64,000 nucleotides of DNA from Paenibacillus sp. JNUCC-31 (GTDB taxonomy: Bacteria; Bacillota; Bacilli; Paenibacillales; Paenibacillaceae): positions 744,001 to 808,000 of the forward strand of contig NZ_CP062165.1 in the NCBI RefSeq assembly GCF_014844075.1, written 5' to 3'. Made by a program: the position numbers and the translations under genes. The notes below the pieces were generated by a model, which made no database searches, was not told the origin of the DNA, and was given only the letters and a program-made list of their open reading frames with translations. Below, one piece after another: positions 1 through 64,000 of the stretch (positions within the stretch are counted from its first letter, which is position 1; each line of letters opens with the position of its first letter).

Positions 1-545
1 TCATAGGCGGAGGAATAATGGTTATCAACCGGAAGACCGTTACAGTTGGCAAAATGAGTATCCTTCATGCCAAGCTCTTTCGCGCGCTCATTCATCCGCT
101 GCACAAAGGCTTCCTCCGAGCCGGCAATTTTCTCTGCCATGGCCACAGAGGCATCATTGCCGGAAGCCATGGCGATTCCTTTTAACATGTCGTCGACCGT
201 CATTTCTTCCCCAGGCTCCAGAAAAATCTGTGATCCACCCATGGATGCCGCATATTCACTCGTTCTCACTTTATCCGTCAGCTTCAGTTTGCCAGAGTCA
301 ATTGCTTCAATGGTGAGCAGCATGGTCATAATCTTCGTAATGCTCGCGGGAGGCAGCTGATCATGACTATTTTTCTCATAAATAACGGTGCCCGTATCTG
401 CATCCATCAAAATGGCAGAGCGTGCCGACGGGGCCAAATCTGCTCCACCCGCTCCTTTGGGTGTTTCTTCAGCCAGCGCTGTTGATGCCATCAGGGGCAG
501 CAGGATACAAAGGGTCATGAACGATGCCATTATTCGTTTTTTCAC
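1..545 (-). CDS. dacF: D-alanyl-D-alanine carboxypeptidase, DacF-like (3' end outside window)
   Basis: Penicillin-binding serine peptidase that removes the terminal D-Ala from peptidoglycan stem peptides outside the membrane. Only the first ~181 codons are in the window. Translation starts at a GTG with an AGGAGGT site at 553-559. A signal peptide covers about residues 1-25 (KKR, hydrophobic core, STALA). The catalytic SxxK motif is SITK at ~68-71 and the SxN motif is SGN at ~128-130; the KTG motif would lie beyond the edge. The fur-xerD-punA order matches the Bacillus locus in which dacF precedes the spoIIA operon, which favours DacF over DacA or DacB. The family is certain, the paralogue is inferred. 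Confidence 0.85.
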   Translation of the reverse strand, partial: MKKRIMASFMTLCILLPLMASTALAEETPKGAGGADLAPSARSAILMDADTGTVIYEKNSHDQLPPASITKIMTMLLTIEAIDSGKLKLTDKVRTSEYAASMGGSQIFLEPGEEMTVDDMLKGIAMASGNDASVAMAEKIAGSEEAFVQRMNERAKELGMKDTHFANCNGLPVDNHYSSAY

Positions 546-728
546 AAGGGTTACCTCCTCAAATGACTTGCTTACTGCATGTTCCATGCATGTACTGCTA
601 ATCATTGTCGGCCCAATTAAAGTAAATTATTCCATGAAAAGAATGATTTCCCGAACTTTTTGTGTAAAAAGAGGCCGAAGACCAAATGCTCCTGTACTCA
701 TCGGTTCACTAAGCGGCACTTTACAAGA

Positions 729-782
729 AAAAATAAAGAGGCAATCTGCCCCAATGTTCACATTAGGGTAGATTGCCTCTTC
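729..782 (-). terminator. Rho-independent terminator of punA
   Basis: Read on the minus strand, arms 781-766 and 752-737 pair (AAGAGGCAATCTACCC with GGGCAGATTGCCTCTT), followed by a T-rich run. It begins just after the punA stop and separates punA from dacF. Confidence 0.85.
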
Positions 783-793
783 TAAATTACCAG

Positions 794-1618
794 TTACATT
801 TGTGGAATAACAGCCAGGACAAGCGCCAGGAAGGATTCACGGACACGTTCTGTCGTTTCCATAACCTCATCATGAGACAATGGCTGGTCCAGAATTCCGG
901 CAGCCATGTTGCTGATACAGGATATGCCGAGTACTTCCAGTCCTGCGTGGCGTGCTACGATGACTTCGGAAACGGTAGACATGCCCACTGCATCTGCACC
1001 GAGTGTACGCAGCATCACAATCTCAGCCGGTGTCTCGTAGTTAGGGCCGAGCATGCCTGCGTATACCCCTTCTCGCACGCTAAAGCCTTGCGATGCCGCC
1101 GTGTCCTTCGCCAGCGCACGCAAGCGACGGCTATAGGCCTCAGACAAATCCGGGAAACGCACGCCCAAGGCAGAGTCATTCGGTCCGATTAGCGGATTCT
1201 TGCCTGTAAGATTCAGATGATCCGAGATCAGCATCAGGTCACCCGCCTCATACGAGGTATTCACACCGCCTGCTGCATTGGTTACGAGCAAGGAGGTCAC
1301 TCCCAGTTCTTTCATGACACGTACCGGGAAGGCTGTCAGTTCCGGACCGTATCCTTCGTACATGTGGAAACGACCTTTCATCATGACGACCGGACGGCCT
1401 TTAATAGTTCCCACAAGCAATTCGCCTTCATGCCCCTCTACGGTGGACACCGGGAAATGCGGGATATCCTGATAGGCGATGCTTACGCCATCTTCAATCA
1501 GTTCTGCCAAAATCCCAAGTCCTGAACCCAAAATCAAACCAACTTCCGGTTTAACTGAACTTTTACTTTGAATATAGGATGCTGCTTCCAAAATCATCTG
1601 TTGGTTTAATGCTGTCAT
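794..1618 (-). CDS. punA: Purine nucleoside phosphorylase
   Basis: Cleaves purine (deoxy)nucleosides such as guanosine and inosine with phosphate, giving the base and (deoxy)ribose-1-phosphate; cytosolic purine salvage. The ~274-residue protein has the trimeric PNP signatures: GSGLG near residue 31, the GRFHMYEGY segment, TNAAGG, and GMSTVSEV near the C-terminus. The start chosen is the ATG with AAGGGGG eight bases upstream; an in-frame upstream extension of 15 residues has no such site. In Bacillus a phosphopentomutase gene (deoB/drm) lies between xerD and this gene. It is missing here, so punA probably uses its own promoter. Confidence 0.93.
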   Translation of the reverse strand: MTALNQQMILEAASYIQSKSSVKPEVGLILGSGLGILAELIEDGVSIAYQDIPHFPVSTVEGHEGELLVGTIKGRPVVMMKGRFHMYEGYGPELTAFPVRVMKELGVTSLLVTNAAGGVNTSYEAGDLMLISDHLNLTGKNPLIGPNDSALGVRFPDLSEAYSRRLRALAKDTAASQGFSVREGVYAGMLGPNYETPAEIVMLRTLGADAVGMSTVSEVIVARHAGLEVLGISCISNMAAGILDQPLSHDEVMETTERVRESFLALVLAVIPQM

Positions 1619-1705
1619 AAGATGTTCCCCCTTGAGTTGAAACGATCCGTCTGTATTTAGCAAATGGCATCATTCTTAATATTACACGCTAAAGATGCAT
1701 CTGCT

Positions 1706-1734
1706 TATGTATAACGGCGTTTACCTGTGTTCAA
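1706..1734 (-). promoter_or_regulatory. Possible sigma-A promoter for punA
   Basis: On the minus strand TTGAAC, a 17-base spacer, then TACATA, about 90 bases before the punA start. The hexamers are fair rather than strong. Support comes mainly from position and from the loss of the usual upstream operon gene. Confidence 0.35.
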
Positions 1735-1798
1735 TTTATTTTATCCTAAATCGGCTTCATGTTCCGCATTTTTTGCAGATTGGCATCCACATCAACCA

Positions 1799-2689
1799 CT
1801 ATCTTGCACGCGGATGATGCGATTCGTAAACTTCTTTCATCGTTTTGCGACCATGATGGCCATACTGTTGCCCAGGCTGCTCCACATGCCCAAGCATATC
1901 CTGCACCGCACGGGTATCTGCTCCACTGGCGATCAGGTGAGCAGCAAAGGAATGACGCAGCGTATGCGGTGTAATTTCACCTGAAATTCCTGCATCCAAT
2001 GCCGCTTTTTTGAGCAGCTTCCAGAAGCCCTGCCTTGTTAATCGTCTACCGGATACATTGACGAATAAAGCCTGCTCGTCCAATTCGTTCTTGATTAACA
2101 AGTTGCGGTAATGATCTACGTAGACACTCGCCCAATGCGCGGCTGGCGCACCAATCGGCAGAATGCGTTCTTTACCAGCGCCTCCACAGCGGATAAAGCG
2201 CATGCCAGGCTGTACATCCCGAACATCCAGCGCGATCAGTTCTGAAACCCGAATGCCTGTCGCGTACAACAACTCCAGCATGGCCCGGTCACGTACACCT
2301 TGTGGCGAACGCGTATCCGGCGCTGCAAGCAACAGCTCGATCTCTTGGATGGTCAACACCTGCGGCGGTGCTTTGTCTGCTTTTGGCGCCTCCACGTCAA
2401 ACGTAGGATCCTGTACGATCTCTCCTCGCCGCATCAAAAAATGAAAATAGGAACGCAGGGATACCACGCTACGAGCGATGGTTGCATTCGCACGTCCTGC
2501 CTGTTTCAGCTGACCGATAAACAGGATGACATGCGTACGACGCACCTGCTCCGCTTCCCGGATACCGTATTCTTTGTCCGCAAATTCGATGAACTTGTCC
2601 ACGTCTCGAAGATACGACTCCAACGTACTGCTCGACATCCCTTTATCCTCTTCCAAGTATAAGGCATAGGCGTGTATCGTCTGCTTCAT
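1799..2689 (-). CDS. xerD: Tyrosine recombinase XerD with altered catalytic loop
   Basis: Site-specific recombinase that, with XerC, resolves chromosome dimers at dif. The 296-residue length equals Bacillus XerD. The N-terminal SAM-like domain spans ~1-95 and the catalytic domain ~110-296, with GIRVSEL (first Arg), HTLRHSF (His/Arg) and LGH. The C-terminus HHPRA is typical. The stretch between LGH and the nucleophile is odd: it reads VEQPGQQ then Tyr276, seven residues, where the family normally has eight of the type ADISTTQI. The ATG is preceded by GAGGAG; an in-frame TTG six bases upstream sits too close to it. The synteny fur-yqzK-xerD-punA supports XerD rather than XerC. Confidence 0.9.
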   Translation of the reverse strand: MKQTIHAYALYLEEDKGMSSSTLESYLRDVDKFIEFADKEYGIREAEQVRRTHVILFIGQLKQAGRANATIARSVVSLRSYFHFLMRRGEIVQDPTFDVEAPKADKAPPQVLTIQEIELLLAAPDTRSPQGVRDRAMLELLYATGIRVSELIALDVRDVQPGMRFIRCGGAGKERILPIGAPAAHWASVYVDHYRNLLIKNELDEQALFVNVSGRRLTRQGFWKLLKKAALDAGISGEITPHTLRHSFAAHLIASGADTRAVQDMLGHVEQPGQQYGHHGRKTMKEVYESHHPRAR

Positions 2690-2763
2690 GCACAACGCTC
2701 CTCATCTGACAGGACTGCCTTGCTGGCAGCCTGCATCCGTATTTGCATCCCTGGCTGTCCAGG

Positions 2764-3006
2764 CTACTCTCCGTACCAATAGAATAAACGGAGACGCTCT
2801 GCCATCGTAGGGCGCCCTTCTTCGTAGCCTTGCCACACATTTTCCTGAAATACCTTAACTGCATTTCCGGATGGCATCTGATATTGGTCCACAGGCGAGA
2901 TCCAGCCGTTGAACAAATCCAGGACATGATAGAACAGATAAACCAAAGCAGCAAAAAATACGATAAATCGAATAAAACGGAGTCCTCTCCGCAGTGATAT
3001 GATCAT
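2764..3006 (-). CDS. yqzK: YqzK family protein (DUF4227), small membrane protein
   Basis: A ~80-residue protein with one membrane segment near residues 10-30 (FIRFIVFFAALVYLFYHVL) and a short extracytoplasmic or cytoplasmic tail rich in aromatic residues ending FYWYGE. It matches the DUF4227/YqzK proteins found between fur and xerD in Bacillales; their function is unknown. The ATG was chosen because AAGGGGG lies 8-9 bases upstream. It sits 74 bases before xerD in the same direction, so the two are probably cotranscribed. Confidence 0.8.
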   Translation of the reverse strand: MIISLRRGLRFIRFIVFFAALVYLFYHVLDLFNGWISPVDQYQMPSGNAVKVFQENVWQGYEEGRPTMAERLRLFYWYGE

Positions 3007-3112
3007 GGGTCGTACCCCCTTCTGATTCAAATCCGGTTCGTCCTTGAATCAGGGTATGTCCACCAACACAGAAATATGACATTCTGGGCAAACCTCACAT
3101 CACATGCGGTAC

Positions 3113-3150
3113 CAAAAAAGCTCTCCCGTCAAAACCGCCGGTGAGAGCTT
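3113..3150 (-). terminator. Terminator of fur
   Basis: On the minus strand AAGCTCTC pairs with GAGAGCTT and is followed by TTTT. It lies directly after the fur stop, so yqzK-xerD would start from a separate promoter or from read-through. Confidence 0.8.
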
Positions 3151-3164
3151 GAAGATATGCTATG

Positions 3165-3632
3165 TTATTCTTCATCTTTGGGCTTCTGGTCATTTTTAGC
3201 TTTGCAACGGTAACAAATCCCATGAAAATCCAATCGGTGATCTACTACCGAAAAATTAAATTCCCGCTCCAGTCGCTCTTCAAGCGGTCCAAGCCAGTCT
3301 TCACGTATTTCATCCATACTTCCGCATTGAACACAGATTAAGTGATGATGGTGATGCTTGGATGTATCTCCGCGCAGATCATAACGCGCTACACCGTCGC
3401 CGAAGTTGATTTTCTCTACAACATGCAGCTCACTCAGCAGTTCGAGGGTACGGTACACGGTTGCCAGACCGATTTCGGGAGCCTTTTCTTTCACGAGCAT
3501 GAATACGTCCTCTGCGCTCAGATGATCTTCTTCATTCTCAAGAAGTACTCTTACGGTGGCTTCCCGCTGGGGCGTTAATTTATATCCTTGGGACTGTAGT
3601 TGCTGCTTAATTTTATCGATCCGTGCTTCCAT
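3165..3632 (-). CDS. fur: Ferric uptake regulator family protein, Fur
   Basis: Iron-responsive repressor of about 155 residues. The N-terminal winged helix (~1-85) contains LTPQREATVRVL and ATVYRTLELL; the metal-binding dimerisation domain has the His cluster HHHHHLIC and two zinc pairs, CVQC (~100-103) and CYRC near the C-terminus. The tail after CYRC is rich in Lys, Asp and Glu. Position next to xerD and spoIIM matches B. subtilis fur rather than perR or zur. Five good Fur boxes at 18.9-23.2 kb in this window are candidate targets. A sigma-A promoter is visible upstream. Confidence 0.92.
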   Translation of the reverse strand: MEARIDKIKQQLQSQGYKLTPQREATVRVLLENEEDHLSAEDVFMLVKEKAPEIGLATVYRTLELLSELHVVEKINFGDGVARYDLRGDTSKHHHHHLICVQCGSMDEIREDWLGPLEERLEREFNFSVVDHRLDFHGICYRCKAKNDQKPKDEE

Positions 3633-3686
3633 TTTCTCCCTCCCCCTAGGAAATCACTGCACACTGCAACTTAACCCACTTCTTTC

Positions 3687-3716
3687 ATTATAGGGGGAGT
3701 ACATAATTAAAGTCAA
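3687..3716 (-). promoter_or_regulatory. Sigma-A promoter of fur
   Basis: TTGACT, an 18-base spacer and a perfect TATAAT on the minus strand, 55-84 bases before the fur start codon. Confidence 0.7.
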
Positions 3717-3739
3717 CATTTTACACTGTTGCATGCAAG

Positions 3740-4369
3740 CTAGGCTGGAAGCAGCATCGGCGTGACCCAGCGCATCATCGCGGGAGTGACCCAGGTTTCA
3801 AAAGAGGCGACACCTAACAACAATGCAGCCATCACGAGAGTCAACACCATATAAGATGCAAAAGGTCTCTGGTTGCCTGTTGTCCGCTGCATCAATACCC
3901 GGTTCCGAATGATGTATAATGAAAAGGTCATCGCTGACACACTGCAAATCAGCAGGACAGGAATCACGAATAGATTATGTGGCGCAACCGATACCAATGC
4001 AAATAGAAGCCCTTTCCAGGAATACTGTCCAACAAGATAACCTACTGTAAAACCAATGAGCACCCCTTTCAGGAAATCGAGAACCAAAATGCCCGGCAGG
4101 CCAATGACCGATAAACCCAGAATAAAAATGAGCCCCACCCATTTCAAATGAAGCATGGCAATGTCCCAATAGGTACCAGTCTCGGTCACCTGCCCACTGT
4201 GCTGCACCGTCATAAAGAAATTGCCGAGATACCCCTCCAGATCCTGACGCTGCTCAAGAGACAAGGCGTTGACCATCAGGGCACCAAAGATGACTCCGAC
4301 CAGAAACAAGACGGCCACGAATACATATAGCGAGGTTTGACCTTTAAATGTGAAGAAGGCAGAACGCAT
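3740..4369 (-). CDS. spoIIM: Stage II sporulation protein M
   Basis: Membrane component of the SpoIIDMP complex, which drives engulfment of the forespore by peptidoglycan remodelling; SpoIIM recruits SpoIIP and SpoIID. The protein is about 209 residues (Bacillus SpoIIM ~214) with five hydrophobic segments, including SLYVFVAVLFLVGVIFGALMVN near the N-terminus. The start is uncertain. This ATG has AAAGGGG about 12 bases upstream; the frame stays open for another 29 codons, to 4456, without a better site. It lies just upstream of fur in the same direction, as in Bacillus, with a separate fur promoter between them. Confidence 0.88.
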   Translation of the reverse strand: MRSAFFTFKGQTSLYVFVAVLFLVGVIFGALMVNALSLEQRQDLEGYLGNFFMTVQHSGQVTETGTYWDIAMLHLKWVGLIFILGLSVIGLPGILVLDFLKGVLIGFTVGYLVGQYSWKGLLFALVSVAPHNLFVIPVLLICSVSAMTFSLYIIRNRVLMQRTTGNQRPFASYMVLTLVMAALLLGVASFETWVTPAMMRWVTPMLLPA

Positions 4370-4491
4370 ACAGGTACGAGTCCCCTTTCCGGTTATCATG
4401 CTGCAAGGATGTCGAGTGAAATCCTTATAGTCATTCTTATGAACCGGAACGCACACGTATGACTTCTTGTCCAGATTGCCCCTACCTCGAA

Positions 4492-5709
4492 CTACTCTGT
4501 TACTTCTCTGGCGGTTACTTTCCCATAAGTACCTCCACCGCCGGAAGAGAGCACCAGTTCACCATCTCGAGCAGCAACGATAAGTCCTGCCAGAACGGGT
4601 CCTACCACCGCTGCAAGTTCATCTTCACTTGTCAGATGGAGTACGTTCATTTCCGTGCCAAAATGGTCCAGCAGCAGGCGCAGTTTGGCTTTACCCAGTC
4701 CTGGGATGAATTCCAGCGGCACCTGGTATTGATAGGCTGGCCTGCTGGCAGGGACATGCGGATTCTCCCGGTCAGCGATCGCCAATATGCGATCAAGCAC
4801 GCCCTGAACAAGCTTCACACTGCCACAGTGTGGACAGCGTTCTGCTGACATTGCATGTTCGTCCATAATACTTCCACAGGATGCACAATAGGTACGGTGA
4901 TATTTGCCGAGTCTTGGATTCAAACCGTAATTGGCGGTAATTCTTCTGCCCTCCTCTCCTTTAAGTGCCATGTTGAATTCGTCAAAAGAAGGTTTCGCGA
5001 GTTGCAACTCATTGTACTCTCGTCCGATCTTGCCCAGAGAATGTGCATCCGAGTTGGTCAGAAAGGGGACCTGATCCAGTTCCCGAATGTAACTGGCCAT
5101 GGATGAGTCGGAGCTTAGGCCAAGCTCGACTGCATCGATCAGGTTCGTATCCAGCACATCAGCCATACGAGGAGCCGTACTGCCATATATGCCCTTATGC
5201 GGTGTAAAAACATGTGCAGGCACAATCAGTCCACCACGGGCCTTAATCTCGGCCTGCATCTCCAGAGCGGGTACATAGACTCGCTGAGAACTAAGGTTCA
5301 CATTTTTCATATACCGTTTCATCCAGTCCGTAAAGGACTTCATCGTGCTTAGAGCCCGGAAATAGGCAAGCATATGAAATTCCCGCATTTCCGGTTCGCG
5401 CAGTTCCAGCTCCGTACCTAGCAGGATCGTTGTATCCTGATACGCAATTCCTCCGCCCTCTACCTCGGTCATGGTGCCGTTCTCCAGCAACTGCTCGATA
5501 TCCATCTGTACCACGGGAGAATGACAATCAATGACGCCGAGTAAACGAATGCCTTTGCGATCCGAAGCTTCCCGAGCAATGTTCTCAAATGTCAGATCCC
5601 GGCTGCCACTAATTTTAACGGCTTCCCCGCGCGAAGTTCGTCCGATATGAATATGAAGGTCTGCATAACACGGCTCCCACATTGCAGATGATGTCCGTTG
5701 CTCATCCAT
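4492..5709 (-). CDS. PHP-domain protein of the YqxK / endonuclease Q family
   Basis: A ~405-residue protein with an N-terminal PHP metal-dependent phosphoesterase domain: DLHIHIGRTS near residue 17, GVIDCHSP, a PAHVFTPHKG segment and TNSDAHSLG. A zinc ribbon follows (CASCG ... CPHCG), then a helix-hairpin-helix-like part with FIPGLGKAKLRLLL. This matches the TIGR00375 family, to which archaeal and Bacillus endonuclease Q belongs; EndoQ cuts 5' of deaminated bases such as dU and dI. By analogy this is a DNA repair nuclease, which is inference. The ATG falls two bases after the nudF stop, with AGGACGG as a modest SD, so the two are translationally linked. Confidence 0.85.
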   Translation of the reverse strand: MDEQRTSSAMWEPCYADLHIHIGRTSRGEAVKISGSRDLTFENIAREASDRKGIRLLGVIDCHSPVVQMDIEQLLENGTMTEVEGGGIAYQDTTILLGTELELREPEMREFHMLAYFRALSTMKSFTDWMKRYMKNVNLSSQRVYVPALEMQAEIKARGGLIVPAHVFTPHKGIYGSTAPRMADVLDTNLIDAVELGLSSDSSMASYIRELDQVPFLTNSDAHSLGKIGREYNELQLAKPSFDEFNMALKGEEGRRITANYGLNPRLGKYHRTYCASCGSIMDEHAMSAERCPHCGSVKLVQGVLDRILAIADRENPHVPASRPAYQYQVPLEFIPGLGKAKLRLLLDHFGTEMNVLHLTSEDELAAVVGPVLAGLIVAARDGELVLSSGGGGTYGKVTAREVTE

Positions 5710-5711
5710 TA

Positions 5712-6296
5712 TTAAAACCGTCCTGTCGTTTTGTATAGGTCCCACGCATATACAGCCATCATCGTTTTGGCATCACTAATCCGGTTCTCATCCATCAGCT
5801 GGTATGCTTCTTCGATCGTAATTTCGGATACTTCCAGAAATTCATCTTCATCCAGAGCCATATCCCCGGCTTCCAGCTCCTCGGCGATGTACAAATGGAT
5901 GATCTCATCCGCAAAACCTGGCGATGTGTAAAACGAACGCAGATGCTGCAGTGATTTGGCTACATAACCAGTCTCTTCGCGCAATTCACGTGCCGCTGCC
6001 ACTTCAGGCTCTTCTCCTGGGTCCAGTTTACCTGCTGGAATCTCCACTTCGGTACGTCCCATAGCCTGACGATATTGATCAACAACCAGCATGCGATCTC
6101 CATTCAGGGCTAGGACCGCTACCGCTCCAGGATGACGGATAATCTCACGGGTAGCGGTCTGCCCATTGGGGAGCTTAACCGTGTCGACTTGAAGTGAAAT
6201 AACTTTACCTTCAAAAATGGGCTGTGTGGATATCGTCTCTTCATCCAGTTTCGGATTAGCCGGGTGTATATGATTGGTTGAATTCGTTGGTTTCAT
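5712..6296 (-). CDS. nudF: ADP-ribose pyrophosphatase (Nudix)
   Basis: Hydrolyses ADP-ribose to AMP and ribose-5-phosphate. The Nudix box is complete: G at the start of GKLDPGEEPEVAAARELREE, with the RELREETG catalytic core binding Mg2+. The ~194-residue length fits NudF/YqkG. The ATG at MKPTNS was chosen; upstream codons in frame run to 6422 but collide with the divergent mciZ start and lack a good SD. It is the first gene of a pair with the PHP protein. mciZ, diverging 118 bases away, is a known nudF neighbour in Bacillus. Confidence 0.9.
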   Translation of the reverse strand: MKPTNSTNHIHPANPKLDEETISTQPIFEGKVISLQVDTVKLPNGQTATREIIRHPGAVAVLALNGDRMLVVDQYRQAMGRTEVEIPAGKLDPGEEPEVAAARELREETGYVAKSLQHLRSFYTSPGFADEIIHLYIAEELEAGDMALDEDEFLEVSEITIEEAYQLMDENRISDAKTMMAVYAWDLYKTTGRF

Positions 6297-6336
6297 GTAT
6301 TCTTCAACTCCGCTTCCTAGAAATTGGTTCGTATAC

Positions 6337-6365
6337 GTATAAACCTCAGTTTTTTGGCATATGGT
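6337..6365 (+). promoter_or_regulatory. Possible sigma-E-type promoter for mciZ
   Basis: GTATAAA, a 14-base spacer and CATATGGT about 50 bases before the mciZ start. It resembles the mother-cell sigma-E pattern (ATA-type -35, CATACAAT -10) only loosely. Considered because Bacillus mciZ is sigma-E dependent. Confidence 0.25.
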
Positions 6366-6414
6366 GAGTCTATAGCGATTTTCAAACAAATATAGTGAAT
6401 CAGGGGGACAACCA

Positions 6415-6549
6415 ATGAACACTTATTTAACACCGCAATCCGTGCACGTGGTCGGACAAGCCAGACAAGTCCAGCTCATCCTCAAACAATGGATACGCGA
6501 GTGGGGTCCGGATGCCAAATTAAGCGACATGCTTGCTGGACGCAAATGA
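6415..6549 (+). CDS. mciZ: Z-ring formation inhibitor MciZ (44 aa)
   Basis: Short peptide that caps FtsZ filaments and blocks Z-ring assembly in the mother cell during sporulation. The frame MNTYLTPQSVHVVGQARQVQ continues LILKQWIREWGPDAKLSDML and ends AGRK. It shares the VG(Q/K)A core and the following basic amphipathic helix with Bacillus MciZ, and the length (44 versus 40) fits. A strong SD, CAGGGGGA, lies seven bases before the ATG, and a terminator follows. It diverges from nudF, its neighbour in Bacillus too. Gene-finders often miss it because of its size. The identification is by motif and context, without a database search. Confidence 0.82.
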   Translation: MNTYLTPQSVHVVGQARQVQLILKQWIREWGPDAKLSDMLAGRK

Positions 6550-6599
6550 TGCTGTTCATGGTGTAGTTATTCATACCCATGAAATATAATTTTTTTGCC

Positions 6600-6640
6600 A
6601 AAAAGTCCGAACACGGTGTGTACCGGATTCGGACTTTTCA
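6600..6640. terminator. Bidirectional terminator between mciZ and the M20 peptidase gene
   Basis: AAAAGTCCGAA and TTCGGACTTTT form an 11-bp stem around a 17-base loop, with T-rich flanks on both strands. It serves the convergent genes on either side. Confidence 0.75.
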
Positions 6641-6683
6641 GTTGTAGGCAGAGACCTTACACCTATTTTACGAAAAACACTCT

Positions 6684-7817
6684 TTACTTCTGGCTCGCAG
6701 CCGTTTCCTGAATAATCGCCACGACCACTTCGGACAGCTTCACAATATCTTCAGCGCGAATGCGTTCTTTTGTAGTATGAATATCTTCATAACCTACTGC
6801 CAGATTGACCGTAGGAATGTTGAAACCATTGAAGATGTTGGCATCACTGCCGCCACCGGATGCAAACGTGCTGGTCTCCAGCCCCAGGCTGCGAATGGCA
6901 CGTTGTGCAAGCTGAACAACCTCATGCTCATCATGGAAGCCAAATGCAGGATACAGGATTTCACTTCTGAATTCAGCTGTTGCACCATATTTGCGGCATG
7001 TTGTTTCCAATGCTTCACGCATTTGTGCAATTTGCAATTCCACTTTTTCCTGCACAATGCTGCGAGCCTCCGCTTCAATCTGCACAAAATCGCAAACAAC
7101 GTTCAGCGCTGATCCGCCCTGAAATTTGCCGATGTTCGCTGTAGTCTCTTCATCTATCCGTCCCAGCTTCATTGCCGCAATCGCTTTGGCAGCCACCTGA
7201 ATGGCGCTGATGCCATCTTCCGGATTCACGCCCGCATGAGCGGATTTCCCATAGATCTTCATTTCAATTTCTGCTCTGGCCGGTGCTGCCACACAAATTG
7301 TACCCACAGCTCCGTTGGAATCCAGTGCATAACCGAACTCAGCTTCAATATCCTTCGGATTCATGGCACGTGCTCCGACCAGGCCTGATTCTTCACCTAC
7401 AGTGATCACGAACTGAATTTTACCATGCGGCATGTTGTTCTCCTGGATGACCCGAATGGCTTCAAACAAAGCGGCAATCCCCGCCTTATCATCTGCACCC
7501 AGAATTGTCGTACCATCACTGCGAATCCAACCGTCTTCACCGAGCTGAGGTTTAATCCCCTGTCCCGGTGTTACAGTATCCATATGGCATGTAAAAAAAA
7601 TCGGTGCGGCCGCTTCATTCCCCTCGGCTTCCCAGGTAATAACTAGATTCCCTGCACCATGTCCGGTTTTTTCCGTCGTATCATCCTCATATACGTTGAG
7701 GCCCAGCTGAGTAAATTGTTCTTTTAATACTTCTGATATATTCTGCTCATGGGTTGTCTCACTATCCATTTGCACCAGTTCCATAAACTGATCAATGACA
7801 CGCTGCTGTTTTATCAT
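6684..7817 (-). CDS. M20-family metallopeptidase, tripeptidase T-like (YqjE type)
   Basis: Cytosolic di-zinc aminopeptidase of about 377 residues. Visible metal and catalytic motifs: CHMDTVTPG (~76-84), GADDKAG (~106), GEESGLVGAR with the catalytic Glu (~141), ALDSNG, and a late HTTKER segment supplying the last His. The inserted dimerisation domain starts at KIYGKSAHAG. Length and motifs fit the PepT-like/YqjE group more than classical PepT, which is about 410 residues. AGGAAAG lies four bases before the ATG. It diverges from prli42. Confidence 0.85.
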   Translation of the reverse strand: MIKQQRVIDQFMELVQMDSETTHEQNISEVLKEQFTQLGLNVYEDDTTEKTGHGAGNLVITWEAEGNEAAAPIFFTCHMDTVTPGQGIKPQLGEDGWIRSDGTTILGADDKAGIAALFEAIRVIQENNMPHGKIQFVITVGEESGLVGARAMNPKDIEAEFGYALDSNGAVGTICVAAPARAEIEMKIYGKSAHAGVNPEDGISAIQVAAKAIAAMKLGRIDEETTANIGKFQGGSALNVVCDFVQIEAEARSIVQEKVELQIAQMREALETTCRKYGATAEFRSEILYPAFGFHDEHEVVQLAQRAIRSLGLETSTFASGGGSDANIFNGFNIPTVNLAVGYEDIHTTKERIRAEDIVKLSEVVVAIIQETAASQK

Positions 7818-7899
7818 AGGACTTTCCTACCTTTCGTCGATACGGTACAATACAATTACTATGGTCTGTTTATTCATTTGTTGAAAGGAGTTTCTCATC

Positions 7900-8001
7900 A
7901 TGCAAAAAAAGAAATGGTTCCGCATCATTATCTATCTCATGCTGCTCGCCATGATTGGGTCCACCCTTTTCATCGCGCTCGAACCTTTATTGTTCGGATA
8001 G
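7900..8001 (+). CDS. prli42: Stressosome-associated membrane protein Prli42-like (33 aa)
   Basis: A 33-codon gene: MQKKKWFRIIIYLMLLAMIG followed by STLFIALEPLLFG. It has the Prli42 layout: a short Lys/Arg-rich N-terminus, then one membrane helix. In Listeria the miniprotein Prli42 anchors the stressosome to the membrane and passes stress signals to sigma-B. A good SD (GAAAGGAG) lies eight bases before the ATG, and a terminator follows immediately. Neighbouring an M20 peptidase gene is also seen in other Bacillales, from memory. Whether this organism has a stressosome cannot be seen here. Confidence 0.72.
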   Translation: MQKKKWFRIIIYLMLLAMIGSTLFIALEPLLFG

Positions 8002-8007
8002 AACCCT

Positions 8008-8056
8008 GAAGCCTTTGGACTGTCTTAATCACAGACGGTGAAAGGCTTCTTTTTCT
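8008..8056 (+). terminator. Terminator of prli42, overlapping the lipB 3' end
   Basis: GAAGCCTTT (8008-8016) pairs with AAAGGCTTC (8041-8049) and is followed by TTTTTC on the plus strand. The right arm lies within the last codons of the convergent lipB. Confidence 0.7.
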
Positions 8057-8736
8057 GTAATCCAGGTAATCTCATACGGGAAGATCCGGTTAAAGTATGG
8101 AACGATCTCCTGCGCAACCTGTTCCACAGTGTACGACTTGCCTGTGATATCCTCCAACGAAGTGACACCATACTGCTCAATACCACAAGGAATAATCCCC
8201 TGAAAACCTGCGTGCTGAATGCCGGAAGTGATATTAAAAGCAAATCCGTGACTCGTCACGAAACCGCGACGATGTTTACACCGATTGAACTTTACGCCGA
8301 TAGCGGCAATTTTCAGATCACCGATCCATACTCCCGTGTAAGCCTCTTTGCGTCCCGCTTCAATCCCCTGATCAGCCAGGTAATCAATAATCATCTGTTC
8401 CAGCCTGCGTAAATAGCCATGCAGATCCAAAGCTTCATCCCGCCCGAGCACGAGTAACGGGTAACCTACCAGTTGGCCTGGGCCATGATAAGTAATATCC
8501 CCGCCGCGGTCAATTTGAAACAAGGAGATGCCTTGCTCCCGCAGTTCCTCCTGACTAAGAAGCAGGTGCTCCGGGTGATTCTGTGAACCGATCGTATACG
8601 TAGGCGGATGCTGGAGCAGCAGCATCTGTTCCGCTCCTTCTCCCTCGTCGAGTTGCTGCACAATCGCTTTCTGGCGGTTCCAAGCTTCTTCATAATCAAG
8701 CATCGGTATGTAGGCAACATCCAGCGGCTTGCTCAT
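8029..8736 (-). CDS. lipB: Lipoyl(octanoyl) transferase LipB
   Basis: Transfers octanoate from acyl-carrier protein to the lipoyl domain lysine of 2-oxoacid dehydrogenases; LipA then adds sulfur. The 235-residue protein has the family motif RGGDITYHGPGQLVGYPLL (~76-94), KIAAIGVKFNR with the conserved Lys, and the Cys in GIIPCGIE. The ATG is preceded by GGTGGAGGA. B. subtilis lacks LipB and uses LipM/LipL instead, so this is a lineage difference. It lies directly downstream of bkdB, whose E2 protein is a likely substrate, but a terminator separates them. Confidence 0.92.
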   Translation of the reverse strand: MSKPLDVAYIPMLDYEEAWNRQKAIVQQLDEGEGAEQMLLLQHPPTYTIGSQNHPEHLLLSQEELREQGISLFQIDRGGDITYHGPGQLVGYPLLVLGRDEALDLHGYLRRLEQMIIDYLADQGIEAGRKEAYTGVWIGDLKIAAIGVKFNRCKHRRGFVTSHGFAFNITSGIQHAGFQGIIPCGIEQYGVTSLEDITGKSYTVEQVAQEIVPYFNRIFPYEITWITEKEAFHRL

Positions 8737-8789
8737 GATTCCTCCACCCTTCTGGTTCAATGTTCATTGTATTGTAAGAAAGCCTTTAA

Positions 8790-8842
8790 TTGAAAAAAGC
8801 GGGAAAAGTGCACGGCCGGAGGCTCATACACTTTCCCGTCAT
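8790..8842 (-). terminator. Terminator of the lpdV-bkd operon
   Basis: On the minus strand GACGGGAAAGTG pairs with CACTTTTCCCGC (one bulge), followed by TTTTTTC. It lies between the bkdB stop and the lipB start. Confidence 0.8.
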
Positions 8843-8902
8843 CCATCTATTTAGCAAATTGCATCATTTAAACAGATTATCAAAATGTTGCAATCGCTCT
8901 AC

Positions 8903-10357
8903 TTAATACACTTTGGTATCCATTGTGTAACCTTCGAGGTTTTCTTTTACACGTTGCAGGAAACGTCCGCAGATGACTCCATCCAGAATACGATGATCCA
9001 AGGAAAGACAAAGGTTCGCCATGGAACGGACAGCAATCATGTCATTGATGACCACAGGTTTCTTGACAATGGACTCAAATGTAAGAATCGCCGCCTGCGG
9101 GTAGTTAATAATAGGTTGCGACAGAATCGAACCAAATGATCCCGTATTGTTGACCGTGAATGTACCTCCCTGCATATGGTCCAGCTTCAAAGTACCTTCA
9201 CGTGTTTTACGTGCCAGATCATCAATCTCGCGAGCCAGTCCAGCGATATTGCGCTGATCCGCATGTTTGATAACAGGTGTCAGCACAGAGTCTTCTGTAC
9301 CCACCGCCATGGACAGGTTGATATCCCGTTTGACAATAATTTTGTCGACAGCCCAAACAGAGTTCATGATTGGATAGTCTTTAATTGCGTTGACGACACC
9401 CTTCATCATGAAGGACAGATACGTCAGGTTGATGCCTTCCTTACGCTTGAACTCATCCTTGAGTTTGTTGCGCAGCATCACCAGATTGGTCACGTCCACT
9501 TCAATCATCGTCCACGCGTGCGGGATTTCCGATACGCTTTGACGCATATTACGAGCAATCGCATTTCGAACTGGGGTAACGTCGATGAAATACTCCGATC
9601 TTCCCTGTCCGCCGCCCTCGACTTCGATTTGTGGGATTTTCGGACTTTCGGTCAGATGTATGCCGGAATGTCTTACAGGAACGCCTGCGTCGGCTGCAGG
9701 GACTGTCTCTCCCGCTGATACACTCAAGTCTCCACTCACCCGATTCAATCCGCTAAAAGGAGAACCTGAAGGCACTCCCGAAGAGGCATGCTGTCCAGCT
9801 GCAGCAGAAGACTGAACAGACGCTGCACCCGTGTTTCCACCCTGGGCAACGAAAGCCAGCACATCCTTACGAGTAATCCGCCCACCTGCTCCAGAACCCT
9901 GAATATTCTGCAAGTTCAGACCGTGTTCGGCTGCCAGTGATTGCACTGCAGGGGAATACCGGTTGCGCATTGGCTGATTGGGATCATGAACTCCCGTACT
10001 CGCTGCACCTGATGCAGGTGTGTAACTCGTACGCTGTTGTACATGGCCTTGAGCCTCATTCTGCTGCTGCGTGGTTGGTGTTACTTGCTCTGCCGCTTCC
10101 TCATCAGAAGCTGCCACCTGCATGCGGCAAATGGCTTCACCTACAGCAATGGTTGTGCCCTCTTCCACCAAAAGATCGCCCATAATTCCATCTACAGTGG
10201 ATGGAATCTCAGCATTGACTTTATCGGTTATCACTTCACAGATCGGCTCGTACTGTTCCACACGGTCGCCCGGTTTTTTTAACCATTTGGCTATGGTAGC
10301 CGAGACCAGTGATTCCGCCAGCTGCGGCATGATGACCTCGATCCATTTCATACTCAT
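8903..10357 (-). CDS. bkdB: 2-oxoacid dehydrogenase complex E2 (dihydrolipoyl acyltransferase)
   Basis: Core acyltransferase of a branched-chain 2-oxoacid dehydrogenase-type complex (484 residues). Domains in order: lipoyl domain ~1-80 with the lipoylated Lys in EVITDKVNAEIPS (~46); a Gln/Ala-rich linker; a peripheral subunit-binding domain ~133-170 (RYSPAVQSLAAEHGL, GRITRKDV); a second long Ala/Ser/Gly linker; and the catalytic domain from ~255 with SLDHRILDG near the C-terminus (catalytic His/Asp). The single lipoyl domain and the operon order E3-E1alpha-E1beta-E2 fit Bkd rather than Pdh, which has order E1-E1-E2-E3. Substrate choice is inference. GGAG lies 11 bases before the ATG. Confidence 0.88.
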   Translation of the reverse strand: MSMKWIEVIMPQLAESLVSATIAKWLKKPGDRVEQYEPICEVITDKVNAEIPSTVDGIMGDLLVEEGTTIAVGEAICRMQVAASDEEAAEQVTPTTQQQNEAQGHVQQRTSYTPASGAASTGVHDPNQPMRNRYSPAVQSLAAEHGLNLQNIQGSGAGGRITRKDVLAFVAQGGNTGAASVQSSAAAGQHASSGVPSGSPFSGLNRVSGDLSVSAGETVPAADAGVPVRHSGIHLTESPKIPQIEVEGGGQGRSEYFIDVTPVRNAIARNMRQSVSEIPHAWTMIEVDVTNLVMLRNKLKDEFKRKEGINLTYLSFMMKGVVNAIKDYPIMNSVWAVDKIIVKRDINLSMAVGTEDSVLTPVIKHADQRNIAGLAREIDDLARKTREGTLKLDHMQGGTFTVNNTGSFGSILSQPIINYPQAAILTFESIVKKPVVINDMIAVRSMANLCLSLDHRILDGVICGRFLQRVKENLEGYTMDTKVY

Positions 10358-10405
10358 TGGTTATATCACTCCAAACTTTGCTTTTAAACGATCTCAATAA
10401 ACAAA

Positions 10406-11392
10406 TTAATACTCAGCGAGGGTACGCATCGCTTCTTTGGCTTTATCCTTGCTCAACATATAAAATTTCTCCAATGTTGGGCTAATCGGCATTGCCGGTA
10501 CATCCGGTCCGCAGAGACGCTGAATCGGCGCATCCAGATCGAACAGACATTCTTCGCTGATAATGGCCGCAACTTCGGCGCCTACACCACCGGTTTTGTT
10601 ATCTTCATGCACGATCAGCACTTTGCCTGTCAGACGAGCAGAAGCAATAATTGCCTCGCGATCAAGCGGCTGCAACGTGCGCAGATCCAGAACATGGGCA
10701 GTGATGCCTTCTTCACGCTCCAGCTCCTCGGCAGCCTGCATGACAAAATGAAGTGGCTGACTATAACCGATAACCGTAATATCTGCCCCTTCACGAAGCA
10801 CGTTGGCTTTACCGATTGGAACGATGTAATCATCCTCTGGCACATCTTCCTTGATCAGCTTGTAACATTTTTTGTTCTCAAAAAAGAGAACCGGGTCCGG
10901 GTCGCGAATGGCTGCTTTGAGTAACCCTTTGGCATCGTATGCCGAGTAAGGAGCTATAATTTTCAAACCTGGTGTTCCGAAAAAGATTGATTCCGGACAT
11001 TGGGAATGATACAGTCCGCCAAATATACCGCCGCCAATCGGTGCACGAATCACAATCGGGCAGCTCCAGTCATTATTGGAACGATAGCGAATTTTGGCCG
11101 CTTCACTAATAATCTGATTCGTAGCAGGCAGCATGAAGTCCGAATATTGCATCTCGGCAATTGGTTTCATGCCATACATCGCAGCACCAATGGCTACGCC
11201 TGCAATAGCTGATTCAGACAAAGGTGTGTCCATGACACGCATTTCCCCGAACTGATCCTGTAACCCTTTGGTTGTGGTGAACACGCCGCCTTTGACTCCG
11301 ACATCTTCACCAAGGATAAAGACATTTTCATCCCGTTCCATCTCTTCTTTCATTGCGAGACGGATTGCATCAATATATTCCATAACCGCCAT
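10406..11392 (-). CDS. bkdAB: 2-oxoisovalerate dehydrogenase E1 beta subunit
   Basis: Beta subunit of the thiamine-diphosphate E1 component that decarboxylates branched-chain 2-oxoacids. The 328-residue protein has the transketolase pyrimidine-binding domain (ILGEDVGVKGGVF near residue 26, EMQYSDFM) and the C-terminal transketolase domain (VIGYSQPL, LDLRTLQPLD, VHEDNKTGG). Its start lies two bases past the bkdAA stop, and its SD (GGGGGA) is formed by the last bkdAA codons, so translation is coupled. Confidence 0.9.
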   Translation of the reverse strand: MAVMEYIDAIRLAMKEEMERDENVFILGEDVGVKGGVFTTTKGLQDQFGEMRVMDTPLSESAIAGVAIGAAMYGMKPIAEMQYSDFMLPATNQIISEAAKIRYRSNNDWSCPIVIRAPIGGGIFGGLYHSQCPESIFFGTPGLKIIAPYSAYDAKGLLKAAIRDPDPVLFFENKKCYKLIKEDVPEDDYIVPIGKANVLREGADITVIGYSQPLHFVMQAAEELEREEGITAHVLDLRTLQPLDREAIIASARLTGKVLIVHEDNKTGGVGAEVAAIISEECLFDLDAPIQRLCGPDVPAMPISPTLEKFYMLSKDKAKEAMRTLAEY

Positions 11393-11394
11393 GA

Positions 11395-12423
11395 TTACCG
11401 TCCCCCTTCTTCGCTGTCCGCATACACGTGCGTCAGAGTGTCCTCAGGTTTCGGATATGGCGCGTTGTCTGCATATTCAGTTGCTTCTTTCATTTCCAGC
11501 GCAAGCTGGGAAGCCAGATCCGCATCCCGGGCTTCGTCCCAGATGCCGCAATCGATCAGATAGTTCTTCATGCGAAGGACGCCGTCCTTCTTCCAGTTCT
11601 CTTCAACCTCTTCCTTGGTCCGGTACGCCAGATCATTGTCGGAAGTGGAGTGAGGAGACAAACGATACATCATCGCTTCAATCAGCGTAGGTCCTTCACC
11701 AGCAATTGCACGGCGGCGAGCTTCTTTGACTGCACCGTATACTTCCAGCGCATCGTTTCCATCTACACGAAATCCGGGGAACCCGTACCCAAGTGCACGA
11801 TCCGATATTTTACCACTAAGCTGCTTGTGGACTGGAACCGAGATGGCATACTGATTGTTCTCACACATAATGATCACAGGGAGTTTGTGAACACCTGCGA
11901 AATTGGCACCTTCGTGAAAATCACCCTGATTGCTTGAACCTTCACCAAAAGTTACAAAAGAAACGAATTCTTTCTTCTTCATTTTGGCAGCCAGTGCAAA
12001 TCCTACAGCGTGCGGAACCTGTGTTGTAACCGGGCTGGACCCTGTCACAATCCGCAGCTTTTTGTGACCGAAGTGACCCGGCATTTGCCGTCCGCCACTA
12101 TTCGGATCTTCTGCCTTCGCAAAAGCAGACAGCATCAGCTCGCGTGGAGTCATGCCGACCGCCAGGACAAAACCATAGTCCCGGTAATACGGTAAATAAT
12201 AATCGTGATCCCGGTCCAGACCAAAAGCAGCACCTACTTGCGCCGCTTCTTGTCCTACACCAGATACGTGAAAGTTAATTTTGCCGGCCCGCTGTAACAG
12301 CAAGCAACGCTCGTCAAACTTGCGTGCGAGCAGCATGTATTTATACATATCCAATACTTCACCATCGCTAAGTCCCAGCTGTTCATGCCGATGGACCGCG
12401 TCTGCAGTACCTTGTGAACTCAT
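11395..12423 (-). CDS. bkdAA: 2-oxoisovalerate dehydrogenase E1 alpha subunit
   Basis: Alpha subunit of the E1 component (342 residues). The thiamine-diphosphate motif runs from GEGSSNQGDFHEG to CENNQYA (~160-190). RLSPHSTSDND matches the phosphorylation-loop region of Bkd-type alpha subunits. A very strong SD, AAAAGGAGGT, lies seven bases before the ATG. The 139-base gap to lpdV contains a perfect TATAAT (12507-12512) without a clear -35, so a weak internal promoter is possible. Confidence 0.9.
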   Translation of the reverse strand: MSSQGTADAVHRHEQLGLSDGEVLDMYKYMLLARKFDERCLLLQRAGKINFHVSGVGQEAAQVGAAFGLDRDHDYYLPYYRDYGFVLAVGMTPRELMLSAFAKAEDPNSGGRQMPGHFGHKKLRIVTGSSPVTTQVPHAVGFALAAKMKKKEFVSFVTFGEGSSNQGDFHEGANFAGVHKLPVIIMCENNQYAISVPVHKQLSGKISDRALGYGFPGFRVDGNDALEVYGAVKEARRRAIAGEGPTLIEAMMYRLSPHSTSDNDLAYRTKEEVEENWKKDGVLRMKNYLIDCGIWDEARDADLASQLALEMKEATEYADNAPYPKPEDTLTHVYADSEEGGR

Positions 12424-12562
12424 ATGAGGTACCTCCTTTTAATCAGAGCCTGTGCCCGTCTTACAACCCGATCTTATAACCTGGTACTAAGACTTGGCTT
12501 AACCTTATTATAATCCCTTTTGCCCAAAAAAGGAAAGGACCATTCTCATAAGCCTGTCCGGC

Positions 12563-13987
12563 CTACATTCCAATCGCTTTTCCGTCTACAGCCAACATGG
12601 CTTCACCCATGATTTCTGATAGGGAAGGGTGAGGATGGATCGTCTGTCCCACTTCCCAAGGTGTAGCATCCAGCGTCTGAGCCAGGGAGGCCTCAGCGAT
12701 CAGTTCCGTCACATGGGTACCGATCATATGTACACCCAATATATCATTCGTCTTGGCATCGGCGATTACCTTCACGAATCCATCCCGGCTTCCATGAACC
12801 AACGATTTTCCAATGGCCTGGAACGGAAACTTGCCTGTTTTCACTTCATAACCGCGCTCTTTGGCTTCACGCTCCGTGAATCCGATACTCGCTGCTTCCG
12901 GACGTGTATAGACACAGCGAGGGATGCGATGCGATTCGACAGCATGTACCGTTTCACCCGCCAGATGATTCACAGCCAGAATGCCTTCATGACTCGCCGC
13001 ATGTGCAAGCTGTAATCCGCCGATGACATCGCCAATGGCATAAATATGACCCTCACCCGTTTGCAAATATTGATTCACAGCGATAAAGCCGCGTTCGAGC
13101 TTGATATCCGTATTTTCGAGTCCGATATTTTCCACATTGGCCTGACGACCAACAGATACCAGCATTTTGTCCGCTTTCAGGGTTTCTTGCTTCTCGTCTC
13201 CCAGCTTGACGTCAATCTGAATGCCGCCTTTTTCCACACGATAGGTCTCTGTCAAAACACTGGCGCCTGTCAGGAAGCGAACTCCACGTTTGCCAAGCAA
13301 TCTCTGCATCTCCTTCGCTACATCTTCATCCTCGGCTGGCAATACATGAGCGGCAGCTTCAACAACTGTAATATCGACGCCAAAATCATTCAGCATGGAG
13401 GCCCATTCGAGGCCAATTACGCCACCACCAACAATGATCAGGGATGCCGGAAGTTCGTCCATTCGCAGAGCCTCATCACTACTCATGATGTATCGGCCGT
13501 CTGGCTCAAGACCTGGTAATACCCGCGGGCGAGATCCGGTAGCAATAATGAGGTTGGTTGGCACAACCGTATCCATCTCGCCATCTTCGAACTCGACAGC
13601 TACTGCACCGCTCTGAGGGGAGAAAATGGAGGGGCCAATCACGCGCCCTTTGGCGTGTACCACCTGAATTTTATTTTTTTTCATTAAATACTGCACGCCC
13701 TGATGAAGCTGCTCCACAATCGCATCCTTGCGCGCCTGAACCTTCGGAAATACAAGTGTTGCTCCAGCTGTCTCAATCCCATACATTTCACTCTCTTGTA
13801 TCTCTGCGTATACTTCCGCACTTCTCAGCAATGCCTTGCTTGGAATACAGCCGCGATGCAGACAGGTGCCTCCCAGCTTATCCTTCTCGATAATAACAAC
13901 CTGTTTTCCTAACTGTGCAGCACGGATGGCAGCAACGTACCCTCCGGTTCCGCCTCCAAGAATGGCAACATCACATGTAATTGGCAT
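12563..13987 (-). CDS. lpdV: Dihydrolipoyl dehydrogenase (E3)
   Basis: FAD flavoprotein that reoxidises the dihydrolipoyl group of E2 with NAD+. Motifs: FAD-binding GGGTGGYVAA (~11), redox disulfide in GGTCLHRGCIPSK (Cys pair ~42/47; the His after CL replaces the more usual Asn), NAD-binding GGGVIGLEWA (~180), and the C-terminal HPHPSLSE with the catalytic His-Glu. Length 474 is normal. First gene of the lpdV-bkdAA-bkdAB-bkdB operon, as in Bacillus, but without the ptb-bcd-buk genes that precede lpdV there. A sigma-A promoter lies upstream. Confidence 0.92.
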   Translation of the reverse strand: MPITCDVAILGGGTGGYVAAIRAAQLGKQVVIIEKDKLGGTCLHRGCIPSKALLRSAEVYAEIQESEMYGIETAGATLVFPKVQARKDAIVEQLHQGVQYLMKKNKIQVVHAKGRVIGPSIFSPQSGAVAVEFEDGEMDTVVPTNLIIATGSRPRVLPGLEPDGRYIMSSDEALRMDELPASLIIVGGGVIGLEWASMLNDFGVDITVVEAAAHVLPAEDEDVAKEMQRLLGKRGVRFLTGASVLTETYRVEKGGIQIDVKLGDEKQETLKADKMLVSVGRQANVENIGLENTDIKLERGFIAVNQYLQTGEGHIYAIGDVIGGLQLAHAASHEGILAVNHLAGETVHAVESHRIPRCVYTRPEAASIGFTEREAKERGYEVKTGKFPFQAIGKSLVHGSRDGFVKVIADAKTNDILGVHMIGTHVTELIAEASLAQTLDATPWEVGQTIHPHPSLSEIMGEAMLAVDGKAIGM

Positions 13988-14080
13988 CTCTTATGTTCTC
14001 CTCTATCCCTATAATTTCAATATATTGCAAATGATAATCCCGATGTTTCTCTTTTTGAAATAACCGTTCCTCTACACTCT

Positions 14081-14109
14081 ATTGTACTCCCCTTGCACAG
14101 CCAACTCAA
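14081..14109 (-). promoter_or_regulatory. Sigma-A promoter of the lpdV-bkd operon
   Basis: TTGAGT, 17-base spacer, TACAAT on the minus strand, about 95 bases before lpdV. No sigma-54 GG/GC element, as used by the B. subtilis bkd operon, was seen. Confidence 0.6.
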
Positions 14110-14130
14110 AGTTTGTCTCATAAAAACGCA

Positions 14131-14159
14131 TGGACAGCTTCTGGAAACCAAGCTATGAT
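14131..14159 (+). promoter_or_regulatory. Sigma-A promoter of the DUF2627 gene
   Basis: TGGACA, 17-base spacer, TATGAT, 70 bases before the start codon. It diverges from the lpdV promoter, with 21 bases between the two. Confidence 0.55.
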
Positions 14160-14229
14160 GGAATCAGGCATGACTTGTAAGCGCAACCTTTATTTGACGT
14201 CGACTTCAGGCAGAAGGAGTTAATGGTAG

Positions 14230-14547
14230 ATGAATACTAGACTTGTCTTTGCACGATTTGTGGCGATTGTTGTTCTGGTCATTCCCGGGTTAATGGCAAT
14301 GAAGGGTTTTCTGATGATGAAAGATGCCCTTTTCCTGTATTATGCCGAGCATGGGAACGAGCAGATCTCACCAGGCTTTCAGTGGCTCTCCTTTGGCGGA
14401 GGCCTTGTCCTGTTTGCCGCAGGCATGAGTTTTTTGGGAGGCTGGATTCTGTTCCGTGATCGCAAGCGTAACTATGTAGGGCCGCGTTTTCGCTCCAAGA
14501 GCACTCCCTCAGCCGAAAAGGCAGACTCGCCCGGTACGACTTCCTGA
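14230..14547 (+). CDS. DUF2627 membrane protein (YqzF-like)
   Basis: A 105-residue protein with two membrane segments: ~8-28 (FVAIVVLVIPGLMAMKGF) and ~52-75 (WLSFGGGLVLFAAGMSFLGGW), followed by a basic tail HRDRKRN-like (FRDRKRNYVGPRF). This is the DUF2627/YqzF layout; function unknown. Its place next to the bkd operon is conserved with Bacillus. GAAGGAG lies about ten bases before the ATG. A nearer out-of-frame ATG yields only five codons. Confidence 0.82.
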   Translation: MNTRLVFARFVAIVVLVIPGLMAMKGFLMMKDALFLYYAEHGNEQISPGFQWLSFGGGLVLFAAGMSFLGGWILFRDRKRNYVGPRFRSKSTPSAEKADSPGTTS

Positions 14548-14561
14548 GTCCGGGCTTTTTG
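14529..14561 (+). terminator. Terminator overlapping the DUF2627 gene end
   Basis: GCCCGG (14529-14534) pairs with CCGGGC (14550-14555), followed by TTTTTG. The left arm lies inside the coding region. Confidence 0.7.
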
Positions 14562-14705
14562 TCGTTTATTCGGAACCTCGCCCGCTACCATCATCCGAAC
14601 CTTATATCTGCCTTTATATACCGTGTACGATCAGGTACAATGCTTACTTGTTTCAACACGTATTTGCAAAAATTCAGATTTAGCTTTTATTCTCCCATAA
14701 ATTAG

Positions 14706-14740
14706 AGACAGAAGATAACCCGGAGTAGTCTCCGGGTTAT
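14706..14740 (-). terminator. Terminator of the 70-aa gene
   Basis: ATAACCCGGAG and CTCCGGGTTAT form a perfect 11-bp stem around a 4-base loop, overlapping the stop codon at 14737-14739. The T-run on the minus strand is interrupted. Confidence 0.6.
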
Positions 14741-14949
14741 TCGTATAGTGCATCCCGCAGCTTGGTAGACATGCGTGACTCTTTAGAAGAAGACTTCAGA
14801 ATCGTTCGACGCAAGCTCAGATTACCGGCTTGCAGCCGCTCAGCTTCAGCAAACAAATCTGCAATCAAGGCCTGTGCAGCCTCATCAAGAACGGCCTGTC
14901 CTTTCAAACGTTCATATCGCTCCTGCAATTCGGATAATGTCTCACTCAT
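14737..14949 (-). CDS. Small hypothetical protein (70 aa)
   Basis: Not recognised. A helical, charged protein starting MSETLSELQERYERLKGQAV; the first half is Leu/Glu/Arg-rich with coiled-coil character, and the second half is basic (SLRRTILKSSSKESR). No signal peptide or membrane segment. The ATG was chosen because GAGGTG lies six bases upstream. It stands alone between DUF2627 and tdk, with its own terminator, which supports a real gene. Confidence 0.6.
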   Translation of the reverse strand: MSETLSELQERYERLKGQAVLDEAAQALIADLFAEAERLQAGNLSLRRTILKSSSKESRMSTKLRDALYE

Positions 14950-15126
14950 CGTTAACACCTCTTTTCAATCAGCTCCCGGTTAGTCAACTGCCGTAACCAA
15001 CAGCATAACCATCCATATAGTAACACAAAGCTGCTTAGATTAGTTCTGGCTCTTACCAAAGATTTTGTGGTACTCTGTAATGGTCGCTTTTTTGTTGAAT
15101 CCCGTATGTGAGAGGAGTAGCAGCAC

Positions 15127-15720
15127 GTGCAAACAGGACGTATTACCGTAATTACAGGACCTATGTTTAGTGAAAAATCCGGTGAACTCATTCGCCGTTG
15201 TCAGAAATTAATTCAATTCGGCCGTAAAAAGGTCGTTGCCTACAAACCTGCTGAAGATGATCGGTTTGCCCAGGACGAAATCGTTAGCCGTATCGGCTAC
15301 CGCCTGCCTGCCCATTCCATTCCACGGCAATTGACCCCGGAATCTGTAGAGATGATCCTGACTCAGACCAAGGATGCTGATGTTGTTGCATTTGATGAAG
15401 TACAATTTTTCAGCAGTGCCATTATGGAGCTGGTCTCCGAGCTTGCCTATTGTGGGAAACATGTTATTGTGGATGGACTGAATATGGATTACCGTGGCAA
15501 GGAATTCGGATATGTAGGCGGTTTACTCGCCATGGCAGATGACATTGAGAAACTCTCGGCATTCTGCGCCGTATGCGGAAGCCCGGATGCGGCATTCACC
15601 CAGCGCATCGTTAATGGTGAGCCGGTTACCCTCGGCCCGGTTGTTATGATTGGCGATTCAGAAGCTTACGAGCCGCGCTGTCGCTGCTGTTTCATTCCTC
15701 CTCACAAAGTTGAATGCTGA
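15127..15720 (+). CDS. tdk: Thymidine kinase with altered P-loop
   Basis: Type II thymidine kinase, phosphorylating thymidine to dTMP for salvage. The 197-residue protein has the Walker B-like AFDEVQFF (~90), the lasso and GLNMDYRGKEFG region, and the structural zinc cysteines in CAVCGSP and CRCC. The P-loop reads TGPMFSEKSGELIRR (~11-25), whereas the family consensus is GPMFSGKSEELIRR: the conserved Gly before Lys is Glu, and the Glu after KS is Gly. The nucleotides (AGT GAA AAA TCC GGT GAA) are unambiguous. The rest is intact. Activity is therefore uncertain. GTG start with GAGAGGAG upstream; terminator downstream. Confidence 0.88.
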   Translation: MQTGRITVITGPMFSEKSGELIRRCQKLIQFGRKKVVAYKPAEDDRFAQDEIVSRIGYRLPAHSIPRQLTPESVEMILTQTKDADVVAFDEVQFFSSAIMELVSELAYCGKHVIVDGLNMDYRGKEFGYVGGLLAMADDIEKLSAFCAVCGSPDAAFTQRIVNGEPVTLGPVVMIGDSEAYEPRCRCCFIPPHKVEC

Positions 15721-15792
15721 GATGGCTGCCCATATTCAATGTATAGGTTCTGATCGGCGGTATCTGCTGCTACAGATTTCCTGAGATTTTTT

Positions 15793-15822
15793 TATAAAAA
15801 AGCCCTTAAGGGGCTTTTTTGC
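15793..15822 (+). terminator. Terminator of tdk
   Basis: AAAAAGCCC and GGGCTTTTTT flank a short loop at 15796-15820; a classic intrinsic terminator. Confidence 0.85.
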
Positions 15823-15902
15823 TATATATTTAGTTTAACATCAACATACCTAAAATCCACTCTACCCTAACTAGGTTGGGGTTTTAATCTATCTGTACGT
15901 AC

Positions 15903-15931
15903 AAAAAAGCACCGCTTTCCAGCGATGCTTC
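15903..15931 (-). terminator. Terminator of the 158-aa zinc-ribbon gene
   Basis: On the minus strand AGCATCGCT pairs with AGCGGTGCT around a 4-base loop, followed by TTTTTTG. Confidence 0.8.
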
Positions 15932-15947
15932 CATAGGTCACTTCCCG

Positions 15948-16424
15948 TTAATCACGGGAAACAAAATATTTGTTGGTCATGTAGTATGCGTCACCACGCG
16001 ACGTTTCTACCATTCCTTTTTTGGCATCCAAAAATACAATTTCCTTGCACTTGGTGCAGTACCATTTGGTGCGCTTATATGGAGATTCCGTAACATACGC
16101 CGTGCCACATTTACAATCAATCTTCATTAATAACTCGGTTGATTTATAGGCGCTGGACAACCGTTCCAGGTTATCCTGCTGCTGTGTAGGCATAATGGTC
16201 TGCTGATAATCCGATAAATGATTCTGAACTTTGAAGTCTGCTACCAAACCTGCATTCAATCCAAAAAACTCCTTGCCGATCTCGGTCACGAAGCGCTTCT
16301 CATTTCTGTAGCAATCCAGCCACTCAATAATCTGCTTATTAGACAGTGGAACCGTACCCTTGATACCGCTGTTTAAGGTGTAGGTCATGATGTATAAAGT
16401 ATCGTCTTGTCTACCTGAGTACAT
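15948..16424 (-). CDS. Hypothetical protein with zinc ribbon (158 aa)
   Basis: No family recognised. The C-terminal half carries a likely zinc ribbon: CKCG at ~105 and CTKC at ~123, followed by KEIVFLDAKKGMVET. The N-terminal half is mixed alpha/beta with no membrane segment. AGGAGG lies six bases before the ATG, and a clean terminator follows, so it is well supported as a gene. It neighbours a second small CxxC protein on the same strand. The ribbon suggests nucleic-acid or protein binding, but this is only inference. Confidence 0.65.
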   Translation of the reverse strand: MYSGRQDDTLYIMTYTLNSGIKGTVPLSNKQIIEWLDCYRNEKRFVTEIGKEFFGLNAGLVADFKVQNHLSDYQQTIMPTQQQDNLERLSSAYKSTELLMKIDCKCGTAYVTESPYKRTKWYCTKCKEIVFLDAKKGMVETSRGDAYYMTNKYFVSRD

Positions 16425-16515
16425 TAGAATCCTCCTTCGAATACATTTGCTAATGTACTACAAAAACGCTCATAAATCAAAGCAATGTTATTTCCTGAGC
16501 GTATCTCTTCCTTCA

Positions 16516-16731
16516 TTAAATGGGCAGCATTCCTCGTTGCTCCGCCAATGTTTTACAAGAACTGCATACACCTGTAACATTTCCCTGGGAAGTCGCATAA
16601 AAAACGATGGACTTTACTTTTTTACTACAGAGTGAACAATAGTGCCTCCTTTCCTTCATCGGAGTGTAATCGGATAGGTTTATTACGTTTGAGTTTGATT
16701 TGAACCTGCGCACAAAGTTAAGCCATTTCAT
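16516..16731 (-). CDS. Small zinc-finger-like protein (71 aa)
   Basis: Not recognised. It begins MKWLNFVRRFKSNSNVINLS and contains two CxxC pairs, CSLC (~32-35) and CSSC (~57-60), spaced like a treble-clef or ribbon zinc site. Net basic N-terminus, no export signal. The SD is a poor GGAAGAGAGAG. The gap of 91 bases to the next gene on the same strand is consistent with cotranscription. The weaker start lowers confidence. Confidence 0.5.
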   Translation of the reverse strand: MKWLNFVRRFKSNSNVINLSDYTPMKERRHYCSLCSKKVKSIVFYATSQGNVTGVCSSCKTLAEQRGMLPI

Positions 16732-16896
16732 TTCTTTCTCTCTCTTCCTTGTTTGCCTTCTGAGGGGGAAATCGCTTATGCTCGGGCAAAAATTGATCCT
16801 GCATTGGTTATGTATACGATTCCAAGTTGTGCATGCTTATCTCATAATCTATTCGACGTTTGGAGCCTTTTTCCTGTTTTTAATCTCTACACATAC

Positions 16897-16957
16897 AAAA
16901 AAAACCGACAGAACCTGCTCCAAACTCTTGTAAAAGAAAGGAGCATAATGCGTCGGT
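16897..16957 (-). terminator. Long-stem terminator of the hydrolase gene
   Basis: On the minus strand ACCGAC...GCTCC pairs with GGAGC...GTCGGT across an internal bulge, followed by TTTTTTTT. Confidence 0.65.
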
Positions 16958-16966
16958 TAGCCTGCT

Positions 16967-17611
16967 TTATTTATAAAACGCCCCAAGAACTTCCAACTCG
17001 GGTGAACGCTCAATTCGAAACGGATAGATGTATCCCTGATTCAGCTTGGTAAACTTGCGACTCCACAGGTCAAGTCCAGATGTAAATTGATACGCCTGAT
17101 ATACAAATTTGGAACAATAGTTCCGTTCAATGCTGTGTAGATTCGTCTGCAAACGATACCACTTCACTTGCTTATAATGCTCCTGTACCCACTCTGCTGC
17201 CTTAACACCAGCCAGATTCAAGCGGGAACGAAATATAATGAATCGATCCCCTTCATAAAAGCGGGTGATATACCAATCCAAGGAATCGGCAAACACCGGT
17301 CCGTAAGGATGTACGTGATACACTTTGCCGTCCAGTCCAATGATTCCCATATGCCCCGCGTAATAAGTTGATTCCGAGCTCGGTGTATAAACAATATCTC
17401 CTGGCTCCAGCTTCATCTGGCCCAAAGCTGTAACGGGCAAGTCCTGGTACAGCCTCTTGGCTGCTGAACGCGCACGGCGCCCTTCCACCAACCATCGGTG
17501 CAGCTTTCCTGCCAGTGCAAGATAGATTGCGGATAACTTGATTCGTTTTTTCTCAGTACCTTTGAACCACTGTCGGGTAAATGTGGATATACGTTGTAAA
17601 GCTTTTCTCAT
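16967..17611 (-). CDS. Permuted NlpC/P60-like (YiiX/YebB type) cysteine hydrolase
   Basis: The ~214-residue protein has the circularly permuted papain-like order, His before Cys: PGDIVYTPSSES then AGHMGIIGLDGKVYHVHP (~85-118), and later NYCSKFVYQAY, giving the nucleophilic Cys (~178). Related enzymes act on amide or ester bonds of lipids or peptides; the substrate here is unknown. The N-terminal ~70 residues are basic and amphipathic without a clear signal peptide. The ATG at 17611 is preceded by GTGGAG; the frame extends 30 codons upstream without a comparable site. Confidence 0.7.
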   Translation of the reverse strand: MRKALQRISTFTRQWFKGTEKKRIKLSAIYLALAGKLHRWLVEGRRARSAAKRLYQDLPVTALGQMKLEPGDIVYTPSSESTYYAGHMGIIGLDGKVYHVHPYGPVFADSLDWYITRFYEGDRFIIFRSRLNLAGVKAAEWVQEHYKQVKWYRLQTNLHSIERNYCSKFVYQAYQFTSGLDLWSRKFTKLNQGYIYPFRIERSPELEVLGAFYK

Positions 17612-17754
17612 ATTCTGCACTCCACTCTGATCTGTTTGACGTTTCTCGATGCTTTTTCTCTTATTAAGGCTCATTATAGTCATTCGATGATGTATGTTCA
17701 ATTTGGCTCCTGTTTTATATTGTGCATATATGCCTACTTCATACCATGTTTATG

Positions 17755-17791
17755 CAAAAAAAGAGGCTTCGGATTTACCCGAAACCTCTGC
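17755..17791 (-). terminator. Terminator of the ferredoxin-NADP reductase gene
   Basis: On the minus strand AGAGGTTTCGG pairs with CCGAAGCCTCT (one mismatch) and is followed by TTTTTTT. Confidence 0.85.
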
Positions 17792-17822
17792 CAAAGTATG
17801 CAATCAATACATTTTTGTTATT

Positions 17823-18860
17823 CTACTCTTCCACAACACCAAGTGCCTTATTTTTTTCTTTGAAACGACTGTTATGAGAAGATACATAAGCAACTTTTTC
17901 CGCCTCAGGGTCCATATATAATTTCGCACTATTGACCGCCAGCGCTGCATCCGTAAATGTACCCGCAATAAGATACAATTTACTTCCATAATCGACAAAG
18001 TCTCCTGCGGCGAAAACGCCTGGGATATTCGTTTGCAGCTTCTCTGTTGTGCTGACATGCCATTCTCCAAGATCAAGTCCCCAATCCCGGATCGGTCCAA
18101 AATCACTCTTCATCCCGTGGTTAACGATAATTGCATCCACATCCAGCAGTTCACTTTCGCCCGTCTCAACATGGGATATCGTCACTTGTTCGATCATTTC
18201 GCCACTTTGACTATGCAACGTGTCCACGGCATATGGTGTACGAATATCGACCGAAGATTCTCTCATGCGCAGTACATTGCGCTCCAGTCCACCAAAGCGG
18301 TCACGACGATGAACCACCGTTACTTGCTCTGCCAGTGCCTCAAGTTCATTGGCCCAATCCACAGCGGAATCTCCTCCACCTGAGATTAATACTCGCTTGC
18401 CCCGGAATGGTTCCAACTCTTGTACTGTATAGTGGAGATTGGTGACCTCATAACGGTCAGCTCCTTCAAGCTCCAGCTTGGCCATTTTATATATACCATA
18501 CCCGATCGCCAATATGACGGTACGTGTCCAGTGTTGTTCTCCTGTAGCCGATGTCAGCAGAATCGTGCCATCCGGTTGACGCTCGAAGCCTTCGATTTGC
18601 TGTTCAAACACAATCGTTGGTTCAAACGTTCTCGCCTGTTCTTCCAACTGTTTAATCAGGTTCTCACATAGAATCGGGGTGACACCGCCGACGTCCCAGA
18701 TCATTTTCTCTGGATAAAAGAGCATGCGACCGCCCAATTTGTCCCGCGCCTCAATCAACTTGGTCTTCATATCACGCATCCCGCTGTAAAATGCAGAATA
18801 CATCCCGGCGGGTCCGCCGCCGATAATTGTTACATCATATAATTCCAAATGCTGATCCAT
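17823..18860 (-). CDS. Ferredoxin--NADP reductase, thioredoxin-reductase-like (YumC/YcgT type)
   Basis: FAD/NADPH oxidoreductase of about 345 residues: FAD motif [14 protein letters not shown] (~14), NADPH motif [11 protein letters not shown] (~155) with HRRDRFGG, and the C-terminal FAD motif [14 protein letters not shown] (~285). It lacks the CxxC of thioredoxin reductase, which places it in the Bacillus-type FNR group supplying electrons to ferredoxin or flavodoxin. The ATG was chosen because GGAGGT lies six bases upstream. A Fur box 50 bases upstream indicates iron repression, as with B. subtilis ycgT. It may reduce iron taken up by the adjacent siderophore system, which is inference. Confidence 0.88.
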
Positions 18861-18908
18861 TTCTTTACCTCCATCAGTTCGATCCAAAGCACTTTAACTA
18901 TTTGATAT

Positions 18909-18924
18909 CGATTCTCATTATCAC
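18909..18924 (-). promoter_or_regulatory. Fur box upstream of the ferredoxin-NADP reductase gene
   Basis: On the minus strand GTGATAATGAGAATC, about 12-13 of 15 matches to the TGATAATNATTATCA core, 50-65 bases before the start codon. Confidence 0.75.
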
Positions 18925-19019
18925 TATTTTTCTAGTCTAATGGGAAACTTATCAAATTACAATGGCTAAAATTCAAACAATTCTTATACAAAACTTCTAT
19001 CAGATATATCCCGAACGAA

Positions 19020-20996
19020 CTATTTCACTCTGGAAGCTGCTAATAAATGTTCGACAACGAAATCGATTTGTTTGCTGACTGAATAGATATCGGAATAATA
19101 GAAGAATTCAAAATCAATCTCGATTAGACGGCCTTCCTTTACAGCCGGTATGCTGCTCCATATTGGATCATCCGTAAGGTTATCAGCCCCTTCATACACC
19201 GAACGAAACACGTAGTCTCCGATATATTCAGGCAGTACTTCCATGGATAAGTTGGAGCCTCCCGCTTCCGAAACCACATCTATTTTTTTCTGCACTACTT
19301 CAGGTGCTTTCATGCCCAAGTACTCATATAGTGCCTGAGATCCCCGGCCATATTGCTTGCTCTCTACAACGACCATACTTTTCAAACCGCCCTCCACAAT
19401 GGAAACCGTTTTGTTCAATATGCCTGCATCTGCTAGTGTTTTCTTGCTCTCTTCAACTTTGTTGTTGAGATTAGTGATTAACGTTTCGGCTTCCTGTTCT
19501 TTGCCAAAAATACTCGCTATACTCTGAAGTCTTTCTTCTGTTGTCATTTTCTCGTACGGAATATATACCGTAGGTGCGATATCCTTTAACAACGTATACG
19601 TCTCTTCTGAAGGCGCAATAATCAAATCCGGATCAAGGTTTATGACAGCTTCAGGATTCGGTTCAAACCAGGCACCCAATGAATTTACACCTTCAAGCTC
19701 ACCCTTATATGCAGCCCCGGCAAATACTTCTGAGGTAGCGACTGGCTTAATTCCAAGTGCCACGACATCACCTTGGAGATACAACACAACAACCCGTTTG
19801 GGATTAGCTGGAACAACAACATCGCCCTTTACCGTTGAGACGGTTCGTGTTTCATTGTCTTTGTTCATCTGGCTTTCCGTGTCTGAAGACACAGTCGTAC
19901 TACTGTTATTGGAACTGGCACCCGTTCCTTCGCCAGCTACTGGTGTTGTTGCCGAACCTGAAGAACAGGCCGCGAGGAGCATCGTTATGCTTAATAATGC
20001 AACCATGATCATGCTGGAACTTGTTTTTCTTCTTTTCATTGGTGTAGACCCTCCGTCTTTATATTGATAATGATTCTCATAATCAATATATCCTCGCTTC
20101 CATCTCCAGCCAATGGACGATTCGGAGATTTGCAATGGACGATCTTCTGCCAGGCTCTGATCTCTCACGCTTTGTTGATAGAGGGTCGGAGACAAGCCCA
20201 CATGTTTTTTAAAGATGCGACTGAAATAATATACATCCGAATAACCCACTTCTGCTGCAATTTCGCGCAAGGTTGCATCCGATCGAGCAAGCAGATTTCG
20301 AGCCTCAGCCAGTCTGGTTTGAATGAGATAATCAATCGGACTGTATCCCGTCTTACGTTTGAATTGCATGGATAAATGACGAGAGCTGTAGTTGAATTGT
20401 TCGGCCAAAAAATCCAGAGTCACTTGTTCCCTATAATGATTCTGTATGTAACGGAGTGTTTGTTGCACTGGGTCTTGTACCACTGTACTGACCTCCTGCT
20501 CTGCTAATTGAAACATGAGTTCATGAATAAATTGGTAAAACAAACTCTTCACTTGAAGCAGTTCCAGACTTCCTGCCTGATCCCAGGCTTTCTCCAGCTC
20601 ACCCAGAGGACGTAATAAAGCAAGGGGATCACTTGGTGTAAACCCATATTGTAAAGAGTACGGAGCTGCCAGGGGTGCCGGCCTCAACGTCTTACGATGA
20701 ATTGGGAATGCAAGGAATGCCCTGTAGAACAGCAAAACATATTCAAATTTTTCGTTTTCGCTAACGCGGATATTTATCGACGATCCTTTAGCACCGTGAA
20801 GAATGTAAAATCGCTGAGCTTCATAAGCTTCTTCATCCATTTTCAGCTGAGCTGCACCACGTATGATGTATATATAACCGTTTGCAGGCAGCACATAGGT
20901 ATCCAGGATCTCCCCTGCCTCCATGACGATCCTGCGTATATCCAGAATTTTGACAGCCGCACGATTCCAGCATTGCATCTGTTCATTTAATTGCAT
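19020..20996 (-). CDS. AraC-type regulator read-through fused to a siderophore-binding lipoprotein (copy 1)
   Basis: A single uninterrupted 658-codon frame. Residues ~1-165 form a cupin-like sensor region; ~172-275 are an AraC DNA-binding domain (two HTHs; GYSPIDYLIQTRLAEA, EVGYSDVYYFSRIFKKHVGLSP). Residues ~276-319 are a linker. From Met320 there is a complete lipoprotein signal peptide (KRRK, hydrophobic stretch, LAAC with Cys344) and a FecB/FhuD-type iron-siderophore-binding domain to the end. The linker is encoded by a promoter, Fur box and SD, so the lipoprotein can also be made alone from 20039. B. subtilis Btr has an AraC-plus-binding-protein order, but to my knowledge no internal signal peptide. 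GGAG lies eight bases before the start ATG. Confidence 0.85.
   Translation of the reverse strand: MQLNEQMQCWNRAAVKILDIRRIVMEAGEILDTYVLPANGYIYIIRGAAQLKMDEEAYEAQRFYILHGAKGSSINIRVSENEKFEYVLLFYRAFLAFPIHRKTLRPAPLAAPYSLQYGFTPSDPLALLRPLGELEKAWDQAGSLELLQVKSLFYQFIHELMFQLAEQEVSTVVQDPVQQTLRYIQNHYREQVTLDFLAEQFNYSSRHLSMQFKRKTGYSPIDYLIQTRLAEARNLLARSDATLREIAAEVGYSDVYYFSRIFKKHVGLSPTLYQQSVRDQSLAEDRPLQISESSIGWRWKRGYIDYENHYQYKDGGSTPMKRRKTSSSMIMVALLSITMLLAACSSGSATTPVAGEGTGASSNNSSTTVSSDTESQMNKDNETRTVSTVKGDVVVPANPKRVVVLYLQGDVVALGIKPVATSEVFAGAAYKGELEGVNSLGAWFEPNPEAVINLDPDLIIAPSEETYTLLKDIAPTVYIPYEKMTTEERLQSIASIFGKEQEAETLITNLNNKVEESKKTLADAGILNKTVSIVEGGLKSMVVVESKQYGRGSQALYEYLGMKAPEVVQKKIDVVSEAGGSNLSMEVLPEYIGDYVFRSVYEGADNLTDDPIWSSIPAVKEGRLIEIDFEFFYYSDIYSVSKQIDFVVEHLLAASRVK
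20039..20113 (-). promoter_or_regulatory. Internal promoter, Fur box, SD and start of lipoprotein 1 inside the fusion gene
   Basis: On the minus strand TTGGCT, 17-base spacer, TATATT (20113-20085), then a Fur box centred at ~20075 (TGATTATGAGAATCATTATC). GGAGGG lies eight bases before the ATG at 20039. From this ATG to 19020 runs a 339-residue lipoprotein. The same DNA, read as part of the longer gene, encodes the linker peptide containing YENHYQYKDGG. Confidence 0.75.
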
Positions 20997-21111
20997 TGAT
21001 TACTCTCCAATCCCAGTCTCACCGGTACAAAGACCTTGAACAGGTCATCATACTACAAACGCTATCCTCACTGATGCGTTACAGAGAGGGCATATTATCC
21101 TTCATTATAAA

Positions 21112-21132
21112 TGATAATAATTTTCATTATCA
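21112..21132 (-). promoter_or_regulatory. Fur box upstream of the first AraC/lipoprotein gene
   Basis: TGATAAT and ATTATCA form a perfect 7-bp dyad around 7 bases, giving two overlapping Fur-box halves, 115-135 bases before the start at 20996. It lies between the two tandem genes. Confidence 0.65.
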
Positions 21133-21193
21133 ACTGAAATTTGGACTTGGATTAGATTTCACCACATTTATATATTCGCTTCGATCGGTTCGA

Positions 21194-23152
21194 TTACTTC
21201 TTATCTGATATCTTTGTAAACCACGCTGCGAGTTCCTCCGTCTGATCCAACGTTGCAATCGGGTCAAAGTACCATGAACGATCCGGACTCCAGATAAACA
21301 CATGATCATTCTTGACGGCATCAAGTGAACTCCAGACTGGCTTGGTCTTCAATTCCTCTACAGTCAGGTTGTCTGCCGTAAGAATAATGTAGTCACCAGC
21401 AAAATCAGGAATGGATTCGGACGAGACTTCCACAAGCTGATCCTTCATTAATATCTCTTTTTTATCTGTGGGAGGATTCAAACCAAGTGCAGTATAAACA
21501 GCCTGTCCTCCGCGTCCAAAATTATCACCAAAGGCCAATGGTCCTTTATCATAAAACTGCATCACTGATACTTTTGCATCCGAATCGATTGCTTCACTGA
21601 CACTCTTCTTGGCGTCCGCTATTCGTGCATCGTAATTGGTAGTCCACGCTTCAGCCTCTTTTTCTTTATTCAGTGCTTTACCGAAATAAGTGATTTCTTC
21701 ATGAGTATTTTTCAATTCCCCATAAGGAACAACAAGTGTCGGGGCAATCTTGCTAAAAGAGTCGAACAAATCCGGATTACCTGTAATAATCAAATCCGGT
21801 TGAAGTTCCAATACCTTTTCGAGAGAGATGGTTTCGTATTCACCAATATTCTCTACACCTTCGAGTGACTCAATAAAATAAGGATTCTTCAGATTCATTT
21901 CCGGTGTACCTACGGGCTTTATTCCTAAAGCAATCAGGCTTCCCAAATATAAATCAACCACAATTCGCTTGGGTTCAGCCGGGACCGTAATATCTCCCTT
22001 AACCGTCGAGATGATCCGAGGCTCGGAATTGTTCGATTGGCTATCAGCCATTACTGTGCTGGTGGCACTCGAAGTCCCTTTGCTTCCGGCTGTTTCTCCC
22101 CCAGAATGACTAGTTGCCCCTGGCGAGCAAGCACTAAGCAGTAGAGTGAGACTTAATAAAATACTAAGCAGCATTCCCGTTCTTGTCTGTCTATTCATGT
22201 ACAATAACCCTCCGTGTTTATATTGATAATGATTATCATCATCGTTATAAACATACCTTCCAGCTCTCCCACTGGAAATATCATTTCGCGCCAAGGTCGA
22301 TGTCAGATCAGGCCATTTTAGGGGGCCGGATGTTTTCTTCTTGAACTGAAGCGGTGAAACGCCTGTATATTTTTTGAACATACGTCCCAGATAATATCCG
22401 TCCGGATAACCGATGCCTGCTGCAATCTCATCCAATGTAGCATCGGTATGTAGCAGCATCTCCTTGGCCTTGAACATACGAAACTGAATCAAATAGTCGA
22501 TTGGACTATACCCAGTCGCCTCTTTGAACTTGCGGGAAAGACTTCTCGGACTGCTTCCGATCTTCTCTGCCAAAACATGCAACGTTAATGGCTCAGCATA
22601 AAAGGATTCCACAATTTCGATAACTTTGCTGACTTGATCCGTAACGGAATAACGAGTTGCAGCATGAGGAATTTGTGCTGATACTTTCTCTACAAAAGGA
22701 TAAAAAAGGCTTTTTGCCTGAAAATGATGTATGGGGTTCTTTTGATTCCATAAAGTGTGCATCTGTTTCACTTGCTCATAAAGCACAACTGGTGACTTGG
22801 GGACAAACCCATAGGTTATCTGAAATGGATTCATGTGCTCCATCATGTTGCCCAAATCGGTTCTTCCACCCCTTGGCAAGCTTGCTTTATACATAAGGTA
22901 AAACAGGTTCAATCCGGATTGTCCAGCTTCAATATGCAGCACGCTCCCCTTTCCACCATGGAGAACATAAAAACGACTTACTTCATGCTTCTGTTCGTTT
23001 ATGGTCACATAGGCTTTACCCTGGATGGTGAATACAAATGTACTCGCAGGAAATTTATAAGTTAGCTCCTCAGTTGGACCTAACTCCATATAACGTATAT
23101 CCGCAATGCTCACCGCAGCATAGTTCCAGAGTATGTAATAATTATTCCACAT
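21194..23152 (-). CDS. AraC-type regulator read-through fused to a siderophore-binding lipoprotein (copy 2)
   Basis: Paralogue of the gene downstream with the same architecture in 652 codons: sensor region ~1-165, AraC HTH domain ~170-270 (SPRSLSRKFKEATGYSPIDY, GIGYPDGYYLGRMFKKYTGVSP), linker ~271-318, then from Met319 a lipoprotein signal (RQTR, long Leu-rich core, LSAC with Cys342) and a FecB/FhuD-type binding domain. No stop interrupts the linker, which is DNA carrying a promoter, a perfect Fur box and an SD. The two copies diverge clearly in sequence, so the open linker is not a recent duplication artefact. The SD before 23152 is weak (GGGG, far upstream). No permease or ATPase gene is adjacent. 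Confidence 0.85.
   Translation of the reverse strand: MWNNYYILWNYAAVSIADIRYMELGPTEELTYKFPASTFVFTIQGKAYVTINEQKHEVSRFYVLHGGKGSVLHIEAGQSGLNLFYLMYKASLPRGGRTDLGNMMEHMNPFQITYGFVPKSPVVLYEQVKQMHTLWNQKNPIHHFQAKSLFYPFVEKVSAQIPHAATRYSVTDQVSKVIEIVESFYAEPLTLHVLAEKIGSSPRSLSRKFKEATGYSPIDYLIQFRMFKAKEMLLHTDATLDEIAAGIGYPDGYYLGRMFKKYTGVSPLQFKKKTSGPLKWPDLTSTLARNDISSGRAGRYVYNDDDNHYQYKHGGLLYMNRQTRTGMLLSILLSLTLLLSACSPGATSHSGGETAGSKGTSSATSTVMADSQSNNSEPRIISTVKGDITVPAEPKRIVVDLYLGSLIALGIKPVGTPEMNLKNPYFIESLEGVENIGEYETISLEKVLELQPDLIITGNPDLFDSFSKIAPTLVVPYGELKNTHEEITYFGKALNKEKEAEAWTTNYDARIADAKKSVSEAIDSDAKVSVMQFYDKGPLAFGDNFGRGGQAVYTALGLNPPTDKKEILMKDQLVEVSSESIPDFAGDYIILTADNLTVEELKTKPVWSSLDAVKNDHVFIWSPDRSWYFDPIATLDQTEELAAWFTKISDKK
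22198..22278 (-). promoter_or_regulatory. Internal promoter, perfect Fur box, SD and start of lipoprotein 2 inside the fusion gene
   Basis: On the minus strand TTTCCA, 17-base spacer, TATGTT (22278-22250), then TGATAATGATTATCA at 22238-22224, a 15/15 Fur-box match. CGGAGGG lies nine bases before the ATG at 22198, which opens a 334-residue lipoprotein ending at 21194. Layout and spacing match the internal element of copy 1. Confidence 0.8.
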
Positions 23153-23201
23153 TTCATTAACTCAACCCCGTCTAAACAGATTCACTAACAGTCCTTCACT
23201 C

Positions 23202-23220
23202 ATTGATAACCATTATCAAT
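23202..23220 (-). promoter_or_regulatory. Fur box upstream of the second AraC/lipoprotein gene
   Basis: ATTGATAACCATTATCAAT: 8-bp perfect arms around CCA and 14/15 to the Fur core. It lies 50-68 bases before the start at 23152, in the divergent region shared with the FlxA-like gene. Confidence 0.8.
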
Positions 23221-23346
23221 TATGATCAGCATGTAAGCAACACACAAGTGAAAGTAAACTAATTAGCAAACATATCTTCATTTGCTTCTCGTAACATCCG
23301 ATATATGTAAGTAAATCCACGATATAACGAAGAAGGGGAAAAGACC

Positions 23347-24156
23347 ATGAATTCAATTTCACCTGCCTCCAAAAGCAGCTTCACCTCCGGGAGCCAAGTC
23401 TCCAGCGGAGATAAGGAAATTCAGGGACTTATGAAACAAAAAATCAGGCTTAATGAAGAACTGCAATCTGTCAAATCCAATGATCAGTTGGACTCCAAAA
23501 TTAAGGCGGAACGAGTTAAATCTATAACGAGCTTCATCCAACAGGTCGATAATCAAATTTCTCAAATCAAAAGTGAGGAGATTCAAGAAAAAAATAATTT
23601 GAAACAGTCTGAGCAACCCAAACAACAACAGCCTCACCCCTCTAAGCTCACTGACGAAAATCAAGCTCCGGCAATGGATCATCTAATCAAACATAGCCAG
23701 ACTTATGATCAGTTAGGCAAACTGGTTGGTTTGAGTGATCGCATGCACGGGTCTATTCAAACATTAGAAGGAGAAACCCGCTTCGACCGGATCGTTCTCG
23801 ATAATGACACAGGAAACGACATGGGCAAGTCGATGATGCTGGAGAACGCAGAACAAACTGTTTTTCAAATGAAGCGCGAGATGGTCCAAGAGATTGATTC
23901 TCAAATCCGTAAGGTTGATCAGTCTATCGGGGAAAAACTAAAAGAAATCAACCAACCGATACCAACAGAAGCTACCTATTCTACCCCACCATCTCATACA
24001 GATGAAGATCAGGAAGTAAATAAAGAAAACAAGGCTGAAAACAAATCAAAGATTTCCAACGGTACGCAGAATGATAAAGATCCAGGAAAAATTCAAGAGA
24101 CGCAATCAAATGCATCCCCTGCCCCTTCCTATACATCTCTCGATATTCGGATTTAA
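23347..24156 (+). CDS. FlxA-like coiled-coil protein
   Basis: A 269-residue hydrophilic protein. Residues ~20-80 (KEIQGLMKQKIRLNEELQSV ... SFIQQVDNQISQI) resemble the FlxA-like family, a short coiled-coil domain of unknown role named after an E. coli gene in the flagellar regulon. The remainder is Gln/Pro/Lys/Asn-rich low complexity with a second helical patch at ~170-205, and the last 50 residues look disordered. No signal peptide or membrane segment. GAAGGGGAAA precedes the ATG and a strong terminator follows. It diverges from the Fur-regulated gene; whether it responds to iron is unknown. Confidence 0.7.
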   Translation: MNSISPASKSSFTSGSQVSSGDKEIQGLMKQKIRLNEELQSVKSNDQLDSKIKAERVKSITSFIQQVDNQISQIKSEEIQEKNNLKQSEQPKQQQPHPSKLTDENQAPAMDHLIKHSQTYDQLGKLVGLSDRMHGSIQTLEGETRFDRIVLDNDTGNDMGKSMMLENAEQTVFQMKREMVQEIDSQIRKVDQSIGEKLKEINQPIPTEATYSTPPSHTDEDQEVNKENKAENKSKISNGTQNDKDPGKIQETQSNASPAPSYTSLDIRI

Positions 24157-24183
24157 TAGATTACATAATGGATAACTATTCTC

Positions 24184-24238
24184 CAATAAAAAACCGTTAT
24201 TTACAGGTTTCTTCTACCTAATACATAACGGTTTTTTC
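24184..24238. terminator. Bidirectional terminator between FlxA-like and GGDEF genes
   Basis: AAAAAACCGTTAT and ATAACGGTTTTTT form a perfect 13-bp dyad around ~24 bases, with T-runs on both strands for the two convergent genes. Confidence 0.85.
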
Positions 24239-24260
24239 CGTATGATGATCTTCCTGTCCT

Positions 24261-25238
24261 TTATGGTTTTTCGGCTTCCTCATTCCCACAAATAATGCTG
24301 CCATTTACCGATTTACATACTTTTTTAATCCGGGTTGCCTCACTCACAATTTGATCAATGTTTTCATATTGTTGTCTACGGTTCGTGACCACTGCGATCG
24401 ACACCGATACAAGCGGTATGGGTCGGTGCAGTCCAGAACGCCCTTCGCCCAAAACATATTGATTATCCAAGTCATCCTGATTGTAGAACATTCGCTTGAT
24501 CTTCTCAAAACCTGTTATCACTTCTTCACTGACGTCCCTAAAGTTATGATGATTTAATATCGCAATAAAATCATCTCCACCAATATGGCCAAGAAAAGCC
24601 TCTGGAAAAACAAAAAGCTTTCGGAGCAGGTTAGCAGTGGCTTGAATAAGCTGATCCCCCATTTTGAACCCATAGCTATCATTGTAGGATTTAAAGTAAT
24701 CCAAATCTATGTATAGAACACTAAAATAATCTAGCTGTAGTAACTGATACAATCGTTCTTCTATAATTCGGTTTCCTGGAAGACCTGTCAAGGGATTCAT
24801 GAAAATCGCCATCTCGGCTCTAACATCCGCAACAGCAAGCAGTAGACGCCGGATACTAACTGCTCCATACAAAACGCCTTCAGCTGTTATAAGCACTAGA
24901 TCGTATAACTCTTCTTCAGATCGATTCATAGCCAGTACGCTTACATCCGTAATCTGTTCCGCGTATTCGACGACCAGTGCCCGGGCATTCATAACGAGTT
25001 CTACAGGGCGTCCCATATACAAATTATAGCCGTACTGTGTACCAATCTGCTGGAAGAAGCGAGCTCGCATCATTAATGACACACCCTGTTCGCCCTTAAC
25101 TGCCACACCTTCCAGATTGGGATTTGACTTAAAAAGATTAAAGACGATATCACATTTTGTTTCGGGCGCTACTACAGGAATCGTATCGGCTATCTCACCT
25201 ATTTGCGTAAAAATACCATTCGCCTCCTCTATACACAT
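24261..25238 (-). CDS. GGDEF-domain protein with CBS-like N-terminus (GGDDF active site)
   Basis: Probable diguanylate cyclase or a degenerate relative. The N-terminal ~140 residues look like a CBS-pair sensor (NLEGVAVKGEQGVS, LVLITAEGVLYGAVSIRRLL). The GGDEF domain runs ~147-310: NPLTGLPGN, YIDLDYFKSYND with a metal-binding Asp, and GGDDF (220-224) in place of GGDEF; no RxxD inhibitory site precedes it. The start is uncertain. The ATG at 25238 directly follows an in-frame TAG and has no good SD, while a strong GAGGAGG inside the gene lies eight bases before an in-frame ATT at 25214. The 338-base gap upstream holds the spo0A terminator and no other gene. Confidence 0.82.
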   Translation of the reverse strand: MCIEEANGIFTQIGEIADTIPVVAPETKCDIVFNLFKSNPNLEGVAVKGEQGVSLMMRARFFQQIGTQYGYNLYMGRPVELVMNARALVVEYAEQITDVSVLAMNRSEEELYDLVLITAEGVLYGAVSIRRLLLAVADVRAEMAIFMNPLTGLPGNRIIEERLYQLLQLDYFSVLYIDLDYFKSYNDSYGFKMGDQLIQATANLLRKLFVFPEAFLGHIGGDDFIAILNHHNFRDVSEEVITGFEKIKRMFYNQDDLDNQYVLGEGRSGLHRPIPLVSVSIAVVTNRRQQYENIDQIVSEATRIKKVCKSVNGSIICGNEEAEKP

Positions 25239-25459
25239 CTAAATCTTTAATTACCCTTGGGAACAGATAAGGGAGACGGTTTTAATACTGTGTCAGGCCT
25301 TCCAAGTGCGTAACCTCGACCGTATTCGATACCTTCACATTTCATCCTTTATCCTACAATGTAGATCTTGTTAGTGGTCACATCGTACCACTTTCTTGAG
25401 GAGAAAGCGTTAACTGCAAGTAAAAGTTTGTAAAAATCTCATTAATGGATGCATATTAA

Positions 25460-25517
25460 TGCAAAAAAAACACCACGTTTTCATTGGTCTTGGAAGACTC
25501 AATAAAAACGTGGTGTT
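25460..25517 (-). terminator. Terminator of spo0A
   Basis: AACACCACGTTTT and AAAACGTGGTGTT form a perfect 13-bp stem, followed on the minus strand by TTTTTT. It is in the 338-base intergenic region 25239-25576; apart from a small CTTTCT/AGAAAG hairpin near 25415, I see nothing else recognisable there. Confidence 0.85.
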
Positions 25518-25576
25518 CGCTTATGTGTAAATAAGTTCAAATTAATGGTTTCGGATGACTACTATTCCTGATCCTT

Positions 25577-26392
25577 TCAGGACACCTTATGCTCAATTCT
25601 CAGCTTGTCAGCAACCATCGCGATGAATTCGCTATTGGTTGGTTTCGACTTGCTGATGTTGATCGTGTAGCCAAACAGGTGGCTGATGCTGTCGATGTTA
25701 CCGCGTGTCCAAGCCACTTCAATCGCATGACGGATGGCGCGTTCGACGCGGGACGGCGTTGTTTTGAATTTTTCGGCAATAGCCGGATACAAAGTTTTGG
25801 TGATGGCACCCAAAATTTCGATATTGTTATACACCATTGTAATGGCCTCGCGCAAGTATTGATATCCTTTAATATGCGCAGGAACGCCGATTTCATGTAT
25901 GATGGACGTGATGCTAGCATCCAAATTTTTGTGTTTACCCATCGGCACCACGTTGGACTTGTTCAAAAACATGGATGAACCGCCACCACCACCTGTGGAG
26001 ATCGTGGTTTGCGTGCCAACCAATTGACGTACACGATTCGCGAGCACTTCCATGTCAAACGGTTTCAGGATGTAATAAGAAGCTCCGAGTTGCACGGCGC
26101 GCTGCGTGATATTCTCTTGTCCGAACGCCGTAAGCATAATGACTTTGGGCTGTGGAGACAAATTCAGGTTGCGCAGACGCTCCAACACACCCAGTCCATC
26201 CAGGTGAGGCATAATAATATCCAGAATCAACACATCCGGTACATCGCGAGTTTGCTCCAGCAACTGCAGCACTTCTTCACCATTGTAAGCAATTCCAGTT
26301 ACTTCCATATCTTCCTGTTCAGATATATATTCGGCAAGCAAATTCGTAAATTCACGATTATCATCGGCCAGCAATACCTCAATTTTTTGCAA
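25577..26392 (-). CDS. spo0A: Sporulation master regulator Spo0A
   Basis: Response regulator at the end of the sporulation phosphorelay. The receiver domain (~1-125) has the acidic pocket LLADDNRE, phospho-acceptor Asp58 in LILDIIMP, and KPFD with the conserved Lys. A Gly-rich hinge (GGGGGSS) leads to the DNA-binding domain (~145-271) with the recognition-helix region [19 protein letters not shown]. The start is TTG: AAAGGAGG lies eight bases upstream, and the protein then begins [15 protein letters not shown], the standard Spo0A start; the frame extends 13 codons further up without support. 0A boxes and a sigma-H-like promoter precede it. Position after spoIVB matches Bacillus. Confidence 0.95.
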
Positions 26393-26445
26393 AACGGTAT
26401 CCTCCTTTAATTTAAACATCGTTTCGTACATTTCCTTACAGGTTA

Positions 26446-26484
26446 AATTTTCGACACAGGAGAGGAAATTCCTTCTGTCGAAAA
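26446..26484 (-). promoter_or_regulatory. Sigma-H-like promoter with paired 0A boxes before spo0A
   Basis: Two inverted 0A boxes: TTTTCGACA at 26448-26456 and TGTCGAAAA at 26476-26484 (plus strand). On the minus strand, AGGAATT then GAAAAT at sigma-H spacing overlaps them, 60-95 bases before the TTG start. Autoregulation of spo0A by Spo0A~P is known in Bacillus. Confidence 0.6.
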
Positions 26485-26560
26485 TTATTTTTCTTTATTT
26501 TTTTTTCGCGTTGCTATATAATAAATATTTTATTTCATGATCTGATAATTTACGTTGCTG

Positions 26561-26570
26561 TTCGACAAAA
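26561..26570 (-). promoter_or_regulatory. Perfect 0A box upstream of spo0A
   Basis: TTTTGTCGAA on the minus strand, a full match to the Spo0A-binding consensus. It overlaps the T-run of the spoIVB terminator, about 170 bases before spo0A. Confidence 0.6.
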
Positions 26571-26608
26571 AAACCTTAAGGCGGGTTATCCCGCTTTAAG
26601 GTTTTTGG
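26567..26608 (-). terminator. Terminator overlapping the spoIVB stop
   Basis: On the minus strand CCTTAAAGCGGG pairs with CCCGCCTTAAGG, followed by TTTTTTT. The left arm contains the last codons of spoIVB. Confidence 0.85.
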
Positions 26609-27917
26609 CATTATCCTTTTTCATCATCACTCCGGCATCCTGTAACATCCACTCAATAAAACAGCCATAACCTGATTTCGGATCATTAACAAATACATGA
26701 GTAACGGCACCGATTAGTTTGCCATTTTGTACGATGGGACTGCCACTCATGCCTTGTACAATACCTCCGGTCTTATCCAGCAGCTTCGGATCCGTAATAC
26801 GAAGAACCAAGCCTTTTGTTGCCGGTTCAGATTGATCGGCGACATGGACGATATCAATAGAGAAGCGTTCCACTTGTTGACCCTCAACGACAGTAAGAAT
26901 TTCAGCAGGTCCTTCTTTTACCTCATGCGAGAACGCTACGGGAATCCCTTTAGAATACAGACTATGTTCAGGATTATCGGACATTTTACCAAAGATGCCA
27001 AAAGCCGTATTGCGTTCAATATTGCCTAATATTTTGCTTTCCTTTAAGAAATGTGCTCGCTTCTCACCTGGGTCACCGGATTCACTTTTGGAGATGGACG
27101 TGACATTAGACTGAACGATTTGACCACTACCCACAACGATGGAGGTCTGAGTATTCATATCTGTAATCACATGTCCCAGTGCGCCGTATACGCCCTGATC
27201 TGGAGCATAGAAGGTTAATGTCCCCACACCTGCAGCAGAGTCACGAATGTACAATCCAAGCCTCCAGGCTTGATCTTCTGCATCATAAGCTGGAGTCAAC
27301 CGAGTTTTCACTGTTTCTTTACCACGTTTTAAGACTACATCGATTCCTTTTTTGCTCTTGCCAGCAAGCTCTACAACTTCTGCTACACCCGCAACCCCAT
27401 TCAGACGTTTCCCATCCATGTGGGTAATCAGATCACCGAGCTTGATGCCTGCTGATTCTCCAGGAGATACGCGCTCGTCCTGTCCAGAACGCACCAGATG
27501 GTGTCCAACAACCAAAATACCTGCAGATTTAACTTTGACGCCAATGGTTTGACCCCCGGGAACCACACGCAAGTCCGGAATCACGTTTACATTCACCGTT
27601 TTTACCGGAATCTTGCCCCACAACTTCAACGTTAACTTGGCGTGTCCCGTTTGTTGGGGATGAAGATGCAAAGGTTGTTGCCTGGTTACGTGCACCGCAT
27701 TCTCCTGACCATCGAAACCAACAATGTCGGGGCGGTCCACAACAGCACTTGAAGCGGCCGGTACAGCAAGACGAACATCAGCCTGTCTGCCTGCAAACAC
27801 CTGTAATTCATCAGGCAATGAGGCATAACTTTGCACAGGCTGGATCGCCTGGCTGATCACACATAGAAAGAAGGCAAATAAAAGACCTAGCAATTTCTTC
27901 CTGAGGGGGGAATTCAA
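26586..27917 (-). CDS. spoIVB: SpoIVB signalling peptidase (S55)
   Basis: Forespore-secreted serine protease that cuts SpoIVFA and so triggers pro-sigma-K processing in the mother cell. An N-terminal membrane anchor (~8-28), a PDZ domain (~125-205; GIKLGDLITHMDGKRL) and a C-terminal chymotrypsin-like domain with His in GALGHVITD (~248) and Ser in GMSGSPIVQ (~395) are visible. The 443-residue length is near Bacillus (425). TTG start with AAGGGAG upstream, and a 6-bp hairpin (CTTTCG/CGAAAG) just before that SD. Between recN and spo0A, as in Bacillus. Confidence 0.93.
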   Translation of the reverse strand: MNSPLRKKLLGLLFAFFLCVISQAIQPVQSYASLPDELQVFAGRQADVRLAVPAASSAVVDRPDIVGFDGQENAVHVTRQQPLHLHPQQTGHAKLTLKLWGKIPVKTVNVNVIPDLRVVPGGQTIGVKVKSAGILVVGHHLVRSGQDERVSPGESAGIKLGDLITHMDGKRLNGVAGVAEVVELAGKSKKGIDVVLKRGKETVKTRLTPAYDAEDQAWRLGLYIRDSAAGVGTLTFYAPDQGVYGALGHVITDMNTQTSIVVGSGQIVQSNVTSISKSESGDPGEKRAHFLKESKILGNIERNTAFGIFGKMSDNPEHSLYSKGIPVAFSHEVKEGPAEILTVVEGQQVERFSIDIVHVADQSEPATKGLVLRITDPKLLDKTGGIVQGMSGSPIVQNGKLIGAVTHVFVNDPKSGYGCFIEWMLQDAGVMMKKDNAKNLKAG

Positions 27918-28037
27918 TGGCTGTCACACTCCCTTTGCTTCTTTCGCTTGACGAAAGGTGGTCGCCAATTGCGTACCTATAAGATAACCTCGCCCCCAGG
28001 CTTTTATTACTGTCAATCATTACGCCAGCCGCTCGTT

Positions 28038-29756
28038 TCACCCTTTTTTGGCTTCCGCCAAATTCAACATTTCCTGAGCATGATGCAATGTTTTTTCTGT
28101 AATTTCCACTCCGCCCAGCATACGTGCCAATTCCTTCACTCTGCCTTCCTCTGACAGCGATTCCACTTGCGTCATCGTACGCCCGTCAACGACATGTTTT
28201 TCGATGAGATATTGATGGTCTGCCATACAAGCGACTTGTGGTAAGTGAGTAATGGAAAAAACTTGGCAGGTGGAGGACAGACGGAATAATTTTTCAGCAA
28301 TCGACTGTGCGGCTCTTCCGCTTACACCCGTATCTACCTCGTCAAAGATTAACACGGGGATCCGGTCATGACGTGCGAAGATACTCTTCATCGCGAGCAT
28401 CATCCGGGACAACTCACCCCCGGAGGCAATCTTGCCAAGCGGACGTAGAGGCTCCCCAGGATTCGGTGAAATCAGGAATTCCGCGTTATCTGCCCCCTGA
28501 CGGGTCAGACGTATACGTCGACCATTCCATTCAATCCCTTTCTGATCTTCAAAGGGAGTAATCTGTACCCGCAACGTTGTTCTTTCCATCTGGAGATCCT
28601 TCAGTTCACTTTCCACCTGGGCTGCCAGATCCTCTGCACATTGCTTACGAACCCGGCTGAGCTCCTCGGCAGACTCCATGACCAGCTTGAGCAATTTGTC
28701 ACGTTCATTACGCAACTTCTCCAGCCGTTCATCCTTGTTCTCCAGCTGGTCGGTTTCATGGCTGATTTGTTCATAATAATTCAGAATTAGTTCGACACTG
28801 TCCCCGTATTTCCGTCTGAGGCCAGAAATCAGATTCAGCCGCTGTTCCACTTCTTCCAATCTTGCTGGATTAAATTCAATCTTCTCTCGATAATCGCGCA
28901 ACTGAAACGTGGCATCTTCCAGCTGGTAAAATGCAGACTGGAGCTGTTCCACAATAGGCTGTAACCCTTTGCTGTCATATCCCGAAATATCCTCAATTCG
29001 TGACAAAGCGATACTTACAGCCTCCAGCCCACGTTGACCACTAAGCAGATCATATGCACCAGCAACACTGTCCATCATTTTCTCACTATGGGATAGTTTG
29101 ACCCGTTCTTCTCCAAGTGATTCATCCTCACCCTGGGTTAGAGATGCAGCTGCAATTTCTTCAAGTTGAAAGCGATACATGTCCAACAATTGATATGCAC
29201 GCTGACTGGATTCCTGAAGTGCACGCAATTCTTTTTCAGCAGTAATGAACTTGCTATAGCGCTGCTGATATTCCGTTTTGACAGGGCCTATCACTGTCGC
29301 GCCGTATGTATCCAGGAGCCCGAGATGGCTCTCTGCACGCAGCAAGCTTTGATGTTCATGCTGTCCGTGAATATTGATTAGTTTTTCGCCTACTTCACGA
29401 AGCATAGTCAGATTGACCAGCTGTCCGTTAATTCGAGATGTACTTTTGCCTTGGATGTTCAGTTCTCGGCGAATCACCAGATGCTCCTCTGGTTCACAAT
29501 GAATACCAAGCTTCTCCAATGTTTCCCATACCGGATGACTAGGCTCCATTTCGAATAGAGCCTCCATCTCGGCCTTCTCACATCCATAGCGGATGAGATC
29601 TGCGGAGCTTCGTCCGCCTGCAATCAAACCCAGTGCATCAATAATAATCGATTTACCTGCTCCTGTTTCACCTGATAAGACGTGAAATCCCTGGTGAAAT
29701 ACAACATCCACCTCTTCCACGACAGCCAGATTACGAATCGATAATGTTACTAACAT
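28038..29756 (-). CDS. recN: DNA repair protein RecN
   Basis: SMC-like ATPase that gathers at double-strand breaks and promotes DNA end tethering. Walker A GETGAGKSIIIDAL (~27-40), central coiled coils (~160-370), signature LRPLGKIASGGELSRMMLA, and Walker B VLIFDEVDTGVSG (~465) are all present; 572 residues is normal. The ATG was chosen because GGAGG lies 10-11 bases upstream; a GTG four codons earlier overlaps the SD. It follows argR by 57 bases and probably shares its transcript. Confidence 0.95.
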   Translation of the reverse strand: MLVTLSIRNLAVVEEVDVVFHQGFHVLSGETGAGKSIIIDALGLIAGGRSSADLIRYGCEKAEMEALFEMEPSHPVWETLEKLGIHCEPEEHLVIRRELNIQGKSTSRINGQLVNLTMLREVGEKLINIHGQHEHQSLLRAESHLGLLDTYGATVIGPVKTEYQQRYSKFITAEKELRALQESSQRAYQLLDMYRFQLEEIAAASLTQGEDESLGEERVKLSHSEKMMDSVAGAYDLLSGQRGLEAVSIALSRIEDISGYDSKGLQPIVEQLQSAFYQLEDATFQLRDYREKIEFNPARLEEVEQRLNLISGLRRKYGDSVELILNYYEQISHETDQLENKDERLEKLRNERDKLLKLVMESAEELSRVRKQCAEDLAAQVESELKDLQMERTTLRVQITPFEDQKGIEWNGRRIRLTRQGADNAEFLISPNPGEPLRPLGKIASGGELSRMMLAMKSIFARHDRIPVLIFDEVDTGVSGRAAQSIAEKLFRLSSTCQVFSITHLPQVACMADHQYLIEKHVVDGRTMTQVESLSEEGRVKELARMLGGVEITEKTLHHAQEMLNLAEAKKG

Positions 29757-29813
29757 CTGCAAAAACACCTCCGGATGGCTAACTCAGAAATTATGTTTTT
29801 GAACAATAATGAT

Positions 29814-30263
29814 TTAGGAAATGTAACCCATAATTCGCTCGATTACAGTCACACTGTTATCTTCCGTCCGGCAAATGATGAGTATGGTGTCATCTCCACA
29901 GATCGTACCCATGACTTCAGTCCATTCAATATTATCGAGCAAAGCAGCAATGGAATTTGCCGTTCCAGGTAAACACTTCATTACGACCAGATTATTCGTA
30001 TGATCAATGTGCAAGAAGTTGTCCACAAGGGCACGTTTTAATTTCTGAATCGGGTTATAGCGTTGATCTGTAGGCAGCGAATATTTGTATCTTCCATCAT
30101 CCATGGGAATCTTGATTAAAAGGAGCTCCTTGATATCCCTGGATACCGTGGCCTGTGTCACTTGAAATCCTGACTGACGCAGTGCTTCAACCAGATCATC
30201 CTGGGTTTCAATTTCGTTTTGACTAATAATTTCACGTATCTTAATGTGCCGTTGTCCTTTCAT
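29814..30263 (-). CDS. argR: Arginine repressor ArgR/AhrC
   Basis: Hexameric arginine-dependent repressor of arginine synthesis and activator of catabolism. The N-terminal winged helix (~1-70) contains [13 protein letters not shown]; the C-terminal arginine-binding oligomerisation domain has [14 protein letters not shown] with the GDD motif that contacts L-arginine. The 149-residue length fits AhrC. The ATG was chosen because TGGAGG lies five bases upstream. Confidence 0.94.
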
Positions 30264-30383
30264 ACATGCCTCCAGTTCATTGTATTGCAATAAGCCGGCA
30301 GTCCGTTGTTATTCATGAGGCCTTTGCCAGCAATTTTTGTTGTCAATCATTTAGCCAATCTGGTTCTAGTTTTATATATGCCA

Positions 30384-30872
30384 CTAATCCAGCCCATCTC
30401 CGTCATACACATCTTCCTGATAGTCCATAAGCCTGATTACTTTGATATCCGATTCCTCCATGTCTACATACAGCAATCCTTCACAGCCGGGGTATAACAA
30501 TAAATAATACAGAAAGCGATCCCGCAGCGCTGGTCCAGTAAGTTCAAACGGTTGTCTGCGACGTGACGTCTTTACCAGGTACCTGAGATCATCCCGCTCT
30601 GCAATATAATCTATGAACAGTCTGCTGTAATAAACGGATTCATCTGCTTCAAAAGCTAAAGGAACTTTCATTTTGCCTCCGATGACTTCATATCCTTCCG
30701 CCTCAAGCAGATCGACTGCAGGTGAATCCTGAATTTCCGAATTCAATTGCATGCCGGACAAGCTTACCGGAATCGGTCGGTTAACCCAATTTCTTAAGCC
30801 AAAGAACAGCCACAAAATCAAGCAGACAGCAAATACACCAATAACGATTGTGTCATATTGCCCATCCATCAT
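30384..30872 (-). CDS. Hypothetical membrane-anchored protein (162 aa)
   Basis: Not recognised. One N-terminal membrane segment (~8-27, TIVIGVFAVCLILWLFFGLR), then a soluble domain with a conserved-looking core, LLEAEGYEVIGGKMKVPLAF followed by YYSRLFIDYIAERDD, and an acidic C-terminus (YDGDGLD). The GAGGTG SD serves two adjacent ATG codons (30872, 30869); either could be used. It lies between tlyA and argR on the same strand; in Bacillus these two genes are neighbours, so this is an insertion in the conserved block. Its soluble part may be a nuclease-like or regulatory fold, but I cannot say. Confidence 0.65.
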   Translation of the reverse strand: MMDGQYDTIVIGVFAVCLILWLFFGLRNWVNRPIPVSLSGMQLNSEIQDSPAVDLLEAEGYEVIGGKMKVPLAFEADESVYYSRLFIDYIAERDDLRYLVKTSRRRQPFELTGPALRDRFLYYLLLYPGCEGLLYVDMEESDIKVIRLMDYQEDVYDGDGLD

Positions 30873-30937
30873 CGCTCACCTCGAAGACTTATTCGAGGTT
30901 CGACAACCAATTTCCTTTTAGCTTGTCACCTTTCCAG

Positions 30938-30967
30938 CGAAAAGAAACCCATCCTATGATGAGTTTC
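30938..30967 (-). terminator. Terminator overlapping the tlyA stop
   Basis: On the minus strand GAAACTCATC pairs with GATGGGTTTC around a 4-base loop, followed by TTTTC. It contains the tlyA stop codon. Confidence 0.65.
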
Positions 30968-31799
30968 CTGTAAAAGTATGGGCGGCTTCTGTTGCAACTT
31001 GGTCTGCAAGTGCATCAAGTGAAGCCCCAACGTTCTCTAGTTGTGTTGGTCCTGGTGCTTCCAGACGCCAGTGGGCGAGAAATTCAATATTGCCTTCTCC
31101 TCCAGTAATTGGGGAGAACGTTAGACCTTGCAGTTTCAACCCAAGCTCATTGGCGAAACGAAGCATCGTCTGCAGGACGTCCTTGTGAACCCTTGAATCA
31201 CGAACGACGCCCGACTTCCCGACCTTCTCACGACCTGCTTCAAATTGCGGTTTAATTAGTGCTACAATGTCTGCCGGCTGTTTTAGAAGTGCCTGCAGCG
31301 GTGGCAAGATAATTTTCAGTGAAATAAAGGAAACATCGATACTGGCAAAGTTAGGTACAGGTCCATTCAGATCTTCCGGAGTCACATATCGGAAATTCGT
31401 TCGTTCCATAACAGTAACCCGTTCATCATTACGAAGGGACCAATCCAGCTGATTATAGCCTACATCGATCGCATAAACATGAGCTGCTCCATGTTGTAGG
31501 GCACAATCGGTAAAACCGCCAGTTGACGAACCAATATCAAGCATCACAAGTCCATTCATCTTGAGGTCGAAGTGACGGATCGCTTTTTCCAGCTTTAATC
31601 CGCCTCTGCCAACATAGGGATGTACTGAACCTTTTACTTTGAGTTCAGCTTCCCGTGGAATCTTCATGCCCGCTTTTTCAATCCGCTCGTTGTTGGCATA
31701 TACCAGTCCAGCCATGATCGCAGCCTTTGCCTTCTCGCGGCTTTCATAATATCCCTGCTCAACCAGCAGAACATCAATTCGTTCTTTCGGGAGTGACAT
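30954..31799 (-). CDS. tlyA: TlyA family rRNA (cytidine-2'-O)-methyltransferase (YqxC)
   Basis: A 281-residue protein with an N-terminal S4 RNA-binding domain (~5-65; RIDVLLVEQGYYESREKAK) and an FtsJ-like Rossmann methyltransferase domain with the AdoMet motif LDIGSSTGGFTDCAL (~85-99) and the K-D-K-E type residues (SFISL, IKPQFE). Homologues 2'-O-methylate rRNA cytidines; mycobacterial TlyA confers capreomycin sensitivity. Its position between dxs and argR matches Bacillus yqxC. Confidence 0.88.
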   Translation of the reverse strand: MSLPKERIDVLLVEQGYYESREKAKAAIMAGLVYANNERIEKAGMKIPREAELKVKGSVHPYVGRGGLKLEKAIRHFDLKMNGLVMLDIGSSTGGFTDCALQHGAAHVYAIDVGYNQLDWSLRNDERVTVMERTNFRYVTPEDLNGPVPNFASIDVSFISLKIILPPLQALLKQPADIVALIKPQFEAGREKVGKSGVVRDSRVHKDVLQTMLRFANELGLKLQGLTFSPITGGEGNIEFLAHWRLEAPGPTQLENVGASLDALADQVATEAAHTFTGNSS

Positions 31800-31848
31800 G
31801 TCTTTCTCCTATCATGTAGTAATCCTACTATTCAATAATGTGTTTCAG

Positions 31849-33756
31849 TTATGAAGGGAACCGTGTTCTGGACATGCCGTATGAAGATTGGGCCGCCATA
31901 CTGCGCAACTCTGAACTCACATTCTCGACGGTGAGTCCCACTTCTTCTCTTTGCTCCTCAATACTGCCATGTTCGATGAAACGATCCGGAATCCCCATCA
32001 GTTGCACATGAACATCGTGCAGCCCTTGTTCAGCGTAAAACTCCAATACAGCACTTCCCATGCTTCCCGCCTGTGATGCTTCTTCAAGCACAATAAGTTT
32101 CGTACCCCGAACAGCCAAATCACGCAGCATCTGTTCATCCAGCGGTTTCAGGAAACGGGCATTAATGACGCCAACCGTGATACCTTCCCTTTTAACCGTC
32201 TCTGCTGCTTCTTCTGCAAGTTGTACCATCGATCCCGAAGCGATAACAGCGTAGCCTTCAGATGGTCGAAGTTGTTCCCATCTGCCAATCGGAATGGGAA
32301 TGAGTTCATCATCAAGAGGCACACCTACCACATTATTTCGTGGATAACGATAAGCAATGGGACCTTCATTATATTCAAGCGCTGTCTTCATCATATGGCG
32401 CAGTTCGTTTTCATCTTTTGGCATCATCAGCACGATATTCGGAATATGACGCATAAACGCCACATCGTATACCCCTTGATGCGTCTCGCCATCCGGGCCT
32501 ACAAATCCTGCACGGTCGATAGCGAACATCACATTGGCGTTATGACGGCAGATATCATGAACAATCTGATCATACGCTCGTTGCATAAACGTCGAATAGA
32601 CGGCAAATACCGGTTTCAAACCCTCCATAGCGAGCGCCGCACACATCGTTGCTGCATGTTGCTCTGCAATACCTACGTCAATCATCCGTTCTGGGAATTC
32701 TTTGCTAAACGGAATGAGGCCCGATCCTGTTGGCATGGCTGGAGTTACTGCCACGATTCGCTTATCCTGCTCGGCAAGTTCAACCAGCGTTTTACCAAAC
32801 ACTTCTGTATACATTGGTTTGCCCACAGCTTTGAGTACTTGGCCTGATTCAATCTTGTACGGAGAAATTCCGTGCCATTTGTGTGAATCGGCCTCAGCCG
32901 GCTGATACCCTTTGCCCTTGGTTGTAAGCACATGAACCATGACAGGGCCATCCACATTATCCGCCTGTTTGAACGTTTCAATCAACTTGGGAATGTCGTG
33001 ACCGTCAATGGGTCCCAAATAAGTAAAACCCAGCTCTTCGAACAGAACTCCTGGAACCATCATATATTTGACACTATCTTTAATCCAGCTCGCCGATTTG
33101 GCCAGACGATCCCCAATGGCAGGGATTTTTTTGAGCATTCCTTCCACGTCATCTTTGGCTTTCAAATAGTGACGATCCGAACGAATTTTGCTCAGATATT
33201 TATGCATAGCTCCGACATTTGGAGCAATGGACATTTCATTATCATTGAGAATGACCATCAGTTTTTTCTGCTCATGACCAATGTGATTGAGTGCTTCAAA
33301 AGCCATTCCTCCTGTAAGCGCTCCATCCCCGATCATCGCGATAACCTGATTGTCTTCACCTTTGAGATCACGCGCAAGCGCCATACCCATTGCAGCAGAC
33401 AATGATGTACTACTGTGACCCGCTTCCCATACATCATGTTCACTCTCGTTACGTTTGACAAATCCGCACAAGCCATTGTGCTGACGCAATGTATCAAAGC
33501 GATCCATACGCCCTGTCAGAACCTTATGCACATAAGCTTGGTGCCCTACATCGAAAATCATTTTGTCCACTGGACTGTTATAACAGTAATGCAGGGCTAC
33601 CGTGAGCTCAACCACTCCTAAGTTGGGTGCGAGATGGCCCCCTGTAACGGACAGTTTCTCAATCAGAAACTGCCGGATCTCTGCCGACAAAAGAACGAGA
33701 TCATCCTGAGACATCGACTTTAGATCACTGGGTTGTTTAATTTGTGGAAGCAGCAC
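31849..33756 (-). CDS. dxs: 1-deoxy-D-xylulose-5-phosphate synthase
   Basis: First enzyme of the MEP isoprenoid pathway, condensing pyruvate and glyceraldehyde-3-phosphate with thiamine diphosphate. Key motifs: [10 protein letters not shown] (~70), [15 protein letters not shown] with the metal-binding Asp (~142), [15 protein letters not shown] (~390), and the C-terminal transketolase domain. The 635-residue length is typical. It starts with GTG after GGGGAGA. It follows ispA with 288 bases between, which hold its own promoter. Confidence 0.95.
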
Positions 33757-33835
33757 GAGAATCTCCCCGCTTTCCTAGATTGTTTGATTGTTGGTGTAAT
33801 CTATATATACACAATTTATTAAATGACATTAAAAC

Positions 33836-33864
33836 ATTATAACATAAAAGAACAAGAATCATAA
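33836..33864 (-). promoter_or_regulatory. Extended -10 sigma-A promoter of dxs
   Basis: TTATGA, 17-base spacer, TATAAT with TG one base upstream, about 85 bases before the dxs start. The rest of the 33757-34044 gap shows only a small hairpin (GATCCG/CGGATC) after the ispA stop. Confidence 0.6.
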
Positions 33865-34044
33865 TTTACGGCACTATACTCCAGATAACGAGCATTTTCG
33901 CCAGCAAGGTTCAATGATCTTCCTCTGTATGTATTCCACCGTTTTCTCGGAACTGACTTGCTCTGTGCAGGCAGAAAAAGCACATTAAATGCATTACACC
34001 TCTGCAGGCATTTTGAAACAAGGAGCGCGATCCGAAAGCGGATC

Positions 34045-34950
34045 TTAATGATCTCGACTCATTAAATAATCAGCAATCTCCATCAGTCTTGACGGATCAG
34101 GTAACTCAGCTCTACCAAGTGCATCTTTCGCAGATTGTGTAAGAGACTTCACCTCATCAAGTGAGGCTTCCATACCAATAAAGTAAGGATACGTCACCTT
34201 GTGCTGACTCACATCACTTTGCGTTTTTTTGCCCATTTTTTGCTCGTCACCCGTCAGGTCCAGAATATCATCCTGAATCTGGAAAGCCAGGCCCAGATCT
34301 CTACCGAATACGCGCAGCGCTTCCAATTGCCCTTCAGTCGCACCACCGATTCGAGCTCCAGCAAGAAGGGAAAACACAATTAAATCCCCGGTTTTGTGCA
34401 GATGAATGTACTGGAGCTGTGCCAAATCTGTCATCCCCTGCTCGCCTTCCATGTCAGCCACTTGCCCACCGACCATGCCTCTCGCTCCAGCCAGTTCGGA
34501 CAAATCCTCCACAATGGATAACAAGGCGTCTGTCGAAACACCGCAGCGGCGACCTGCCTGCACAATGCTATAGAAAGCATGCGTCAACAGAGCATCCCCA
34601 GCCAGAATCGCCGTTGCTTCGCCGAATACTTTGTGATTCGTTAATTTTCCCCTGCGATAATCATCATTATCCATCGCTGGCAGGTCGTCGTGGATCAACG
34701 AATACGTATGAACCATCTCCACGGCGCAGGCTACCGGCAGTGCAGCTTTACGCTGTGCACCGAAGGCTTCCGCCGCAGCAACGACCAGGAGCGGACGGAG
34801 ACGTTTGCCCCCGGCCATAAGAGAATACTGCATCGCGTCAACCAGTGACTGGGGGACATCCCAGTGAACAGGAAGAGTCTGCTGCAACTCTCCTGTCACC
34901 TCTGCCGTTATTTCCTGAAGATACGCTTCAAACGAAGGACGATTACTCAT
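34045..34950 (-). CDS. ispA: Polyprenyl synthase, farnesyl diphosphate synthase type
   Basis: Condenses isopentenyl and allylic diphosphates to farnesyl diphosphate. The first Asp-rich motif is DDLPAMDNDD (~94) and the second is DDILD (~232), both Mg2+ ligands; the KRLRP segment binds diphosphate. About 301 residues. The ATG overlaps the xseB end by 8 bases. A 19-codon upstream extension would run deep into xseB and is unlikely. Confidence 0.93.
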   Translation of the reverse strand: MSNRPSFEAYLQEITAEVTGELQQTLPVHWDVPQSLVDAMQYSLMAGGKRLRPLLVVAAAEAFGAQRKAALPVACAVEMVHTYSLIHDDLPAMDNDDYRRGKLTNHKVFGEATAILAGDALLTHAFYSIVQAGRRCGVSTDALLSIVEDLSELAGARGMVGGQVADMEGEQGMTDLAQLQYIHLHKTGDLIVFSLLAGARIGGATEGQLEALRVFGRDLGLAFQIQDDILDLTGDEQKMGKKTQSDVSQHKVTYPYFIGMEASLDEVKSLTQSAKDALGRAELPDPSRLMEIADYLMSRDH

Positions 34951-35200
34951 TGATTTCACCGCTCTCATCGACGGCAGTGCCGAACGGTTTCTTGCGAAGT
35001 TCCCCATCCTCTTCTACGATCATTTCGATCTTTCGTTCCACTTGTTCCAGCTTCAGCCCACAAAGTTGTGATAATTTCATCCCGCGCTGAAACAAATCGA
35101 TGGCCTGTTCCAAAGGAACATCACCATGCTCAAGCTGACCTACGATGTCTTCCAATGCCGCCATTGCCTCTTCAAAATTCAATTCCGGTTCATTCGCCAT
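34943..35200 (-). CDS. xseB: Exodeoxyribonuclease VII small subunit
   Basis: An 85-residue helical subunit that binds XseA to form exonuclease VII, which degrades single-stranded DNA. It has the usual core FEEAMAALEDIVGQLEHGDV then PLEQAIDLFQRGMKL. Starts 11 bases inside the xseA 3' end and overlaps ispA at its own end, so the three are translationally coupled. The tail after LEQVERKIEMIV is longer and more acidic than usual. Confidence 0.93.
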   Translation of the reverse strand: MANEPELNFEEAMAALEDIVGQLEHGDVPLEQAIDLFQRGMKLSQLCGLKLEQVERKIEMIVEEDGELRKKPFGTAVDESGEINE

Positions 35201-36554
35201 CGGTATTGTCGTCCTCCTTCATTCCCCAAACCTGACAGTCCAGCTGTCCGTCTGTTAATTTAATCTTTATGGAATCTCCAGGCTGTACATCCTCTATGGA
35301 TTTGATCAAGCGTTGTTCCTGCTCGTCATAGACAAGGCTGTATCCCCTTGACATGACCTTAAGCGGGCTAAGCGCATCCAGATGCCGTACGGATGATTTC
35401 CACTGCTGCTGCTTGCCTCTCGTGATGGATCGGATCGCAACCTCCAGCTGACGCCGGGCTGATGCATTTTCCCGCCTTGCTGCATTCACCTGATCACGAG
35501 GATTAAACCGCTGCAGGGCAGCACGCAAACGCTCCTGTTTCTCGGTCGTCCATCTCACACGTGTATCTACAGTTCGCAGAAGACGCTGTTTCAGCATATC
35601 CAATCGCTCCGTATGCTGCATTAAGGTCCTTCTGGGATGCACAAGGACAGGTGAGCGCTGCAATCTCGACAGCCGCTCGCGGTTATGAACAGCACGCTGA
35701 CGTAAACTGTGTTGCAGCTGACGCTGGCGCTGAGCAATCTGATCAAGCAGTTCGGCACGGTTAGGCACTGCCAGCTCGGCAGCAGCCGTGGGCGTTGCCG
35801 CCCGCAGATCAGCAGCAAAATCGGCAATCGTAAAATCTGTTTCATGCCCGACGGCTGAAATGACCGGAATGGCCGAGGCAACAATCGCCCTTGCCACGAT
35901 CTCCTCGTTGAAAGCCCACAATTCCTCCAGTGATCCCCCGCCTCTTCCGACAATCAACACATCGGCTTCACCCATACGATTCAGGTTGTTGATAGCTTTC
36001 ACAATGGAAGGAGCCGCACCTTTACCCTGAACGAGTACAGGATATAGAATGACTCGGGCTGACGGATATCTGCGTTGCAATGTAATCATGATATCCCTTA
36101 CCGCTGCTCCTGTAGGTGAAGTAACCACACCTATCGTCTGTGGGAAACGGGGAATCAGCCTTTTGCGCGATGCAGAGAATAGCCCCTCTTCATCCAGCTT
36201 TTTTTTCAGTTGTTCATATGCCAGATAAAGACTTCCAATACCATCCGGTTGCATGTGTGTGGCGTAGAATTGATATTGTCCGTCCCGCTCATACACCGAA
36301 ACGTTACCACGAGCAATAACCCTTGCACCCTCCTTCGGTACAAAGGGCAATCGCTGATTATGGGACGCAAACATAATGGACTTAATCCGGCTGTCCTTGT
36401 CCTTTAATGTAAAATACATATGACCACTGGAGTGATGTGTAAAATTGGAGATCTCTCCGCGCAGCCAGACGTCCGACAGGACCTGATCCGATTCCAGCTT
36501 CATTCGGATGTAGCGGTTCAGGTCTTTGATGGAGAAGATCTTTTGATCTGCCAC
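35190..36554 (-). CDS. xseA: Exodeoxyribonuclease VII large subunit
   Basis: Catalytic subunit of exonuclease VII, 454 residues. The N-terminal OB-fold (~20-95; VWLRGEISNFTHHSSGHMYF) is followed by the catalytic domain with GRGGGSLEELWAFNEE (~190-205) and GHETDFTIADFAADLRA, then a long coiled coil (~265-390). It follows folD by ten bases and overlaps xseB. Confidence 0.95.
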   Translation of the reverse strand: MADQKIFSIKDLNRYIRMKLESDQVLSDVWLRGEISNFTHHSSGHMYFTLKDKDSRIKSIMFASHNQRLPFVPKEGARVIARGNVSVYERDGQYQFYATHMQPDGIGSLYLAYEQLKKKLDEEGLFSASRKRLIPRFPQTIGVVTSPTGAAVRDIMITLQRRYPSARVILYPVLVQGKGAAPSIVKAINNLNRMGEADVLIVGRGGGSLEELWAFNEEIVARAIVASAIPVISAVGHETDFTIADFAADLRAATPTAAAELAVPNRAELLDQIAQRQRQLQHSLRQRAVHNRERLSRLQRSPVLVHPRRTLMQHTERLDMLKQRLLRTVDTRVRWTTEKQERLRAALQRFNPRDQVNAARRENASARRQLEVAIRSITRGKQQQWKSSVRHLDALSPLKVMSRGYSLVYDEQEQRLIKSIEDVQPGDSIKIKLTDGQLDCQVWGMKEDDNTDGE

Positions 36555-36564
36555 AGACGGTAAC

Positions 36565-37422
36565 CTAGGCCAATCCGTGAGCGCGTTTGGCTGCGATCAG
36601 TGTATTTTGCATCAACATGGTAATGGTCATTGGACCAACGCCTCCAGGAACCGGTGTAATTGGGCCGGATACCGTCTTCACGCTCTCGAAATCCACGTCT
36701 CCTGCCAGTTTGCCGTTATCTAGACGGTTCATCCCCACATCGATGACAACTGCACCTGGTTTAACGAAATCAGCATCCACAAAGTTTGCACGGCCGATGG
36801 CAACGACAAGAATATCTGCCTGACGCGTGATTTCTTTCATGTTCGCTGTACGGGAATGACACATCGTTACTGTTGCGTTCTCACGTTGAAGCAGCAGCGA
36901 TACCGGTTTGCCTACAATGTTGCTGCGTCCAATGACTACTGCATGTTTGCCCGACATTTCGAGACCCGTACGCTTGATCAGTTCAATTACACCCGCAGGC
37001 GTACATGGGAGCAGACTGTCGTCACCAATGACGAGGTTACCCACATTGACCGGATGGAACCCATCCACGTCTTTGTCCACGGCGATTGCATCGATAACTG
37101 CTTTTTCCTCGATATGCTTCGGTAATGGAAGCTGAACCAAAATACCATTAATGGTTTCCTGTTTGTTCAGCTTGTCCACCAGAGCGAGCAGATCCTCCTG
37201 CGACGTGTTTGCATCCAAACGATGCACCTCGGAATAAAAACCAAGATCATGACATGCTTTTTCTTTATTACGCACATAAACTTGGGATGCCGGATCTTCC
37301 CCGACGAGCACCACAGCAAGACCAGGTACTACCCCCTGTTCGCTAAGCTGTTTTACTTCGGTCGTCATGCTTGCGCGGAGCTCTTGGGATACTTCTTTGC
37401 CGTTAATAATAGATGCTGTCAT
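36565..37422 (-). CDS. folD: FolD: methylenetetrahydrofolate dehydrogenase / methenyl-THF cyclohydrolase
   Basis: Bifunctional enzyme interconverting 5,10-methylene- and 10-formyl-tetrahydrofolate with NADP+. The catalytic YVRNKEKA gives Tyr and Lys four residues apart (~50/54); QLPLPKH, the NADP-binding GRSNIVGKP (~163), and PGGVGPMT near the C-terminus are present. 285 residues. It lies between nusB and xseA, as in Bacillus. Confidence 0.95.
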
Positions 37423-37467
37423 TGTACTCTCTCCCTTATGTGAATAAAAATAAAATAACTTGCGTAA

Positions 37468-37920
37468 TTAAGACAATTTTGCTTTGATGGCGTCAACTTC
37501 CTGAATCATGCGTCCAAGTACGCCATTGACGAATTTGCCGGATTCATCTGTACCAAAATATTTGGACAATTCAATCGCTTCATTGACGGATACCTTTGCC
37601 GGGATGTCATCACGGAACACCATCTCATAGGTTGAAAGGCGTAAAATCTGACGGTCTACGCGCGACAGACGGCTAATCTGCCAGCCTTTCAAATAATCCA
37701 CGAGCAAGCCATCGATTGCTTCCTTATTATTCCATGTACCCTGTACGATTTCAGTCACGTAGGTACGCATTACATCTGCATCGTGAATAACCACTTCGGT
37801 TTCATTGTCTTCAGCGGCTTCATTGATCAGCATATTCACAGCCTCAGCTGCGCCCACTTCATTCATTTCCATCTGATACAGACTTTGTACTGCAATTTCC
37901 CTTGCCAAACGTCTTTTCAT
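37468..37920 (-). CDS. nusB: Transcription antitermination factor NusB
   Basis: All-helical protein that, with NusE/S10, binds boxA RNA and supports rRNA antitermination. About 150 residues, starting MKRRLAREIAVQSLYQMEMN, with VDRQILRLSTYEM and the C-terminal VNEAIELSKYFGTDESGKFV followed by NGVLG typical of the family. The ATG was chosen because CAGGAGG lies six bases upstream. A TATAAT at ~38005 on the minus strand, lacking a good -35, may start its transcript; a terminator-like hairpin precedes it. Confidence 0.93.
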   Translation of the reverse strand: MKRRLAREIAVQSLYQMEMNEVGAAEAVNMLINEAAEDNETEVVIHDADVMRTYVTEIVQGTWNNKEAIDGLLVDYLKGWQISRLSRVDRQILRLSTYEMVFRDDIPAKVSVNEAIELSKYFGTDESGKFVNGVLGRMIQEVDAIKAKLS

Positions 37921-38023
37921 GTCCTGCCTCCTGCAGCGCCCCTTCTGGAGCGTCATCATGCTTATTTTAAAATAGTAAAATCTTTGATGGAATCAGAGAT
38001 CTTATTATATTGTTATCCCTTTT

Positions 38024-38107
38024 CACAAAAAAACCTGCACTACGTTTCCTCCAAAAAACGGGCAACCTAAATTACAGTTCTATTTTCGGAAGAAACATAT
38101 TGCAGGG
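38024..38107 (-). terminator. Terminator-like long hairpin after the DUF2273 gene
   Basis: On the minus strand CCTGCA (38106-38101) pairs with TGCAGG, with inner GTTTC/GAAAC, followed by TTTTTTT. The large internal loop makes it weaker than a classic terminator. Confidence 0.5.
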
Positions 38108-38117
38108 TTCAGATGGC

Positions 38118-38351
38118 TCACTTGAACGGACGCCAGCGGTCACCAAGCCATTGTCCCCATTCCCTCCAGGGAATGAACGAGCCCAGCTTCGAGTCGCTTC
38201 GTCTGCCTAACGTATAACCGATGAACACCAAGAGTGCAAAGAACAACATATCCCAAAAACCGATCCATACATAAAGAAACCCAAAAAAGATGCCGCCGAT
38301 AATTCCGGTAATCCGGCCTTTGTGACTATCCCAAATCTCTCTCCACAACAT
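38118..38351 (-). CDS. DUF2273 membrane protein
   Basis: A 77-residue protein with two adjacent membrane segments (~14-30, IGGIFFGFLYVWIGF, and ~33-48, MLFFALLVFIGYTLG) and a basic, Trp-rich tail. It is the DUF2273 family, which always neighbours Asp23 and AmaP in Firmicutes; the trio forms a membrane-anchored envelope stress complex in Staphylococcus. Starts 14 bases after amaP, so it is probably cotranscribed. Confidence 0.85.
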   Translation of the reverse strand: MLWREIWDSHKGRITGIIGGIFFGFLYVWIGFWDMLFFALLVFIGYTLGRRSDSKLGSFIPWREWGQWLGDRWRPFK

Positions 38352-38365
38352 CAGTGAAACTCACC

Positions 38366-38905
38366 TCATTCCACTCGACTCTTGTAGTTAGGTGACTGGG
38401 TAACATTGGCAATATATACGGTAACAAAAGAAACCGGGATACCCGTAATCTCCTGTACATGATCATGTATTGCCTTCTGCAGATCGGATGTCAGCGCAGG
38501 AATTGGCGACTCCCCATCCACTACCGCGCGAATCATAATCTCCAGTCCCGATTCGACTACACGAATACGTGCTTTGACATCACGCACTCCCCGGAAACGG
38601 GAAGTCGCTTTGAGACAGAGATTCTCAATCGTCTCCATTGAAATCTGTACATCCCCGTACTCGGTACGTTGGTCCACAGATGGCAACGAAGCACGATCAC
38701 GCCGAACCGAAATGTAGAAAAATCGCAAACTCAGAATAAACAAAATCGCTGCTGCAACAACTGCCGCAATAATGACGTTTTGTTCCTGCTGGTAATTCAA
38801 TTCGTAAGGCAGCACACCACTGATAAGAAGTATAACTGCTGCCGATATTGCTCCAACGCTTATGCTGTATATAAACAACAGAAGCCGATCCAGTATTTTA
38901 GCCAC
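38366..38905 (-). CDS. amaP: Alkaline shock response membrane anchor protein AmaP
   Basis: About 179 residues: two N-terminal membrane helices (~5-30 and ~45-67) and a C-terminal Asp23-like soluble domain (~85-179; VQISMETIENLCLKATSRFR, VRDVKARIRV). AmaP anchors Asp23 at the membrane. The start taken is the GTG at 38905 (protein begins MAKILDRLLLF), 11 bases after GGGAGG; another GTG three codons upstream lies too near that site. Confidence 0.87.
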   Translation of the reverse strand: MAKILDRLLLFIYSISVGAISAAVILLISGVLPYELNYQQEQNVIIAAVVAAAILFILSLRFFYISVRRDRASLPSVDQRTEYGDVQISMETIENLCLKATSRFRGVRDVKARIRVVESGLEIMIRAVVDGESPIPALTSDLQKAIHDHVQEITGIPVSFVTVYIANVTQSPNYKSRVE

Positions 38906-39014
38906 GAACTGCACAGCCTCCCTTGCTCACTAACATTGCTTAACCTGCCCATACGCAAAAGGGTGATCCTCAAGTGCACGCTTCCACTGCCCCAAAGGCC
39001 TGTCCAAGACAGGA

Positions 39015-39038
39015 TAAACCCCGGCAGTGATGCCGGGG
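39015..39038 (-). terminator. GC-rich hairpin between asp23 and amaP
   Basis: CCCCGGCA and TGCCGGGG form a perfect 8-bp stem with a 4-base loop. Followed on the minus strand by TTTATCC, so termination would be partial; it could set the Asp23:AmaP ratio. Confidence 0.55.
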
Positions 39039-39052
39039 GAATCTGTCTTCTT

Positions 39053-39463
39053 TTATTTAACGCGCTGACTGTTCAGATCGATTTCTTCCACTTTCTCGGC
39101 GCTCTTGAACTGAACGTCATGAATGTGCACATTAACTTCATTCACATTCAATCCTGTCATGTTCTCGATGGAGCGCTTCACGTTCTGTTGAATTTCGGTA
39201 GCCACCTGTGGCAGACGGTAACCATATTCAATAATAACGGAAACATCCACCGCTGCTTCACGTTGACCCACTTCAACCTTCACGCCTTTGGAAAGATTTT
39301 TGCGACCAAGCAATTCAGCAAATCCACCAGCGAATCCGCCGCTCATGCCTGCAACACCTTTCACTTCGACTGTAGCCAGTCCAGCGATCACTTCAATAAC
39401 TTCAGGTGCGATCTGGATTTCACCGATATCCGTTCGTTCAAATTCTGTCGGCAATGTACTCAT
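39053..39463 (-). CDS. Asp23/Gls24 envelope stress protein (YqhY-like)
   Basis: A 136-residue protein of the Asp23 family (IQIAPEVIEVIAGLATVEVK, SGGFAGGFAELLGRKN, the KGVKVEVG strand). Soluble, recruited to the membrane by AmaP. In B. subtilis YqhY sits next to accBC, exactly as here, and has been linked to acetyl-CoA carboxylase function and lipoylation/biotin balance; loss causes acc suppressor mutations there. The ATG has AGGTGTG upstream. The 224-base gap to accC shows only a small CCGGT/ACCGG hairpin. Confidence 0.88.
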   Translation of the reverse strand: MSTLPTEFERTDIGEIQIAPEVIEVIAGLATVEVKGVAGMSGGFAGGFAELLGRKNLSKGVKVEVGQREAAVDVSVIIEYGYRLPQVATEIQQNVKRSIENMTGLNVNEVNVHIHDVQFKSAEKVEEIDLNSQRVK

Positions 39464-39687
39464 AACTGTTCAACACACCTTTCGCGAAATAAGTTTGCGG
39501 CCATCCGTCAGGGCGCTGGCATTCAGATCGATTGACCTTCAGATACCCTTCCGGTCCGGCTTTACCGGAACCCCTGCAACCTTCATCCGCATACGTGACG
39601 GCTTATCCTCTGCAGGAGACATGCGCTCTTATTATTACATACTATATCATTTGGGCTACATTATGACAAACAAGCCCAATATGCCTT

Positions 39688-41031
39688 TTAAATCTCATTT
39701 TCCTCAAGAAATTTGATATCAAAGTCACCCCGAACAAACGTTGGATGATCCAGCAATTTCTGATGAAAAGGAATCGTTGTGGAGATGCCTTCAATCGCAA
39801 ACTCAGCCAATGCACGCTTCATCTTTGCGATGGCCTCTTCCCGGTTTGCTCCCCATACGATTAATTTAGCGATCATGGAGTCGTAATAAGGAGAGATCGT
39901 GTAACCTGGATAAGCTGCACTATCTACACGTACACCCGGTCCTCCTGGTGCAAGGTAGAAACCAATTTTGCCTGGTGACGGCATAAAGTTACGGTCAGGA
40001 TCTTCTGCGTTGATACGGCACTCAATGGACCAGCCATTAATCACAACATCTTCCTGACGGAAAGAAAGTGGATTGCCTTCAGCTACCGAAATCATTTCAC
40101 GGATCAAATCCACTCCTGTAACCATCTCTGTTACAGGGTGTTCAACCTGAATACGTGTATTCATTTCCATGAAATAGAATTCACCGTTAGGGCTGAGCAA
40201 GAACTCAAGTGTACCTGCTCCCGAGTAATCCACGGCAAGCGCCGCCCGTACTGCGGCTTCTCCCATCAATGTACGCACATCTTCAGAGATGATAGGACAA
40301 GGCGCTTCTTCCACTAGCTTTTGACGTCGACGCTGAACGGAACAATCACGCTCGCCCAGATGCACTGCATTTCCATGCTTGTCTGCAATGATCTGAATCT
40401 CCACGTGCTTCATGCCTGTCAGGAATTTCTCCAGATATACTCCGGCGTTGCCAAAAGCTTTCTGTGCTTCCTGCTGGGCAGCTGTTATTTGCTTGATCAG
40501 CGTTTCTTCATCTTCAGCAATACGAATCCCTTTACCTCCACCACCAGCGGTAGCTTTGATAATGACAGGATATCCAATATCTCTAGCAATCATAATGGCT
40601 TCATTCATATTTTCAACCAAACCGTCGGATCCCGGAATGACAGGTACACCTGCATCCTTCATCGTTTGTTTGGCAACAGCCTTGTCACCCATTTTGGTAA
40701 TGGCTTCCGGAGATGGGCCGATGAACGTAATATTGCAGGAACCACAGATTTCTGCAAAATCAGCGTTCTCTGCCAGGAATCCGTAGCCTGGGTGGATCGC
40801 ATCACATTCCGTCAGTGTAGCTACACTCATCAGGTTTGTGAAGTTTAGATAACTGTCTTTCGAAAGTGTAGGCCCGATACAATATGCTTCATCTGCAAGA
40901 CGAACATGCAGGGAGTCTTTATCCGCTTCCGAATAGACTGCTACCGTCGAAATGCCGATTTCACGACAGGCACGAATAATACGTACCGCAATTTCGCCAC
41001 GGTTCGCAATCAGTATTTTTTGAAATTTCAT
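39688..41031 (-). CDS. accC: Acetyl-CoA carboxylase, biotin carboxylase subunit
   Basis: ATP-grasp enzyme that carboxylates the biotin on AccB, first step of fatty-acid synthesis. The 447-residue protein has the N-terminal [16 protein letters not shown], the Gly-rich loop [12 protein letters not shown] (~163), and catalytic [14 protein letters not shown] (~288). It follows accB by 55 bases with GAGGAC upstream of its ATG. Confidence 0.95.
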
Positions 41032-41086
41032 TTCGTTATTGTCCTCCTTCGAAGCTCATGCAGTTGCCGTAATGCGGCTGTAACCG

Positions 41087-41557
41087 TTATTCCGGTTTCA
41101 CCAGGAACAGGGGTTGTCCATACTCAACCAGCTGTCCGTTCTCAACCAGCACTTCAACGATTTCTCCCTTGATGTCAGCATCAAGCTCGTTCATCAGCTT
41201 CATCGCCTCAATGATACATACCGTTGTTTTCTCAACAACTTTATCACCAGCGCTTACAAAAGGACCAGCTTCCGGCGAGGAAGCTCTGTAAAAAGTACCC
41301 ACCATCGGAGATACAATTTTATGTAAATGACTTGTAGTATCGACTTGCGGAGCAGCCTCAGCTACAACTGCAGCCGGTTGCACCTGTGGTGCAGCAATCA
41401 TTTGCGGTTGAATAGCAGCTGCCTGAACATACTCGGTTTTACCCGGTTTGCGAATCGACAACCGTGATCCTTCATTTTCAATTTCCAACTCTTGAACGGA
41501 ACTTTCATCTACCAGTTTGATCAGCTCTTTGATCTCACTCAATTTAAACATTTCCAT
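41087..41557 (-). CDS. accB: Biotin carboxyl carrier protein of acetyl-CoA carboxylase
   Basis: A 156-residue carrier with an N-terminal helix, an Ala/Pro/Val/Gln-rich flexible linker (~45-75) and the biotinyl domain (~78-156) with the modified Lys120 in EAMKLMNE and the thumb-like SSPEAGPF. First gene of accB-accC. A GAAGGAG SD and a sigma-A-type promoter precede it. Confidence 0.95.
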
Positions 41558-41613
41558 TATTCACTCCTTCGGCATCATGCCAGTCTCACTAGGACGGTCA
41601 TATGGCTTTATGT

Positions 41614-41641
41614 ATTATATCATAATCGTTAAAAATGGAAA
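41614..41641 (-). promoter_or_regulatory. Extended -10 promoter of accBC
   Basis: TTTCCA, 16-base spacer, TATAAT preceded by TGA, 57-84 bases before accB. It lies in the T-rich tail of the spoIIIAH terminator. Confidence 0.5.
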
Positions 41642-41673
41642 GAGCCCGAGAACTGAACCAGCTCTCGGGGCTA
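41642..41673 (-). terminator. Terminator of the spoIIIA operon
   Basis: On the minus strand GCCCCGAGA pairs with TCTCGGGC, followed by TCTTTCC and more T's. It lies just after the spoIIIAH stop. Confidence 0.75.
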
Positions 41674-41690
41674 CTTTTCCATGAATCGGA

Positions 41691-42530
41691 TTACTGTTCT
41701 GTTACGTATTGAACGCTGATTTTATTTTGCGTTACTGCCAATTCTTTCATGACCAGATCCACAATGGAAACCGCCTGTTTTACATCCAGTTTGTCACTGA
41801 GAACAACAACTTTATACTTGTCGGCATCCTCTTGAACGATGGCATTGGCAAACTGCTGTGAAAGAGTTTCTTCAATGCCATTGATTTTGGCTTCTTTTTC
41901 TTCCAGTGTGCGGAGCTGTTCTGTTGCTTTTGCATTTTCCTCTGGTGTTTTGCTCAGATCACCTGCAACGGTCATCAGTTCCTCATATTTGCGATTGTTG
42001 CTTTCTTCACGCTGCCATTGATAATTCTGGAACTGGCTGCTCGCAGAGGCTGCTGTATTTTGCTCCTCCATTTCCTTAAGGACTTCTTCATCGGTTTTCG
42101 TCACGCTGCCGTCAGTTCCGCCACTTGCCTCAGGACTGGTTGCTGCGCCTTTGTCAGAGCCCTTCTCACTGCCTTTTCCTGCTTCACCTTGTTTCTCTCC
42201 CGAATCTGCAGCAGGGGATTTCTCGGTTTCTCCGGCTTCTTTACCGTCTACAACCGCAGGATTATCAACCGATTCAGTTGCTGCCTGCTCTCCTTCAGTC
42301 CCTGTAACTTCACCGCCATTCACCACTTCATTCACAACCAGACCTTCTGTCGGATCAAGGATTCCAGTCGTTTCCTTCGCTTCTCCCTGCTTCATCCCAT
42401 CCACCTGCGTGCTGTCAGCTACTGGCGTATTAACCGGACCCGAATCTTCAGTGAACAAGTAATAAGCGGACAAAATGACCATCAGACTCAGCATGGATAC
42501 GAGCCATACCGTTTGACGTTTGTTATTCAT
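41691..42530 (-). CDS. spoIIIAH: Stage III sporulation protein AH
   Basis: Mother-cell membrane protein whose extracellular YscJ/FliF-like ring-building domain meets forespore SpoIIQ across the intermembrane space, forming the feeding-tube channel. One N-terminal membrane helix (~8-26), a ~125-residue acidic Gly/Glu/Lys/Ser low-complexity linker, then the conserved domain from ~160 (SQFQNYQWQREESNNRKYEE) to the C-terminus. At 279 residues it is about 60 longer than the B. subtilis protein, and the excess is in the linker. Last gene of the operon, followed by a terminator. Confidence 0.93.
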   Translation of the reverse strand: MNNKRQTVWLVSMLSLMVILSAYYLFTEDSGPVNTPVADSTQVDGMKQGEAKETTGILDPTEGLVVNEVVNGGEVTGTEGEQAATESVDNPAVVDGKEAGETEKSPAADSGEKQGEAGKGSEKGSDKGAATSPEASGGTDGSVTKTDEEVLKEMEEQNTAASASSQFQNYQWQREESNNRKYEELMTVAGDLSKTPEENAKATEQLRTLEEKEAKINGIEETLSQQFANAIVQEDADKYKVVVLSDKLDVKQAVSIVDLVMKELAVTQNKISVQYVTEQ

Positions 42531-42614
42531 TAGAACTTCCTCCTCGAATTAGCTTCATTCTTATGTGAATTAAATCTTGTACAAGAATTGAATACTGAGT
42601 TTCAATATTCCGAA

Positions 42615-43253
42615 TTAATCCTGCTTGCGCGGAACAACCGAGATTCGGTAGGCCGCCACATTCAGTCCTTTTTCGACAGCATCTGTAATCAGGTCCTTCA
42701 CAACCTTGTTCTCTGCGCCTCTGGCGACGACAAGCACTCCCCGGATTTGCGGTTTGAGCTTCTTGGTGACAATGGGGGTCTGATCCCCTGATATTTCATA
42801 CGTAATAATTTCGCCATCACGGGTATATTGCGTCATATGCCGCTTTCCCCCGTTAGCATCTGTTTCTTCGGTCAGCTGCTGCGAATCCTTCACATTACGC
42901 TGCACAACAAGCTCCTCTGTAGAATCGACAGTAACCATGACATCAACGGTTCCCACGCCGACGATATTTTCCAGTACGCCCTTGATTTTGTCTTCAAACG
43001 CGATCTCTATCGCCTGAAAAGGATTCTGATCCGTTGCATCCGTCTGGATGGTTGCCATGGATGTAGTCGGATCAGGAGGTTCGCGACCGATATTTTCGGA
43101 ATCAATCTTTTTGACATTGACGAAGGAATTAAACAGCATGATCCCTACTCCGATCAAGCCGAGGATAATAAGCCAGCGAAAGGTTTGACTTCGCCGTTGT
43201 CCACCTTCTCCGCCGCCAAGCCAGCTTTCCATCTTTTTGAGCCATTGCCTCAT
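42615..43253 (-). CDS. spoIIIAG: Stage III sporulation protein AG
   Basis: Component of the SpoIIIA channel; homologues assemble into a large ring in the intermembrane space. A membrane helix at ~26-44 (FRWLIILGLIGVGIMLFNSFV) is followed by a ring-building domain (~80-212; GVLENIVGVGTVDVMVTVDS, RGVLVVARGAENKVVKDLIT). 212 residues, near the Bacillus length. It follows spoIIIAF by 15 bases. Confidence 0.94.
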   Translation of the reverse strand: MRQWLKKMESWLGGGEGGQRRSQTFRWLIILGLIGVGIMLFNSFVNVKKIDSENIGREPPDPTTSMATIQTDATDQNPFQAIEIAFEDKIKGVLENIVGVGTVDVMVTVDSTEELVVQRNVKDSQQLTEETDANGGKRHMTQYTRDGEIITYEISGDQTPIVTKKLKPQIRGVLVVARGAENKVVKDLITDAVEKGLNVAAYRISVVPRKQD

Positions 43254-43268
43254 CGGACACCCTCCTTT

Positions 43269-44147
43269 TCACAGCGCCGAAGCGCTTTTCTTTTCCCTCA
43301 CCTGTACTTTGCTCGCATCAACATCCCACTTCTCAGTCAATAGCGTAATAATTTGTACTGCTCGCTCTGATCGGGAGGACGTTTGTTCTTGCTGAGGGTT
43401 TGTCTCTGACTGATCACCCAAAACTGGTGTGGAGTGAGCTTCCTGTCGATTTGGAGAGCCTCCAGGATTTCCGTTGTCCACGCTGCTGTCATCATTGCCG
43501 CCATTATCCACCTTAATCTGTACATCAGGCACTTCAATCTGACCGATCTGGATTGGCTCTTGTGCTGTATTCGATTTAGCAGGTTCGGATTCGGAGTCAG
43601 CGCCGAATAATGGATCGGTACTTGCCGCTTCCTCCAATGAACCTGTGTTGGAGCCGGCTTTCCCGGCTGCTGTCTCTCCTGCCATCTCCACCAAAACATA
43701 CTGGATTGCGGGCAATTCCACGGAGGATGCCAGATCCTTCTCCGGTTTGGTTGTATCCATGACAAGCTTCACCTCGACGGACTGTACTCGCTCCCCGGTT
43801 GTTTCTTCAATTTGCCCCTTCATCACATTAGCCAGTTCTCTGGCTGTCCATTGCAAGGATTGTTCCTGTTCGTTCGACTGCAGCTTCCTGCCCTGAGCCA
43901 GGATCTGTTCCAGTGTTGCACTTCCATCCGACGGTGAGTCCATGGCTGTCATCGCTCGCTTCAGCTCGGCAACGGGGTCACTTCGGAGGAGCTTTGTTAT
44001 TGGGGATAAAAGGGTTAGCAGGATAAGAAGGCTCAGCACAAGCTTGACATAGCGTTCCATGGATCGGTTGGGCAATAGCATATCCACAAAGGTCGCCAAC
44101 AGAACGATCATGATCAATTCCCGGAGCCAGCTGCTCAGCCACCCCAT
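43269..44147 (-). CDS. spoIIIAF: Stage III sporulation protein AF
   Basis: Inner-membrane SpoIIIA component with two N-terminal helices (~9-26, ELIMIVLLATFVDMLLPN, and ~34-52, YVKLVLSLLILLTLLSPI) and an extracytoplasmic domain. The 292-residue protein is much longer than Bacillus SpoIIIAF (~206). The excess is a Ser/Glu/Asn/Gly-rich segment at ~160-255 before the terminal helix IITLLTEKWDVDASKVQV. Confidence 0.92.
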   Translation of the reverse strand: MGWLSSWLRELIMIVLLATFVDMLLPNRSMERYVKLVLSLLILLTLLSPITKLLRSDPVAELKRAMTAMDSPSDGSATLEQILAQGRKLQSNEQEQSLQWTARELANVMKGQIEETTGERVQSVEVKLVMDTTKPEKDLASSVELPAIQYVLVEMAGETAAGKAGSNTGSLEEAASTDPLFGADSESEPAKSNTAQEPIQIGQIEVPDVQIKVDNGGNDDSSVDNGNPGGSPNRQEAHSTPVLGDQSETNPQQEQTSSRSERAVQIITLLTEKWDVDASKVQVREKKSASAL

Positions 44148-44178
44148 CCTTCCAGCCCCTTTCTCTCGAACAATCCCC

Positions 44179-45369
44179 TCATCGCATCATGACCGTCAGA
44201 TTACCGGCAGTTAGCAGGATCGTGATGGCCAGAAAAAACATCAGTCCCACAGCTGCCAGTGCTGCAAATACGTAAAGCATGCTTTTGCCAATCGCCTGCA
44301 GGCAACCTACAATTGGCGTTTCACCCAAAGGCTGCATTATAGCGCCTGTAATGTTGTATATGAGGGCAAGGGTCAGGATTTTAAGCGCTGGAAAAGCGCA
44401 TAGAAACAAGATAATGATGACACCGGTTAGACCGATTGCATTTTTGACCAGCAGTGAAGCCGTGATGACTGTATCAGTTGCATCCGCAAACGTTCTGCCC
44501 ACGATGGGGACAAAGTTTCCCGCGATGTACTTCGCCGCTTTCAGACTAACTCCATCTGCTACGGAGCCTGATGCACCCTGCACTGAAATTACGCCTAGGA
44601 ACATCGTTAGTAATATACCGAGTAGAGCCACACTAATGTTGCGTAACAAGTCTGCTAGCTGAGTCAGCTTGTACTTGTCAGACAAGGAACTGACGAGATG
44701 CAATACAGCCGAGAAAAACAACAGTGGGAACACCAGGATGTGAATCAACGTACCCACCAGATGAATCATGAAAATGATGAGCGGATGAGTGACTGATACG
44801 GTGATAACATTTCCCATTGATGCCAGCAGCGTAAAGAGCAGGGGCACCATGGCCATCATAAAGTTAATCATGCCGGCAATCGCATCCTTGGCGTATCCAA
44901 TCGCCACACTGAAACTGTTTATGGCGATGATAATAATGACCATGTAACAGATGGAATAGGCAATTTTGCTAATATTGTTTTTCTCAAAAGCGGTCTGGAG
45001 CGTCTCCAGAATCATACTTAGCACGCTCAACATCACAATCGTGACCAGAAGTTTGCCGTTATATAAAATCTCATGCAGCATGAAGGTTCCGATGGCTATG
45101 AACACTGACTTCAGACTGAATCCTTCATTGCCTGGAATTAACATATCCATAAAGGAAGGCGTCTTTCCTTCCGGGAAAAATCCTCCGTATTGCTGCATAA
45201 GTTGATCCCAATATTTTTCCACCTGATCTTTGGGAAGCTGATCGGCCTGCTGCTGCATCCATTCATCAGAAGGGGAGCTGGCAGCGACCTGTCCCATGAT
45301 CGCAAATAGAAAGCACAGCATCAGCACAAAGGCAAGGCGCCACTGCGGCTTGTTATGCATTATTTTCAT
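44179..45369 (-). CDS. spoIIIAE: Stage III sporulation protein AE
   Basis: Polytopic membrane protein, probably the export-gate-like core of the SpoIIIA machine. A signal sequence (~8-30, ending VAASSPSDE) is followed by at least seven membrane helices. The conserved MLIPGNEGFSLKSVFI and the SGSVADGVSLKAAKY / FVPIVGRTFADATDTV segments are typical of the family. 396 residues. Confidence 0.95.
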   Translation of the reverse strand: MKIMHNKPQWRLAFVLMLCFLFAIMGQVAASSPSDEWMQQQADQLPKDQVEKYWDQLMQQYGGFFPEGKTPSFMDMLIPGNEGFSLKSVFIAIGTFMLHEILYNGKLLVTIVMLSVLSMILETLQTAFEKNNISKIAYSICYMVIIIIAINSFSVAIGYAKDAIAGMINFMMAMVPLLFTLLASMGNVITVSVTHPLIIFMIHLVGTLIHILVFPLLFFSAVLHLVSSLSDKYKLTQLADLLRNISVALLGILLTMFLGVISVQGASGSVADGVSLKAAKYIAGNFVPIVGRTFADATDTVITASLLVKNAIGLTGVIIILFLCAFPALKILTLALIYNITGAIMQPLGETPIVGCLQAIGKSMLYVFAALAAVGLMFFLAITILLTAGNLTVMMR

Positions 45370-45393
45370 ATGAAGTCCGCACGCCTCCTCCTC

Positions 45394-45783
45394 CTACACC
45401 GGCATTAGCTTCATGACGGTTTCGATTATAATGCTGATGATCGGTATGGCAAGGACAAGAATCAGCACCTTGCCGGCGAGCTCAATCTTGGAAGCAATGC
45501 TCTCCTGCCCTGCGTCCCTGACAATCTGTGCACCAAATTCAGCAATGTAGGCTATGCCTATGATTTTCAGCACGGTTTTCAGATAAATGCTCTCCATGCC
45601 CGAATTTTCAGCAAGCCGTTTCAGTACGTCGATTACTGCGCCGATCTTGCCAATCAGCATCATAAAGATCACGATGCCGGTAGCAGCAGCAATCAAAAAA
45701 GCGAACATGGGCTTCTGTTCCTTGATAACTAGAATGAGAACCGTTGCGATGAGCGCCAGACCTACAACTTGGATTATTTCCAC
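45394..45783 (-). CDS. spoIIIAD: Stage III sporulation protein AD
   Basis: A 129-residue membrane protein with four hydrophobic segments, related to SpoIIIAC. GTG start with GGTGGTGA upstream. The family core YLKTVLKIIGIAYIAEFGAQ followed by IVRDAGQESIASKIELAGK is intact. Confidence 0.95.
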   Translation of the reverse strand: MEIIQVVGLALIATVLILVIKEQKPMFAFLIAAATGIVIFMMLIGKIGAVIDVLKRLAENSGMESIYLKTVLKIIGIAYIAEFGAQIVRDAGQESIASKIELAGKVLILVLAIPIISIIIETVMKLMPV

Positions 45784-45815
45784 AGGTCACCACCATCCCG
45801 GCTTCATGACCGTTT

Positions 45816-46019
45816 TCATTGAAAAAGAAATATCGATTTGATCTCTTGCAGCAGGCTGTCCAACATACGAACCACCATGAACAATACAACGACAAATCCG
45901 ATCACGGTCACCCAGTGAGCCATATCTTCCTTTCCCATTTGTTTCAGCACCGTATGAATCATTGCAATAATGATTCCGATGCCCGCAATTTGAAAGATTG
46001 CGTTCACTTCTAAATTCAT
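45816..46019 (-). CDS. spoIIIAC: Stage III sporulation protein AC
   Basis: A 67-residue protein with two membrane helices, ~7-25 (IFQIAGIGIIIAMIHTVLK) and ~36-53 (WVTVIGFVVVLFMVVRML). The same length as Bacillus SpoIIIAC. Starts 29 bases after spoIIIAB. Confidence 0.95.
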   Translation of the reverse strand: MNLEVNAIFQIAGIGIIIAMIHTVLKQMGKEDMAHWVTVIGFVVVLFMVVRMLDSLLQEIKSIFLFQ

Positions 46020-46048
46020 GACCTTGGCACCTCACTATCCCGGCTATT

Positions 46049-46567
46049 TCAGAAGATCAGAATGACGATTAACGCTCCTACAAGCATCCCGAGACTGCGA
46101 CTCATTCGTTCATATTTCACTTGATCGGCCTGAGCACGGGATTCCTCATGCATTAGTTGCTGAATGGCTAGCGAGATGTGTTTGGTCTGATCCTGACGAT
46201 CGCTGGTGCCAAGGCTGAAACTTAATTGCAGCATGACCTCCCGCTCGTCTGCCTTCATGGCTGATTTTCCCCACGCCTCTTCAATGCCAGACTGAAGACT
46301 TTCACGAGCAGTGTGGCCATGAGGGGGTTCCATTTGCTTGGCTGCGTGGAGAAATAACGTCCGAACAGGCTCTTTCGTCTGGGCCCCCATTTTTCCCATG
46401 GCATCAGGCAAAGGGGTCAGCCCATAGTTGATTTCGGTCATCAGCCGCTGGAGAGCGGCAATTAACTCACGCAATTGTCTGGGCCGCAAGGCAAATTGCC
46501 TTGCCTTGTAGAATCCGGCGAGCGTGCTGGCCAGCAGAATGATGACGGCTCCGAGCATGTTAAGCAA
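46049..46567 (-). CDS. spoIIIAB: Stage III sporulation protein AB
   Basis: A 172-residue membrane protein with an N-terminal helix (MLNMLGAVIILLASTLAGFY), a helical cytoplasmic-type domain related to GspF and a C-terminal helix (LGMLVGALIVILIF). The TTG at 46567 is taken as start: GGAGG lies seven bases upstream, and the protein then aligns with Bacillus SpoIIIAB, which begins MLKLLGAV. It overlaps the spoIIIAA end by 8 bases. The ATG three codons downstream is the alternative. Confidence 0.92.
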   Translation of the reverse strand: MLNMLGAVIILLASTLAGFYKARQFALRPRQLRELIAALQRLMTEINYGLTPLPDAMGKMGAQTKEPVRTLFLHAAKQMEPPHGHTARESLQSGIEEAWGKSAMKADEREVMLQLSFSLGTSDRQDQTKHISLAIQQLMHEESRAQADQVKYERMSRSLGMLVGALIVILIF

Positions 46568-47564
46568 ATGCCTCACCTCCCACTTCCGTCTGCTGGAGGC
46601 CACGCATTTTGCCATCAGCCAGTCGAAAGGTCATGCCCCGGCTCGTCCGCTGCAGTAGTACGTAGCGTTGAAACATCTGCTCGACAATCAGGGTCCTGAG
46701 CGCAGGTCTGGAAGAAAGCTCGGCCAAATCACGACCGTGTGCCGTGGCGATGACGGATACACCTGCATGGAGTGCTTCCATTACCGCCTCAGCATCCTCT
46801 GGACGGCCGATCTCGTCCACAATCAGGACATCGGGAGACATGGAGCGCAACATCATCATCATGCCCTCAGCCTTCGGACAGCCGTCCATGACATCGGTAC
46901 GGGGTCCCACATCGAATCCCGGTACTCCCTTGTAACTCCCGGCGATTTCCGACCGCTCATCTACGATGCCAACCTTAAGCCGCGGACGTATACCCTGAAC
47001 AAGCTCGCTGACACCCATAAGTTTGGTTCCACTGCTGATCTGCCGCGCCAGATCCCGCAGCAATGTGGTCTTGCCTTGCTGGGGAGGCGAAAGAATTAAG
47101 GTGTGCAGTACCTGACCACTCTTCATGTCCAGCAGATAGGGCAGGATCCGATCAGCGATTCCATGTATCTCCCGCGCAACCCTGATATTGAATCCATTGA
47201 TATCGCGCAAGTATTCCACCCGACCACCGCTGAGCACGGCCCGGCCAGCTAACCCAATTCGATGACCGCCGGGAATGGTGATGAACCCTTTGCGCAGCTC
47301 TTCTTCCAATGTATAAAGCGAATGATTGCTGATCAGATCCAGCAGCCTGTGAGTTACCTCTTTTAAGGGGATGTAGGCTTCATCAGGCTTCGCTGTCGGA
47401 CTGCCCTGAGGGGTAAGGAAGTGATAGGTGTCTCCTGCATTGATTTCCAGTGGCCTTCCTTCACGGATACGTACTTCCTCCACTTTTTCCAATAAAGCGG
47501 GCGGCATTCTTCCCAGAATGGTTCGAATCGGTTCCGGAAAGATATCCTTCCAGTTCACCATCAT
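46560..47564 (-). CDS. spoIIIAA: Stage III sporulation protein AA (ATPase)
   Basis: Secretion-type ATPase thought to power SpoIIIA channel assembly or transport. Walker A SPPQQGKTTLLRDLAR (~159-174), Walker B VLIVDEIGRPEDAEA (~250), and the HRIGLAGRAVLSGG domain before the ATPase core. First gene of the eight-gene operon, 334 residues, with GGAGGGG upstream of two adjacent ATG codons. Confidence 0.95.
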   Translation of the reverse strand: MMVNWKDIFPEPIRTILGRMPPALLEKVEEVRIREGRPLEINAGDTYHFLTPQGSPTAKPDEAYIPLKEVTHRLLDLISNHSLYTLEEELRKGFITIPGGHRIGLAGRAVLSGGRVEYLRDINGFNIRVAREIHGIADRILPYLLDMKSGQVLHTLILSPPQQGKTTLLRDLARQISSGTKLMGVSELVQGIRPRLKVGIVDERSEIAGSYKGVPGFDVGPRTDVMDGCPKAEGMMMMLRSMSPDVLIVDEIGRPEDAEAVMEALHAGVSVIATAHGRDLAELSSRPALRTLIVEQMFQRYVLLQRTSRGMTFRLADGKMRGLQQTEVGGEAFA

Positions 47565-47625
47565 GAATAGGCCCCTCCAACCTTGAATTCGGTTTTATCG
47601 CGTTTCTGGTGCTTGTTCATATTCA

Positions 47626-47654
47626 AGTTTATGTGTGTACATTGATTTTATGAC
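47626..47654 (-). promoter_or_regulatory. Sigma-E-type promoter of the spoIIIA operon
   Basis: On the minus strand GTCATAAAA, then CATAAACT after a 13-base spacer (measured from TCATAAA), about 60-90 bases before spoIIIAA. It fits the mother-cell sigma-E pattern expected for spoIIIA. Confidence 0.6.
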
Positions 47655-47838
47655 GCTGAAATCTATCATTTTCTTCAGAATAGGGATGAGAGTTAAAAAA
47701 TCATAGATCAGCTCCTTGTTCTCCGTCTAGGCACCCGTCTAGGTACAATTGCATATAGTGCTTGCAGACAGGTGTTATCCATTTGTGGATAAAGAAAGAG
47801 AACCACCTATCCCCAAATGCAGAAAGGAGTTGTGGGGA

Positions 47839-48588
47839 GTGCGAGTCGATGTGGTAGGCAATGTGAATGAAGTGCGAAAAATGGATATTGCGGGCCGATG
47901 TGTGGTGGTGATTGATGTGTTGCGAACGACCAGTACGATTGTGACGGCACTGGCTTACGATGCAGCAGATGTAATCGCTGTAGAGACTGTTCCTCAAGCG
48001 AAACAATTGAACGTGAAGGATGCTATTCGTGGCGGGGAGCGTTTTGATAAAAAAATTACAGGATTCGAGGTGGGCAATTCCCCCTATGAATATATGACTC
48101 CAAGTATCGCGGGTAAGACCATTATTCTGACTACAACAGATGGTACCCGTGCCCTGATCAAAGCATCCAAGGCCAGATATGTGTTCGCAGGCTCGTTTCT
48201 CAATGTTAAGGCTGTGGCGGCAGTTCTGTGCGAGCTTCGCAGGGATATCTTATTGTTATGTGCCGGAGACCAGGGGGAGTTCGCGCTGGAAGATGGTTTA
48301 TGTGCAGGCAGCATTATCGAAGAGCTGTACCAACAATCCCCTTTTCCCATCATGTTGAATGACCTGGGCTTGGCGCTCCATCAGGCTGCAATTCATGCCG
48401 AGGATACATTGCCCGATTTGGTTAGAGTATCGGCTGGTGGGCGAAGGTTGGAGAAACTGGGCAGGATGCATGATGTAACCTACTGCACACAATTGGATTT
48501 GCTGGACTGCGTTCCCGAGATGGGGGAAGGGCACCGAATGCAACCTTTTAATGGATCACGTAAAGAGCGGGTATTTCGGTTGTTGTAA
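47839..48588 (+). CDS. comB: 2-phosphosulfolactate phosphatase family protein (ComB)
   Basis: A 249-residue protein of the ComB family, whose founding archaeal member dephosphorylates 2-phosphosulfolactate in coenzyme M synthesis. Motifs: VVVIDVLRTTSTIVTAL (~20) and ILTTTDGTRAL (~95), with LCAGDQGEFALEDGLCAG. The role in Bacillales, which make no coenzyme M, is unclear; a sulfolactate link to spores is possible but unproven. The GTG at 47839 was chosen because AAAGGAG lies nine bases upstream. A 9-bp direct repeat (CCGTCTAGG at 47723 and 47735) lies in the leader. It is the only plus-strand gene between 24.2 and 53.4 kb. Confidence 0.85.
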   Translation: MRVDVVGNVNEVRKMDIAGRCVVVIDVLRTTSTIVTALAYDAADVIAVETVPQAKQLNVKDAIRGGERFDKKITGFEVGNSPYEYMTPSIAGKTIILTTTDGTRALIKASKARYVFAGSFLNVKAVAAVLCELRRDILLLCAGDQGEFALEDGLCAGSIIEELYQQSPFPIMLNDLGLALHQAAIHAEDTLPDLVRVSAGGRRLEKLGRMHDVTYCTQLDLLDCVPEMGEGHRMQPFNGSRKERVFRLL

Positions 48589-48599
48589 TACAAATAACT

Positions 48600-48645
48600 C
48601 AAAAAGGTGTACCGCTTCCCCCCTGAAGGGATTCAGTACACCTTT
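48600..48645. terminator. Bidirectional terminator between comB and the aspartokinase gene
   Basis: AAAGGTGTAC and GTACACCTTT form a perfect 10-bp dyad around ~22 bases; T-rich on the minus strand, weaker on the plus strand. Confidence 0.75.
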
Positions 48646-48670
48646 GGTATGTCTGGCTATATTACTGCTT

Positions 48671-49924
48671 TTATCTGCGAACTTGCGGTCCACCAATCAC
48701 AGCCTGCTCTGCCGTATCCAGGTCATACGCTGTGTGCAGCGCCTTGATTACATCATGAAGTTTCTCTCCATCGATAACACAAGATACCTTGATCTCGGAA
48801 GTGCTGACCATCTTGATGCTCACACCTTCACCCGAGATCACTTGGAACATCTTCGCAGCTACGCCTGGATGGCTAACCATACCTGCGCCAACGATCGATA
48901 CTTTAACCAAGTTCTCTTCGGAAGTCACTTCACGGTAAGGCAGGCGGCTGTGAAGGGCTTCAATGACACGCAGTGCGTTCTCCCGGTCAGACAGCGCAAC
49001 AGAAAACGAGAAGTCAGCCTTGCCGTCCATTACACCGCTCTGTACGATAATGTCGACATCCAGCTGTTCTGATGCAAGGGCACCAAATACTTCGGCGAGA
49101 ACTCCCGGTACATCAGGCACACCCAAAATACTGATGCGAGCCACATTTTTGTCATAGGCAATGCCACTAACTACCACGCCTTGTTCCATTGTTGCTTCCT
49201 CCTTCACAACCGTTCCTTCATTATGGTTAAAGCTGGATCTTACAATCAAAGGCACACCGGAATGCTTCGCGTATTCAACTGCACGCGGATGCAATACCGC
49301 TGCTCCCAGGTTGGCCAGTTCCAGCATCTCGTCGTACGAAATTTCCTTCAGTTTGCGTGCCACCTTAACAATTCGCGGATCCGTGGAATAAATACCGTCC
49401 ACATCCGTGTAGATCTCGCAAGCGTCCGCTTTGATGGCTGCTGCCAGGGCTACTGCCGTTGTATCGGAACCTCCACGGCCAAGTGTCGTAATCTCGCCGT
49501 CTTCCGTCATTCCCTGGAAACCTGCAACGATAACGATATTACCTTCAGCTAACGCCTGATTCACCCGCTGCGGATGAATATCGTTAATCCGAGCTTTGCC
49601 GTGTACCGGCTCCGTCCGGAATCCCGCTTGCCAGCCTGTAAATGAAATGGCTTTGCGTCCCAGCGCCTGAATCGCCATGGATAACAATGAAATCGAGATC
49701 TGTTCTCCCGTTGTCAACAGCATATCCATCTCACGTGCAGGCAGTTCACTGTTCAGCTGTTTCGCCTGATCAATCAGATCATCCGTGGTATCCCCCATGG
49801 CCGAAACCACGACTACACACTGATGTCCTTCATCCGCTTTTTCTACAACACGTCCGGCTACACGCTTCATGCGCTCTGTATCTCCGACCGAGCTGCCCCC
49901 AAATTTCATGACGTACAATGACAA
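48671..49924 (-). CDS. lysC: Aspartate kinase
   Basis: Phosphorylates aspartate, committing it to Lys, Met, Thr and diaminopimelate synthesis. The 417-residue protein has the kinase domain with KFGGSSVGD (~7), TTLGRGGSDTTAVALA (~147) and a C-terminal pair of ACT domains (~265-400; VSIVGAGMVSHPGVAAKMF, KMVSTSEIKVSCVI), as in lysine-sensitive aspartokinase II. The TTG start has GGGAG ten bases upstream and aligns with the usual N-terminus. An internal GTG/ATG start for a short beta subunit, as in B. subtilis, was not resolved. No lysine riboswitch is visible upstream. The paralogue (lysC or other) is inferred. Confidence 0.9.
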   Translation of the reverse strand: MSLYVMKFGGSSVGDTERMKRVAGRVVEKADEGHQCVVVVSAMGDTTDDLIDQAKQLNSELPAREMDMLLTTGEQISISLLSMAIQALGRKAISFTGWQAGFRTEPVHGKARINDIHPQRVNQALAEGNIVIVAGFQGMTEDGEITTLGRGGSDTTAVALAAAIKADACEIYTDVDGIYSTDPRIVKVARKLKEISYDEMLELANLGAAVLHPRAVEYAKHSGVPLIVRSSFNHNEGTVVKEEATMEQGVVVSGIAYDKNVARISILGVPDVPGVLAEVFGALASEQLDVDIIVQSGVMDGKADFSFSVALSDRENALRVIEALHSRLPYREVTSEENLVKVSIVGAGMVSHPGVAAKMFQVISGEGVSIKMVSTSEIKVSCVIDGEKLHDVIKALHTAYDLDTAEQAVIGGPQVRR

Positions 49925-50042
49925 AGCAAATCCACTCCCTACCTTGTGCAGTATGCATAATTGATGTCCATCGTCATTATTCTCTCCGAAAAATGACTTT
50001 AACCCAGTATATTACGAAAGCGTCTGATAGGCTAATCTTTTT

Positions 50043-50079
50043 TCGAAAAAACCCTCTGCCAAAGGAATGGCAGAGGGTT
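50043..50079 (-). terminator. Terminator of efp
   Basis: AACCCTCTGCC and GGCAGAGGGTT form a perfect 11-bp stem around 8 bases, followed by TTTTTTCG on the minus strand. Confidence 0.9.
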
Positions 50080-50115
50080 GAATTCATGCTTTATTTAACT
50101 TACATCAAGTGAACG

Positions 50116-50673
50116 TTACGCGCGAGAAGAGTATTTACCTTCACGCGTATCGATCAGCAGAACGTCGCCTTCGTTGATGAACAATGGCACTTGTACGTTG
50201 AGACCTGTTTCCACTTTTGCGTTTTTGGTAGCGCCTTGTGCCGTGTTACCTTTTACACTTGGCTCTGTTTCGATAACTTTCAACTCTACGCTTGTAGGCA
50301 AGTCGATTCCGAGGATTTCACCTTGGTAGCTAACGATTTTTACGTTCATGTTCTCTTTGAGGAAGTTCAATTCCCACTCCAGTTGGTCGCTTGTCAGTGT
50401 GAACTGATCATATGTTTCGTTGTCCATGAACGTGTGCTCTGTACCACTAGCATAGAGGTAAGAAACGCCACGGTTTTCGATGATGGCACGGCCAATGGTT
50501 TCACCTGCACGGAATGTTTTCTCAACGGTGTTACCATTGCGCAGGTTTTTCAGTTTGGAACGTACAAAGGCAGCACCTTTACCTGGTTTAACATGTTGGA
50601 AATCAAGTACGGTATAGATGTCGTTGTCTACTTGTACGGTCAAGCCTGTTTTAAAATCGTTTACTGAAATCAC
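50116..50673 (-). CDS. efp: Elongation factor P
   Basis: Relieves ribosome stalling at polyproline stretches. 185 residues, three beta-barrel domains: KOW-like N-terminus with the tip Lys32 in [11 protein letters not shown], an OB domain with [24 protein letters not shown] sequence, and the C-terminal OB domain with [27 protein letters not shown] precedes the ATG. Confidence 0.96.
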
Positions 50674-50785
50674 AAAAAATCCCTCCTGATATGGTTGAAA
50701 AGTAGGTGATATGAGACGATTGGTTAATTTATAGATGAGTTCATTTCTGAATTGACAACCATGTGCTACGTGACCGTTACGGGCT

Positions 50786-50885
50786 CGGATCGTTCCTCCG
50801 ATCGCTGTTGTCTCCTCATTTTCCCGATTAGAATTTGATAAGGTTTAAAATGAGGAGACAAAGGCGAGCGCTCCGCTTCTTCAGA
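50786..50885. repeat. Structured intergenic element with 15-bp perfect inverted repeat
   Basis: In the 314-base gap 50674-50987 between yqhT and efp. TTGTCTCCTCATTTT (50808-50822) and its exact complement (50847-50861) flank 24 bases. It is bordered by TCGGA/TCCGA at ~50785-50802 and by the palindrome GAGCGCTC (~50866-50873). There is no T-run, so it does not look like a terminator. The symmetry suggests a small dispersed repeat or a structured leader of efp. No open frame crosses it. Confidence 0.6.
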
Positions 50886-50987
50886 ATCGATTCCGCTCCC
50901 TTCACTACTTTTGCAATGGTCCAGAACAATCAGCAATAACCTGTACCAATATATTAAAAATCGTCTTATATCACCAGTGGCTGTAAA

Positions 50988-52061
50988 TTAGCCGATTACG
51001 GTGAACTTCTTGTCTGATTTCGTTAAAATGTGTATACCTGTCTCGGTTATCACAACGTCATCCTCAATACGCACGCCGCCAAGGCCGTCAATATAGATCC
51101 CCGGTTCAACGGTTACCACCATGCCCGGTTTCAATATATCGTCGCTCAGCTTGGACAAACGAGGAGCCTCATGAACTTCCATACCCAGGCCGTGGCCTGT
51201 GCTGTGTCCGAATTGCTCTCCATATCCGTGTCCTGCAATGATATCACGTGCCAATGCATCTGCTTCCCGTCCGGTCATGCCCGGTTTCAGGTTAGCAAGC
51301 GTATGTAACTGAGCTTCCAGTACGATGTCGTAAATTTTACGAAGTTCAGGTACAGGCGTGCCAGTTGCAATGGTACGTGTCAGATCTGAACAGTATCCAT
51401 CCAAAAGTGCACCGAAGTCAAATGTAATTAACTCATTTTGTCCGATGACCTTGCTGCTTGCTACACCGTGAGGCATAGCAGAACGTTCACCCGATGCAAC
51501 GATGGTGTCGAACGAAGAGGAGGTTGCTCCATGTTTACGCATGAAAAACTCCATCTCCAAATCCACTTCACGTTCAGTCATACCCGGTTTTGCGAATTGC
51601 AAAACATGACTAAACGTTGCGTCTGCCAAATCCGCAGCTCTTTGCATTACAGCGATCTCATCTTCATCCTTGAAAATGCGCAGTTGTTCCACAATCCCGG
51701 AAACAGCTTTCAATTCAATGGATTGAAGTGCTTCAGCATAAGCAGTATGCGTACCATAAGTGACATGATCCTGCTCAAAGCCAACCTGTTTGATATTCGC
51801 CGATGCAAGGAGATCACGTACGGATTCCAATGGTTTCGGTCCATGTTCCACAACGGTAAAGCCTTTGGCTTGCTGCGGTGCCTGTGTCATATAACGGAAA
51901 TCGGTCAGCAAGAATGCTTCTTGTTCCGTAATCAGCACATATCCTGCTGAACCTGTAAAGCTCGTCATGTAACGACGGTTGATCGGATTTGTAATCAGCA
52001 TAGCCGTGAGTTCATGTTCACGCATGGCCTCACGCAACTTATTTACTCGTTTGTTTTCCAT
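50988..52061 (-). CDS. yqhT: Xaa-Pro aminopeptidase family protein (YqhT, M24B)
   Basis: Di-metal (usually Mn2+) peptidase removing N-terminal residues before proline. The creatinase-like N-domain (~1-125) precedes the pita-bread domain with metal ligands in ITFDFGALLDGYCSDLTRT, GHSTGHGLGMEVHE (~280), VVTVEPGIYI and GVRIEDDV. 357 residues. It lies between aroQ and efp, as in Bacillus; the peptidase-efp pair both act in proline biology. Confidence 0.93.
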   Translation of the reverse strand: MENKRVNKLREAMREHELTAMLITNPINRRYMTSFTGSAGYVLITEQEAFLLTDFRYMTQAPQQAKGFTVVEHGPKPLESVRDLLASANIKQVGFEQDHVTYGTHTAYAEALQSIELKAVSGIVEQLRIFKDEDEIAVMQRAADLADATFSHVLQFAKPGMTEREVDLEMEFFMRKHGATSSSFDTIVASGERSAMPHGVASSKVIGQNELITFDFGALLDGYCSDLTRTIATGTPVPELRKIYDIVLEAQLHTLANLKPGMTGREADALARDIIAGHGYGEQFGHSTGHGLGMEVHEAPRLSKLSDDILKPGMVVTVEPGIYIDGLGGVRIEDDVVITETGIHILTKSDKKFTVIG

Positions 52062-52100
52062 CGGTAACCCTTCTTTCTCTCACATTCCCGGGTCCCCGGC

Positions 52101-52544
52101 TCAGGTTTGCTTGTCCAGATGACGCACAAGAGCCAGCAGCCCCAGTTCATAGCTTACTTCTCCAAATCCGGCAATTTGCCCGATTGTTTCTGCAGCAATT
52201 ACTGAATGATGTCTGAATTCTTCGCGTGCATGAATGTTGGATAGATGTACTTCTACTGTAGGAACTTTCACGGCATTGATTGCATCACGCACGGCATAAC
52301 TGTAATGAGTCAGCGCTCCGGCATTCAGCATGATTCCATCCGCATCGCCCATCGCAGCATGAATACGATCAATGATGTCCCCTTCATGATTGGATTGATA
52401 AAAAGCGATGGAGACGCCAAGATCCTCCGCCTGTCTGCGAATTTGTTCTTCAATATCCTTCAGACTAAGCGTTCCATAGATGCCGGGTTCACGTACGCCG
52501 AGCATGTTCAGGTTCGGGCCATTGATTACTACAATCCGTTTCAT
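52101..52544 (-). CDS. aroQ: 3-dehydroquinate dehydratase, type II
   Basis: Shikimate-pathway enzyme converting 3-dehydroquinate to 3-dehydroshikimate, a dodecamer. The 147-residue protein starts MKRIVVINGPNLNMLGVREP; the catalytic loop Tyr is in GIYGTLSL and the His in VEVHLSN. The ATG was chosen because GGAG lies five bases upstream. Part of the yqhR-aroQ-yqhT-efp run. Confidence 0.95.
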   Translation of the reverse strand: MKRIVVINGPNLNMLGVREPGIYGTLSLKDIEEQIRRQAEDLGVSIAFYQSNHEGDIIDRIHAAMGDADGIMLNAGALTHYSYAVRDAINAVKVPTVEVHLSNIHAREEFRHHSVIAAETIGQIAGFGEVSYELGLLALVRHLDKQT

Positions 52545-52620
52545 AGCTGCTCCATCCTCTCTGCAAATAACCATCTGCTATTTTAACACAGCCATTGCCG
52601 GATTGAGAAGCTTTTTTGCG

Positions 52621-53199
52621 CTATACTCCCGCTTTCTCCGGCTCACGTTTCCGTTCATCTGTGAACTCCATAGCTACGGTGTATCCAATAAACAGTCCCC
52701 ACAGCAAAAAGAAACAAAATTCAGTAATGACTGAATCCCAGGTTAAACGGTTTAAGGGTTTCACCATATCCAGTTTGGGACCTACCAGCACAAAGACAAT
52801 GAGCCACCAAAAAATCCCGTAACCCATGCCTGGAAGGGGACCTTTCCATTTTTTTAACGTGAACGTGTAGATCAGGGATGCCAGTACAGAAAATAAAATA
52901 AAAAACAGCCAGCCGGTTAAATGCCCTGCGGCAGTGTAGATGAATTTATGTTTAAAAAAGGGCTCAGCCAAAAAACCCAATGGCACAATCGTAAAATGGA
53001 GCAGATGGAACAACCAATGCAGACCTCCCCAGATAAAACCTGCGAAAAAACCGAGCTCCACTGCAAAGGGAAACGGCTTGGTGAAGTAATGGGCCTGGCC
53101 TTGACGCTGGGTAGGGCGGCTGCCCCGGTCCTTTTGATTCCGTTCATCAGAACGTTTATTTTCCATATGTGATGTGCGTTCATCCTTATGTTCTGTCAT
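52621..53199 (-). CDS. yqhR: YqhR family membrane protein
   Basis: A 192-residue protein with a ~45-residue charged N-terminus (many Arg, Lys, Asp) and four membrane helices (~47-65, ~85-110, ~120-140, ~165-182). It corresponds to Bacillus YqhR by position next to aroQ and topology; function unknown. A strong SD, GAAGGAG, lies seven bases before the ATG. It diverges from yqhQ. Confidence 0.82.
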   Translation of the reverse strand: MTEHKDERTSHMENKRSDERNQKDRGSRPTQRQGQAHYFTKPFPFAVELGFFAGFIWGGLHWLFHLLHFTIVPLGFLAEPFFKHKFIYTAAGHLTGWLFFILFSVLASLIYTFTLKKWKGPLPGMGYGIFWWLIVFVLVGPKLDMVKPLNRLTWDSVITEFCFFLLWGLFIGYTVAMEFTDERKREPEKAGV

Positions 53200-53414
53200 T
53201 GATATTCTCCTTCACGTTCAGTTCGCGTCATTGGGGTTATAACCGAATTTTTGTCCTAACTCTACCGGGTAGTATGTTCAAATCAGGGCAAACTTAACAA
53301 CATCACCTCTGGATTGTCTCGTAAACTAGAAATTACCTTCAATATTCGATACAATAGGGTTATTAAACAGTCTTCGACACTGAAGGCCTAGAACAGAATA
53401 GGAAGGTGAATAAT

Positions 53415-54407
53415 TTGCCTCAACAATCCAAGCCTGTCAGCTACGGGGGGCAAGCTGTCATTGAGGGCGTAATGTTCGGCGGTAAACATGTCAACGTTAC
53501 TGCTGTTCGAAGAAAAGACGGCGAAATTACGTATCTGGAAGTCCCAAAGCAAGACAAGTCCTGGGTCATGAAATTGCGGCGGATTCCATTACTTCGCGGG
53601 ATTGTCAGCATTATAGATTCGAGTGTCAAAGGCAGTAAACATCTCAATTATTCTGCTGACGCTTATGCTGATGATGAACTTGAACCCGAAGAAAAAGCGA
53701 AGCAAAAAGAAAAAGAAGGCTCAGGTTGGAGCCTTAGCATGATTATTGGCGTCACCGCTGTAGCTATTCTTTCTTTCCTCTTCGGTAAAGTTGTGCTTAC
53801 GTTGTTGCCCGTTGTCATCGAGAATTTTCTGTTCAAAAATGCATTCGACAATCAGTTTTTGCATAATTTACTGGAAGGCGGAATTAAGCTCATTCTGTTG
53901 CTTGCCTATCTGTGGCTGATTTCTCAGACTCCAATGATCAAACGTCTGTTCCAATACCACGGAGCAGAGCATAAAGTCATAAGTGCTCACGAAGCCGGAG
54001 AAGAGCTCACCCCAGATAATGTGCAGAAGTACAGCCGTCTGCATTACCGTTGCGGAAGCAGTTTTATTATGCTGACTGTCATTATCGGGGTATTCTTGTA
54101 CTCGCTCTTCACATACGATAACCTATGGGAACGTATGGGGCAGCGGCTGTTGTTGTTGCCAATCGTGCTCGGTATTTCGTTCGAATTGTTGAAGTTGACC
54201 AACTCCGTACGTGACGTCCCTGTCCTGCGTTATCTTGGATACCCGGGGCTGTGGCTGCAATTGCTGACAACCAAAGAACCAACGAATGAACAGGTGGAAG
54301 TATCCATTGCTTCGTTTAACCGTATGCGTGAATTGGATGCCAAGCTTGCAAACGTATCAGCCACTTCGGAAGTTCCTGTTGCAACATTTGATCCTGTGAA
54401 AGGGTGA
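53415..54407 (+). CDS. yqhQ: DUF1385 family membrane protein (YqhQ)
   Basis: About 330 residues. The N-terminal YGGQAVIEGVMFGG and the central FQYHGAEHKVISAHEAGEEL segment with conserved His/Glu residues are DUF1385 hallmarks. Three to four membrane helices lie around ~105-130, ~155-170, ~215-235 and ~245-260. The His/Glu set suggests a metal site; function is unknown. The TTG at 53415 is taken as start because GGAAGGTG lies five bases upstream; an in-frame GTG nine bases earlier overlaps that site. Confidence 0.87.
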   Translation: MPQQSKPVSYGGQAVIEGVMFGGKHVNVTAVRRKDGEITYLEVPKQDKSWVMKLRRIPLLRGIVSIIDSSVKGSKHLNYSADAYADDELEPEEKAKQKEKEGSGWSLSMIIGVTAVAILSFLFGKVVLTLLPVVIENFLFKNAFDNQFLHNLLEGGIKLILLLAYLWLISQTPMIKRLFQYHGAEHKVISAHEAGEELTPDNVQKYSRLHYRCGSSFIMLTVIIGVFLYSLFTYDNLWERMGQRLLLLPIVLGISFELLKLTNSVRDVPVLRYLGYPGLWLQLLTTKEPTNEQVEVSIASFNRMRELDAKLANVSATSEVPVATFDPVKG

Positions 54408-54412
54408 ATGAT

Positions 54413-54745
54413 ATGAAGAAGCAGGCCATCCTATTTTGGACGTTCATCGCACTGGCTGCTGTTGGAATCTTGACTAGTCTGTGGAATAAAGGTGTATCTC
54501 AATTGGTGATACCCCTAATCGTGTTCGGAGTTGTGTTCCTGCTATATAAATATCCGCCCCGCCGCTTTGCACGCAAGACATCATCACCGAAGATCAAGCC
54601 ATCGGCTCGGACCATGGCTAAAGTTAATGCTCAGTCCGGCACCAGAAAGAGCAGCAGTTCTTCCAAAAAACGTAAAGATTATCCTTTCCAAGTCATTCAA
54701 GGGCAAAAGGGTAAAAGCGACGAAGACGTACCCAAGTATCACTAA
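54413..54745 (+). CDS. Hypothetical small membrane protein (110 aa)
   Basis: No family recognised with confidence. Two membrane segments (~5-21, ILFWTFIALAAVGILTS, and ~27-45, SQLVIPLIVFGVVFLLYKY), then a strongly basic, Ser/Lys-rich tail (~48-110) with SSSSSKKRKDYPF. AAAGGG lies eight bases before the ATG and the gene starts five bases after the yqhQ stop, so the two form an operon. A terminator follows. Confidence 0.75.
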   Translation: MKKQAILFWTFIALAAVGILTSLWNKGVSQLVIPLIVFGVVFLLYKYPPRRFARKTSSPKIKPSARTMAKVNAQSGTRKSSSSSKKRKDYPFQVIQGQKGKSDEDVPKYH

Positions 54746-54770
54746 AACACTGATTTCCGCTGAACACACA

Positions 54771-54809
54771 GAAAAGCAATTCTCCCAACAAGTGGAGAAT
54801 TGCTTTTTC
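54771..54809. terminator. Bidirectional terminator between the yqhQ pair and the patatin gene
   Basis: AAAAGCAATTCTCC and GGAGAATTGCTTTT form a perfect 14-bp stem around 8 bases, with T-runs both ways. Confidence 0.9.
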
Positions 54810-54819
54810 AGTTTCCTTT

Positions 54820-55821
54820 TTATACAGGTGTTAGAGGGGGCGTATCCGCTTGTCTCTTTCTTAGCTCTCGTCGCTGTTTATCCAGCTGTTCACCATAGAT
54901 CTTGGTATTCCACCCACTGAAAAATTCTGTGCCTGCGGTAACCCCGGATTGATATAAGGCTGTACTGTCTTCCACAGAAAGATGAAATTCGGTAGGTTTA
55001 ATGCCAAGGGTGGGAATTTTCACTGTACGGAAACGATTGATCTGTTCAATGTAGCGCTCGTCATGTGCAGAAAGCATCGTTTCAACCAATGCCTGAAGCA
55101 TACTGAGGGGCCCTCTAATTCTCGATGGCTCACCTTCTGTTTTCCCGACCATTTTAAACCCGATAACAGGGATAATATCTCCTCCCCGTTCTGTTCGCTC
55201 CCCGTCAAACAGCCAAAGGGGAAAGTTACTCAGCAGTGCCCCATCGACGATGTAAACAAACTGGTCTGCAAAACGTAAACCTTTCGACAGGACTGGAGAT
55301 CTGCGAATCGCTACCGGATCGAAGAAATAGGGGATACTGCAACTCATGCGTACCGCTTTGGCTACCTCCAGCTTCGCTGGGTCTATACCAAAACGTTTTA
55401 TATCGTCAGGCAGCACCAAAATGTTACCATTGGAAATGTCTGATGCGATGATTAGCAACTTGCCTGGCGGCAGATCAGCAAACGTCCGAACTCCCTTTTT
55501 TTTCAGCATATCACGAATCCACGATTCCAGTGCTTCCCCAGAGTACAGTCCTTTCTTCAAAAAGAGTCTTGCTGCCGGGCCGATCCACCTTATATCAAAT
55601 ATGGGAGAACGCCGCAGCAACGAGGCAAACGGTGTATTCTCAATAATCCCCTTCATCTCTTCAGCTGGATATCCCGCTGCAAGCAGTGCCGCTACGATGG
55701 AGCCGGATGATGTGCCCGCCACACGATTAAATTCGATTCCGTGATCTTCAGCACTTTTTACGGCGCCAGCGAGCGAAATTCCTTTTACGCCGCCACCTTC
55801 AAATACCCCATTAACTAACAC
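54820..55821 (-). CDS. Patatin-like phospholipase
   Basis: Predicted serine lipase acyl hydrolase, 333 residues. Oxyanion loop FEGGGVKGISLAGAV (~7-21), nucleophile Ser in AGTSSGSIVAALLAAGY (GTSSG, ~36-40), and catalytic Asp in VDGALLSNFPLWLF (DGA, ~194). No signal peptide, so it acts inside the cell. The GTG at 55821 was chosen: GGGGG lies seven bases upstream. That SD is in the 3' arm of a strong hairpin, so expression may depend on read-through and on unfolding of the stem. Confidence 0.87.
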   Translation of the reverse strand: MLVNGVFEGGGVKGISLAGAVKSAEDHGIEFNRVAGTSSGSIVAALLAAGYPAEEMKGIIENTPFASLLRRSPIFDIRWIGPAARLFLKKGLYSGEALESWIRDMLKKKGVRTFADLPPGKLLIIASDISNGNILVLPDDIKRFGIDPAKLEVAKAVRMSCSIPYFFDPVAIRRSPVLSKGLRFADQFVYIVDGALLSNFPLWLFDGERTERGGDIIPVIGFKMVGKTEGEPSRIRGPLSMLQALVETMLSAHDERYIEQINRFRTVKIPTLGIKPTEFHLSVEDSTALYQSGVTAGTEFFSGWNTKIYGEQLDKQRRELRKRQADTPPLTPV

Positions 55822-55825
55822 AATA

Positions 55826-55883
55826 AAACCCCCGTTCTCCAGGCAGTCCATGTACTACTGCCACTGTATGAGAACAGGGGTTG
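55826..55883 (-). terminator. Strong hairpin after the GHL10 gene that contains the patatin SD
   Basis: On the minus strand AACCCCTGTTCTC (from 55883) pairs with GAGAACGGGGGTT over 13 bp (one G-T), with an inner GGCAGT/ACTGCC stem, followed by TTTATT. The GGGGG of the 3' arm is the ribosome binding site of the next gene. Confidence 0.75.
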
Positions 55884-55904
55884 GTCTTATTACGTTAAAA
55901 TGTT

Positions 55905-57503
55905 TTAAAGTCCATAATAGGCTTTTAGTTTGGCGATCAAGCCGAGCGGATTTTTCGTCAGGTATTGTGAACTGAAGAAAATATCTCCTTTCACTGTATC
56001 ATATTTCTCATTGTATATCAGTTGATCAATAATTTCTTGTGACGTCTGCCAACCAATTTCGGGTGTGCCCAGCTTATAGGGCGAGTGACCAATATACAAT
56101 TTCACATTTGTATTTGCCACCTCATTAGCCCACCAGTCAACCACCTTGTCATATCGTGCTGCACTGAGTGTCATACTCCAGTACACTTGTGGTGCAACAT
56201 AGTCAATCCACCCCTGCTTGATCCATGTCCGTACATCCGCATTCATGCTATCATAAGCGGTTACCCCTGCTTTCGTATCGGAACCTGTCAGGTCAACAGA
56301 TTTGTTACGCCATACTCCAAAGGGGCTAATTCCGTATTCAACGCCCGGTTTCACATGATGAATGCTTTCTCCGAGCTGCTTGACGAATTGATTGATATTA
56401 TCACGGCGCCATTCTGCACGATCTTTCGTATTCAATGTGTTGTATGTTTTGAACGCAGCGTCATCATTGAATGTGACATTCGACGGATAGAAATAGTCGT
56501 CCAGATGTACACCATCAATCTCATACTGATTGACCACTTCCATGATAGTATCAATAATATGCTGTCTCGCTTCTGGAATACCCGGGTTAATATACAATTT
56601 GCCGGATGCGTTCACAATCCAGTCCGGGTGCAGCTTGGATACATGATTGGAGGCGAGCCCGGTTGTACTTGCCGAATTGGTTGCTCGGAATGGGTTGAAC
56701 CATGCATGGAACTCAAGACCGCGTTTGTGAGCTTCCTCGATCATGAATGCAAGTGGATCGTACCCTGGGTCTTTCCCCTGTGTTCCTGTAAGAACGCTGT
56801 TCCACGGCACAAGACTTGATGGATAGATCGCATCCCCATTGGCTCGCACTTGAACAAATACGGCGTTAATTCCCATGTCCTTCAACGTATCAAGCTGCTG
56901 AATGTACTCCAGCTTTTGTTTCTCCACGTTTCCTTTGGCACCCGACGAAGGCCAGTCTCCGTTTATGGTTGAGATCCAGGCTCCTCGCATCTCATCCGTA
57001 TTTGGTATATTTCCTGTGCCTCCAGGTTCTGCTGGTGTAACAGGAGTAGGATTCGGCTCATTTCCTGTTGTCAGATCAATAGTCTGCGCAGACTGGTTCC
57101 AGGTCACCTGAATTCCAAGATTCTCACTGACAAATCGAATCGGCACCATGACACGACCCTGCTTTAACTCGACTGAGGCATCAAGATCCACTACCGTACT
57201 ATCCACCGTTGCCTGCTGGCGTCCACTCGTCATTGTAATGATTGAATCGGATTTCTTGATTGTAACGGTGCGCGTAGCTTGAGACCATAGCACAGACGCC
57301 CCCAGTCCCTCACTAATGACCCGAAGTGGCACCATGGTAACATTGACTTTCGGTAAAATGTAAGGTGATACATCCGATTCCAGACGTTGACCATCCAAAT
57401 AAATGACAATTTCCTTTTGACTGGCTGCCTGCGCCGTCATACCTGCTGATTGTAGACCTAGAACAAAAATAAGCAGCAGCATTAATCCTTTACGAAGCTT
57501 CAT
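55905..57503 (-). CDS. Secreted glycosyl hydrolase-like 10 protein with copper-amine-oxidase-like stalk domain
   Basis: A 532-residue exported protein. A signal peptide (~1-27, ending AQAAS) is followed by a copper-amine-oxidase N-terminal-like domain (~30-148) with two repeats (VTMVPLRVISEGLGASVLW and VMVPIRFVSENLGIQVTW), a Pro/Asn linker, and a GHL10/DUF187 TIM-barrel domain (~170-532) with MRGAWISTI, GLEFHAWFNPFR, DGVHLDDYFYP and APQVYWSM. Relatives such as YngK act on cell-wall or extracellular glycans; the substrate here is unknown. The stalk repeats are common in Paenibacillus surface proteins. Confidence 0.87.
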   Translation of the reverse strand: MKLRKGLMLLLIFVLGLQSAGMTAQAASQKEIVIYLDGQRLESDVSPYILPKVNVTMVPLRVISEGLGASVLWSQATRTVTIKKSDSIITMTSGRQQATVDSTVVDLDASVELKQGRVMVPIRFVSENLGIQVTWNQSAQTIDLTTGNEPNPTPVTPAEPGGTGNIPNTDEMRGAWISTINGDWPSSGAKGNVEKQKLEYIQQLDTLKDMGINAVFVQVRANGDAIYPSSLVPWNSVLTGTQGKDPGYDPLAFMIEEAHKRGLEFHAWFNPFRATNSASTTGLASNHVSKLHPDWIVNASGKLYINPGIPEARQHIIDTIMEVVNQYEIDGVHLDDYFYPSNVTFNDDAAFKTYNTLNTKDRAEWRRDNINQFVKQLGESIHHVKPGVEYGISPFGVWRNKSVDLTGSDTKAGVTAYDSMNADVRTWIKQGWIDYVAPQVYWSMTLSAARYDKVVDWWANEVANTNVKLYIGHSPYKLGTPEIGWQTSQEIIDQLIYNEKYDTVKGDIFFSSQYLTKNPLGLIAKLKAYYGL

Positions 57504-57607
57504 CAGTGCAATCCTCCAAAATAATTATAAATTCGCGGCAAATTCTGCTAGTTTAATAGACGCTTCAACGGTTTGTTTAGTTGCGAATAATTGCCAAATT
57601 GGGGTTA

Positions 57608-57662
57608 AAAAAAGCAAAAAGATGCTTCTTCGCCCTTCTTCATGGCGAGAAACATCTTCTGA
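57608..57662 (-). terminator. Terminator of mntR
   Basis: On the minus strand AGAAGATGTTTCTCGCC pairs with GGGCGAAGAAGCATCTT (small mismatches), followed by TTTGCTTTTTTT. Confidence 0.75.
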
Positions 57663-57712
57663 TTTTGGATGGATATGCACTTCAATTTACAAAGTGAGGT
57701 CTGGCTTACACC

Positions 57713-58141
57713 CTAGGATTCGGTATTGCTCATGACATCCTGAATACTTTTCAGATCACGTAATCGACTTTCATCCTGGCGGAAGTATTCAACTAAAGAC
57801 TCAATGCAGGTAATGGAATCCCAACTGAGATGGTGTTCAATTCCTTCAACATCCTGGTAGATATTTTCTTCCTGAACACCAATGGTCGTCAAAAATTGTT
57901 CAAGCAGATGATGGCGCTCCATCAAACGTTTGCCCATCTTTTTGCCTTTTGGCGTAAGCACCAGCCCGCGGTACTTCTCATAGATCAGGTACTCGTCTTT
58001 GTCCAGCTTTTGGATCATCTTCGTCACTGATGAAGGATGTACTTCCAAACCTTCAGCTATATCAGACACACGAGCATAGCCCTTTTCATCAATTAATTTG
58101 TATATACGCTCCAAATAATCTTCCATACTGGGCGTTGGCAT
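57713..58141 (-). CDS. mntR: Manganese transport regulator MntR
   Basis: DtxR-family Mn2+-dependent repressor of manganese uptake. With the ATG at 58141 (GAGGGA five bases upstream) the protein has 142 residues, and the B. subtilis metal ligands fall at identical positions: Asp8, Glu11, His77, Glu99, Glu102 and His103. The winged helix is at ~10-62 ([19 protein letters not shown]). No mntH or mntABCD genes are adjacent in the window. Confidence 0.95.
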
Positions 58142-58373
58142 CTGCTTCCCTCTCTTCTCTCTGACCGACAATATTCTTGCCTGGTCCCTATCTTATAATG
58201 ATACATGTTATCAATACGCATTGGCAAGCCCTGCACAATTCATTCACTTGTTACTGTTCATTAAACACTTCTCAATACTTAACAGGCACTCCTTGTGCGA
58301 AAGTATTGGCAAGGCTGACTTATCTGCAAACGAGGCACACTAAGCAATGTTCCGTAATGAAAGGAGTGATTTT

Positions 58374-59444
58374 GTGAGTACAAGTGTAGCGCATCCACCC
58401 GTTCGCAAAGCAAAGGGAACTAAACCTTTTATTCCCGATTTGGTGTATTTTGAACCTGGAGCGCTTGAATATGAGAAAGGCAAACGGATTATGGAATGGG
58501 TTACATCCAGGAACATCCCATATCAAATGACAACATCCCATAATCGAATTACCAATCTCCCCGGTGAAACGGAACAGGAAAAGTACCGGATGGCCAAACG
58601 AACCCTTGTCGTCGGTGTGCGTAAAACACTTAAATTTGATCAATCCAAGCCATCAGCCGAATACGCTATTCCCATCTCCACAGGCTGTATGGGCCACTGT
58701 CATTATTGTTATCTTCAAACGACGCTCGGGGCCAAACCTTATGTCCGTGTCTATGTAAACACGCAAGAGATCATTCAGGCAGCCAAAGGATACATCGAGG
58801 AACGTGCACCTGAACTTACTCGTTTCGAGGCGGCGTGTACATCCGATCCGGTAGGACTGGAACATATTACGGGAAACCTCGGCGACCTGATTCGTTTTAT
58901 GGCCGATGAGGAGCACGGGCGACTTCGCTTTGTAACCAAATATCATCATGTTGATCCTTTATTAAATATCAAGCATAACGGACACACTCGCATTCGTTTC
59001 AGCGTGAATTCCGATTATGTGATCAAAAATTTTGAGCCAGCTACCTCACGGTTTGAAGAGCGTATAGAAGCCGCAGGGAAAATAGCTCATGCCGGTTATC
59101 CGCTCGGATTTATTATTGCCCCAATCATGTGGTACGACGGATGGGAAGCAGGGTATAGTGAGCTTTTACAAAAGCTTGCCGATACACTCCCTGACGAAGC
59201 AACCAAAGATTTAACCTTTGAGATGATTCAGCATCGATTCACCAAAACAGCCAAAGCGACGATTGAGAAACGATATCCCAAAACGAAACTTGAGATGGAT
59301 ATCGAAAAGCGTAAAATGAAATGGGGACGTTGGGGCCAGTACAAGTATGTGTATAAGGATGACCAGCAGGATGCGCTGCGCGAGTATATTACTGAGCGCA
59401 TTTTTGAGCATTTCCCACTGGCCAACATTGATTACTTCACTTAA
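58374..59444 (+). CDS. splB: Spore photoproduct lyase
   Basis: Radical-SAM enzyme that splits the spore photoproduct, a UV thymine dimer, back to thymines during germination. The 356-residue protein carries the cluster-binding STGCMGHCHYCYLQ (CxxxCxxC, ~103-110) and the conserved Cys in AACTSDPVG (~155) that supplies the H-atom. The GTG at 58374 is chosen because AAAGGAG lies seven bases upstream; an in-frame ATG 27 bases earlier has no SD. The two-gene splAB arrangement of B. subtilis is not seen; no splA precedes it. Confidence 0.94.
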   Translation: MSTSVAHPPVRKAKGTKPFIPDLVYFEPGALEYEKGKRIMEWVTSRNIPYQMTTSHNRITNLPGETEQEKYRMAKRTLVVGVRKTLKFDQSKPSAEYAIPISTGCMGHCHYCYLQTTLGAKPYVRVYVNTQEIIQAAKGYIEERAPELTRFEAACTSDPVGLEHITGNLGDLIRFMADEEHGRLRFVTKYHHVDPLLNIKHNGHTRIRFSVNSDYVIKNFEPATSRFEERIEAAGKIAHAGYPLGFIIAPIMWYDGWEAGYSELLQKLADTLPDEATKDLTFEMIQHRFTKTAKATIEKRYPKTKLEMDIEKRKMKWGRWGQYKYVYKDDQQDALREYITERIFEHFPLANIDYFT

Positions 59445-59487
59445 ACATAAAGTAATGAACCTATGGCGCGCCAAACAGGTTCTGATT

Positions 59488-59548
59488 AAAAAAGCAGGTT
59501 ACATGAGCCAGAATTGTCTGGTGCATGCAGCCTGCTTTGTTCTTATTT
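59488..59548 (+). terminator. Terminator of splB
   Basis: AAAGCAGG pairs with CCTGCTTT, and an inner CATGAGCCAGA with TCTGGTGCATG gives a long stem with one bulge; followed by TTTGTTCTTATTTT. Confidence 0.8.
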
Positions 59549-59572
59549 TGATCATGGACGAAAATTCCCAGT

Positions 59573-60286
59573 CTAGATAATCATCCAGTCAGGTGTAATT
59601 TGCTGTAGCCAGATCGTAATTTTGGTCATCTGATCGGTAAATAACAGTACACCGAGGAACAGCATTAATGCGCCCCCGACCTTCATCATGATATTGGAGT
59701 ATCGCAAAATCCAGCGTGTAGAGCCAATAAAAAAGGCCAGTATGAAAAAAGGTAATGCAAATCCGGCTGTATAGCCGGTAATCAATGCCAACCAGGTCGT
59801 CGGCTCGCTCGCAGCCATCGCGATAATGGCGGTCAGGATTGGTCCAATACAAGGCGACCAGCCTGCCGAAAAGCCAATGCCAAATATAAATGAGCCCAAG
59901 TAGCCCGCAGGTTTCCATTTCATATCCATCTTGCGTTCTTTCATCAGGAACTGCGGTTTGAACAAACCAAGCAAGAATAACCCCATTAACATAATCAGGA
60001 TCGCAGATAATTGACGAATGAGATCACGGTTATCATTGAAAAATTGGCCAAACAATCCGGCTCCCAGCCCCAGCGAATAAAATACAGCCGAGAAGCCCAA
60101 AATAAACGCCAGCGTATGAGTCAACGTCTTGAAGCGAACTTCACGCTGATTGCGCTCATCCTTTAACCGTTGCACCGTCATCCCTGTAATGTAAGAGAGG
60201 TACGAAGGATACAGCGGAAGACAGCATGGCGATATAAACGAAGCTAATCCTGCTACAAAAGCCAGCCATACATTAACATCAGGCAT
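59573..60286 (-). CDS. ccdA: Cytochrome c biogenesis protein CcdA
   Basis: Six-helix membrane protein that passes reducing equivalents from cytosolic thioredoxin to extracytoplasmic thiol proteins, needed for cytochrome c maturation and, in Bacillus, spore cortex formation. The two redox Cys are in SPCCLPLYPSYLSY (~20; two adjacent Cys) and GWSPCIGPIL (~147). 237 residues. It stands alone here without resA or ccdC-type partners. Confidence 0.9.
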   Translation of the reverse strand: MPDVNVWLAFVAGLASFISPCCLPLYPSYLSYITGMTVQRLKDERNQREVRFKTLTHTLAFILGFSAVFYSLGLGAGLFGQFFNDNRDLIRQLSAILIMLMGLFLLGLFKPQFLMKERKMDMKWKPAGYLGSFIFGIGFSAGWSPCIGPILTAIIAMAASEPTTWLALITGYTAGFALPFFILAFFIGSTRWILRYSNIMMKVGGALMLFLGVLLFTDQMTKITIWLQQITPDWMII

Positions 60287-60332
60287 GAAGCGGATATCTC
60301 CCTTCCTGGGGGCTCACTTGCTCATGTTAGAC

Positions 60333-61136
60333 TTAGGCTCGGAACCCTTTTTTTCCAATCATCGTAAGAATCAGCATCATGATAAGCAATAGTACAATCG
60401 TCGCTCCTGGGGCAAGGTTCCAGATGCCCGCCACAACCAATCCAATGACCACAGCTATTTCACCAATGACCACGGACAATATGATCGCCGATTTGAAACT
60501 TCGTGCCATGAGCAGACTCACAGCTACCGGAATGGTCAGCAATGCCGATACCAACAATGCACCAACGATTTTGATGGCCGTACTAATGACCAGGGCGGTC
60601 ATCACGGTAATCAGCATGTTGAGCAGTTTAACAGGCAATCCGGTAACCGCCGCGGCATCTTCCTCAAAGCTGAGCAAGAAAAACTCCTTATGTAGCAGAG
60701 CTACAACGATGACTACGATCAGTGTCACCACACCAACCAGCTTCAAATCCGTGGAGTCCAATGTATAAATACTGCCAAACAGGTAACTCATAACATCTGT
60801 ATTATATCCTTTGCCCAGTGTGAAGAACAATGAAGCCAGCGCAACTCCACCAGACATGATGATGGCAATCGATAATTCGGCGTAACTTTTATATGCCTTA
60901 CGCAGTTTCTCGATGGCAAATGAAGCAAGCACGGCGAAAACAAGCCCCACCGCAATCGGATACACTTCAATTAGGAATCCGAGGGCAACCCCGGCGATCG
61001 TCACATGAGACAGGGTATCCCCGATCATGGATAAACGTCGCAGCACCAGAAACAATCCGATCAGTGGTGCGGTGATGCCGATTAGCAATCCCCCCGCCAG
61101 CGCTCGCTGAAAAAAATCACTCATTAAAATTTCCAA
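60333..61136 (-). CDS. znuB: Zinc ABC transporter permease
   Basis: ABC-3 family membrane permease of about 267 residues with eight hydrophobic segments. Conserved pieces: LIGITAPLIGLFLVLRRLSM, IGDTLSHVTIAGVALGF and FEEDAAAVTGLPVKLLNML. The start is uncertain: the TTG at 61136 lies 11 bases after AAGGAG and gives a protein beginning MEILMSDFFQRAL; a GTG at 61145 and an ATG at 61124 are alternatives. Last gene of the znuA-znuC-znuB set. Confidence 0.88.
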   Translation of the reverse strand: MEILMSDFFQRALAGGLLIGITAPLIGLFLVLRRLSMIGDTLSHVTIAGVALGFLIEVYPIAVGLVFAVLASFAIEKLRKAYKSYAELSIAIIMSGGVALASLFFTLGKGYNTDVMSYLFGSIYTLDSTDLKLVGVVTLIVVIVVALLHKEFFLLSFEEDAAAVTGLPVKLLNMLITVMTALVISTAIKIVGALLVSALLTIPVAVSLLMARSFKSAIILSVVIGEIAVVIGLVVAGIWNLAPGATIVLLLIMMLILTMIGKKGFRA

Positions 61137-61186
61137 AACACACACGACTCCTTCGGCCTTGCTCTAATCTGGTTGGGCACTCGCGT

Positions 61187-61945
61187 CTAACGTACCTGGG
61201 AGGTGGTATGCTGCAAATTAGTCTCGGCACAGTCCTCCACCTCATGGGAATGCCGGACATGGAAATGAATTTTCCCGTTCGTCACGGCTGCTTTGGAGCC
61301 CAGATAACTCTCCATCCGATCCATATCATGCGAAACCATCAGGAATGTCATCCGATGGTGTTCATGCATATGGGTAATCAGTTCGAAAAAGCTGGCCTGT
61401 GATTCGGCATCAATACCTACTGTGGGTTCGTCCAGAATCAGCAGATCAGGGTGATTAATAAGCGCACGTGCCAAAAATACGCGCTGCTGCTGTCCGCCGG
61501 ACAGTTGTCCGATCCGTTTGTTCGCCAGATCTTCAATCCGCATCACTTGCAGGGCATCGGTGCACTGCTGCTGACATTTACGGGACATTCGGCGGAACAT
61601 ATTTTTGTTATTGTATAAGCCGGACATCACCACTTCCCTTACCGTCGCAGGGAACAATGGGTTAAATGCGTTCTTTTGCGGTACATAACCAATCCGTTCC
61701 CAGTCCTTGAATCGGCGAATCGACTGTCCGAACAGCTTGATATTTCCCTCGGCTGGAGGCAAGAGTCCAACCAACATCCGTAACAGTGTCGTTTTGCCTG
61801 CCCCGTTTGAACCGATAATCCCGACAAAATCCCTTTCCTGGACCATAAAATCAAGATTTTCGATTACTCGCTGGTCACCGTAGGAAAAGGATAGTTTCTC
61901 GATCTCTATGATTGGATCATGACACAATGGCATGATTTGCTGCAT
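61187..61945 (-). CDS. znuC: Zinc ABC transporter ATP-binding protein
   Basis: ATPase subunit, ~252 residues. Walker A GSNGAGKTTLL (~45), Q-loop YVPQKNAFN, signature LSGGQQQRVFLARAL (~135-149), Walker B LLILDEPTVGID, and H-loop VSHD are all present. The C-terminus is His-rich (HFHVRHSHEVEDC), common in zinc-handling ATPases. The ATG at 61945 has AAGGGCGG upstream; two further in-frame Met codons lie upstream. Confidence 0.9.
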   Translation of the reverse strand: MQQIMPLCHDPIIEIEKLSFSYGDQRVIENLDFMVQERDFVGIIGSNGAGKTTLLRMLVGLLPPAEGNIKLFGQSIRRFKDWERIGYVPQKNAFNPLFPATVREVVMSGLYNNKNMFRRMSRKCQQQCTDALQVMRIEDLANKRIGQLSGGQQQRVFLARALINHPDLLILDEPTVGIDAESQASFFELITHMHEHHRMTFLMVSHDMDRMESYLGSKAAVTNGKIHFHVRHSHEVEDCAETNLQHTTSQVR

Positions 61946-61999
61946 GGCAAAGCCGCCCTTCATTATATATAAGGATTGCAAGGAATCCTTCAGTCTATC

Positions 62000-63058
62000 T
62001 TATTTTAATGCGATCAGCAGATTTTGCAAATTTTTCTCCATTAGGGTGAAATAATCATCCCCGTTGGTAGCCTGTTCTTTGGTTAAACCTTCAACCGGAT
62101 TAAGGACCATTGTCTCTACACCTGCTTCATTCGCGAGGGTTTTCGCCAGTTTGTCCGATACCAGCTCTTCGAAGAAAATATATTTAATCCCTTCATCTTT
62201 CACCAATTTGGACAATTTCACAATATCCTGGCCTGTGGGCTCTGCATCTGGAGAAAGTCCCATAATCGCATGCTGGGTCAACCCGTAATCACGTGCAATG
62301 TACCCAAAAGCTTGGTGTGATACCACAATTTCTTTGTTAGGAACCTTGGACAGTTCATCTGTAAAGTGCTGATCCAGCGTTTCCAGCTTGGTCCGCAGTT
62401 CTTGATAGCGTTGTTCATATCCTTCTTGATGTGCAGGATCTACTTCAACCAGACTGTTTTTGATATTCTCAGCCATTACCATTGCCGATTTTGGACTTAC
62501 CCATGTATGGGGGTCCACATGATGATCTGCAATATCCTCTGCGTTAGCTTCATCAACATGTTCGTCACTATGTTCATCTACCTGTTCTTCGCCATGACCG
62601 TGTCCATCATCACCTTCAGCTGTCAAAAGGGTAACTCCATCACTTACTGCAACTGACTTTACCTTCGTATCGCTATTCAGTGACTTCAGGAAGTTGGGAA
62701 CCCATCCCTCAAGACCTGCACCATTGTATAGGAACAACTGGGCTTTGGATGTATTGACAATATCTTGGCTCTTCGGCGTCCAGTCATGTGGTTCAACACC
62801 TGTTGGCAGTAAATTAATGACATTCGCATCTTCCCCGCCAATTGTCGCAGTAAACGCATAAACAGGATAGAAGCTCGTGATCACATTCACTTTACCTTCC
62901 ACCAGCTTGGCACTCTCCGATCTATTTTGGCCGCATGCCGACAATATCAGCAAACTGAGAACAAGCAGACCGCTGAGCAACAGCTTCAGATGGCTTCTTC
63001 TACCTGTTGCTAGAGTCCGGTTTACCTTGTCTCTATTTCTTCCATTATAAAATTTCAC
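62000..63058 (-). CDS. znuA: Zinc ABC transporter substrate-binding lipoprotein
   Basis: Extracellular zinc-binding protein, 352 residues. Lipoprotein signal with LSAC (Cys ~42). Cluster A-I fold with metal-binding His in EPHDWTPK (~91), a His/Asp/Glu-rich loop (~152-185, HGHGEEQVDEHSDEHVDE) that collects zinc, DPHTWVSP, and HQAFGYIARDYGL (~250). The GTG start has GGAG nine bases upstream. A Zur-box-like sequence lies 20 bases before the start. First gene of znuACB. Confidence 0.92.
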   Translation of the reverse strand: MKFYNGRNRDKVNRTLATGRRSHLKLLLSGLLVLSLLILSACGQNRSESAKLVEGKVNVITSFYPVYAFTATIGGEDANVINLLPTGVEPHDWTPKSQDIVNTSKAQLFLYNGAGLEGWVPNFLKSLNSDTKVKSVAVSDGVTLLTAEGDDGHGHGEEQVDEHSDEHVDEANAEDIADHHVDPHTWVSPKSAMVMAENIKNSLVEVDPAHQEGYEQRYQELRTKLETLDQHFTDELSKVPNKEIVVSHQAFGYIARDYGLTQHAIMGLSPDAEPTGQDIVKLSKLVKDEGIKYIFFEELVSDKLAKTLANEAGVETMVLNPVEGLTKEQATNGDDYFTLMEKNLQNLLIALK

Positions 63059-63079
63059 TAGTATTCACTCCGCATCTCT

Positions 63080-63098
63080 TAATCGTAAACATTACTGA
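63080..63098 (-). promoter_or_regulatory. Zur-box-like operator of znuACB
   Basis: TAATCGTAAACATTACTGA on the plus strand, close to the Zur consensus (AATCGTAATNATTACGATT), with one good half and one weaker half. It lies 22-40 bases before znuA. Confidence 0.6.
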
Positions 63099-63224
63099 AA
63101 GAATTATAGGTAACCTGCACGAACTTGTCAAGCTGATCTGTCTTATTCATTCTTTCCTTGAGCACGGAGTTCATAACAGTATATGCCTGTTTTCATCGCA
63201 ACAGAGCCGATTCCATCCAAAATA

Positions 63225-63262
63225 AAAAGTGACCCGATTATTCATCGAGCCACTTTTATTGT
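63225..63262 (-). terminator. Terminator of metG
   Basis: On the minus strand AAAAGTGGCTCGA pairs with TCGGGTCACTTTT (G-T pairs), followed by TTATTTTGG. Confidence 0.8.
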
Positions 63263-63295
63263 AGCAATACAAACCAAACCCTTGGTTACACGATC

Positions 63296-64000
63296 CTATT
63301 TCACTTGTGCGCCATTAGGCATGTTGTCTGGTACCGTTGCCAGTGTAAGCTGATCGCCGTGGGATGCCGCCAGGATCATGCCCTGGGACAGTTCACCGCG
63401 CAATTTCACCGGTTTGAGGTTGGTCACACAGATGACTTTGCGTCCAACCATATCTTCAGGTGAATAAAACTTCGCAATTCCCGATACCACCTGACGCTGC
63501 TCATAGCCCAGATCCAGCTGCAACTTGAGCAATTTATCGGCTTTCTTGACTGGTTCACAGGCAATAACTTGAGCGACACGCAGCTCCACTTTGGCGAAAT
63601 CGTCAATGCCGATTTCTTCTTTCCCTTCTGGTGCAGTGACCGGTTGAACGGCTTCCGAAGAGTCTCCAGCATCAGCTTGAGTTGTCTCAGACTGCGCTTC
63701 TGCTTTTTTGCCTCCAGTCATCGCTTCTGCAATATAAGCAATCTCCTGTTCGGAGTCCAGGCGCGGGAAGATCGGATCACCTTTCTGCAAGGCGTTGCCT
63801 GCCGGAATAACGCCCCATTGCTTCGCTGAATCCCAGGCCGTCAGTTCACCTTCCTGAATACCGAGCTGTTCCCAGATTTTGCGCGGAGCACGTGTCAGGA
63901 ACGGTTGCAACAGGATGGAAGCAATGCGCAGGCTTTCAATTAGATGTGACATCACGGACGCCAGTTCGTTCCGTTTTGCTTCATCACGAGCCAGAGCCCA
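63296..64000 (-). CDS. metG: Methionyl-tRNA synthetase, C-terminal part (5' end outside window)
   Basis: The frame is open to the window edge (WALARDEAKRNELASVMSHL ...), so this is the last ~235 codons. It includes the end of the anticodon-binding helical domain (SILLQPFLTRAPRKIWEQLG), a Ala/Glu/Gln-rich linker, and the C-terminal tRNA-binding OB domain (~135-234; FAKVELRVAQVIACEPV, SGIAKFYSPEDM, LRGELSQGMILAAS) that also mediates dimerisation. The HIGH and KMSKS motifs lie outside the window. Confidence 0.93.
   Translation of the reverse strand, partial: WALARDEAKRNELASVMSHLIESLRIASILLQPFLTRAPRKIWEQLGIQEGELTAWDSAKQWGVIPAGNALQKGDPIFPRLDSEQEIAYIAEAMTGGKKAEAQSETTQADAGDSSEAVQPVTAPEGKEEIGIDDFAKVELRVAQVIACEPVKKADKLLKLQLDLGYEQRQVVSGIAKFYSPEDMVGRKVICVTNLKPVKLRGELSQGMILAASHGDQLTLATVPDNMPNGAQVK

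Follow-up and report, generated by a model that had tools for sequence, protein, structure and literature searches.

Tandem Paenibacillus genes fusing an AraC regulator to a siderophore-binding lipoprotein may each yield a membrane-linked sensor and an uptake receptor

Within the 64-kb window, the whole stretch of DNA analyzed here, two tandem genes each join an AraC-type regulator, in a single open frame, to a lipoprotein signal and a siderophore-binding domain, and judging from their sequence, a membrane-linked siderophore sensor and an uptake receptor may both come from one such gene. Sequence analysis reveals an open frame conserved among relatives, a linker under double constraint, a signal with its lipobox, and FecCD-type permease genes behind some relatives. 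One frame would thus probably have two outputs, the full fusion and a free lipoprotein. The coding features are as follows.

19020..20996, minus strand: gene 1, a fusion of an AraC regulator, a lipoprotein signal and an FhuD/YfiY-type siderophore-binding domain (658 codons)
21194..23152, minus strand: gene 2, a diverged tandem paralogue with the layout of gene 1 (652 codons)
19965..20039, minus strand: lipoprotein signal of gene 1, from internal Met320 to lipobox Cys344 (LAAC)

The two fused frames reported by the first-pass annotation are present without a single stop, their lipoboxes fall at Cys344 of gene 1 (LAAC) and Cys342 of gene 2 (LSAC), and the gene 1 linker has the expected length, about 45 codons from the end of the helix-turn-helix (HTH) to the internal Met. 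The two proteins, 34% identical when aligned, both belong to the AraC/XylS family, with an AraC-type HTH above curated Pfam cut-offs (HTH_18 at 83.3 and 76.9 bits against 33.6; HTH_AraC also above cut-off in both). Both likewise contain a Peripla_BP_2 domain (74.8 and 96.5 bits; cut-off 27.5), and assignment to this kind of siderophore-binding protein further rests on an FhuD-like fold, established from gene 1 only: the closest fold matches were FhuD2, YfiY and BSU3320, with TM-scores to target of 0.82–0.86 for 4b8y, 3tny and 3hxp. In the AlphaFold model of gene 1, the AraC half and the binding domain are folded, while residues 282–328 form a low-confidence linker, followed by a helix (326–343) and a further low-confidence stretch (345–380). 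Conservation of the linker peptide was rejected as evidence that it forms a folded part of the protein, since it is modeled at low confidence and largely mirrors DNA signals.

Open linkers in both copies had been taken as an argument against chance, and the frame proved to be kept across the genus. When 75 same-genus genomes were searched with the AraC half (residues 1–285, a query hence not preselected for fusion), 140 of the 150 matches listed lay in open frames of at least 600 codons, and 10 were shorter. Whole-protein matches at E ≤ 1e-60 were found in 62 of these 75 genomes, the fusion being seen among the matches listed rather than in all 62. A class-wide search scoring three candidates per genome (E ≤ 1e-90) matched 43/398 genomes and 11/145 genera, including one genome (G382) matched only by binding-protein pieces and two genera in which the signal is missing from the match seen (L127, L133); phylum-wide, at E ≤ 1e-120, 5/398 genomes were matched, all from the window's own family. 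A chance run-on of two genes is ruled out by the class-wide matches and the 140 open AraC-half matches, and a sequencing or assembly artefact by the occurrence of the same layout in many independent genomes. Overall, we collected 111 distinct frames with signal and lipobox, including these two genes; a lipobox was lacking in another 12, of which four are close relatives. Some genomes hold many such genes (up to at least 13 AraC-half matches in one genome among the matches listed), so the genes could be specialized for different siderophores.

Eight of the ten shorter AraC-half matches were retrieved as sequence, the 591-codon G005 being outside these eight. The linker is interrupted in two of them (L155, L159), both of which carry another lesion at a different place; one (L154) is broken in the signal, just after the internal ATG; and in five (L156, L157, L158, L160, L161) the break comes after the lipobox, either inside the binding domain or at its edge. 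For G037:C6, match coordinates place the break at residues 399–416. The positions of the breaks seen are thus scattered, and in L159 the lipoprotein start is intact, with the second frameshift further on. The breaks at linker or signal in L154, L155 and L159 weigh against the two-output reading. Linkers of 86 open members have accumulated 2214 parsimony substitutions and at least 30 length changes, counts that misalignment may inflate; an unconstrained frame should have acquired about 149 stop-creating substitutions. Because this set was picked as open, its lack of stops and its lengths in multiples of three are built in, and the unselected check is the AraC-half search. On these comparisons, the fused frame is under selection. 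It is accordingly very improbable that selection acts on regulator and lipoprotein apart, with the joined product a functionless by-product of read-through: such a by-product would fit the good conservation of both halves and of the signal, each by itself, and a low-confidence linker whose sequence largely reflects DNA signals, but a stop is one mutation away at many linker positions, yet nearly all of the AraC-half matches listed are open, and a clade that lost the signal has retained the fusion (see below).

Beyond what the first-pass annotation had seen, the linker doubles as a Fur-box-bearing promoter-like region with a ribosome-binding site and a putative lipoprotein start. The sites concerned, inside and upstream of the two genes, are listed here.

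20108..20113, minus strand: gene 1, internal -35-like TTGGCT, 17 nt ahead of the -10-like TATATT
20085..20090, minus strand: gene 1, internal -10-like TATATT, coding for linker Tyr-Ile
20065..20079, minus strand: gene 1, internal Fur box TGAGAATCATTATCA, 13/14
20037..20054, minus strand: gene 1, internal ribosome-binding site GGAGG, spacer and ATG (20037-20039), putative start of a free lipoprotein
22250..22278, minus strand: gene 2, internal promoter-like TTTCCA-17-TATGTT, weak (4/6 per hexamer, below the promoter-scan threshold)
22224..22238, minus strand: gene 2, internal Fur box TGATAATCATTATCA, 14/14
22196..22213, minus strand: gene 2, internal ribosome-binding site GGAGG, spacer and ATG (22196-22198)
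21112..21126, minus strand: Fur box 5' of the gene 1 full-length start, 13/14
21133-21104, minus strand: promoter-like TTGATA-18-TATAAT, 11/12, overlapping the gene 1 upstream Fur box
23204..23218, minus strand: Fur box 5' of the gene 2 full-length start, 13/14

The Fur box has a 7-1-7 consensus, and only four boxes of at least 13/14 occur in the window, each gene having one within it and another upstream; with such a box at a promoter, both genes are predicted to be Fur-regulated. Given the promoter-like hexamers, Fur box, ribosome-binding site and ATG in its linker, each gene very probably makes a separate lipoprotein beside the fusion. A terminator between the halves was discarded as a candidate: the lone coding-strand site (22278-22257, gene 2) overlaps the -35/-10 spacer, and the scan detected no terminator-like site in the gene 1 linker. 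Across the scanned region, terminator-like sites numbered 6 against 3.1 (sd 2.1) in shuffles, and promoter-like sites 10 against 10.4, i.e., no excess.

We then compared these signals across relatives. Over 273 non-independent pairs, synonymous divergence (pS) was 0.48, 0.50 and 0.52 in the sensor, HTH and binding domain, compared with 0.28 in the linker before the -10 element and 0.10 over the -10, Fur box and Shine–Dalgarno (SD) sequence. Internal Fur boxes of at least 12/14 were present in 48 of 53 diverse representatives, versus 2/746 control windows of the same genes, and upstream boxes of that quality, within 200 nt, in 41/53 members, versus 90/1500 random windows of the loci. To a large extent, the linker peptide already dictates the internal Fur box: shuffling codons while preserving the peptide still gave a box of at least 12 in about 28 of the 53 members, and just 6/53 individually exceeded 95% of their own shuffles. 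The excess over shuffles lies in the summed score, with a total Fur score of 691 against 612 ± 7 and a promoter score of 469.5 against 423 ± 6 (53 members, 200 peptide-preserving codon shuffles). The best -35/-10 spacing was 17 nt in 47/53 relatives, a value to which the score gives a small bonus. For SD sequences of at least 4 nt (47/53 members against 39.7 expected), there was no clear excess over shuffles beyond the linker peptide in these 53 members. Internal start codons were ATG in 51 members, GTG in one and TTG in one, counts that lean upward because the picking rule favors ATG and SD. The linker is, by this analysis, both coding sequence and a carrier of DNA signals, and is under double constraint.

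The segment MKRRKTSSSMIMVALLSITMLLAAC and its paralogue display a positive n-region, a hydrophobic h-region and a lipobox Cys, and are predicted to be lipidated. Relative to 19 free binding-protein lipoproteins (L154 and two frames without a recognized lipobox excluded), fused members have an h-region of 16.7 versus 16.6 aa, a preceding charge of +2.0 versus +2.05 and a mean signal hydropathy of 2.09 versus 2.36. Being no longer and slightly less hydrophobic, the fused signal gives no sign of evolution into a permanent anchor. In 51/53 members, the hydropathy peak of the long form, taken over 19 residues, falls at the signal (mean hydropathy of the peak segment over all 53, 1.99), dN/dS is about 0.07 across the signal, and the lipobox Cys is invariant in 37 aligned members. 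A signal and lipobox that look this functional would suit a self-cleaving polyprotein, in which Lsp always cuts the long form at the lipobox to give one regulator per lipoprotein, coupling only their amounts or localization; the C-terminus of the regulator would then be a membrane stub, which an intramembrane protease might trim. However, lipobox conservation is no proof that the long form is cut, since the free lipoprotein needs the same lipobox, and the signal-less clade, devoid of a lipobox, still has its binding domain fused, so that we regard such a polyprotein as decidedly unlikely.

This clade comprises four relatives (L127, L133, L169, L170) that have no signal, yet keep the open frame and the Peripla_BP_2 domain, and that branch within the signal-bearing family. 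All four contain a relic promoter, TTGnnn-17-TATAGT, and a separate binding-protein gene lies near three of them (L127, L133, L170). Nested as they are, their retention of frame and binding domain supports a function of the fusion, while their lack of a signal shows that the fusion can exist without tethering. The earlier suggestion that such genes represent the step before a Btr-like fusion finds support in this clade, though not for Btr itself: the other Btr-like proteins considered, from this genome (L007, L013, L018, L019) and others (L142, L167, L168), fall outside the family in an AraC-half tree that is midpoint-rooted and weakly supported at some of these nodes, and were left out of the binding-domain tree. 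The Btr-like fusions of this genome and the fusion retained in the signal-less clade are in line with a long form that stays in the cytosol, its signal unused, and senses imported siderophore as Btr does, the lipoprotein being made separately from the linker start. We nonetheless consider this unlikely, as the hydrophobic segment in 51/53 members, preceded by a net positive charge, would be expected to insert co-translationally.

Instead, we lean, with modest confidence, towards each gene being a nested, Fur-controlled two-output siderophore gene, encoding a membrane-tethered AraC siderophore sensor and an importer-feeding lipoprotein. The first output would be the full fusion, made from the Fur-controlled upstream promoter, with the AraC regulator inside the cell, a flexible linker, the signal serving as membrane helix, and the FhuD/YfiY-type siderophore-binding domain outside. 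The second would be an ordinary lipoprotein that feeds a FecCD-type importer and is expressed from within the linker codons, by way of another Fur-controlled promoter with its operator, a ribosome-binding site and an ATG. At low iron, Fur would leave both promoters, and the tethered form would report siderophore identity through the binding domain that the importer also uses, then turn on uptake genes. Here we infer the use of both promoters, the N-inside/C-outside topology, ligand-driven activation, any Lsp cleavage that the long form may undergo, and the target genes. More tentatively, and with some doubt, the AraC regulator may be tethered by its lipoprotein signal and sense outside siderophore via the importer's domain, with lipidation/Lsp cutting and subsequent intramembrane proteolysis, or permease docking, setting its activity and the in-gene iron operator making surplus receptor, in what would be a large, apparently undescribed class of transcription factors acting as surface receptors.

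Several known systems resemble parts of this arrangement. To our knowledge, Btr (YbbB) of Bacillus subtilis has no lipoprotein signal between its halves, a feature expected of the Btr equivalog; as the first-pass annotation had pointed out, both genes here differ, with signal and lipobox between regulator and binding domain. They also score 115.6 and 77.3 bits against the Btr NCBIfam model NF049932, whose cut-off of 900 rules them out as Btr orthologues. Btr itself was reportedly described by Gaballa and Helmann in 2007. ToxR/CadC-type proteins are membrane-integrated one-component regulators, with a DNA-binding domain inside, a single membrane helix and a sensor outside. The present genes would share that plan if the tethered reading holds; ToxR/CadC-type proteins have another DNA-binding family, and we know of none with a lipobox at the helix or a nested promoter for the sensor. 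In-frame internal starts are known to give N-terminally shortened isoforms such as CheA-short, and two products from one frame are proposed here as well; unlike CheA-short, the internal unit comes with an iron operator and a promoter-like region of its own, and its product is predicted to reside in another compartment and to resemble a transporter part. The FhuD2, YfiY and BSU3320 lipoproteins share the fold and the lipobox but are free, whereas here such a unit also forms the C-terminal half of a regulator. Passages of PMC9609785 and PMC3896406 describe Btr of B. subtilis as an AraC regulator with a FeuA-like binding domain, and in those of PMC3896406 the B. pumilus Btr gene is listed under fur and the lipoprotein FeuA is a separate neighboring gene. 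As in Btr, a single chain linked to siderophore uptake has its AraC HTH on the N-terminal side of a FeuA/FhuD-type binding domain; unlike Btr with its separate FeuA, as given in those passages, one binding domain is proposed for both roles, and the linker contains a promoter-like region. In the open-access literature, with subscription papers and preprints mostly outside the scope of the search, we found no published description of this arrangement.

If confirmed, such genes would allow a Gram-positive cell to sense the type of siderophore outside without a two-component system, with a single binding domain for sensing and uptake. The coding linker would hold a promoter-like region, operator, ribosome-binding site and start under double constraint, and the series from signal-bearing to signal-less members would offer a fossil record of one possible route to a cytosolic Btr-like sensor.

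The gene neighborhoods were also surveyed. A co-directed permease pair lies directly 3' of the fusion in 4 of 34 loci listed (L131, L132, L144, L152), and the seven of these eight permease genes that were tested are all FecCD; most of the 34 loci, judged by eye save for the tested genes, have no such pair 3' of the fusion. Next to gene 1 lies a candidate siderophore-iron reductase:

17823..18887, minus strand: thioredoxin-reductase-like flavoprotein, below the NCBIfam cut-off

A similar gene is found near a relative in L115.

The two unbroken frames claimed in the first-pass annotation were confirmed in the window sequence:

19020..20996, minus strand: gene 1, 658 codons
21194..23152, minus strand: gene 2, 652 codons, tandem paralogue of gene 1

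Both scored above Pfam cut-offs for two domains, AraC DNA-binding and Peripla_BP_2, which a lipoprotein signal separates, and tests of these nested genes returned features of both AraC regulators and siderophore-binding lipoproteins. In an AlphaFold model of gene 1 (mean pLDDT 81, pTM 0.45, the latter leaving the relative placement of the halves unfixed), the AraC half is folded, its N-terminal domain being rich in beta structure, and behind it come a low-confidence linker (282–328), a helix (326–343), a low-confidence stretch, and the folded binding domain. The nearest matches of that binding domain were FhuD2, YfiY, and the B. subtilis FhuD-like BSU3320 by fold, and 3hxp and 3g9q by sequence.

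Next, we evaluated the conservation of the fused frame. A protein search yielded 181 relatives, with candidates restricted to 0.55–1.75 of the query length, so that split genes could not appear; linker and signal were alignable across 121 sequences (the best 120 of the 181, which are those listed, plus P0002). Source-given names among the listed relatives include Paenibacillus, Cohnella, Brevibacillus, and Lysinibacillus. The whole fusion matched 62 of 75 same-genus genomes (E ≤ 1e-60) and, class-wide, 43 of 398 genomes from 11 of 145 genera (E ≤ 1e-90), the 43 including one genome (G382) with binding-protein pieces only. Querying with the AraC half alone, which is less biased since a match does not require a fusion, identified at least 150 places, and 140 of the 150 matches listed sit in frames of ≥600 codons, bearing out the earlier claim that the linker is open beyond chance. 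Among the ten short matches in these 150, the sequences of eight were inspected: the break lay in the linker for two (L155, L159), in the signal directly behind the internal ATG for L154, and beyond the lipobox for five (L156, L157, L158, L160, L161). In a ninth of the ten (G037:C6), match coordinates place the break at 399–416. The L159 frameshift (genome G027) parts regulator from lipoprotein, and a second frameshift further on suggests decay or sequencing error. Across 86 open members, the linker accumulated 2214 parsimony substitutions and at least 30 length changes, for which ~149 stop-creating changes would be expected were DNA signals the sole constraint; this set was chosen for open frames, making the unselected AraC-half count the real test, and the two agree that the linker frame is kept. 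Judged from these sequence comparisons, the fusion is a conserved architecture.

The linker also reads as a regulatory region written in codons, with the following predicted elements:

Gene 1 linker, minus strand: TTGGCT, 17 nt, TATATT, TGAGAATCATTATCA, GGAGG, ATG
Gene 2 linker, minus strand: TTTCCA, 17 nt, TATGTT, TGATAATCATTATCA, GGAGG, ATG

The conserved linker peptide words SIG/DIV, RYI, DNHYQY, and GG are the protein reading of these elements. The 111 distinct signal-bearing frames were reduced to 53 representatives (<80% identical), and a predicted internal Fur box scoring ≥12/14 was found in 48 of these, vs 2 of 746 control windows from the same genes. This frequency is partly implied by the peptide, because peptide-preserving codon shuffles alone retain such a box in about 28/53, and only 6/53 members singly beat 95% of their own shuffles. 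Summed over the 53 members, however, both Fur and promoter scores (691 and 469.5) exceeded the maxima of 200 shuffles (635 and 436.5, respectively), while the SD alone showed no clear excess (47/53 observed vs 39.7/53). Across 273 pairs of members 80–93% identical, synonymous divergence was lowest across the −10, Fur box, and SD (0.10), intermediate in the first linker part (0.28), and 0.44–0.52 in domains, signal, and tail. The entire 64-kb window contains four predicted Fur boxes ≥13/14, one upstream and one internal per gene, and an upstream box ≥12/14 was found in 41/53 members. The internal start is GTG in L131 and, by the start-picking rule, TTG in L161, in place of ATG. One signal-bearing fusion (L171, 2449–4350, minus strand reading) retains SD, ATG, and lipobox, and its internal Fur box is gone (8/14).

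The regulator lacks a separate stop codon, so translation that begins at its ATG and runs to completion always yields the fusion. A net positive charge precedes the signal, which should insert in the membrane while the regulator stays inside, and we favour a long form acting as a membrane-tethered sensor. Alternatively, the long form may be cut by lipoprotein signal peptidase; lipobox conservation fits either outcome, because a free lipoprotein needs the lipobox anyway. It may also stay cytosolic altogether.

Four relatives (L127, L133, L169, L170), which have lost the lipoprotein output and retained the fusion, amount to a natural experiment and give the strongest support for the joined polypeptide being itself a functional product. 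These carry AraC and binding domains in a single frame without a lipobox, and their most hydrophobic segment is not comparable, at 0.93–1.39 vs a mean of 1.99 in signal-bearing members. Their linkers hold a relic TTGnnn-17-TATAGT at the same position and a decayed Fur box. In midpoint-rooted trees of both the AraC half and the binding domain, the four branch within the signal-bearing family, beside L123 and L113 (support 0.982 and 0.975 for the enclosing AraC nodes and 0.999 for the enclosing binding-domain clade, with some inner nodes only 0.12–0.84). A separate binding-protein gene lies close to the L127, L133, and L170 fusions, in L133 between fusion and FecCD permease, and a 598-codon frame with a partial binding-protein match lies near L169. 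A FhuF-like gene is directly 3′ of the fusion in L170, where it exceeds the Pfam cut-off, and in L169, where its 51.2 bits fall short of the NCBIfam cut-off (63.85).

An importer's binding protein is usually encoded just ahead of its permease genes. Two co-directed permease-like genes stand immediately 3′ of the fusion in 4 of the 34 loci listed (L131, L132, L144, L152), and all seven of these eight genes tested against Pfam were FecCD. In the window, no permease was evident among directly flanking frames, of which the downstream flavoprotein alone was tested against models, and neighbours of many members look unrelated by eye. This thioredoxin-reductase-like flavoprotein (17823–18887), downstream of the gene pair, may be a siderophore-iron reductase; it is immediately preceded by promoter-like sites, where the window scan returned no Fur box ≥12/14. 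In L115, the genes upstream of the fusion include a comparable flavoprotein and a lipoprotein gene.

A Btr equivalog was ruled out by both model score and layout. If its binding domain senses, the nested fusion would resemble Btr in its working, and if tethered, ToxR/CadC in topology. No description of the layout was found in the open-access literature searched. In L142 (3745–7442), a nested and a Btr-like fusion overlap end-to-start, co-directed, with a lipoprotein gene next; in L135, a Btr-like frame, a lipoprotein gene, and an oppositely directed nested fusion adjoin. Several cytosolic Btr-like AraC-binding-protein frames of the JNUCC-31 genome adjoin separate binding-protein genes, an ordinary layout from which the nested genes differ:

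G000:C1:2763912-2766181, Btr-like locus
5787196-5789494, same genome, Btr-like locus
5306230-5309680, same genome, Btr-like locus
6448273-6450994, same genome, Btr-like locus
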